A stretch of DNA of 33,813 bases from Bacteroidales bacterium (lineage in GTDB: Bacteria; Bacteroidota; Bacteroidia; Bacteroidales; UBA10428), in NCBI GenBank assembly GCA_016926235.1, contig JAFGOZ010000130.1:1-33813 (forward strand), given 5' to 3'. Position numbers and translations under genes: made by a program. Below are positions 1 to 33,813 of the stretch, piece after piece. Within the stretch, counting starts at the first letter, position 1. Every line of letters begins with the position of its first letter. The notes under the pieces were generated by a model. It was given only the letters and a program-made list of their open reading frames with translations. It was not told the origin of the DNA and searched no databases.

Positions 1-1
1 A

Positions 2-1138
2 AACGGATATAATATTCCCAGGAGTCAACCGACAACATTAACATTCCGGAACAATTCTCTTACATCTGTAAATTCAGCCGGATATATTCTACAGGCAGGA
101 GATGAGACCCCCGGGCTGAACAACAATCATCTTGACGGCGAGGTAATTACAGGCAACAGATTCGTATGGAACGGAACCGATGAGGATAGCTGGACCCATT
201 CCGTGTTTACTGGTTATAATATTAACGTCATTTTGAAATACAATTATTTGGACAAAACTCCTAACGGTATTCAGCGAAAATCCAACGGGATGACGGATGC
301 CACAGGCGTCATTGCCTACAATATCATTAAAAATCCGAGGGTCGGCGTAGTGGCAAAGGGGATTAATGGGATAAGAATATTCAACAATACTTTTTACAGT
401 GATAAAACACCAGCGCAAACATACCGTGCATTAATAGATATTCATACGAACACAGATGGGGGCTTGGATGCACCTTCAACAGGAACAAAAATTTTTAACA
501 ATATTTTTTATACCAGGAATAGAATCCTGAATATCTGGGTATATGAAGATGTTTGTCTTGAAGGATTTGGTAGTGATTATAATGTTTTCTGGTGTGAGTC
601 TGGAGATCCGGTTTTCAAAGTTGGGGATAAATACAAATCGTTCAGCCAATGGCAGGCAATGGGTTATGATCAGCATTCCGTGGTAATAAATCCCAACTTC
701 AATAATTTCACAGATTTTGTACCAGCGGAGCGGCTTAACTATGGTACAAATCTTGGGGAGAGTCTCATTCAAGGATTGGCTATTGATGCGGCCTGGAGCA
801 ATGTAAGCCCGCATACGGCTATTCAGAATGGTATATGGCAGGTTGGGGCGAGGATCTACGAAGAAGAAGTCATCATAGAAGAGCCTTTGGATTCCGTGAC
901 CTTAATCTATCCAAACCCTGCTCAAGGGATTTTCTATGTTCTGAATAATGATCCGGAAAGGATCTATACGAACATGAAGATTTACAGTTCCGGAGGAATG
1001 CTAGTCTGGCAGCAGGCCCTTATCCGTGAGCTGAATCAAGTATATCTTCCTGGAGGTTTTGCTTCAGGACTATATACTATCGTTCTGGAAGGCGGCAATC
1101 TTGACAATTATCTTAAAAAACTAATTATTGTTGATTAA
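2..1138 (+). CDS. Secreted right-handed beta-helix protein with T9SS type A sorting domain (5' truncated)
   Basis: The reading frame is open from base 2, so the gene starts left of the window; about 378 residues are visible. The first ~270 visible residues are Asn-rich, with repeated N-x-F/I-x-N-N-x-F/I rungs (for example around 385-400 and 496-510), as in parallel beta-helix proteins that bind or cleave polysaccharides. The last ~75 residues, from the YPNPAQG motif (about 908-928) to the end, are a Por/T9SS C-terminal sorting domain. The protein is therefore probably exported across the outer membrane, then attached or released. No catalytic motif could be assigned because the N-terminal part is missing. 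It converges with the next gene, only 8 bases separating the two stops, so they are separate transcripts. A GTG at 203 is an internal codon, not the start. It could be a lyase, epimerase or non-enzymatic adhesin. Confidence 0.85.
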   Translation, partial: NGYNIPRSQPTTLTFRNNSLTSVNSAGYILQAGDETPGLNNNHLDGEVITGNRFVWNGTDEDSWTHSVFTGYNINVILKYNYLDKTPNGIQRKSNGMTDATGVIAYNIIKNPRVGVVAKGINGIRIFNNTFYSDKTPAQTYRALIDIHTNTDGGLDAPSTGTKIFNNIFYTRNRILNIWVYEDVCLEGFGSDYNVFWCESGDPVFKVGDKYKSFSQWQAMGYDQHSVVINPNFNNFTDFVPAERLNYGTNLGESLIQGLAIDAAWSNVSPHTAIQNGIWQVGARIYEEEVIIEEPLDSVTLIYPNPAQGIFYVLNNDPERIYTNMKIYSSGGMLVWQQALIRELNQVYLPGGFASGLYTIVLEGGNLDNYLKKLIIVD

Positions 1139-1146
1139 TCAAAGGA

Positions 1147-3246
1147 TTAACCCTTTATAAATTTTTGCGTAAGCAGGATCTGATTTGCTGCTATCATAAG
1201 GACATAGATGCCGCTGTTCAGATGAGAGAGGTCAAAGTGCCGCGTGCTTTCATCTCTTGAAAGCTGTTCCCGATACACTGTTTTGCCTATCAGATCTACA
1301 ATGGTGACTGTAAAGATGTCGGCATCCAGCAAGGTGGTAAAGTCGATGGAAAATCGCCCGTCATTAGGGTTAGGATAGAGATTGAAGTAATCCCTGGCTT
1401 CAATATAGGATGTCACTGTAAGATCAAGGGAAGATGAAGTGGAAGAGGCCTTCATATTGTCAGTGGCAACAGCCTTGAGCTCATAGGAGCCGGCCGGCAA
1501 GTCCTTAAGGGTAAATGAAAAAGGAGCTCCTGTTTTCTCGTAAAGCTTTATAGCGCCGTTGAAAAGTTCCACTTTTGTTATTGAACCATCCGGGTCTGAA
1601 GCATTTACATCAATAGTAATATTAGCCGGAGAAGCGAATGAACTGCCTTTTGTAGGTGACGCAATACTGACTATTGGCAATTTATTTACAGGGGTGACAG
1701 GTTTAACAACAGTAATAGAAACGGCAGCCGAAACAGTTTTTGAGCTAGCATTATCTATTGCTACCGCCGTTAGAGAGTAGGTCCCTTCGGGGACCTCTTT
1801 CCAGGTGATAGTATATGGAACTGTTATTTTTTCTCCAATTTTGATATTGCCCTGAAAGAACTCTACTTTTATGATTGACCCATCGGCATCAGAAGCAGAA
1901 GCATTGACGGTAATTGAGGCAGGTGAAGTGAAGGAAGCACTATTCGAAGGAGAAGAAATACTGACAACAGGTGGTTGGTTGGCAACGACGGGAGCGGGTG
2001 CTACTGTTTCAAAGGCGCCAATATCCGGCGCTTGCCCATTGAATGGCAATCCAACATTCATTCCGGCATCAATTAAGTCTGACCCGGTTGCAAGATGCAT
2101 GAAATCAATATCTGGCAAATCTCCATTTGCTTTTCTGGGCGTAGACAACTGCGATCCGTCAAGACTGACATAGTCATCATCATTTACTGAAAAAGAGGAA
2201 TTTGCTGTATTATTTATCAAAAAATTATTATTTGATACAACTGATGACGAAGTCAGACAGCAATATTCAGCATTACGATAAGAAATGTTGTTTTTAATGA
2301 TATGTGGTTTATCATAGCTTCCTAACCAAAAGCCATGAGCCCCATTAAAGCAGGATGTATTATTATATATAGCAATCATCGAATTAGCGCCATTCTGATG
2401 AAAACCCCATGATCTGTTATTATAAGCGAGGCAACTGGATATTGTTCTTCTTATTGAATTACCACTTTCCAGATCTGATTTTCCCAGTTTGAATCCGACA
2501 CCATTACCGGCAGGCTCAGAGGTATCAGCTAAATAACCATTATTCCATGACCAGCAACTGTCAATGATTACAGAGCCATCATTTTCCCAGAGGTCAATTC
2601 CATCATCAGTGTTCCACCAAAAACGACAACCTTTGACTATGTTGGTCAATCCTGATGGAATATAACAAATTTCTAAGCCATCAGCATTTTCGTATGGATT
2701 AGCTGTTAATGGATCTGAGTTATGATGGAAATCACAATTTAGTATCAGGTTATTGTCACATGCTTTAGCCATTATCATCCCATGACCATTGTGATGAGAA
2801 TTTATAAGTTCAAAAACATTATGGTTTGAATATTGAACCTTAAGTCCGGCGTTAATTTCCGTATTATATTGATTAAAACCAGTTATTTCGATATTTTTCC
2901 AATGAAAATAATCACCGGAAAAATAGATGCCATTATTTTGCTGATAGGAGAAATTAGTTGATTTTGTGATGATTGGGATTTCCCCAGGGTATGCCCAAAT
3001 ATTAATTATTTGTGAACTTGTCCCGCTCTTACTTGTAAGAAACTGAGTGGAATTGTAAAAATAGGTCCCCCCTCTGAGAAAAACAGTATCTCCCGCAGAT
3101 ATTAAAGTCCATGCTTTATTCAATGTAAACAATGGGCTATTAATTGTGCCAGAATTCGAATCATTCCCTGTGGATGATAAATAGTAAGTCTTGGCATAAG
3201 ATGAAATACTTAAGAAGCTAAGCAATAAGAGCAAGGCTTTCTTCAT
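1147..3246 (-). CDS. T9SS-secreted PL9-like polysaccharide lyase with two Ig-like domains
   Basis: This 699-residue protein starts at the ATG at 3246, which begins a clean signal peptide (MKKALLLLL..., cleavage near residue 18). A 16-residue upstream extension would run across a likely promoter. Residues ~20-410 are a right-handed beta-helix. The signature resembles family PL9 (Pel9A type): NADG with D189, DDGID with D214, D215 and D218 (calcium ligands in that family), and GFKLG with K253 (the position of the catalytic Lys). The spacing closely tracks the D209/D233/D234/D237/K273 pattern I recall for Pel9A. Two Ig-like domains follow (~425-520 and ~525-615), each with a DADGS/DPDGS-I-x-KVE motif, then a C-terminal Por sorting domain (YPNPNDG onward). 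It probably cleaves uronate-rich polysaccharide outside the cell; the true substrate is unknown. The family is fairly sure, the activity is inferred. Confidence 0.85.
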   Translation of the reverse strand: MKKALLLLLSFLSISSYAKTYYLSSTGNDSNSGTINSPLFTLNKAWTLISAGDTVFLRGGTYFYNSTQFLTSKSGTSSQIINIWAYPGEIPIITKSTNFSYQQNNGIYFSGDYFHWKNIEITGFNQYNTEINAGLKVQYSNHNVFELINSHHNGHGMIMAKACDNNLILNCDFHHNSDPLTANPYENADGLEICYIPSGLTNIVKGCRFWWNTDDGIDLWENDGSVIIDSCWSWNNGYLADTSEPAGNGVGFKLGKSDLESGNSIRRTISSCLAYNNRSWGFHQNGANSMIAIYNNTSCFNGAHGFWLGSYDKPHIIKNNISYRNAEYCCLTSSSVVSNNNFLINNTANSSFSVNDDDYVSLDGSQLSTPRKANGDLPDIDFMHLATGSDLIDAGMNVGLPFNGQAPDIGAFETVAPAPVVANQPPVVSISSPSNSASFTSPASITVNASASDADGSIIKVEFFQGNIKIGEKITVPYTITWKEVPEGTYSLTAVAIDNASSKTVSAAVSITVVKPVTPVNKLPIVSIASPTKGSSFASPANITIDVNASDPDGSITKVELFNGAIKLYEKTGAPFSFTLKDLPAGSYELKAVATDNMKASSTSSSLDLTVTSYIEARDYFNLYPNPNDGRFSIDFTTLLDADIFTVTIVDLIGKTVYREQLSRDESTRHFDLSHLNSGIYVLMIAANQILLTQKFIKG

Positions 3247-3282
3247 AGATGTATAATTTTGACGAATGCGAAAATATTTTGA

Positions 3283-3290
3283 CAAACATA
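3283..3290 (-). promoter_or_regulatory. Possible Bacteroidota -7 box (TATGTTTG) for the PL9-like gene
   Basis: Read on the minus strand this is TATGTTTG, an exact match to TAnnTTTG. It lies 36 bases upstream of the ATG at 3246, a plausible leader length. No clear TTTG -33 box is present at the usual 19-21 base spacing, so this rests on one element only. Confidence 0.35.
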
Positions 3291-3478
3291 TCAAATTTTA
3301 CGATGAATGTCCAGTTTTGTTGCACTAAGAGAAAAAAAATATCGTTATGAAATATCAAGATTAACGGAAAGAGATGGAACAAGAGTAACAACAGTCTGTT
3401 TGACTAATTAATACCTTTTTTTACCAGCAAAAGAGTTGTGTTTAATCGGAAATTGAATTATTTGACGAAAAAGATTTT

Positions 3479-4858
3479 ATGAATTTCAAACAATTAGTGC
3501 CCGTGTCTTATCTTAAGGATTATTTTACTAAGGGTCATGAGAGGAGCATTCGGGCTAAAAAAAATATTGCAGCTACAATAGTAATTAAGGGTTTCAGCAT
3601 TGTTATAAGCCTTGTCTTTGTTCCATTGGTACTTAATTATGTTAATTCTTCACAATATGGTATCTGGTTAACGTTAAGTTCGATCGTCGGATGGTTTAGT
3701 TTTTTTGATATCGGATTAACTCAAGGTCTGCGCAATAAATTCGCCGAGGCAATTGCACGTGGGGATCACAATGCAGCTCAGGTATTTGTAAGCACAACTT
3801 ACGCAATCTTGGGGATTGTATTTTTTTGTGTTTGGCTGATCTTTCTCCTCGTTAACAATTTTCTGGACTGGAGTAATATTCTGAAAGTTTCAAAAGAAAT
3901 GCAATCAGAGGTAACTATTTTAGCTCTGATGGTTTTTACGTACTTCTGTCTTGCCTTTGTCTTGAGAATAATTACAACAATCTTTTTGGCAGATCAGAAA
4001 CCCGCAAAATCATCATTAATCGATCTACTCGGTCAATTATGCTCATTAATATTTATTTCAATACTTGTTAAAACGACTGAGGGCTCATTGATCAGACTAG
4101 GGATCGCCTTATGTGCCTCTCCGATTATAGTCTTGATGGCAGCCAATCTCATCTCATTCAAAGGATCATATAAGATTTATAAACCAACTTTTTCTCAAAT
4201 CAATTTTGTACATGCACGAAGCCTTATAAATCTGGGAGTTAAATTCTTCGTTATTCAGATAGCCAGCATAATTCAGTTTCATACCGCAAACATTATCATT
4301 GCCCGTAATTTTGGCACTGGTGAGGTGACAGCATACAATATTGTCTTCAAATACTTTGGGATGTTAAATATGATAAATACCATATTTATTGCTCCATTCT
4401 GGTCTGCTTCCACTGAGGCTTATCTTAAAAATGACATTAAATGGATAAAAAATAGCATAAAAAAGTATAATTTATTAAACATATTATTAATTGGGGTTGG
4501 GTTACTTATGTTGATTTTCTCAGGTGCGGTGTATCGGCTATGGCTTGGAGAAGGGAAAGTGGTTATCCCATTTTCGCTTTCTCTTTGGGGTTTTATCTAC
4601 TTCAATGTTATTCTGTACGGAACAAAATATGTCAGTTTTCTTAACGGCATTAATGCCTTACGCATTCAATTTACTGCAAGTATTATTAGTCCATTCCTAT
4701 ACTTAGTGATTGCATTAACCCTGATCAACTATTCGGATATGGGTGTTCATGCCCTTTATATAGCTTCAGTCGTAGCAAACTTTAATGCTATAATTTTGGC
4801 ACCATTACAATATTACTTAATCATAAATAAGAATAAAAAGGGGATTTGGGCGGCTTAA
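3479..4858 (+). CDS. Wzx-type O-unit flippase (polysaccharide transporter, MOP superfamily)
   Basis: This 459-residue protein consists almost entirely of hydrophobic segments, about 12-14, matching the length and layout of PST/Wzx lipid-linked oligosaccharide flippases. The N-terminal block (KKNIAATIVIKGFSIVISL, then an NSSQYGIWLTL segment and FDIGLTQGLRNK) is typical of Bacteroidota polysaccharide flippases. It would move an undecaprenyl-diphosphate-linked repeat unit from the cytosolic to the periplasmic face of the inner membrane. It is the first gene of the long plus-strand run and is followed by the polymerase gene, the classic Wzx/Wzy pairing. The preceding 232-base intergenic region is shared with the divergent PL9-like gene; no convincing forward promoter was identified there. 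The exact substrate cannot be told from sequence. Confidence 0.9.
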   Translation: MNFKQLVPVSYLKDYFTKGHERSIRAKKNIAATIVIKGFSIVISLVFVPLVLNYVNSSQYGIWLTLSSIVGWFSFFDIGLTQGLRNKFAEAIARGDHNAAQVFVSTTYAILGIVFFCVWLIFLLVNNFLDWSNILKVSKEMQSEVTILALMVFTYFCLAFVLRIITTIFLADQKPAKSSLIDLLGQLCSLIFISILVKTTEGSLIRLGIALCASPIIVLMAANLISFKGSYKIYKPTFSQINFVHARSLINLGVKFFVIQIASIIQFHTANIIIARNFGTGEVTAYNIVFKYFGMLNMINTIFIAPFWSASTEAYLKNDIKWIKNSIKKYNLLNILLIGVGLLMLIFSGAVYRLWLGEGKVVIPFSLSLWGFIYFNVILYGTKYVSFLNGINALRIQFTASIISPFLYLVIALTLINYSDMGVHALYIASVVANFNAIILAPLQYYLIINKNKKGIWAA

Positions 4859-4957
4859 TAAAATCATCACACATTTCGTTTAATTGGCTTGTGACACGAA
4901 GGAGGAAGAAAATTAATCGTCAATTAAAAGCGTAGGATGTAAAAGAAATCGATTTGT

Positions 4958-6409
4958 ATGTATAAGTTTGTTTACTATATCTTAAATATCTTTCTTGGAT
5001 TAAGTGTAGTCCAATTATTAGCGGTTGATACTACAACAGTAAAGTTGGTAGGCCTGGTTTTACTCATTATTCATTCTTTTATTCTATTTCATATTCTTCA
5101 TAATGAATTCCTCTTTATAATATATTCCCTCTCTATATGTATTTTGGGTACTGGAGATTACCTTGGAGGGATTACCCTAGCGCCTCTAATTGTTATTGTT
5201 AGTTACTTGCTCTTTCATGGTCGACTATACATAAAAGACAAGTTTATAGGCATTAGTCTGTTAATTCTATTCATCACTAATTTACTGGGGTATATGGTAA
5301 AGAATCCCTCTGATTTGATGGATATAATACAGTCCTCGATAATTTTTCTGGGATTTATTCTGACTTTCATTTTTATACAAAATTTCAAATTCACGAAAGA
5401 TCAGATTAAATATTTATTTCAAGTCTTAACCTTTATCTCAGTATTATTGTTTGTTGTTGCTCTTAACCAGAAGTTTGTCTTTATAGATAGCTCAGTATTT
5501 TTATTGGGAGCAAATCCCGGTTATTCTTCAGTTAGTAGTGTAAAGTATGCGTTTGAAGGACGCTTCCCGTCTCTGTTTGGCGATTATGAGCTATTTTCTG
5601 AGTTCGCTCTCTTAATGTTCATACTTGCTTTTTCTTTTTTCATGGATAAAAAATCCACAGTGTATTATAATATGAGTAATACGCCTCTATTTCTGATGAT
5701 TTTTAGCTTTTTAAATATTTTGATAACAGGTACGAGGTCAGGATTTATTTTGGTCTTTGCTTTCATAATCATTTTCTTTATCTTCCGGACAGCTACATTG
5801 TTTTCTAGTAAGGCCCTGCTACTAATCTCATTTTTGGTCATAATGATACCTCTTATTATAAATTTTGGTGAGGTTTTGGGATTTGATGTAATGACTAATC
5901 GTTTGAGTGAGATTGACCTGAGAAGATTAAGCCTTAATAGCCTGATTACAGGGGAAGAGATAAATAGGGGGTACGTATATGCAGAAGGATACAAAAGAAT
6001 TGGCGAAGAGAACTGGATTCTTGGATATGGTTATGGTGTTTCACAATCCAACAGAATGGCCTGGCTGGGGAAGCTTGGTCCATTAGGAAGTAATATTAAG
6101 GATTTTCATAGTTTGTATTTATGTATTCCCATGATCTACGGCTGGATTGGAGGTGCTACTTATCTGGCATTAATTATATATTCTATTTTGGTTCTTTTCA
6201 AATCTAGTTTAACAGCAGATAATAACTCACAAAAAGGAATTTTGATTGGTTTTGCCTTTTTGTTTACATTTTTTCTCATTAATGAGATAAAAATCAATTC
6301 ATTAAGATCTTATAACTATCATTTCCTGATCTGGATTTTACTAGCGATTTCAATTTCGTTGAGCAATTATGAACCTGGAATAACTAATGTTAAACATAAA
6401 ACAAATTGA
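4958..6409 (+). CDS. Wzy-type O-antigen/exopolysaccharide polymerase (or O-antigen ligase family)
   Basis: This is a polytopic inner-membrane protein of 483 residues with roughly 10-12 hydrophobic segments and one long soluble loop (about residues 300-385). It has two features common to the Wzy/WaaL family: a GTRSG motif (residues 258-262) at a membrane boundary, and an F-H-S-L-Y-L motif around H384 just before a membrane segment ending in GWIGG. It would join flipped repeat units into polymer on the periplasmic side. Position directly after the flippase gene favours polymerase over ligase. A purine-rich GGAGGAAG run lies near 4900 but is too far from the ATG to act as a ribosome binding site. 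The gene is notably AT-rich: the 60-base line at 5641 is about 30% G+C, as is usual for Wzy genes. Confidence 0.83.
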   Translation: MYKFVYYILNIFLGLSVVQLLAVDTTTVKLVGLVLLIIHSFILFHILHNEFLFIIYSLSICILGTGDYLGGITLAPLIVIVSYLLFHGRLYIKDKFIGISLLILFITNLLGYMVKNPSDLMDIIQSSIIFLGFILTFIFIQNFKFTKDQIKYLFQVLTFISVLLFVVALNQKFVFIDSSVFLLGANPGYSSVSSVKYAFEGRFPSLFGDYELFSEFALLMFILAFSFFMDKKSTVYYNMSNTPLFLMIFSFLNILITGTRSGFILVFAFIIIFFIFRTATLFSSKALLLISFLVIMIPLIINFGEVLGFDVMTNRLSEIDLRRLSLNSLITGEEINRGYVYAEGYKRIGEENWILGYGYGVSQSNRMAWLGKLGPLGSNIKDFHSLYLCIPMIYGWIGGATYLALIIYSILVLFKSSLTADNNSQKGILIGFAFLFTFFLINEIKINSLRSYNYHFLIWILLAISISLSNYEPGITNVKHKTN

Positions 6410-6488
6410 AATTATTTCTACCACCAGAGCATGAAAATTATCAAAAACATTTGATACTCTAAATTGTAATGATTTCTGCATGTTTGTT

Positions 6489-7748
6489 ATGAGAATTTTG
6501 TGGTTTACTAATACTCCCTCAATGAGTGTGCCTCATTTTGATCAGAAGGGAATAGGAGGTGGCTGGATTGAGTCCCTTGAGAAAGAATTGACAAAAGACC
6601 AGAATATTAAATTAGGAATTTCGTATAATGTTTACGGCGTCGAAGATGGATCATTCAAAACTAATAATACTACATATTACCCCGTTATAAAAGCCAGGCC
6701 GAAGAACAAAATTATGAGAATTGTTGAAGGCTGGAATCACAAGTCTCAACTAAGGAGTGATATGAAGCCATATTTGGACGTGATTGATGATTTTAAGCCT
6801 GATGTAATACATATTTTTGGAACGGAAAGTGAATTTGGTCTCCTTTCAAGCTTTACAGGAATACCATGTCTGATATACATTCAGGGAATCTTAACCATAG
6901 TAACCCGGAAATGGTTTAGTGGGTTATCCCCATTCGAGGTATTTAAACATTCTCACAAATTGAGTATATTAAAAGGGAGGGGATTATATCATGATTATTA
7001 TAAAACGCTAAAAGCAGCCAGACGTGAGGAGATTATTTATAAAAGCAATAAAATTTTCATAGGTCGCACCGACTGGGATAGGAGGATCTCATCAGTTTTA
7101 TCTCCAGGGTCTCAATACTTTCACTGCGATGAGATTATGCGTTCCGTATTCTATCAAAACGAATGGATTAGTAAATCACGAAGGGAGACTTTTACCATTA
7201 TTTCAACAACAAGAAAAGCTATTTACAAGGGCTTGGAAACAATACTTGAAAGCGCATTGTATGTTAAGCGATTTTTCCCGAAATATAAATTCAAATGGAG
7301 AGTGGCTGGAGTCAGAAATACAGACGAGGTGTCACTATTGATTGAAAGGAAACTTAAAGTCAGATTTGGAGACGTGGGGATAAGTTTATTGGGGCCATTG
7401 AGTGAGGAAGAGCTGGTTACAGAGATGCTTCAGGCTGATCTATTTGTTCATCCTTCTCATACTGATAACAGCCCTAATAGTATTTGTGAGGCAATGTTGC
7501 TAGGCATGCCCATCATTGCCACATATGCCGGTGGGATCCCAAGTATCATCCTTGATAAGGAAGAAGGTTTGCTAATTCAGGACGGTGATTCTATTGCACT
7601 TACAGGGGCAGTTCTCGAACTATATCACAATCCGGAATCCAGTATCCTTCTCGGCGAGAATGCACGAAAGAAAGCATTGATGAGAAACCATCCTGCCAAA
7701 GTGATTAAAGTGCTCTTGGGAATTTATAATGTGGTTCTGAACAAGTGA
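6489..7748 (+). CDS. Glycosyltransferase family 4 (GT-B fold)
   Basis: This 419-residue protein opens with MRILWFTNTPSMS, a GT4-type first beta strand; an in-frame ATG three codons upstream (6480) is a possible but less typical start. The C-terminal half carries the donor-binding region: a FVHPSHTDNSPNSICEAM segment where the usual E-x7-E pair reads D-x7-E, then LGMPIIATYAGGIPSII. It would transfer a sugar from a nucleotide donor onto the growing lipid-linked oligosaccharide at the cytosolic face. Donor and acceptor cannot be assigned. It is separated from the polymerase gene by about 80 bases and followed by a 261-base intergenic stretch. Confidence 0.88.
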   Translation: MRILWFTNTPSMSVPHFDQKGIGGGWIESLEKELTKDQNIKLGISYNVYGVEDGSFKTNNTTYYPVIKARPKNKIMRIVEGWNHKSQLRSDMKPYLDVIDDFKPDVIHIFGTESEFGLLSSFTGIPCLIYIQGILTIVTRKWFSGLSPFEVFKHSHKLSILKGRGLYHDYYKTLKAARREEIIYKSNKIFIGRTDWDRRISSVLSPGSQYFHCDEIMRSVFYQNEWISKSRRETFTIISTTRKAIYKGLETILESALYVKRFFPKYKFKWRVAGVRNTDEVSLLIERKLKVRFGDVGISLLGPLSEEELVTEMLQADLFVHPSHTDNSPNSICEAMLLGMPIIATYAGGIPSIILDKEEGLLIQDGDSIALTGAVLELYHNPESSILLGENARKKALMRNHPAKVIKVLLGIYNVVLNK

Positions 7749-7897
7749 ACTTAAAAGGGAATTAGACTGGATATTCGCCGTAGAGGATTAACGAATGCTT
7801 TATAAATCATCCAGACTTGTTGTCACTCCTTTATGATAAAATTACTCAATGATAAACATATCATGGCAAAGTATATTTTAATAAAACACATAATTTA

Positions 7898-7912
7898 TAT
7901 GAGATTCTCATA
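7898..7912. other. Short perfect palindrome in the 7749-8009 intergenic region
   Basis: TATGAGA-T-TCTCATA is a perfect 7-base inverted repeat around one central base, about 100 bases upstream of the acyltransferase gene. It could be an operator, but a palindrome of this size can occur by chance in AT-rich DNA. Nothing else was recognised in this 261-base gap. Confidence 0.2.
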
Positions 7913-8009
7913 AACTTTTATTGGTAAATTTTGGATGCTGCTAGTTGAGAAAAACTTTCACCAGCTTCCGTAAAAATACAATATTCTTATGGTACTCCGT
8001 TTTTAGTTT

Positions 8010-9134
8010 ATGCAGAATTTTAAGCCAAAGGAGAAAAATCTATCCATTGAGACACTAAGAGGCATCGCTATAATTATGATGGTTGCCGGGCATGTAATAG
8101 GTGCCAGCAAGGAAACTGGTTTGCGAGTTCAGGATGATTCAGGATGGAGATATTTTTATGATTCGTTCGAATATTTAAGGATGCCCCTGTTCACTGTTAT
8201 ATCAGGATTTATATATTCTTTTAGACCCGTTGAGCCTGGCAGATTATTTCCCTTTTTAAAAGGGAAAGCCAGAAGAATTCTATTTCCACTGATTGCAGTT
8301 GGCACCCTACATTTTTTAATCCAGCAACTTATTCCTGGTACGAATTCCAAACACGAAATCGAAGATATTTGGAAAATATATTTATTCCCATATGAACATT
8401 TCTGGTTTCTTCAGGCAATTTTCTTAATTTTTGTTTTTATCGCTATGATAGATCACTTTAAATTAATTTCTACAACAAAGAAATGGTTTATGGTACTCCT
8501 TTTAACTGTGCTTGTGCGTAGTTTTATGCCATATTTTCAGGGTATTTTTTTTTGCTATAAAGGCTTTTTAAATCTTCTTCCTTTTTTTGTGCTGGGATGT
8601 GGCATTGAGAGATATCAAGATCTATTTAGAAGTAAGACTGTCATACGTGTACTTCTAATCCTATTTATCATAGCAGTTTCTCTTCAACAATTTTGTTTAC
8701 TGAAAGGCATGAGCATTAACGGTCTGGGATATACTACAATAAGCTTGTTGGCTGCCGGCCCGGGGATTACTCTTTTATTTTATATAAGAAAGGATGTACC
8801 AGTTTTATCTAAACTGGGCTATTTTGCATATGGAATATATCTTTTTCATGTATTTGGCACAGCTGGATCGAGGATACTTATAATGAATTTGAATGGTGCA
8901 GATATCACTTTATTATTTTTTAGTGGTCTATTAGCGGGTTTGGGATTACCGATTATTATTGAATTGGTAATAGAAAAATCACCACTGCTTCGAATGATTT
9001 TTCTCGGGTTGAGGAAACAAGCTGATAAACAATTAGTGGCAAAATTAACCCAAGAATCGCAATCAGATGAAAATATGCAGCTCGACAGTATAAATGTGCA
9101 ATTAGTCAATAATAGTACTATAAACAGGCCATAA
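8010..9134 (+). CDS. Acyltransferase family 3 (OafA/NodX-like membrane O-acyltransferase)
   Basis: This 374-residue polytopic membrane protein has the acyltransferase-3 signature near its N-terminus: SIETLRGIAIIMMVAGHVIG (about residues 11-30), including the conserved R-G and the His. About ten hydrophobic segments follow. Family members move acetyl or other acyl groups from cytosolic acyl-CoA to sugars of surface glycans. It probably O-acylates the repeat unit or polymer made by this cluster. No periplasmic SGNH domain is fused; the last ~40 residues are polar. The gene has intergenic stretches of 261 and 185 bases on either side, larger than elsewhere in the cluster, so it may be a separate unit. 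Confidence 0.87.
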   Translation: MQNFKPKEKNLSIETLRGIAIIMMVAGHVIGASKETGLRVQDDSGWRYFYDSFEYLRMPLFTVISGFIYSFRPVEPGRLFPFLKGKARRILFPLIAVGTLHFLIQQLIPGTNSKHEIEDIWKIYLFPYEHFWFLQAIFLIFVFIAMIDHFKLISTTKKWFMVLLLTVLVRSFMPYFQGIFFCYKGFLNLLPFFVLGCGIERYQDLFRSKTVIRVLLILFIIAVSLQQFCLLKGMSINGLGYTTISLLAAGPGITLLFYIRKDVPVLSKLGYFAYGIYLFHVFGTAGSRILIMNLNGADITLLFFSGLLAGLGLPIIIELVIEKSPLLRMIFLGLRKQADKQLVAKLTQESQSDENMQLDSINVQLVNNSTINRP

Positions 9135-9264
9135 GAACCTCAAGGAGCAAGCCCGGTTCAGATGAAGGGTAAAAATTGAACCTGTTATCGGGCATATCAA
9201 GAATGCCATTTATTTTGTTCTGGGTTTACTAACCGGTAATTTGCCACCAAAATATGTAGATTTT

Positions 9265-9284
9265 CTTGTTTATTGAAAAACAAG
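9265..9284. terminator. Weak hairpin between the acyltransferase and GT4 genes
   Basis: CTTGTTT and AAACAAG form a perfect 7-bp stem around a 6-base loop, in the 185-base gap after the acyltransferase stop at 9134. There is no T-tract after it, so termination is doubtful. Confidence 0.2.
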
Positions 9285-9319
9285 GCTTCCTAAGGGTCGA
9301 CTAAAAAAAGAGTGCATTT

Positions 9320-10510
9320 ATGGATGCGAAAGAGATTAAAAAGATTTTGATCATCACATCTGAGGCGTTTCCATATGGAATGGCAGGGACCAACAGAATT
9401 ATAAGTCTGAGTAAGGGATTTTTGGCAAATGGCATTGATGTCAAAGTTATAAGCATGTTTAAATACGGTAAGCCTGATAATCAGATAAGTTATATATATG
9501 AAGGCACTTACGAAGGAATTCCATATAAAAATCTTCTAATACCATCAGGAAAAATCTCTGGCCGGATAATCAGGGTTATTAAGAGAAAGATTAAATCAAT
9601 ATTGGTTTTTAATTTCTTTTTGCTCAATCTGAGACATGGCACTTTCGTTCTCTATTACGCACCTGAAATGTTGCCAGCAGTGATGATTAGGATCCTGACA
9701 AAATTGAGGAGGTCTATTTTCATAAAGGAAGAGACCGAACATCCATCAATTAGGATAAAATCTAGGGGCAAACTTTACAAATACATATACCTGAAATACT
9801 ATTATGGATTTTTTGATGGTTTATTTGTCATTACCGATATGTTACATAAATATTTCAGAGATGAGCTCAATTTCAGAAAAAACATAATGCTGGTACCAAT
9901 GATAGTTGATACTGACAAGTTCCAGCCGGGGGAAAGCCTCAATAATAAAACCATTGTCTTTTCCGGTGAATATGATGTTCAGAAAGAGGGTTTAGATATG
10001 CTTTTCGGGGCTTTTGCCAAGGTATTAGCAAGATATCCTGATTATAAATTAAATCTCTATGGTCAGTCTAAGGATCAATACCATGATGATCAAATTAAGA
10101 GGTTGATTTTGGCCAAAAAATTTAAGAATAATTTAACATTGCACGGGTACAAAACAAGAGATGAATTGGTTAGCATCTTAAAGGACGCTGGGATCTTTGT
10201 TTTTACAAGACCTCCAAGCTTACAGGCAACATATGGCTTCTCAACCAAACTGGGGGAATATCTTGCAACTGGTAAACCAGTGATTGTTACAAGAGTGGGT
10301 GAAGTGGAGAGGTATCTAACAGATCGAGAGAATGCGTTCTTATGTGATCCAAATGAAACATCCGTAGCAGAAAAGATTTTCGAGATCATTGGAGATTACA
10401 CTTATGCTATGAAGGTGGGTTCCCGCGGCAGGATGTGTGTCCTGAAGCATTTTAATAATAAGTTGGAAGCAAGGAAAATAATTGATACCATCCAACTTAA
10501 TTACAATTAG
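9320..10510 (+). CDS. Glycosyltransferase family 4 (GT-B fold)
   Basis: This 396-residue protein begins with a GT4-like strand and loop (KKILIITSEAFPYGMAGTNRI), matching the glycan-acceptor N-terminal Rossmann domain. The C-terminal half has VFSGEYDVQKEGLDMLF and KLGEYLATGKPVIVT (around E313) of the donor-binding domain. The first Glu of the common E-x7-E motif is absent (Tyr at that position), as in some GT4 subgroups with a K-L-x-E-Y-L-A-x-G-K-P motif. It is a cytosolic or membrane-associated enzyme adding one sugar to the repeat unit. It is separated by about 100 bases from the methyltransferase gene that follows. The sugar specificity is unknown. Confidence 0.88.
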   Translation: MDAKEIKKILIITSEAFPYGMAGTNRIISLSKGFLANGIDVKVISMFKYGKPDNQISYIYEGTYEGIPYKNLLIPSGKISGRIIRVIKRKIKSILVFNFFLLNLRHGTFVLYYAPEMLPAVMIRILTKLRRSIFIKEETEHPSIRIKSRGKLYKYIYLKYYYGFFDGLFVITDMLHKYFRDELNFRKNIMLVPMIVDTDKFQPGESLNNKTIVFSGEYDVQKEGLDMLFGAFAKVLARYPDYKLNLYGQSKDQYHDDQIKRLILAKKFKNNLTLHGYKTRDELVSILKDAGIFVFTRPPSLQATYGFSTKLGEYLATGKPVIVTRVGEVERYLTDRENAFLCDPNETSVAEKIFEIIGDYTYAMKVGSRGRMCVLKHFNNKLEARKIIDTIQLNYN

Positions 10511-10613
10511 CTGCATGTGTGCAAAAAATCTCACCGTTGTCCCAGGAATGGGTATGATGTAAGATTTAAATCAGATATTTCATATATCATGACAGTGTTG
10601 TAGAAGTAGTATT

Positions 10614-11399
10614 ATGAATACATCCAATAATAAACTCCCCATTGACCTTTTTATCAGGATGTCGGTTATAAAGGATTTAGGCTATAAGCTGAGTGATAAA
10701 TCTGTTATTCTGGATTTCGGGTGCGGTAGCGGTAAGAAGGTCCGAGTACTTCGCGATCTCGGATACCGAGCATATGGTTGTGGGACTAGATTTAACATCG
10801 AAAATGATGTTGATACTGAATCAATGATGCATGACGGACTAATCCGTGAGATCAATCTAAAGAGATACGTTTTGCCTTTTGAGGATAACACATTTGATTT
10901 CATTTTCAGTGAATCCGTATTCGAACATGTTAATAATTATTCAGAATCAATCTCTGAACTGGCAAGGGTTCTAAAACCAGATGGAGTTTGCCTGCACACT
11001 TTCGTTTCCAAGTTTAAACCAGTCGAAGTTCATGTTAAGATTCCGTTCGCTTCATTCATTCAATCCTACTGGTGGCTCTATTTTTGGGTTTCCCTGGGTT
11101 GCAGGAACGAGTGGACCGATTGTCAATCAGTAAAGGACAGAACAAAAAGGTATCTTAATTATCTCAAGGAAGAAACGAATTATCTCGGTAGGAGAGATTT
11201 ATTGAACCATCTTAAATCGGGATTTGAGAGTGTTGCTTTCTGCGAGAGACTGTACTTGAAATATTCACCTGGACGCAGAAGGTATCTTTATTCCTTCGCA
11301 AAAATATTCCCTTTTGTTCCTCGTATTTTCAGCACTTTCAATCAAAGGGTAATTGCCACCAGAATTCCGATTAAAGCCACAAATAAAGTGAAGATTTAA
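10614..11399 (+). CDS. SAM-dependent class I methyltransferase
   Basis: This 261-residue protein has motif I of the Rossmann methyltransferase fold, ILDFGCGSG (D34, G36, G38, G40), and a later FSESVFEHV...LARVLKPDG block typical of Methyltransf_11-type enzymes. The C-terminal ~120 residues are rich in aromatic and basic residues. In a glycan cluster the likely role is O- or N-methylation of a sugar, or of a lipid-linked intermediate, using S-adenosylmethionine in the cytosol. No substrate can be read from sequence. It is followed after 64 bases by the deacetylase-like gene. Confidence 0.88.
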   Translation: MNTSNNKLPIDLFIRMSVIKDLGYKLSDKSVILDFGCGSGKKVRVLRDLGYRAYGCGTRFNIENDVDTESMMHDGLIREINLKRYVLPFEDNTFDFIFSESVFEHVNNYSESISELARVLKPDGVCLHTFVSKFKPVEVHVKIPFASFIQSYWWLYFWVSLGCRNEWTDCQSVKDRTKRYLNYLKEETNYLGRRDLLNHLKSGFESVAFCERLYLKYSPGRRRYLYSFAKIFPFVPRIFSTFNQRVIATRIPIKATNKVKI

Positions 11400-11463
11400 G
11401 TCAATCTCGAGATGTGTAAAAAAAGCTAACAGAATAGAATTTACAAATTCAGAAGTCTAATTA

Positions 11464-12441
11464 ATGGAGTTTATACTGACAATAGACACAGAAGGAGATA
11501 ACCAGTGGAGTCACGGACGAAGTCTTTCATGCGAGAATATAAGATACGTACCACGCTTTCAACGCATGTGCGATAGTTATTCCATAAAGCCGACTTATCT
11601 GGTCACATCAGAAATATGTGAAGATAGATTTGCCCAAGAAATCTTTTGTGAATACTCAAAACATGACAGGGCTGAGATAGGGGCTCATCTTCATGCGTGG
11701 ACTACACCACCTTTTCTGGACCGAGACGGTTACCGAATAAATGACAAGTGCCATGCTTTTGCCCATGAGTTGCCGGAGCTATTGCTAAACGAAAAAATCA
11801 CGGTATTGACACAGCAAATTGAGAATGCTTTTGGAAAAAGGCCTCAATCATTCCGGTCTGGCCGATACGGATTTGATATAAATGTTGCGAGAATTCTAGC
11901 TGATCATTCATATCTGGTTGATTCCTCTGTTACACCTTTCGTCAATTGGTCATCAAATAAGGGGTTGCCAGGAGGTCCTGGGGGGCCTGATTTTATTGAG
12001 AGCAATCCCCTGCCATATAGATATACATTTGGAGGTAAATTCCTCATGGAAATCCCTTTAACTATTCTGCCAACTGTATTTCCGTTCAATAGAAGTGATA
12101 AAATTGCCCGGTTCTATTTTAGACATCTTAAAAACAATAGGATATTAAAGGTTGTCAATAGAAAGATTATCGGTCATCAGCCACTTTGGTTAAGGCCAAA
12201 TTCTTGGATGAATGTTGAATTGTTCCATGATTTATTTCGTGAAGCGGAGAAAATACAGCTTCCGTATCTTGTAATGATGCTTCACTCAAGTGAGCTGATG
12301 CCCGGCTGTTCAATATACTGGAAAGATGATTCCGCTGTTGAAGAATTATATAAACTTCTTGAGGGCTTCTTTGCCATAATGCAGGATAATATGATCAAGT
12401 CTGTTACATTGACAGAAGCAGCTCAGAAATTAAAAAAATGA
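11464..12441 (+). CDS. Polysaccharide deacetylase-fold protein (WalW-like)
   Basis: This 325-residue protein starts TIDTEGDNQWSHG (D8, E10, D12), a variant of the NodB TFDDG motif seen in WalW-type deacetylase-fold proteins. It also shows GAHLHAW (H75, H77) in place of H-S-x-x-H, FRSGRYGFD as a motif-3 equivalent, and MLHSSEL late in the chain, like the conserved L-H motif. No signal peptide is seen, so it probably acts in the cytosol on a nucleotide-linked or lipid-linked sugar, perhaps removing an N-acetyl group. Its stop overlaps the next start by ATGA, so it is translationally coupled to a GT4 gene; the two may act on the same residue. Activity is inferred from fold alone. Confidence 0.8.
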   Translation: MEFILTIDTEGDNQWSHGRSLSCENIRYVPRFQRMCDSYSIKPTYLVTSEICEDRFAQEIFCEYSKHDRAEIGAHLHAWTTPPFLDRDGYRINDKCHAFAHELPELLLNEKITVLTQQIENAFGKRPQSFRSGRYGFDINVARILADHSYLVDSSVTPFVNWSSNKGLPGGPGGPDFIESNPLPYRYTFGGKFLMEIPLTILPTVFPFNRSDKIARFYFRHLKNNRILKVVNRKIIGHQPLWLRPNSWMNVELFHDLFREAEKIQLPYLVMMLHSSELMPGCSIYWKDDSAVEELYKLLEGFFAIMQDNMIKSVTLTEAAQKLKK

Positions 12442-13565
12442 AGATATGTTTTTGGGGTGATATTGAAGGAGCTCTAGAAGGGAAAACACACGGTGGAGGA
12501 CAAATGCAAATTGCTCTGTTGGCAAAAGCACTGTCAAAATCCGGCCATGACGTTGTCATATTGGATTACGATATAAGGAAAGAGTTTATTACTGATGATG
12601 GTATTAGGGTTAAACCAATAACTGGCTGGAATAAAGGTATCAGGATGATCCGGACGTTTACGCACAAACTTCCGGGTTTGTATTCTAGTTTAAAAAGGGA
12701 AAAAGCAGATATTTATTATTGTCGCATCCGCAATTACAGACATATTCTGTCCTATATGGCCGCGCGCAAACTGAAGACGAAGTTTGTTCTCGGCCTGGCA
12801 TCGGATCTTGATATCTTGAGCTTCAGGTCCAGGTGGAAATATCTTTACACGAAAAATTCAAGGAAACTGTGGGCCATTTTTGACGCTATTGTTACGGAGC
12901 CAGTTTATCCTTACCTGATCAGAAAAGCTGATTGTGTGATCGTTCAGCACCTTGGGCAGAAAGAGATATTAGAACGGAAGAATATCAGATCAGTTATTTT
13001 TCCAAATCTGATTGAAATAAGTGAAGTGCCTCTTGCTACAGCTCAGGTGAAAAGGGATTTTACTTACGTGGGAAGGCTTGATAAACGCAAGGGTTTTCTG
13101 GAGTTTTATGATCTTGTTAGAAGTGCACAAGAACATACATTTAAGGTTATAGGACCACCGCGTCATGAGGCCGGTCAATTGTACTATGAAAAATTCAAAA
13201 TGCTGCCTAACGTCACAATGCTCGGGGAACTAAATCATCGTGATACACTTAAGCAGATTGCAAATTCAATAGCACTGATAAGTACCTCACCAATGGAAGG
13301 GTTTCCAAACATATTCCTTGAAGCCTGGGCATGCGGAGTCCCTGTTCTTTCTCTATACGTTGATCCAGGAGGTGTTATCGAAACTGAAAAATTGGGAGTT
13401 GTAGCGCATGGAGATATGAATATAATGCTCCAGGCTATGAAGTCTATAAATAATGAAGTTGGATTTGAGAAGCGCGCAAAATCATATATCAATAAAAACC
13501 ACGTTTCTAATGAAGAAAAGATCAGGGAGATAAGCATTTTGTTCGACGAAATTGCACATTCATAA
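12438..13565 (+). CDS. Glycosyltransferase family 4 (GT-B fold)
   Basis: This 375-residue protein has a GT4 N-terminal glycine-rich loop (THGGGQMQIALLAKALSKSGH) and a canonical C-terminal donor site: MEGFPNIFLEAWACGVPVL with E287 and E295 forming the E-x7-E pair, and FTYVGRLDKRKGF before it. It is coupled by an ATGA overlap to the deacetylase-like gene. It would transfer one sugar onto the lipid-linked oligosaccharide with retention of configuration, the usual GT4 mechanism. Donor and acceptor are unknown. Confidence 0.92.
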   Translation: MKICFWGDIEGALEGKTHGGGQMQIALLAKALSKSGHDVVILDYDIRKEFITDDGIRVKPITGWNKGIRMIRTFTHKLPGLYSSLKREKADIYYCRIRNYRHILSYMAARKLKTKFVLGLASDLDILSFRSRWKYLYTKNSRKLWAIFDAIVTEPVYPYLIRKADCVIVQHLGQKEILERKNIRSVIFPNLIEISEVPLATAQVKRDFTYVGRLDKRKGFLEFYDLVRSAQEHTFKVIGPPRHEAGQLYYEKFKMLPNVTMLGELNHRDTLKQIANSIALISTSPMEGFPNIFLEAWACGVPVLSLYVDPGGVIETEKLGVVAHGDMNIMLQAMKSINNEVGFEKRAKSYINKNHVSNEEKIREISILFDEIAHS

Positions 13566-13634
13566 GATGAAGAACCCTAATCATTTTAAGAGACGCAAGC
13601 ATTTGATGACGATTAAAAACCGGCGATTGATCAT

Positions 13635-14540
13635 ATGAGTAAGAACTCACCCAAAATTACGGATAAGTTGTTTTTTCAGAGGTATATACTCGGCATAAGT
13701 CGCAGTAATATCCACGATATAATCAAAACTAAAGAATTCAATCCTCAGATTAAATGGCTCCCGACCCGTACTTATAAAAGATTTCGAGCTGATCCCTTTT
13801 TCGTTCAATCAAAAAATGGGGACATTAAAATTCTTTACGAGGAATTCTTTTTAAAAGATGATTATGCCGCGATTTCGCTGCTTACACTTAACAAAAATCT
13901 GGAGGAGACCTACTCTAAAATCCTCCTGGATACTAGGAGTCATCTATCATTCCCTTTTGTGTTTACAGAACGAGATAAGATCTATGTTTTCCCCGAGTCA
14001 AGTAAGAGCGGCAAATTGTCATGTTATGAATATAACCCTGATCTGGAGACTCTTTCCTTTGTGAAGCATATCATTGAACTGCCTCTGGTTGATTCGGCTA
14101 TTCTGCTGCACAGGGATAAATACTGGATTTTCGGATCAGTCGCAAAAGCGGACAAAAGCTACGAGTTATTAGTTTTCTTTTCAGACAATCTGTTGGGGCC
14201 ATATCAACCACATCCAACCAACCCTATTAAGAGCGGATTAGACGGTATCAGGGCTGCAGGTAATTTTATAGTTGTTGATAACTGCATTTACAGGCCTACC
14301 CAAAACTGTGAAAATGAATATGGGGAATCAATAACAATAAATAAGGTCACCAACCTCAATGAAAATTATATCGACGAAGAACCCTATATGCAAGTATCAA
14401 TTAACAAGAGTAACAGACTCAATCATAATATACGTACAATACATACTATCAATATCTTGGGTGATTATTTAACAGTTGATGGGAAATGTTATTCCTTCGC
14501 ACCACTATATAAATTATTGAAATTCTTTAGAGGCTATTAA
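13635..14540 (+). CDS. GINT1-like (glucosamine inositolphosphorylceramide transferase N-terminal domain) protein
   Basis: This 301-residue soluble protein looks like the beta-propeller-type domain annotated as the N-terminal domain of plant glucosamine inositolphosphorylceramide transferase 1. Visible markers are RADPFF (ADPF at 52-55), SHLSFPFVF, a YVFPES block, an LLGPYQPHPTNPI block, GIRAAGNF and YRPTQNCENEYGESI. Bacterial relatives are often fused to a formyltransferase-like domain; this one stands alone. Family members occur in surface-glycan loci but their bacterial reaction is not established. It sits between two GT4 genes, so a role in sugar transfer or modification of the repeat unit is the best guess. 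Family match is by remembered motif pattern. Confidence 0.65.
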   Translation: MSKNSPKITDKLFFQRYILGISRSNIHDIIKTKEFNPQIKWLPTRTYKRFRADPFFVQSKNGDIKILYEEFFLKDDYAAISLLTLNKNLEETYSKILLDTRSHLSFPFVFTERDKIYVFPESSKSGKLSCYEYNPDLETLSFVKHIIELPLVDSAILLHRDKYWIFGSVAKADKSYELLVFFSDNLLGPYQPHPTNPIKSGLDGIRAAGNFIVVDNCIYRPTQNCENEYGESITINKVTNLNENYIDEEPYMQVSINKSNRLNHNIRTIHTINILGDYLTVDGKCYSFAPLYKLLKFFRGY

Positions 14541-14598
14541 AACTAGCCAACTTTAATAAGTCAGGTGCATAATGACAAAATTACATTTTTAACAGGAG

Positions 14599-15687
14599 AT
14601 GAGGATCCTTTTTTTTATAGAAGCATTTGGTTTTGGGGGCAAGGAACGAAGGTTAATGGAGTTGATCCACTATCTTAAGCAGGATACAGACTACGAACTG
14701 GCAATGGTACTTACAGAAAGCAGGGTGCACTTTGAAATGATCCATGAGCTGAAAGTCCCAGTTAAAATCATAAGAAGAAAGGGACTAAAGAGAGATCCAC
14801 GTGTATTTCGCGAGTTTAGCAAATTCTGTCATGATTTTAAGCCAGATGTTATACATACATGGGGTTTCATGACAACTTTTTATGCCATTCCGGCAAAACT
14901 CAGGCTGAAGATACCACTAATATCCAGCATGATAACGGTTGCCAGGCGTGAATTTTCTGTCCTATCTTTAAATAACTTGTTTTTTAAAATAAGTTGTAGG
15001 TTTTCTGATGCCATAATATCTAACTCAAAGGCAGGCCTACATGCTTTTAACGTAAGCAGCAATAAGGCAAAAGTGATCTATAATGGAGTCAGGCTCGAAA
15101 GATTTCAACAGGTATTCAATTCGAAAGAAATACGAGATTCCCTGGGCATCAAGACTACTTTTATTGTGGTTATGGTTGCTACTTTTTCAAGGTTTAAAGA
15201 CTATGATCTGTTTCTCAATGTAGCTAGAGAGATTTACAAATCAAGAAAAGATATTACTTTTCTTGGAGTTGGAGGCGGACCCGATCTGATCAGAATTAAA
15301 AATAGGATAGACAATGAGAATATAGAGAATGTAGTTCTGACAGGAAGACGAAGTGATATTGAACAAATCATCGCTGCATCTGATATAGGCTTACTTTGCA
15401 CTTTTTCCGAGGGCATATCTAATTCGATAATAGAATATATGGCGCTTGGAAAACCTGTGATTGTAACTGACCTTAATGGAGGGAGTAAAGAACTGGTAAT
15501 TAATGGAGAAACAGGTTTCTGTACCGAAAGGGATAATTTTAAGGTTGTTGATCTGATTAACAAATTAATTGAAGACCATGATTTAAGAAATTTAATGGGG
15601 AATAGAGGAAAAGAAAGGATTATGAGGGGGTTTTCAATAAAAAGAATGGGAGAGGAATTTGTGGATTTGTACCACAATTTTGATTAA
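14599..15687 (+). CDS. Glycosyltransferase family 4 (GT-B fold)
   Basis: This 362-residue GT4 begins MRILFFIEAFGFGGKERRLMELI, the FGGxE/R acceptor-domain signature. The donor domain includes VVMVATFSRFKDYDLFL, GGGPDL and SEGISNSIIEYMALGKPVI, where E271 and E279 give the E-x7-E motif. The AGGAG directly before the ATG is too close to serve as a normal Shine-Dalgarno sequence, so the start rests on the conserved N-terminal strand. It probably adds one residue of the repeat unit in the cytosol. It precedes the MBOAT/SGNH pair by 65 bases. Confidence 0.92.
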   Translation: MRILFFIEAFGFGGKERRLMELIHYLKQDTDYELAMVLTESRVHFEMIHELKVPVKIIRRKGLKRDPRVFREFSKFCHDFKPDVIHTWGFMTTFYAIPAKLRLKIPLISSMITVARREFSVLSLNNLFFKISCRFSDAIISNSKAGLHAFNVSSNKAKVIYNGVRLERFQQVFNSKEIRDSLGIKTTFIVVMVATFSRFKDYDLFLNVAREIYKSRKDITFLGVGGGPDLIRIKNRIDNENIENVVLTGRRSDIEQIIAASDIGLLCTFSEGISNSIIEYMALGKPVIVTDLNGGSKELVINGETGFCTERDNFKVVDLINKLIEDHDLRNLMGNRGKERIMRGFSIKRMGEEFVDLYHNFD

Positions 15688-15752
15688 TTCGGAATAATAT
15701 TAACCTCAACTATTTTAGCAAGTTGAACCATTGATTGTTTCTTACATTTATA

Positions 15753-17225
15753 ATGGTATTTAACTCTTTCATTTATATATTATTTCTTGCAGTCACAGCT
15801 GCTTTTTATTACATCTTGCCTGGCAAGGTAAGATGGCTATGGTTACTTATTGCCAGTATAGGCTATTATCTATCATTTATACCAATATTTTTGGTCCTTT
15901 TATGTGCAATTATTCTTGTTAACTATTTTCTGGCCAGGTGGCTGCCAAAGATACCGGAGGGAAAAGACGGCTTTGTTACGGTATTTTTTATTCTTATCAA
16001 TATTCTTTTACTGGTTTTCTTTAAATACTTCAACATTATTTTTCCCGATAATTATTTGCATCTGTACAATGTAGATTTCTTTTTTCCGGTAGATCCTATT
16101 AATAAAATGATCCTTCCTCTGGGGTTATCATATGTCACCTTCACGGTGTTAAGCTATGCCATTGAGGTTAAAAGAAAAAATATCCAACCTGAAAAGCATT
16201 TTGGATATTTCTCACTCTATATATTATTCTTCCCTAAAATTGCCCAGGGACCTATTGAAAGACCTCAGCAACTCATCCCCCAGTTTCACCTAATTCATCC
16301 TTTCAATTACAATATGGTTGTTGCCGGACTGAAATTAATACTCTTGGGATATTTTAAGAAACTGGTTGTTGCTGACAGATTGGCTATTTATGTAAATGCA
16401 ATTTATAATAACAGCACAGAACATAATGGAACTACACTTATAGTAGCTACCATTTTCTTTGCATTCCAGATATATGCAGATTTTTCGGGTTACACTGATA
16501 TCGCTTTGGGCTCCGCCAAAATATTTGGTTTCAATCTGACCGAAAACTTTAAGAGACCCTATTTGGCAACTTCTATAAAAGATTTCTGGGATCGTTGGCA
16601 TATAACATTTTCTACATGGCTTCGTGACTATATCTTTCTGCCAGTAGCATATTCGCTTACAAATAGAATGAAGAAAAAAACCTATCTAACCATTTCTGCA
16701 GATAAATGGATTTACGTTATTGCTATTACGGTCACCTTTGCTATTTGTGGTTTATGGCATGGCGTGGGTTGGACCTATTTACTCTGGGGTATCATATTTG
16801 GATTATATCTCACTTATTCAAATTGGACCAAGAGCCTCCACAAAGCAATCAGAAAAAGATTACAGATCAGAAAAACATCAAAACTCTATGTGTTTTATAA
16901 AGTCATAACAACTTTCACCCTGGTATTATTTGCTTGGGTATTTTTCAGAGCCGAATCATTAAATGAGGCATTTTTAATAATCAAAAGAATATTCACAACA
17001 TCTGGTCCTGTTTTCTATGAAATTCCATCAAATTTAATTTTTGCTTTATTTGGAATTTTAGCATTGGTTGCCCTAGATCTTAAGCATGAATATTTCAGTG
17101 ACCGATGGCCTATTTTTTATAATAAGTATCCAGTTGTTCGGATTACAGGAATCATTATTGTTGTTATTACTATACTTCTTATTGGTGTTCTGGACGGAGG
17201 GCAATTCATTTATTTCCAGTTTTAA
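15753..17225 (+). CDS. MBOAT family O-acyltransferase (AlgI/DltB-like)
   Basis: This 490-residue multi-pass membrane protein matches AlgI-type MBOATs in length. I place the start at MVFNSFIYI (15753), matching the MVFxS start of the family; an ATG six codons earlier (15735) is an alternative. Family marks include FPKIAQGPIERPQQL, the YADFSGYTDIALGSAKIFGF block, FWDRWHITFSTWLRDYI, and the catalytic-type His H336 in CGLWHGVGWTY. Such proteins transfer acyl groups across the inner membrane for O-acetylation of exopolysaccharides. The next gene overlaps by one base and encodes an SGNH partner, the usual AlgI/AlgJ- or PatA/PatB-like arrangement. The acyl group and target sugar are unknown. Confidence 0.93.
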   Translation: MVFNSFIYILFLAVTAAFYYILPGKVRWLWLLIASIGYYLSFIPIFLVLLCAIILVNYFLARWLPKIPEGKDGFVTVFFILINILLLVFFKYFNIIFPDNYLHLYNVDFFFPVDPINKMILPLGLSYVTFTVLSYAIEVKRKNIQPEKHFGYFSLYILFFPKIAQGPIERPQQLIPQFHLIHPFNYNMVVAGLKLILLGYFKKLVVADRLAIYVNAIYNNSTEHNGTTLIVATIFFAFQIYADFSGYTDIALGSAKIFGFNLTENFKRPYLATSIKDFWDRWHITFSTWLRDYIFLPVAYSLTNRMKKKTYLTISADKWIYVIAITVTFAICGLWHGVGWTYLLWGIIFGLYLTYSNWTKSLHKAIRKRLQIRKTSKLYVFYKVITTFTLVLFAWVFFRAESLNEAFLIIKRIFTTSGPVFYEIPSNLIFALFGILALVALDLKHEYFSDRWPIFYNKYPVVRITGIIIVVITILLIGVLDGGQFIYFQF

Positions 17226-18178
17226 TGTGGCTTTCAATAAAGATATTATTCCAGGATAATCGAATAATCCGTTTCCTCTTGAAACTGCTTTTAATAACTT
17301 CTTTAATCATGATCTTCGATCGGGGCATTGGCTCAGTTCTGAGGATTTTCTATTTCCGCCAGGAATCAGGAACATGTTACCGAACCACCTACTCTATTGA
17401 TAGCACCCTTGCTGATATTCTTGTAATTGGGTCATCCCGTGCAAATCATGGCTATGTCCCTGAAATATTTGAAAATAGTCTTTCGTATACTTTTTATAAC
17501 ACAGGGAAGGACGGAAATTATATATTATATAACTACGCCATATTCAAAGCGATCACAATGCGGTACAGTCCAAAAATGATAATTTTTGACATAAGGCCTG
17601 AAGACCTTGCGTATAATGCATTTGAGTATGACAGGTTATCTATATTACTTCCTTATTATCAGACACATCCTGGAATAGCCGATGTTGTCAGCTTTAAGGG
17701 TCCATTTGAGAAGATTAAACTTATGTCTGCTATCTATCCATATAATTCAATGATATTCCGGATAATAATGGGAAACCTTGAATACAATAAAAAGCGAGAG
17801 ATATATAATAATGGATATGTCCCATTTTTTCAAACAATGAAATATGAAAAGATTGACACACTAAAAAGTACTGTTCTCCCAATAGATGAACATAAAATTG
17901 AAGCCTTGAGAGATATTATCTCAATTTGTCAGCACAAGAATATCGACTTGATATTTGTTTTTTCTCCCATATGGCTGATAATAGAAGATAACATTCGTGA
18001 TACTGTTATTCCCGATTTATGTTCCCAAAATGGCATAACCTATCTGAATATGTCAAACGATTCCACCTTCATAAATAGGCCAGATTTTTTCTCAGATCGA
18101 AATCATTTGAATGATGTGGGAGCACGAGTATTTTCATCATTGCTGATAGAAAAAATTAAGGAAGCTGATATTTTTTGA
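17225..18178 (+). CDS. Membrane-anchored SGNH-type acyltransferase partner of the MBOAT
   Basis: This 317-residue protein has an N-terminal basic stretch and one membrane segment (about residues 17-31), then a periplasmic domain. Block I of the SGNH fold reads GSSRANHG (69-76) with the nucleophilic Ser in GSSR, and the C-terminal catalytic block is FFSDRNHLNDVGARVF with the D-x-x-H pair. Its start overlaps the MBOAT stop by one base, so the two are translationally coupled. In comparable systems the MBOAT delivers the acyl group and the SGNH protein passes it to the polysaccharide. It could instead be an esterase, but the coupling favours transfer. Confidence 0.87.
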   Translation: MWLSIKILFQDNRIIRFLLKLLLITSLIMIFDRGIGSVLRIFYFRQESGTCYRTTYSIDSTLADILVIGSSRANHGYVPEIFENSLSYTFYNTGKDGNYILYNYAIFKAITMRYSPKMIIFDIRPEDLAYNAFEYDRLSILLPYYQTHPGIADVVSFKGPFEKIKLMSAIYPYNSMIFRIIMGNLEYNKKREIYNNGYVPFFQTMKYEKIDTLKSTVLPIDEHKIEALRDIISICQHKNIDLIFVFSPIWLIIEDNIRDTVIPDLCSQNGITYLNMSNDSTFINRPDFFSDRNHLNDVGARVFSSLLIEKIKEADIF

Positions 18179-18213
18179 GGACCAGGAGAGTATATTCTTC
18201 AATTATTGTCAAG

Positions 18214-19260
18214 ATGAATGATATGGATAAGCAGACTGAAAGGATAATTTTTATTGCGGAAGATATATCATTCCCTGTCGATGAGGGGATGAAAAAGTTT
18301 AACTATTTTCTACTCCAATATCTTCAGTCTCATTATACAGAATTTAAATTATACTCATTTACAAATGATTATCCGAATGTTAATTTCAGGAAAATAAAAA
18401 GCAAGTCATTCATTTCCTTAAAACTTTTCAGTGATATTAGGAACTTTCATCCCCGATTGATCATTTATTCGCCGTTTTCATCCGGGACACTCTATAGTTT
18501 CCTAAGATTGTTCGTTATTAACCTAGCCAGCAAATCGAGCAAAACAATAATTATAAACCTACAGCGACGATCTCATAACGGAATTTCTAAAAAGATTATC
18601 AATCTGATCAGACCTTATCGGGTAGCGGTCTTCTCAAGGAAAGATCATTATTATTTCACTTCATTGGGTATAGATACTGCTTTTTGTAGGACGGGAGTTG
18701 ATATGGACCAGTTTGTACCTGTAAGTACAGAAAGAAAAGGCCAACTCCGAAGAAAATACGGACTTAATGAATCGGATAAAATTATTCTGCATATTGGGCA
18801 TTTAAAACCGACAAGAAATATTGATATTCTGAAATTACTTTTGAAAGAAGGGAACGAGGTGGTGATAGTGGGAAGCACAAGTACTTCGCAGGACAAGGAG
18901 TTGAAAAATGATCTTGAAAATGCCGGAGTTAAGATATTCGATGGTTACATTGAACATATTGAGGAACTTTATCAGTTATCTGATGTTTATGTTTTCCCTG
19001 TTAAAAATGACCATTCAGCAATCGAATTTCCGCTATCGGTTCTTGAAGCCATGGCATGCAACCTCCCCGTAGTTACAACTTCTTATGGAAGTTTGCCTGA
19101 TTTCTTTATTCAATCCACATGTTTCACTTATTTCAATAATCGGGAGGAACTATTTTCCAAGGTAAAGAGGGCATTTAGGACAGGTTGCAATAATCGGAAT
19201 ATATTGGCGGAAAATTTTTCTTGGGAAAATGTTTTTGAAGAATTCTTCACTAAGATTTAG
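18214..19260 (+). CDS. Glycosyltransferase family 4 (GT-B fold)
   Basis: This is a GT4-like protein of about 348 residues. A TTG at 18175 overlapping the previous stop would add 13 residues that look unlike a GT start; ATG at 18214 or 18223 is more likely. The donor-binding half is visible: KIILHIGHLKPTRNIDIL, VIVGST, and IEFPLSVLEAMACNLPVV, in which the acidic pair is spaced E-x6-E rather than E-x7-E. It probably adds a sugar of the repeat unit. The kinase-like gene starts 4 bases after its stop. Confidence 0.87.
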   Translation: MNDMDKQTERIIFIAEDISFPVDEGMKKFNYFLLQYLQSHYTEFKLYSFTNDYPNVNFRKIKSKSFISLKLFSDIRNFHPRLIIYSPFSSGTLYSFLRLFVINLASKSSKTIIINLQRRSHNGISKKIINLIRPYRVAVFSRKDHYYFTSLGIDTAFCRTGVDMDQFVPVSTERKGQLRRKYGLNESDKIILHIGHLKPTRNIDILKLLLKEGNEVVIVGSTSTSQDKELKNDLENAGVKIFDGYIEHIEELYQLSDVYVFPVKNDHSAIEFPLSVLEAMACNLPVVTTSYGSLPDFFIQSTCFTYFNNREELFSKVKRAFRTGCNNRNILAENFSWENVFEEFFTKI

Positions 19261-19264
19261 CATA

Positions 19265-19921
19265 ATGATACTATACTTTACGGGAATTGACGGGTCGGGG
19301 AAAACCACGCTGGTTAATGACATTGAAAGACGCCTTAACGAGCAAAATATTAAGACGTTAAGAATTTGGGCACGCTATACCCCGAGATTCTCTAAAATAT
19401 TTGTCAACGTATTGAAGAAAAAGACGGTAAACAATACAGGCAATTATAATACTATTTCCGAACCGGATTATACCAAATGGCAATTGCGCAAGAACCAATT
19501 TGCACATAACAATCTGGTACGTTTGACAGTATTTACTTTCTTTTTTCTCGACTATTATAGTCAAATTTCGAGAGTCATTAGGAAAATCAGGAAAAATAAA
19601 AACAAAACCATACTGATAGACCGCTTTGTAATAGATTTTCTTTCTGATCAGACAGTCAATTTTGGTGATTTGTCAGGTACCTGTATTTTCAGATGGTTAA
19701 TGAAAATTTGTGACTCTTTAGATATGGTATTCTTTATATCAGTAAAACCAGTAGTGGCACTGAGTCGTAAAAACGATATTCCGGGGATTGATTATTTGGA
19801 TGTTAGGGATCGAGCCTACAGAGATATAATAAAAAGGTTGAAGAATGGTTATATTATAGACAATAACGGCCCGCAAGATTTGGCAATTCAGGAAATTATT
19901 AAAGTTATTCAAGTAAGATGA
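19265..19921 (+). CDS. Thymidylate kinase-like P-loop protein
   Basis: This 218-residue protein opens MILYFTGIDGSGKTT with the Walker A loop at residues 7-15, as in dTMP kinases. An in-frame ATG at 19229 lies inside the upstream gene and is unlikely as start. A LIDRF segment resembles the DRY-like substrate-site motif and DVRDRAYRDI resembles the lid/helix region. The TREPGG-type motif of housekeeping thymidylate kinases is not seen, so the substrate is probably not dTMP; a sugar, nucleoside or lipid-linked substrate is possible. It overlaps the phosphohydrolase gene by ATGA, suggesting a linked phosphorylation/dephosphorylation step. Role in the glycan pathway is inferred. Confidence 0.75.
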   Translation: MILYFTGIDGSGKTTLVNDIERRLNEQNIKTLRIWARYTPRFSKIFVNVLKKKTVNNTGNYNTISEPDYTKWQLRKNQFAHNNLVRLTVFTFFFLDYYSQISRVIRKIRKNKNKTILIDRFVIDFLSDQTVNFGDLSGTCIFRWLMKICDSLDMVFFISVKPVVALSRKNDIPGIDYLDVRDRAYRDIIKRLKNGYIIDNNGPQDLAIQEIIKVIQVR

Positions 19922-21345
19922 TTCGGATTATTGGTATTGATGGCCTTGATATAAATATTATAAAAAGGCATTTTGAAATACTACCAAATTTCAAGAAACT
20001 ATTTGAGACAGGTGTATTAAATCCAATAGAATCAGTTTTCCCGGCTGATTCTGTTCCCGCTTGGACAACAATTTTTACAGGACTCAATCCTGCCGAACAT
20101 GGGATCATCAGGGGTATAGATTATGTTGAGAGTGTTAGCGCTTTTCAGGAAAAACATGGTTTCATACTTCAGGGAAAAACATTCTGGGACCATTTATCGG
20201 AGAAGGGCTATAAATGTTTGGTAATTAATCCGTTTTTGGCATATCCTGCATGGGAGATAAACGGTATAATGGAAAGTGGCCCGGCTTTTATTGAAGGTGA
20301 TTATTCGATTTTCCCGATGAATGCCGATTCTCTTCATCCTGAGATTCTGGGCGGGTACAGCGCTATTTCAAACCTTGCAGGACTGAAGGCTGAAATTGAG
20401 AAGGTTTTTTTCGATACCGATCTGTTGTGGAAAGAATACGAATATCAGGCCGATAAGGACAACTTTGACCTGGAGTTTGTGACTTTTACTACCCTTGATA
20501 GGGTGCAGCATTATACCTGGAGGTATTATGATCCCAATGATCCGCTGCATGAACAAGATGATTTTTTCTCAGGGTGTATTCCACTGCTTTTGAAGACATT
20601 TGATGAAAAGCTTGGAGCAATAATGCTTAAAATGAACGAGGGTGATAGCCTTGTTCTAGTAAGCGACCACGGATTCAGACAAAGACCATATGAATTAATC
20701 AACCTCAATGAATATCTTAGGAATAAAGAATTGCTCATTGTGAAAAAGGAATATGACAAATCATCTGTAAGGCAAATACAAAGACTAAAAAAGAAAGCTA
20801 TCTTATTCCTGTCACATTTAAGAATTCTGGATATGATTGCCTCCCGCCTTAGGAAGTATAAAAGTGTCGGTCAACTTAAGAAATCGGACCATTTGATTGA
20901 TAAAGAAAACTCTGTATGCTATACTGATGATTTATTCTCAGGGAAAAAACCCTACGTTGGTTTAAATTTTGGAGAGAAGATAAAGGCATCAGGTAGCCAG
21001 GGGAGAATGAAAGCTTTCGGGGAAATTTCATCTGTCCTTAATTCTGGTGCTATTCCAAGGCCGATTTGGATAAAAAGATCCGAGGATCTTTATTCGGGCA
21101 AATTTCAGTTCAGGATGCCTGATGTGTGCCTGGAATTTCCTCCTGAAAATGGCGTGGAGTTCAATTATTTCGGGCCAATTCTCGAAAAAAGCACAACTCA
21201 CTACAGAATTTCCGGAGGTCATTTTGGATCGGGAACTTTCGGTTACTTTTGTAGGAGCAATAAAGAAATACAACCACCTAAAACTCTACTTGATTTTTTC
21301 AGGTTCATTAATGATTTGCGCTATGAAAATTCTTCTGGCAAATAA
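19918..21345 (+). CDS. Alkaline phosphatase superfamily phosphodiesterase/phosphohydrolase (NPP-like), cytosolic
   Basis: This 475-residue protein has all the metal-ligand positions expected of the alkaline phosphatase superfamily: D8 in GIDGLD, a candidate nucleophile S45 in ADSVPAWTTIFTGLNPAEHG, D194 and H198 in TTLDRVQH, D250 and H251 in VSDHG, and H435 in SGGHFG. No signal peptide or membrane segment is visible, so it should act in the cytosol, unlike many secreted family members. It is coupled upstream to the kinase-like gene (ATGA) and its 3' end overlaps the next GT4 start by 23 bases. It may hydrolyse or transfer a phosphoryl group on a nucleotide sugar or lipid-linked intermediate; substrate unknown. 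Confidence 0.83.
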   Translation: MIRIIGIDGLDINIIKRHFEILPNFKKLFETGVLNPIESVFPADSVPAWTTIFTGLNPAEHGIIRGIDYVESVSAFQEKHGFILQGKTFWDHLSEKGYKCLVINPFLAYPAWEINGIMESGPAFIEGDYSIFPMNADSLHPEILGGYSAISNLAGLKAEIEKVFFDTDLLWKEYEYQADKDNFDLEFVTFTTLDRVQHYTWRYYDPNDPLHEQDDFFSGCIPLLLKTFDEKLGAIMLKMNEGDSLVLVSDHGFRQRPYELINLNEYLRNKELLIVKKEYDKSSVRQIQRLKKKAILFLSHLRILDMIASRLRKYKSVGQLKKSDHLIDKENSVCYTDDLFSGKKPYVGLNFGEKIKASGSQGRMKAFGEISSVLNSGAIPRPIWIKRSEDLYSGKFQFRMPDVCLEFPPENGVEFNYFGPILEKSTTHYRISGGHFGSGTFGYFCRSNKEIQPPKTLLDFFRFINDLRYENSSGK

Positions 21346-22540
21346 ATTCTATTATCCAAGGGGTGGCGATTGTATTTATACAATCGAGCTTGAGAAACTT
21401 CTTATTGGCAAAGGTCATGAGGTGGCGATCTTTTCTATGCAGCACCCTTCAAATCAGGCGTCGGAATTTTCAGGATATTTCCCAAGCCATGTTGACTTCA
21501 ATAAACGCAACATCAAGAGTCTTATTTCTATATTGGTACGCCCTTTTGGATCATGCGAAGTAAGAAGAAATTTCAAGCGGTTGATCAGCGACTTCAAACC
21601 TGACATTATCCATTTGAATAACATACATTCTCAATTGTCACCGGTACTTGCATTATTGGGCCATAAATACAATATTCCGGTAGTATGGACTCTGCACGAT
21701 TATAAATTGGTATGCCCGGCATATTTGCTACTGAGCGGCGGTAAATCTTGTGAAGCATGCCTGGACAACAAATGGAGCGTTACCCGTAAAAAATGTATTA
21801 AGAATAGTTTTCTTGCAAGCCTGGTGGCTTATCTGGAGGCTTATTACTGGAACCCACGAAAACTCAATCGAATAACAGACTGGTTTATATCTCCCAGTAA
21901 TTTCCTGAAAGAAGAAATGATAAAGGGGGGGATTGATAAAGCGAAAATAGGAGTTTTACACAATTTTGTAAAGCACGAAACTGTCAAAATTGACCACGGT
22001 CTCAAAGAAGATTATTACTGTTACGTCGGGAGGTTGAGCTCGGAAAAGGGCATTGATTTGTTGCTGGAGGCTGCCTCAGGATTGCCTGCTTATAAGCTTA
22101 AGATTATCGGGACAGGTCCCCTTGAAGAGAGTCTGATTTCAGGTAACAATAATAAAAATGTAGAATTCTTTGGGTACAAGACCGGGGAAGAACTGAGATC
22201 CATAATATCAGGCTCAAGATTTTTGACCGTTCCTTCAAATTGGTTTGAAAATAACCCACTTACAATTCTGGAGGCATTATGTATGGGAGTACCGGTCCTG
22301 GGTTCAAATATCGGAGGTATTCCCGAATTGATCAAGCCCGGGTTTAATGGAATTTTATTCGAACCTAGTAATGTCGCAGAGATGAGAGAAAAGATCGACT
22401 ACCTATGGCGCAATCACAAAATGTTCGACAGAAGTGAAATTGCGAGTCATGCGGCCCGGCATTATACATCAGAGCATTATTACGAATCCGTGATTGACCT
22501 TTACAATTCATTGTTAATAAAGAGGAAGGCGATAAACTGA
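21323..22540 (+). CDS. Glycosyltransferase family 4, first copy of a tandem pair
   Basis: This 405-residue GT4 starts at ATG 21323 (MKILLANKFYYPRGGD), inside the last 23 bases of the phosphohydrolase gene. This start is supported by the next gene, whose product begins with the same 21 residues. It has a GGD-type acceptor loop, WTLHDYKLVCPAY, four Cys in the insert near residues 135-155, YCYVGRLSSEKGIDLLL, and FENNPLTILEALCMG with an E-x7-E pair in the donor site. It is 79% identical to its neighbour over the first 100 residues by eye. It probably adds a sugar to the repeat unit in the cytosol. Confidence 0.92.
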   Translation: MKILLANKFYYPRGGDCIYTIELEKLLIGKGHEVAIFSMQHPSNQASEFSGYFPSHVDFNKRNIKSLISILVRPFGSCEVRRNFKRLISDFKPDIIHLNNIHSQLSPVLALLGHKYNIPVVWTLHDYKLVCPAYLLLSGGKSCEACLDNKWSVTRKKCIKNSFLASLVAYLEAYYWNPRKLNRITDWFISPSNFLKEEMIKGGIDKAKIGVLHNFVKHETVKIDHGLKEDYYCYVGRLSSEKGIDLLLEAASGLPAYKLKIIGTGPLEESLISGNNNKNVEFFGYKTGEELRSIISGSRFLTVPSNWFENNPLTILEALCMGVPVLGSNIGGIPELIKPGFNGILFEPSNVAEMREKIDYLWRNHKMFDRSEIASHAARHYTSEHYYESVIDLYNSLLIKRKAIN

Positions 22541-22618
22541 GTAATTGATTATGAAGACAAAGTCACTATACATTTTTGACAGCAATTCTTTTACATTTCT
22601 TTACAGAAAGTTTGGATT

Positions 22619-23830
22619 ATGAAGATCCTTCTCGCGAATAAGTTCTATTATCCTCGTGGAGGCGATTGTATTTACACAATCGGACTTGAAAAGCTTCTGA
22701 AGGATAAAGGTCATGATGTGGCAGTCTTCTCAATGCAGCATCCTTCCAACCGGGCTTCAGAATATTCATCTTATTTCCCCAGCCATATTGATTTTAACAA
22801 GCGAAGCTTGAGAAGCTTTATTTCTCTGTTAGTCAGGCCTTTTGGCTCTTCTGAGGTAAGTGTGAAATTCACTCGTTTAATAAATGATTTTAAACCTGAT
22901 ATAGTACATTTAAACAACATCCATTCTCAGTTGTCGCCAGTAATCGCGCTTATTTCTCATAAGTACAACATTCCCGTAGTATGGACCCTTCATGATTACA
23001 AACTCATATGCCCTGCTTATTTATTACTAAGTAACGGCAAGCCATGCGTGGCTTGTCTCGACAATAAGTGGAGTGTTGTTAAAAAGAGGTGTATCAAGAA
23101 CAATTGGCTGGCTAGCCTTGTTGCTTATTGGGAGGCACGCTACTGGAACTCGTCGAGACTCAGTGAAATTACGGACAGATTTATTTCTCCCAGTAATTTT
23201 TTAAAGGAAAAGATGATGGCAGGTGGGATTAATCCGGCAAAGATCGAAACGCTTCATAATTTCATAGACATATCCAGTCATAAAGTGACGACTGAGGCCG
23301 ATAGCAATTATTACTGTTATGTTGGTAGACTGAGTTCGGAGAAGGGAATTGAAACACTGCTGAAAGCTGCCTCAGGGTTACCCGGATTCAAACTTAATAT
23401 AATTGGAACAGGTCCGCTGGAAGAGCTTCTTATTTCAGGCAACAGACTGGACCATGTTGAATTTTTGGGTTACAGAACCGGTAGTGAACTGAATTCAATA
23501 ATTTCCAGGGCCAGATTTCTAGTTATTCCATCTGAAGTGTACGAAAATAATCCTTTAACTGTGCTGGAAGCATTAAGCCTGGGGGTTCCGGTTCTGGGGT
23601 CAAATATGGGAGGAATACCTGAATTGGTTAATCCAGGACTTAACGGTTTGTTATTTGAATCAGGCAATGTCATGGATTTGCAGGAAAAGATCACATATAT
23701 GTGGCAAAATTCTGAAGAATTTAACCGGGATGCTATTGCAAAAGATGCACAATCAAATTCCAATGCGAATAATTATTATGATAAATTATTTCATATTTAT
23801 AAAAGTGTCATTGAAAGAATCAATCAATAG
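22619..23830 (+). CDS. Glycosyltransferase family 4, second copy of a tandem pair
   Basis: This 403-residue GT4 is a close paralogue of the preceding gene, 78 bases downstream. It shares the same N-terminus, WTLHDYKLICPAY, the Cys-bearing insert (CVACLDNKWSV...RCIKN), YCYVGRLSSEKGIETLL and YENNPLTVLEALSLG (E-x7-E). The two differ most in residues 60-90, the central 175-260 region and the C-terminal 40 residues. The pair probably arose by duplication; the copies may add similar sugars to different acceptors. It is followed after 18 bases by the radical SAM gene. Confidence 0.92.
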   Translation: MKILLANKFYYPRGGDCIYTIGLEKLLKDKGHDVAVFSMQHPSNRASEYSSYFPSHIDFNKRSLRSFISLLVRPFGSSEVSVKFTRLINDFKPDIVHLNNIHSQLSPVIALISHKYNIPVVWTLHDYKLICPAYLLLSNGKPCVACLDNKWSVVKKRCIKNNWLASLVAYWEARYWNSSRLSEITDRFISPSNFLKEKMMAGGINPAKIETLHNFIDISSHKVTTEADSNYYCYVGRLSSEKGIETLLKAASGLPGFKLNIIGTGPLEELLISGNRLDHVEFLGYRTGSELNSIISRARFLVIPSEVYENNPLTVLEALSLGVPVLGSNMGGIPELVNPGLNGLLFESGNVMDLQEKITYMWQNSEEFNRDAIAKDAQSNSNANNYYDKLFHIYKSVIERINQ

Positions 23831-23848
23831 TTTATAACACTGGATTTA

Positions 23849-24985
23849 ATGGATACAAATAATATTTCACTGCCTACTGATGCCTCGATTATTACTACAT
23901 ACCGCTGTCAGATGCGGTGTAAAATGTGTAATATCTGGAAATTCCCGACAGATGAAAGAAAAGAAATTACAGCAAGGGACCTGGAAAAATTATCGTCATT
24001 AAAATTTGCAAACGTTACTGGTGGAGAACCATTTCAAAGACGAGACCTTGAAGACATTGTTTCTGTGCTATTTACAAAAGCACCTAGAGTAGTGATTTCT
24101 ACCTCAGGCTGGCATTATCAGAAAATAGTAGATCTTGCCAAAAAATTTCCGAAGATCGGAATAAGAGTAAGCATCGAGGGATTATCGCAAGCAAATGATG
24201 ATCTGAGGGGCCGTGAAGGAGGGTTTGACAACGGACTTAAAGTTCTTCTTAAGCTCCGTGAAATGGGTATTAAAGACATTGGTTTTGGTATTACCGTTTC
24301 AAATAAAAATTCGGAGGACATGCTATGGCTTTACCGGTTGTCAAAAGAGCTAAATATGGAGTTTGCAACGGCCACATTCCATAATTCATATTATTTCCAT
24401 AAGGATGACAATAAAGTGATCAATAAAGACCTTGTCATCGAGCACTTTGAGGAACTGATTGAAAAACTGCTTAAGGAAAATAATCCCAAGAGCTGGGCGC
24501 GGGCCTTCTTTAATCTCGGACTTATTAACTACATAAAGGGTGGAAGGAGGATGCTACCATGTGAAGCCGGCAATGCCAACTACTTTGTTGAACCCTACGG
24601 TGAGGTGTATCCATGCAACGGGTTGGAAGACCGGATATGGAAGGAAAGCATGGGAAATATCCATGATTATAACAGTTTCGAAGAGCTGTGGTACAGTGAA
24701 CAAGCGAAAAAAGTACGTGACCTGGTTAAAATATGCCCTAAGAATTGTTGGATGGTAGGAACGGCCGCCCCGGTTATGAAAAAATATCCACGGCATCCTG
24801 CAAAATGGATACTGGAGAATAAGACGAGAAGCCTAATGGGGAAGGATATTAAATTTGACACTATACCTTATTACAATGTTGGACAAAATCCTCTTCAGGG
24901 TGACCTGAATTATGCCCGCATGAAGCCATTCACAGACGATAAGGGGGTTAAGCCAGATCCTGATCTTCCGCTCATCGAGGAGTAA
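23849..24985 (+). CDS. Radical SAM protein with reduced SPASM/twitch-like C-terminal domain
   Basis: This 378-residue protein has the CxxxCxxC radical SAM motif (C20, C24, C27, in YRCQMRCKMCNIW), followed by a VTGGEPF SAM-binding motif. The C-terminal part has PCEAG (C238), GEVYPCNGL (C256), then C296 and C300 in ICPKNCW, and the phrase MGNIHDYNSFEELW typical of SPASM domains. Only four auxiliary Cys are visible, enough for one extra [4Fe-4S] cluster rather than the two of a full SPASM domain. It would generate a 5'-deoxyadenosyl radical to oxidise or rearrange a substrate; in this cluster a sugar is possible. A flavin reductase-like gene follows and may supply electrons. Substrate unknown. 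Confidence 0.88.
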   Translation: MDTNNISLPTDASIITTYRCQMRCKMCNIWKFPTDERKEITARDLEKLSSLKFANVTGGEPFQRRDLEDIVSVLFTKAPRVVISTSGWHYQKIVDLAKKFPKIGIRVSIEGLSQANDDLRGREGGFDNGLKVLLKLREMGIKDIGFGITVSNKNSEDMLWLYRLSKELNMEFATATFHNSYYFHKDDNKVINKDLVIEHFEELIEKLLKENNPKSWARAFFNLGLINYIKGGRRMLPCEAGNANYFVEPYGEVYPCNGLEDRIWKESMGNIHDYNSFEELWYSEQAKKVRDLVKICPKNCWMVGTAAPVMKKYPRHPAKWILENKTRSLMGKDIKFDTIPYYNVGQNPLQGDLNYARMKPFTDDKGVKPDPDLPLIEE

Positions 24986-25030
24986 AGTACCATATTTGTC
25001 TGATTCAAAAAAGTATTACCAAGCATAATA

Positions 25031-25669
25031 ATGAACTTGCGAAAGGTCATCAGCAAGCGGGAGCTTCCCGGGTCAGCCTATATATTACGCTTCGAAAGAG
25101 AGGGACTGAACTTTGACCCGGGTCAGCACTTAACTGTGGGTATCGTAGACGATGACGATCGTCCGTACTCTATTTATAGCGGCCTTAATGATGACTATAT
25201 AGAGGTGTTAATTAAGGAGGTAAGAAACGGCAATATCTCAAACAAACTGAAATTGTTACAGCCGGGAGACCTGGTAGTTGTCGGGTCACCACATGGATCA
25301 TTTACTCTTGATCAGGGCATGTTGGAAAAAGAGAAATTATGGCTCATTGCCACAGGTACAGGAATATCACCATTTCATAGCTTTGTGCGTTCCTTCCCTG
25401 CTCTTGACTATAGGGTAATTCATGGAATAAGGTTTCATCAAGAAGCTTACGACAAGGATTTTTTCGGAGCTCAATACTTTTATTGCACCACAGGAGACGC
25501 ATCGGGTAACTTTAACGGGAGAGTTACAGAATATTTGAAAAATGAAGAGTTGGATGACACAGCCCATTATTTCCTTTGTGGCAATTATAAAATGCTTGAT
25601 GACGTTTATGATGTGTTGACTTCAAAAGGAATAAATGGGGCGCAGATTAAATCCGAAGGATATTTCTGA
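25031..25669 (+). CDS. Ferredoxin-NADP reductase-like FAD/NAD(P)-binding oxidoreductase
   Basis: This 212-residue protein is a compact FNR-superfamily enzyme. RPYSIYSG (from R44) is the flavin-binding RxYS motif, and the NAD(P) domain has ATGTGISPF (109-115) and YFLCGNYKMLDDVYDVL, ending with an aromatic residue as many FNRs do (EGYF). There is no fused [2Fe-2S] ferredoxin domain or membrane segment, so it should pass electrons between NAD(P)H and a separate iron-sulfur or flavoprotein partner. It follows the radical SAM gene by 45 bases and precedes a GT4 gene by 2 bases. A role as reductase for the radical SAM enzyme is inferred from position only. Confidence 0.85.
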   Translation: MNLRKVISKRELPGSAYILRFEREGLNFDPGQHLTVGIVDDDDRPYSIYSGLNDDYIEVLIKEVRNGNISNKLKLLQPGDLVVVGSPHGSFTLDQGMLEKEKLWLIATGTGISPFHSFVRSFPALDYRVIHGIRFHQEAYDKDFFGAQYFYCTTGDASGNFNGRVTEYLKNEELDDTAHYFLCGNYKMLDDVYDVLTSKGINGAQIKSEGYF

Positions 25670-25671
25670 AG

Positions 25672-26763
25672 ATGAAAGTAATTGTCACAGGCACGAGAGG
25701 GATACCTGATATTCAGGGTGGCGTTGAAACACACTGTGAGGAACTCTTCCCCCGCCTGGTCGGAAACGGGATTGATGTTACTCTGGTGAGGAGATCCTGC
25801 TATGTGGCGCCAAATAATAAAATAGCTGAATTCAAGGGAGTAAAACTTAAAGATCTGTATGCACCTCACCATAAAAGTCTCGAAGCCACCATTCACACAT
25901 TTCTGACAATAATATGGGCAAAGTTAAACGGTGCTGATATTCTGCATATTCACGCAATTGGTCCGGGAATTCTGACACCTTTTGCAAGACTCCTTGGCCT
26001 GAAAGTTGTCTTTACCCATCATGGACATGATTATGACCGTAAGAAATGGGGCAAATTTGCAAAAGCTATTTTAAGACAAGGAGAAAGACTGGCTAGCTTA
26101 CATGCCAATGAGGTCATAGTAATATCAGATGTTATTAAGAAGTCTTTGGCAGAAAAATATGGTCGCATCAATACTAATTTGATCTTTAACGGAGTACCCG
26201 CTCCTGTCATATCACAACGGAGGGATTATATTGAAAGTCTGGGCCTCAATCCGCGAAATTATGTTTTTACATTGGGAAGGTTTGTCGGAGAAAAGGGATT
26301 TGATCTGTTGATAAATGCATTTTCAAGGCTGGACAACCGAGAATTAAAACTGGTAATCGCTGGCGAATCAGATCACGAGACAAACTATTCGAGATCACTT
26401 AAAGAGCTTGCCCAGAAACATAATGTAATATTACCGGGTTTTGTCAGAGGTGAAAACCTACATCAATTGTTCAGTCATGCAAGATTGTTTGTTCTTCCTT
26501 CCTTTCATGAGGGGTTACCAATATCACTTCTTGAGGCAATGAGTTACAGCTTGCCTGTTGTAGTGAGTGACATTCCCGCAAATAAGCAAATTGATTTACC
26601 GCCGGAGGACTTTTTTCTGACAGGTAGTGAGGATTCTTTAATCACAAGTCTTCAAGGTCATTTGTCAATGGAATATGAACCTACGACATACAACATGAAA
26701 CCTTACGACTGGGACAGGATCGCCTTGATGACAAAATCAGTTTATGAATTGGTTTGGGTATAG
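25672..26763 (+). CDS. Glycosyltransferase family 4 (GT-B fold)
   Basis: This 363-residue protein begins VTGTRGIPDIQGGVETHCEE (residues 5-24), resembling the GTRGIP-x-x-x-GG-x-E start of rhamnosyl/fucosyl-type GT4 enzymes of the DUF1972 group. Donor-site marks are FTLGRFVGEKGFDLLI, VIAGES and HEGLPISLLEAMSYSLPVV with an E-x7-E pair. The start lies only 2 bases after the reductase stop, so the two are likely co-translated. It adds one sugar to the repeat unit; rhamnose-type donors are a guess from the N-terminal motif. Confidence 0.92.
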   Translation: MKVIVTGTRGIPDIQGGVETHCEELFPRLVGNGIDVTLVRRSCYVAPNNKIAEFKGVKLKDLYAPHHKSLEATIHTFLTIIWAKLNGADILHIHAIGPGILTPFARLLGLKVVFTHHGHDYDRKKWGKFAKAILRQGERLASLHANEVIVISDVIKKSLAEKYGRINTNLIFNGVPAPVISQRRDYIESLGLNPRNYVFTLGRFVGEKGFDLLINAFSRLDNRELKLVIAGESDHETNYSRSLKELAQKHNVILPGFVRGENLHQLFSHARLFVLPSFHEGLPISLLEAMSYSLPVVVSDIPANKQIDLPPEDFFLTGSEDSLITSLQGHLSMEYEPTTYNMKPYDWDRIALMTKSVYELVWV

Positions 26764-26845
26764 CTGTACCTTATGGCTGCTATGTTGCCAAGTGTATTTA
26801 TGGCAATAACCCTGGTTGAGCAACCAGACTGTACTGTTAATAAAA

Positions 26846-27763
26846 ATGAATAGGATAATCAATTTCCATGATGTACATGATAAGGTCTGGATGGAGAAGG
26901 TGCTGCTCTATCTAAGGAAGAAATATACTATAATATCATCCGAACATTTGGAAGAATATTTAAAGGGAGAAGAAATTGCCGATAGCTTCTGTCATATTAC
27001 AATAGATGATGGAGACAGGTCATTTTACGAATTAGCTTACCCCTTACTGAAAAAGTATCAGCTGCCGGCCACATTGTTTGTTTCCCCGAAGGTTATCATG
27101 GATGGCAGTAATTACTGGTTTCAGGAGATATCTTCATATGATCATGAAGAGTTACTAGGAACCATAGCAAACTATCTGGATATTGATCTCAGCGTTTTAA
27201 GACCTTACAATATTATGCATATTCTAAAAAACCTGAAAATTGATCAGATAAAAGAAATAATAGGTTTATATAAAAGCCATTATCATCCGGAAGACAAGAG
27301 CAACCAGAACCTTAATCTATACCAATTGAAAGAGATAGTTCAGGACGGGTTGGTTGTTATTGGTGCCCACACACTAAATCATCCGGTGCTTTCCAATGAA
27401 GACGATATAACAAGTGAAATTGAGATTTCAGACTCCCTGACTTTATTAAAGGAGATTACAGCGACTGAAATCAGATATTTCGCATACCCAAATGGCATTC
27501 CTGATATTGATTTTGGCCAAAGGGAGAAAGCTACTCTGGCAAAATGCGATTGTAAACTTGCATTTTCCACCCTCCACAAGATTGTTACACGCAACATCGA
27601 TCCTCTTTCCATCCCTAGATATTATGTCTCATCTGGCGGCTTAAATGCCATCAAAGCAAAACTCTATCTGGGAGAAACATGGAACTTGATCAGAAGCATG
27701 AAAATTAAGAGTGAAGAGCAGTCTCGCAGGGAATTACAGAAGTTAATGAATGTTTCTGTTTGA
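26846..27763 (+). CDS. Polysaccharide deacetylase family protein (CE4/NodB fold)
   Basis: This 305-residue protein has the carbohydrate esterase 4 motifs: HITIDDGD (TIDDG, 52-56), a LPATLFVSP strand, GAHTLNHPVL with H175 and H179, and YFAYPNGIPDIDF. I use the ATG at 26846; a TTG ten codons earlier (26816) is unlikely. There is no signal peptide, so it should act in the cytosol, perhaps removing N- or O-acetyl groups from a lipid-linked or nucleotide-linked sugar. It is followed after 54 bases by a GNAT gene, a pairing that suggests N-deacetylation and re-acylation. Substrate unknown. Confidence 0.87.
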   Translation: MNRIINFHDVHDKVWMEKVLLYLRKKYTIISSEHLEEYLKGEEIADSFCHITIDDGDRSFYELAYPLLKKYQLPATLFVSPKVIMDGSNYWFQEISSYDHEELLGTIANYLDIDLSVLRPYNIMHILKNLKIDQIKEIIGLYKSHYHPEDKSNQNLNLYQLKEIVQDGLVVIGAHTLNHPVLSNEDDITSEIEISDSLTLLKEITATEIRYFAYPNGIPDIDFGQREKATLAKCDCKLAFSTLHKIVTRNIDPLSIPRYYVSSGGLNAIKAKLYLGETWNLIRSMKIKSEEQSRRELQKLMNVSV

Positions 27764-27817
27764 CCACTGACAGAATAGTCTAAGGTATATTAAACCGGTA
27801 ATTATTTTCAGAAACCG

Positions 27818-28888
27818 ATGACCAATAAAATTTCGGAAATACGCGACAGTAAGACGGAAATCAAGATACTATCAGCCTCTGAGGTCCGGCCGGATCTGTT
27901 ATCTTCTTTTTACTCATCTGCGTATCCTGTACGGGCTGCTTTCATGGAAAGTAACTGGAGTTGGATTAATCGCGCATATTATCATGGTAATCGTATACCT
28001 CTTGTTCTGATCTCCGATGAGAAGGTGATAGCTCATGCAGGTCTTATTCCCGTTACAATGCAGATAGGAGGCAAGGATCACTCAGCCGGATGGTTTATTG
28101 ATCTGGCAGTTCTGCCTGAATATCAAAGGTCGGGTTATGGAAGTATTTTGGTGAGAAAACGGATGGAATTATCAGAAATCCAGATGACATTCCCAAATAA
28201 AAGGTCCAGGGGAATTTTCAAAAAACTAGGATGGCATTTTTATTCAGATTCAAATATGCATTACATTTTTTTAAGGCCATTCAATTATCCGGCCCTAAAG
28301 AAGTGGCTTCCTTCTAAATTGCGGTTTATATTAAATCAAATCTACTTCTCTTTAATGCGGAGTTTTTATTTAAGAAACAGTCTGGCTGAGGAGGACATTA
28401 ATCTAGACCTTATTTCACCCATTTCCCTTAAAGAATTTCTGAGTGCGTATAATAATGAACCAAAAGCCAGCAATGAAGAAGTTGTCATTGTGAGAGATGA
28501 GGATTATATGCAGTGGCGCGTTTTGAATTCTCCGAACAGGAGCCAGTATTATATTTATTCTAACGGGGATTTTCATGCTCTGGTCTATTTTAACAACCGT
28601 ATCGGAGACAGTATTGATGTTTTATTAATGTCTGATGATTCTAATAATGAGCAGATTAAGACTATGCTTTGCTCTCTGGCCATAAAGGGTGAAAGTGAAG
28701 GGTACGCCTTTATTCGATTGCTTACTACGCATGAATCCCTTACAACTTATGTCAGGCGAAATGCAAGGTCATTTGTGAGACAGCGTGATTTTGTATTTAA
28801 TTCAAAGAACCAGTCGTTATTAAATATTATGAAGAATTTATCATGGAGACTTGCATTAATTGACAGCGATTTTGAATTCACAAACTAA
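27818..28888 (+). CDS. GNAT family N-acetyltransferase, two-domain
   Basis: Residues ~15-165 of this 356-residue protein form a GNAT domain with the acetyl-CoA pyrophosphate loop YQRSGYGS (102-109), preceded by FIDLAVLPE. The C-terminal ~190 residues are a second, less conserved domain that may form a two-lobed GNAT-like fold, as seen in many surface-glycan GNATs. It would transfer acetyl or a longer acyl group to an amine, such as an amino sugar, in the cytosol. The VOC gene begins 5 bases after its stop, so they are tightly coupled. The acceptor is unknown. Confidence 0.82.
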   Translation: MTNKISEIRDSKTEIKILSASEVRPDLLSSFYSSAYPVRAAFMESNWSWINRAYYHGNRIPLVLISDEKVIAHAGLIPVTMQIGGKDHSAGWFIDLAVLPEYQRSGYGSILVRKRMELSEIQMTFPNKRSRGIFKKLGWHFYSDSNMHYIFLRPFNYPALKKWLPSKLRFILNQIYFSLMRSFYLRNSLAEEDINLDLISPISLKEFLSAYNNEPKASNEEVVIVRDEDYMQWRVLNSPNRSQYYIYSNGDFHALVYFNNRIGDSIDVLLMSDDSNNEQIKTMLCSLAIKGESEGYAFIRLLTTHESLTTYVRRNARSFVRQRDFVFNSKNQSLLNIMKNLSWRLALIDSDFEFTN

Positions 28889-28893
28889 TTCTT

Positions 28894-29307
28894 ATGGTAA
28901 TTGATCATATTTGTTTTGCGGTAAGAGATATCAAGGAAGGTATCAGGTACTGGATCGATGTATTTGGATATACACAAATGACAGAGGTTGTCGAAAATAC
29001 GCTTCAACATGTTAAAGTAACATTCTTAAAAAAGGAAAATAGTATGCTGATCAAGCTGATAGAACCAACAGAAGAAAATGAGAGTCTAAAGAATTTTGTA
29101 TTCAGGGGAGGGGGGTTCCATCATGTCTGCTTCAAGTGTTCAGATGTAAAAAAAGAAATGGCGAATTTATCATCAAAAGGATTGATGACGCTGGCGCATC
29201 CTCAACCCGGAGAAGCATTCAATAATCACAAAATTGCCTTTATGCTGGCAAAATACGGCTTGAATTTAGAATTGATTGATACAGATGAAAAGGCCTCTCT
29301 TCTATGA
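28894..29307 (+). CDS. VOC superfamily metalloprotein (glyoxalase/methylmalonyl-CoA epimerase-like)
   Basis: This 137-residue protein fits a single VOC module of two beta-alpha-beta-beta-beta repeats. The four expected metal-ligand positions are occupied: H5 in IDHICFAV, E57 in KLIEP, H76/H77 in FHHVCF, and E126 in LELID. The family includes glyoxalase I, fosfomycin-resistance proteins and methylmalonyl-CoA epimerase; the chain length and motifs fit an epimerase or isomerase best. It lies 5 bases after the GNAT gene, so it may supply or process an acyl donor, or act on a sugar. No precise reaction can be given. Confidence 0.82.
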   Translation: MVIDHICFAVRDIKEGIRYWIDVFGYTQMTEVVENTLQHVKVTFLKKENSMLIKLIEPTEENESLKNFVFRGGGFHHVCFKCSDVKKEMANLSSKGLMTLAHPQPGEAFNNHKIAFMLAKYGLNLELIDTDEKASLL

Positions 29308-29434
29308 TTATGACCTGGTGTGTGATAAAACTATTTAAGAAGTACCACACTCTATAGCCTGACGATGATGAATGTTACTTCAAATAACATAATCTGTACA
29401 AGTAGTATTGAAGAAATCTTCTAATTCCATAACG

Positions 29435-30274
29435 ATGAAAAATAAACTCGAGCATCCCTTTTTCACCATATTTACGCCAGTATTTAATGGAGAAAAACAT
29501 ATTCACAGGGTCTTTGAGAGTATATTGGGACTCACATATAAGAGTTTTGAATGGATAATTATCAATGATGGTTCAACTGATAATACTTCAGTACTCATCA
29601 AGACATTCATAGATAATAATCCGGATATAGAAATAAACTTCATAGAACAGGAGAATTCCGGCAAGCACATATCCTGGAATACGGCAGTTAATAGAGCAAG
29701 AGGAGTACTTTTTGTTCCCGCAGATGCAGATGATTATTTCTTTCCTGAAACACTATCATTTTTTTATGAGAAATGGAATGAGCTGCCTGTTGACCAACAC
29801 AAATTTTTTAGCGGCATAAACGTCCTTTGTCTTGATAATGATACTTCAAATATTGTTGGACCTTTATTTCCGGCTGACGGGATGAAAACCAACAACCTTG
29901 AACTGGCATTTAAATATAAGTTGACAGGTGAAAAATGGGGGTGTATCAGAACAGACGTTTTAAAAACCAGACCTTTCCCGATAGTAAAAGGATCTCATTA
30001 CCCGGAAAGTTATTTGTGGTATCATTTAGGCAGAAGATATAAAGTCTTATGCTTCAACAAGCCATTGAGAAGATATTATACTACAGATACAGGTATTATC
30101 CAAAGTGATCTTAAAGAAACTTATGATCCAGCACAAAACAAGGTCAAGATGCGATATTATTTTTGGTTGATTCTAAATTTCGGTCCTTACATGTTAAAGT
30201 ATTCACCCGATAGCTTCTTGAAATCAGTTAAAATATTAATTAAATCAATTTATAAATCTGTAATAGCCTTGTAG
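29435..30274 (+). CDS. Glycosyltransferase family 2 (GT-A fold)
   Basis: This 279-residue protein shows the GT2 N-terminal signature FFTIFTPVFNGEKHIHRV, then WIIINDGSTDNT, a SGKH segment and the D-x-D-type metal site ADADDYF (D97, D99, D100). I use ATG 29435; a TTG nine codons upstream (29408) is less likely. It has no strong membrane segment. GT2 enzymes are inverting and use a nucleotide sugar with a divalent metal. It is the last plus-strand gene of the cluster and the only GT-A transferase in it; it converges with the minus-strand acetyltransferase 53 bases away. Confidence 0.9.
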   Translation: MKNKLEHPFFTIFTPVFNGEKHIHRVFESILGLTYKSFEWIIINDGSTDNTSVLIKTFIDNNPDIEINFIEQENSGKHISWNTAVNRARGVLFVPADADDYFFPETLSFFYEKWNELPVDQHKFFSGINVLCLDNDTSNIVGPLFPADGMKTNNLELAFKYKLTGEKWGCIRTDVLKTRPFPIVKGSHYPESYLWYHLGRRYKVLCFNKPLRRYYTTDTGIIQSDLKETYDPAQNKVKMRYYFWLILNFGPYMLKYSPDSFLKSVKILIKSIYKSVIAL

Positions 30275-30327
30275 CCAAATCTTAGCCCAAATCGGCAGTT
30301 CAATTTTATTCGGTTTTAGCTAATTGA

Positions 30328-30918
30328 TCATTCTATGCCAAAATGATCTTTTATGTATTTTGATTTCATAGCATCAGATAGGTCGTGAGTAATAAGAAGA
30401 TTAGGATTCTGTGTATAAAACAATCTTTGAATATGCATATTAAAAACGACTTTTGCAGGGTTTCCAACGATAACTGAATTATCAGGAAACTGACCCCTGA
30501 CAACACTTCCTGCTCCAATTATGCAATTACTTCCGATCGTTGTGTTTGGAAGAATTGTGCAATTGTTACCGATAAATACATTATTGCCAATTTTAATCCT
30601 GCCAAAGATATCTGCATCTCTGAGTTCATCCCGAAAACACCAGACTCCACCGTCATGAGTGATAAATAAGGTACCACGGGCGACGGCCACATGATCTCCT
30701 ATCTCAATAAGATATGGTTCAGTTGAAAAGGTCATTGTATTAAAAAGGCAATTTTCCCCCACTTTCATTCCTTTGCGGCGAAAGTAATTGATTCGCCTTT
30801 GATTACTCGATTTTTCAAGGAGCTTCCTCTGTGTTCTGTGAAGCACCTTTTTCAATTTAATTATGATTGTTAGCTCCATCAAATGCTCTGAATTATTCAA
30901 TCCTGTTTTCGATAACAT
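30328..30918 (-). CDS. Left-handed beta-helix (hexapeptide repeat) O-acetyltransferase
   Basis: In this 196-residue protein residues ~50-170 carry hexapeptide repeats ([IV]-G-x-x-x-x), e.g. RIKIGNNVFIGNNCTILP and TIGSNCIIGAGSVV, ending in the conserved VIVGNPAKVV. A likely catalytic His lies in FITHDGGVW. Such trimeric enzymes (WbbJ/CatB-like) O-acetylate sugars with acetyl-CoA. The ATG at 30918 overlaps the upstream lipoprotein gene by 26 bases; ATG 30879 (13 codons in) is an alternative that removes the overlap. It is probably co-transcribed with that gene and adds a further acetylation activity at the end of the glycan cluster. Confidence 0.87.
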   Translation of the reverse strand: MLSKTGLNNSEHLMELTIIIKLKKVLHRTQRKLLEKSSNQRRINYFRRKGMKVGENCLFNTMTFSTEPYLIEIGDHVAVARGTLFITHDGGVWCFRDELRDADIFGRIKIGNNVFIGNNCTILPNTTIGSNCIIGAGSVVRGQFPDNSVIVGNPAKVVFNMHIQRLFYTQNPNLLITHDLSDAMKSKYIKDHFGIE

Positions 30919-31684
30919 CTATAATATATTTACTGAACAAAGGGGCAATTCTTGTTGCAAATATCTGGTTCGGGTGGGAATTGTCAGCTGCCTTTGCGTT
31001 CTTTTCAGCCAGGTATAATCCTCCTTCGGTTTCATAGTAGTAGAAATCCCAGAGGAAAATGTTATCTCCTTTTTCATCCCAGACATTCTTTATCCAGTCA
31101 TAAAACTCCTTTGTCCGCAAAGCTTCATCCTCACTCATCAGGGATTTTGTATTCACTGCAGGTGTCCAGACAATGAATTTATTGGCTTGGAATTGATGCA
31201 TCTTGTTCTTGAGAGCATCATACTGAAGCTTGTAATTCTCAAGACTCTTAACAGACGAATTGATATTTGGCTGACCTGAATCATGTGAAATCTTACTGAC
31301 GGGGAAACAATGTTTAAATATGATAACATCATACTCTGACGACAAAATTTCAAGCGTTGGCTCGTCCATGTAGAGTTCAACCCCTGAATTCTTTACCCAG
31401 ATATTGTAGTAGTCATATGGGTAGTTATTCCATCCGTAAGGCGCACTCTTTGGGAAAAAGCGTTCCTCAATAACATAATTGGTTTTATTTTTTCTGTTAT
31501 GCCTGGTGATATAGCTCTTAACGTCACTCTTGCCGGTGAGTTTGCTAACATATTTATTTGTATTCCCAAGCCACACATTGTAACCCGTGCTATGATGAAG
31601 GAAAATTATTTTTTTCATATTATCATTGTATGATTTACAGCTGGCTAGCAGCAGGACAAGTAATATAAATATCGAGTATCTCAT
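30893..31684 (-). CDS. SGNH-like lipoprotein (putative surface esterase)
   Basis: This 263-residue protein has a lipoprotein signal, MRYSIFILLVLLLASC, with C16 as the lipidation site. A TTG start eight codons earlier (31708) is unlikely. Near the N-terminus, IIFLHHSTGYNVW (H30-H31-S32-T33) occupies the place of the GDSL block, and near the C-terminus ADNSHPN supplies a D-x-x-H pair (D234, H237), the classic SGNH catalytic block. It is likely attached to a membrane on the periplasmic or outer face and may hydrolyse an ester on the glycan. Its 3' end overlaps the acetyltransferase gene. The esterase role is inferred from these motifs. Confidence 0.7.
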   Translation of the reverse strand: MRYSIFILLVLLLASCKSYNDNMKKIIFLHHSTGYNVWLGNTNKYVSKLTGKSDVKSYITRHNRKNKTNYVIEERFFPKSAPYGWNNYPYDYYNIWVKNSGVELYMDEPTLEILSSEYDVIIFKHCFPVSKISHDSGQPNINSSVKSLENYKLQYDALKNKMHQFQANKFIVWTPAVNTKSLMSEDEALRTKEFYDWIKNVWDEKGDNIFLWDFYYYETEGGLYLAEKNAKAADNSHPNQIFATRIAPLFSKYIIDVIENRIE

Positions 31685-31696
31685 CTCCTTGTGATT

Positions 31697-31704
31697 CAAA
31701 GATA
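31697..31704 (-). promoter_or_regulatory. Possible -7 box (TATCTTTG) for the SGNH lipoprotein gene
   Basis: On the minus strand this reads TATCTTTG, an exact TAnnTTTG match, 12 bases upstream of the ATG at 31684. The leader would be only a few bases long and no -33 TTTG lies at normal spacing, so support is weak. An AAGGAG run touches the ATG. Confidence 0.25.
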
Positions 31705-31741
31705 ACAAACTATTCTGATCACTATATATTAGCCAATAGAC

Positions 31742-31777
31742 GAAGGGAGGCTATCTCTTTAATGAGAGCCTCCCTTC
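31742..31777 (-). terminator. Strong intergenic hairpin, probable terminator of the FISUMP gene
   Basis: GAAGGGAGGCT (31742-31752) and AGCCTCCCTTC (31767-31777) form a perfect 11-bp, GC-rich stem around a 14-base loop that can pair three more bases (CTC/GAG). It lies 20 bases after the FISUMP stop (minus strand) and before the SGNH lipoprotein gene. No T-tract follows on the minus strand, so a protein-assisted or hairpin-only terminator is more likely than a textbook intrinsic one. Confidence 0.6.
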
Positions 31778-31797
31778 AGTTTATAATTGCGAATAGG

Positions 31798-33084
31798 TTA
31801 TAAATTTTTAATACACCTTATCGACTTTCCGGCTTGATTTTCAACATTACCCCTGTTGATAGCATCATTATTCCCATCTAGTCTTCTGTATCTGCCACTT
31901 ATTTCACTATTTGGAGTAGAGGTCCACCAGTATCCCAGAGCGCTCTCCTGAAAAAATGTTCCTGCGCCGTAAAAACGATATCCACCGGGAAGAGCAGAAA
32001 ATCCACTGGTATTGGTTCCGTTTTCATCAACATTCCACCCCGAGGTATTTTTCAGTTGCTCACCCTGATCAGTGCCTCGCCAACCCCAAATTTCAATCTC
32101 AGCCTGAGGGACCCCAAGGTGAAGCTCTAATGTACCGAAGTCAGCATCTGTCGGAACATGCCAGCCTGTGGGACATATACTAGTACTACTAGCAGCATAG
32201 AAGTTATATAAAGCACCGTACAAAGGTTTAAAATACTCCTCATCATTATTGTACCAACAGTAAGCTGCAGAAGTCATGTTGCTCCATTCAGTGTTGTCTG
32301 TTACAAGTGGGATCTCCGTATCATCATTATACTTCGTAACCTTTAAGTTCTCAGCCATCCAGACCTGGGTCCCAATCTTAACGGTCTGGTATATATTTCC
32401 TTCTATATCAGCAACCGGAGTTATGAAATGGTATGTTTCACCGTAGGTTGTCCCGGAGCTGTTGGTGGCATAGGCACGATAATAATATACTGTGCCGTTA
32501 TCCAGACCGGTGAGATTGCTGGTAAACATACCGGTACTGGTACCGTTAGACGTCTTGTGGTCAGCAATAGTAGGATTTTGGACAGTACTGCTCCAGCAGA
32601 TACCCCTTGCCGTAATAGTGCCGCCTCCGGCATCAGTGACATTACCGCCTGCAACTGCTGATGTTGGGGTAATTGAGGTGGCCTCCGTAGTTGTCAATAC
32701 TGCTCCTGTTACCTGATCTGTGGAAAAGGTGACCTCATTTCCGTAGGCGGTGCCGACGCTGTTTGTGGCATAGGCACGGACGAAGTAGGGTGTTCCTTCT
32801 TCAAGTCCGACCAGATTACTTGTAAAGTTGGCTGAACCATTACCATCGCTGGTTTTTGAATCAGCAATAGTAGGGCCAGTTGTTTTGCTCCAGCAGACCC
32901 CCTTCTCTGTGATTTCCTCGCCACCGTCTGAGATGATTGTTCCGCCAGAAACTGCAGAGTTCAGGGTTATCTGGGTTACATCAACCGTACTCAATTCAGG
33001 CACAGTGGCTTTTTTGCATCCCTGGTTTACCACCAAAAAGCAAATCAAAGTCATTAGTAAAGTAAAACTTAAACCTTTTTTCAT
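31798..33084 (-). CDS. FISUMP-domain lipoprotein with two fibronectin-like repeats
   Basis: This 428-residue protein has a lipoprotein signal with the lipobox Cys at C23 (VVNQGC). Two ~90-residue repeats follow (about 32-122 and 132-220), each with the pattern SA-V-x-GG...G-x-CWS...PTIAD-x-KTS...L-x-G...Y-x-RAYATNS-x-GT-x-YG. The last ~205 residues are a FISUMP domain: VADIEGN, IGTQVWMAENL, AYCWYNND, GWHVPTD, WGWRGTDQG, SGFSALPGGYR, YWWTST and IRCIKN. It is probably surface-exposed; the family's role is poorly known, possibly carbohydrate binding or adhesion. It is paralogous to the next minus-strand gene upstream. Confidence 0.87.
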   Translation of the reverse strand: MKKGLSFTLLMTLICFLVVNQGCKKATVPELSTVDVTQITLNSAVSGGTIISDGGEEITEKGVCWSKTTGPTIADSKTSDGNGSANFTSNLVGLEEGTPYFVRAYATNSVGTAYGNEVTFSTDQVTGAVLTTTEATSITPTSAVAGGNVTDAGGGTITARGICWSSTVQNPTIADHKTSNGTSTGMFTSNLTGLDNGTVYYYRAYATNSSGTTYGETYHFITPVADIEGNIYQTVKIGTQVWMAENLKVTKYNDDTEIPLVTDNTEWSNMTSAAYCWYNNDEEYFKPLYGALYNFYAASSTSICPTGWHVPTDADFGTLELHLGVPQAEIEIWGWRGTDQGEQLKNTSGWNVDENGTNTSGFSALPGGYRFYGAGTFFQESALGYWWTSTPNSEISGRYRRLDGNNDAINRGNVENQAGKSIRCIKNL

Positions 33085-33788
33085 GATTTTCTTATCTTTT
33101 TATAATTTGAATAGTTTGGGAAATACTGTGATTACAATGGGGTTATACGTCAGACATAGTGAAAAGTTTCATGAAATCAATCCTTAACACAACGGATGTA
33201 CTTTCCTCCTTTTTTGGAGGTTGAGGCTCTATATACGTCATTGTTTGAACTGTCAAGCTTCCTGTACCAGCCCTCATTTGTGTCAAGTTCCGATGATGAC
33301 CACCAATAGGTCAATGTTCCCAACGAATAGAATGCGCCTTGAACTGCATAACGGAACCCTCCAGGCAGGCCTGTAAAACCGCTGCTATTGTTACCATTTC
33401 CGCCATCATCCCATCCAGTTGTGCTTTTCATCTGTTTTCCCTGATCAGTACCACGCCAGCCCCATACGTTAACAGAATCGGGATCCAGACCTAGAAATAT
33501 TTCAAGTGTTCCAAATTCCAAGTCTGTTGGCACGTGCCATCCTGCCGGACAGATTTTCTCTCCTTCAACAGTATACCAACTGTACAGAGCACCAAAGGTT
33601 GATTTATATTCTATATTATTATCGTACCAGCAATAAGCAGCTCCCGAGAGGTTTAGCCATTCCGTATCATCTGTAATGTTCGTAATAGGTGTATTATCAT
33701 TAAATTTTGTTGATCTCAGGTTCTCTGCCATCCAGACCTGTGCTCCTATCGTTACTGTTGAGTAAAGATTTCCTTCGATGTCAGCCAC
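31798..33788 (-). repeat. Tandem paralogous FISUMP domains
   Basis: The domain at 31798-32415 and the domain at 33177-33788 are aligned paralogues in tandem genes, with the same motif order and about 610 bases each. The upstream part of the nearer gene also carries two internal fibronectin-like repeats, so this is a repeat-rich surface-protein locus prone to recombination. Confidence 0.75.
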
Positions 33789-33812
33789 CTTTGTGTTGAA
33801 TGTCATTTGAGT
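33177..33812 (-). CDS. FISUMP-domain protein, 5' end cut by the window edge
   Basis: The frame stays open through the right edge: an in-frame ATG at 33806 is preceded by Gln and Thr codons, and the text TQMTFNTKVADIEGN matches the repeat-to-FISUMP junction of the neighbouring gene, so the true start lies beyond the window. About 211 residues are visible, essentially the whole FISUMP domain: IGAQVWMAENLR, AYCWYDNN, GWHVPTD, WGWRGTDQG, SGFTGLPGGFR, YWWSSS and IRCVKD. Stretches such as WGWRGTDQG are identical in the neighbour. The 92 bases between the two genes contain no clear promoter, so they may be co-transcribed. Confidence 0.87.
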   Translation of the reverse strand, partial: TQMTFNTKVADIEGNLYSTVTIGAQVWMAENLRSTKFNDNTPITNITDDTEWLNLSGAAYCWYDNNIEYKSTFGALYSWYTVEGEKICPAGWHVPTDLEFGTLEIFLGLDPDSVNVWGWRGTDQGKQMKSTTGWDDGGNGNNSSGFTGLPGGFRYAVQGAFYSLGTLTYWWSSSELDTNEGWYRKLDSSNNDVYRASTSKKGGKYIRCVKD

Positions 33813-33813
33813 G

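Follow-up and report, generated by a model that had tools for sequence, protein, structure and literature searches.

Gene organization of the locus

The window analysed here, which is the whole stretch of 33,813 nucleotides, carries on its plus strand a polysaccharide cluster encoding a Wzy-like protein, eight proteins with a glycosyltransferase (GT) group 1 domain, acyltransferases, a polysaccharide deacetylase and a flippase-like protein, the last of which matched PF01943 with 22.7 bits, below the cut-off of 28.2. Four genes of the window, encoding a GT4 glycosyltransferase, a radical SAM protein, an FNR-like flavoprotein reductase (hereafter FNR) and a second GT4 glycosyltransferase with a DUF1972 domain, stand in a row with gaps of 18, 45 and 2 bp, and the open reading frames (ORFs) of the radical SAM protein and the FNR were both found where the initial annotation had placed them. 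The features of this row are as follows.

22619..23830, + strand: GT4 glycosyltransferase, upstream of the radical SAM gene (domain match)
23849..24985, + strand: radical SAM/twitch (SPASM) protein, 378 aa (PF04055 and PF13186 above cut-off; AlphaFold2 model)
23906..23929, + strand: CxxxCxxC codons (C20, C24, C27), expected ligands of the SAM-binding cluster (invariant in 33 sequences)
24560..24748, + strand: twitch region with C238, C256, C296 and C300, expected ligands of one auxiliary cluster (SPASM match 238-300; invariant in 33 sequences)
25031..25669, + strand: FNR-like flavoprotein reductase, 212 aa (FAD_binding_6 and NAD_binding_1; motifs; fused relatives)
25160..25171, + strand: RPYS, expected FAD-binding motif (seen in the sequence; role from general knowledge)
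25355..25372, + strand: GTGISP, expected NAD(P)-binding motif (seen in the sequence; role from general knowledge)
25672..26763, + strand: GT4 glycosyltransferase with DUF1972 domain (PF00534, PF13439, PF09314)

Elsewhere in the glycan cluster, the GT4 genes at 21122-22540 and 22619-23830 share a near-identical stretch, MKILLANKFYYPRGGDC, which is the start of the second ORF and internal in the first, and by their sequences the two look like a tandem duplication. Because the listed ORF overlaps the one at 19918-21345, the true start of the 21122-22540 gene probably lies at MKILLANKFYYPRGGDC. The overlapped ORF encodes a type I phosphodiesterase/nucleotide pyrophosphatase protein (PF01663, 106.6 bits). 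Beside a GNAT protein, the cluster also encodes a small protein of the glyoxalase fold (28894-29307) that resembles methylmalonyl-CoA epimerase (62.8 bits, cut-off 115), and the protein at 13635-14540 carries a GINT1_N domain (113.2 bits), which is known from glucosamine inositolphosphorylceramide transferase.

A twitch-type radical SAM protein of glycan clusters

The radical SAM protein has cysteines at positions 20, 24, 27, 238, 256, 296 and 300 only, and when its sequence was shuffled 20000 times a CxxxCxxC motif remained in only 41 cases. It matched the Pfam models Radical_SAM (PF04055, 56.6 bits, cut-off 29.5) and, over residues 238-300, SPASM (PF13186, 34.2 bits, cut-off 21.5). Five of the seven cysteines were invariant in an alignment of 24 sequences and C20 and C24 nearly so, one row starting late, and all seven were invariant in a wider alignment of 33 sequences. 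The AlphaFold2 model has a mean pLDDT of 91.7. With CxxxCxxC in a radical SAM barrel and C-terminal cysteines for one auxiliary cluster, the protein belongs to the SPASM/twitch subgroup. The initial annotation had counted only four auxiliary cysteines, and the count is correct, but it is no oddity, since four is the ordinary pattern of twitch, which an excerpt of PMC10470005 describes as the SPASM version with one auxiliary cluster; the idea of an unusual cysteine count was therefore dropped.

Relatives of this protein are numerous. A protein search returned 4636 proteins at E<=1e-20 among 7592 candidates, and a scan of genome contigs located 471 places encoding a relative, of which the best 80, 65-83% identical, were kept. 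These 80 loci come from Bacteroidota, several classes of Pseudomonadota, Campylobacterota, Thermodesulfobacteriota, Verrucomicrobiota, Fibrobacterota and one spirochaete. Within Bacteroidales the distribution is patchy, the gene being present in 30 of 393 genomes (E<=1e-80). A plasmid search gave 21 records, none with an identity of 60% or more.

Among the neighbours of the radical SAM gene the most constant is a relative of the window's downstream GT4, which adjoins the gene in 64 of the 80 loci, lying 3' of it on the same strand within 1.3 kb in 56 and 5' of it in 8 more; of the 16 loci lacking this neighbour several end at contig ends. Upstream of the gene, within 1.5 kb, a relative of either flanking GT4 was found in 48 of the 80. 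Other neighbours include, for example, Wzx, Wzy, Wzc-like, export, UDP-sugar dehydrogenase, priming glycosyltransferase, sulfotransferase and acetylesterase proteins. A common precursor-peptide gene was sought among 204 small ORFs lying no more than 1.5 kb from the radical SAM gene in 81 loci and was not found; the largest cluster of small ORFs covers 4 of the 81, and its three listed members lie on the opposite strand, in flavobacteria. Likewise, among the best 25 of 42 matches in NCBIfam no model was reached above its cut-off, the highest being PTO1314 with 61.8 bits against 306. The suggestions of the initial annotation that the protein works in glycan loci and has no precursor-peptide gene beside it are thus borne out, and clustering with a well-characterised peptide maturase, which it had named as evidence to the contrary, was not seen with the curated NCBIfam models. 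The constancy of the GT4, the polysaccharide genes around it and the lack of a common small ORF together argue for a role in glycan assembly, which we propose from these sequence comparisons with good confidence, and the enzyme is a member of a widespread, unnamed family of glycan clusters.

Two individual observations may be added. In the Tannerella loci L069, L071 and L074, two T. forsythia strains among them, the radical SAM gene lies without an FNR in a polysaccharide cluster of the export/Wzx/Wzy type. In L008 an ORF which by eye is methyltransferase-like (11175-11819) separates the radical SAM gene from the downstream GT4, at the position that the FNR has in other loci.

The FNR is an optional partner, separate or fused

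The 212-aa reductase matched FAD_binding_6 (39.4 bits, cut-off 21.1) and NAD_binding_1 (27.9 bits, cut-off 22) and carries RPYS (44-47), GNIS (67-70), GTGISP (109-114), CG (183-184) and a C-terminal EGYF. Both domains and the RxYS, GTG(I/A)xP and CG motifs of the FNR superfamily are therefore present, and the domain search agrees with its earlier description as a stand-alone FAD/NAD(P) reductase without a ferredoxin domain.

A separate FNR adjoins the radical SAM gene in 6 of the 80 loci (L001, L004, L006, L007, L011 and L012), although that of L006, with 110 aa, appears broken. In 3 more (L063, L064 and L072, the last ending at a contig end) radical SAM protein and FNR are fused, and genome searches that started from the FNR gave three further fusions (L142, L143 and L211). 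L013 has an FNR fragment at a contig end, where the radical SAM gene is not adjacent. The remaining 71 of the 80 loci, some of which end at contig ends, have neither an adjoining nor a fused FNR, and in 29 of the 30 Bacteroidales genomes with the radical SAM gene none lies within its 1.5 kb flanks. Ten contig sizes (16864, 30124, 30395, 9924, 6407, 18458, 165164, 25391, 24821 and 27692) were common to the two lists of best 120 matches, an indication that further pairs exist. The six fused radical SAM domains all belong to a single starred group of seven, whose remaining member (L061) ends at a contig end. The structure model of a fusion has a mean pLDDT of 84.3 and a pTM of 0.71. Motifs are altered in the fused reductase domains, and the strength of NAD(P)H binding may, judging from these changes, vary among them.

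A regular pairing of the two proteins was thus rejected. Since most radical SAM relatives have no FNR and must draw on some other cellular donor, the partnership of the two is optional; the fusions argue that they work together. A neighbourhood survey had been proposed with the annotation, where rare co-occurrence was to count against the pair: the 71 unpaired loci and the 29 Bacteroidales genomes without a neighbouring FNR go halfway towards this.

Members of the FNR family stand beside several radical SAM enzymes

A search of 393 Bacteroidales genomes with an FNR profile gave matches at 146 places in 102 genomes, with 1-3 copies in each, and 70 of these places were examined (the 30 top-scoring ones, 20 of the 21 that followed, and 20 from the top 21 in the second score class) for neighbours on the same strand within 400 bp. 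The FNR lay beside a MiaB-type, RlmN, LipA or the present radical SAM gene at 48 of the 70 (24/30, 8/20 and 16/20, respectively), the partners being MiaB-type in 30 (MtaB in two), RlmN in 16, LipA in 1 and the present radical SAM gene in 1. Among the 22 places without a partner by this rule, L113, L115, L132, L190 and L191 have MiaB or RlmN 404 to 1053 bp away. Partner labels come from small profiles built from cluster members, curated models having been applied to examples only (MiaB L111, MtaB L178, LipA L175 and L178, RlmN L209 and L228, PduO L146, ApbE L165), and the MtaB label of L184 comes from score alone. The curated models were exceeded for RlmN (365 and 357, cut-off 290), MtaB (446, cut-off 357), LipA (347 and 350, cut-off 310), MiaB (387, cut-off 355) and PduO (170, cut-off 108).

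Further partners were seen outside Bacteroidales. The phylum of L063 has 67 FNR places in 37 of 288 genomes, and the 26 examined comprised MiaB (9), a BchE/HpnJ-like radical SAM protein with its B12-binding Pfam match below cut-off (4), a second SPASM protein (1), a fusion (L211), ApbE (6) and none of the families sought (5). The second SPASM protein (L168, 404-2145) is distant, 25% identical to that of the window, and directly precedes its FNR. In the ApbE loci (L164-L167, L169 and L212) the FNR stands beside this flavin transferase, with no sought radical SAM family adjoining. In the class of L064 there are 38 FNR places in 36 of 241 genomes; the 10 examined gave 3 fusions, L064 itself included, and 7 members directly beside a PduO-type cobalamin adenosyltransferase (L144-L150).

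Three FNR members (E<=1e-12) occur in the genome of L007 (Carboxylicivirga, G003) and likewise three in that of L011 (Labilibacter sediminis, G006), in both cases one beside the present radical SAM gene, one beside MiaB (L225 and L226) and one beside RlmN (L228 and L227), at gaps of -10 to 104 bp. Three partner-linked FNRs in one genome are what partner-specific reductases would look like. Eight genomes have 19-39 radical SAM genes each and, with some thousands of genes per genome, a radical SAM neighbour is to be expected, by our estimate, for about 2% of random genes; the comparison with chance and INDEPENDENCE is to be read with the FNR rows as not independent, the MiaB and RlmN pairs being inherited. 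The donor argument draws its weight from the fusions and from how many different partner families there are. By fusion and by adjacency the FNR is linked physically or genetically to radical SAM enzymes, as was sought of an electron donor. In the open-access literature we found no report of an FNR-radical SAM pairing.

Phylogeny of the FNR family

A careful tree was made with 62 rows, without the long-branched L012 and with random draws from five groups (miab 18 of 42, rlmn 7 of 18, cobA 4 of 7, apbE 4 of 6, none 10 of 24), and a quick tree with 117 rows, from which L006, L013 and the second FNRs of L213 and L216 were dropped as weak or broken and for which L113, L115 and L132 had been relabelled by hand as MiaB-linked. 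In the 62-row tree the five separate FNRs of the present radical SAM enzyme form one clade (100/97), as do the five complete fused FNRs (100/97), the BchE/HpnJ-like-linked (100/98), the cobalamin-linked (100/100), the LipA-linked (100/92, two rows) and the MtaB-linked members (100/100, two rows). MiaB-linked FNRs are not one clade, and all 18 RlmN-linked FNRs lie in one starred group of 22 rows. Fused and separate FNRs fall in different clades of the free trees. AU tests did not reject one common clade of the two in either tree (p 0.113 with 62 rows; p 0.705 with 117 rows, where the constrained tree had the higher likelihood), and at least two independent recruitments of the FNR to this radical SAM enzyme were therefore not upheld.

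Proposed function and alternative explanations

We consider it rather probable that this is a glycan-modifying radical SAM enzyme with an NAD(P)H-dependent flavoprotein as its electron donor, the latter being an optional module of a recruited family. The radical SAM protein would modify a sugar of the surface polysaccharide, most likely while it is part of a nucleotide- or lipid-linked precursor on which the neighbouring GT4 acts, and would use one SAM cluster and one auxiliary [4Fe-4S] cluster; from the gene context we infer a sugar substrate, and any given reaction, such as the oxidation, epimerisation or deoxygenation suggested in the initial annotation, is named with low confidence. On the inferred electron path, the FAD of the FNR would take a hydride from NAD(P)H, and the electrons would be given singly to the iron-sulfur clusters, either straight away or by way of a small carrier, allowing SAM to be cleaved. 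The same family appears to have been enlisted to supply electrons to several unrelated radical SAM enzymes next to which its genes lie. Cobalamin adenosyltransferase needs cob(II)alamin to be reduced, so the link to the PduO-type enzyme also fits a donor role. A route without a carrier is plausible because NADPH with free FMN is reported to suffice for PapB (excerpt of PMC10470005) and QueE (excerpt of PMC11994313); activation by FMN/NADPH is also reported for methylthiotransferases (PMC11994313, same excerpt). We place moderate to good confidence in the donor role, which had been proposed earlier as that of a dedicated donor: the fusions and the sister FNRs beside other radical SAM genes strongly favour the donor part, and the 71 loci without an FNR speak against a dedicated, regular partner.

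We advance only tentatively a bolder form of this proposal, in which the compact FNRs would be partner-specific reductases carrying electrons from NAD(P)H straight to the clusters of the linked MiaB, MtaB, RlmN, LipA, BchE/HpnJ-like and SPASM/twitch enzymes with no flavodoxin or ferredoxin in between, and the fusions would be single-chain, self-reducing enzymes acting on polysaccharide sugars. A possible but doubtful alternative makes the FNR a general flavodoxin/ferredoxin reductase that charges a carrier for all radical SAM enzymes, its placement reflecting co-regulation and no dedicated or direct contact. Its best PDB sequence matches, which are ferredoxin/flavodoxin-NADP reductases, speak for this alternative, as do the one to three copies per matching Bacteroidales genome and the lack of an FNR in most radical SAM relatives; it accounts poorly for copies fused to the radical SAM protein, for tree groups that follow the partner and for three partner-linked copies in one genome.

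Pathways to 3,6-dideoxyhexoses employ FNR-type proteins that carry a ferredoxin domain, and in a cluster that makes a glycan the FNR might serve a sugar-reducing or deoxygenating step and not the radical SAM enzyme; we regard this as highly improbable, as the fusion partner is the radical SAM protein itself and sister FNRs stand beside MiaB, RlmN and LipA genes, which are unrelated to sugars. It is also unlikely, if slightly less so, that the radical SAM protein matures a peptide (RiPP) or protein whose precursor is encoded at a distance. The SPASM/twitch fold would suit such a maturase, and SkfB is the best PDB sequence match and tied second by fold, but no set of small ORFs within 1.5 kb of the gene extends to more than 4 of 81 loci, one GT4 type is its neighbour in 64 of 80 loci and no NCBIfam maturase model reached its cut-off among the best 25 of 42 matches, and this reading was rejected as unlikely.

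The preferred reading, a glycan-modifying enzyme with an optional flavoprotein donor, marks a widespread and uncharacterised radical SAM enzyme of surface-glycan clusters. The occurrence of one reductase family beside or inside several unrelated radical SAM enzymes provides named candidate pairs for direct tests, among which those with MiaB and RlmN have measurable RNA products, and the family may be a natural electron supplier for this enzyme class.

Comparison with known systems

Among twitch enzymes acting on sugars, BtrN (4m7t) and SpeY (7wzv) have low identity to the present enzyme, and their substrates are antibiotic precursors. BlsE, the cytosylglucuronate decarboxylase (PDB 7vob), is 17% identical in the fold alignment and likewise belongs to an antibiotic pathway. 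The flavodoxin domain of eukaryotic TYW1 is N-terminal and has no NAD(P)H site, whereas the present fusions are bacterial, belong to another radical SAM family and carry a C-terminal FNR with both domains. The likeness lies in the fusion of an electron-transfer flavoprotein to a radical SAM enzyme, TYW1 being described in excerpts of PMC5851275 and PMC4417183 as a flavodoxin domain fused to a radical SAM domain. Flavodoxin, flavodoxin reductase and NADPH are, according to the excerpted part of PMC11994313, the usual 'biological' reducing system in vitro. The present FNR resembles the flavodoxin reductase Fpr of the E. coli type (1fdr, 52 bits) in its FAD and NAD(P)H domains; it is shorter, with 212 aa as against 248, and differs from Fpr also in the linkage of its gene to radical SAM genes, or its fusion with them.
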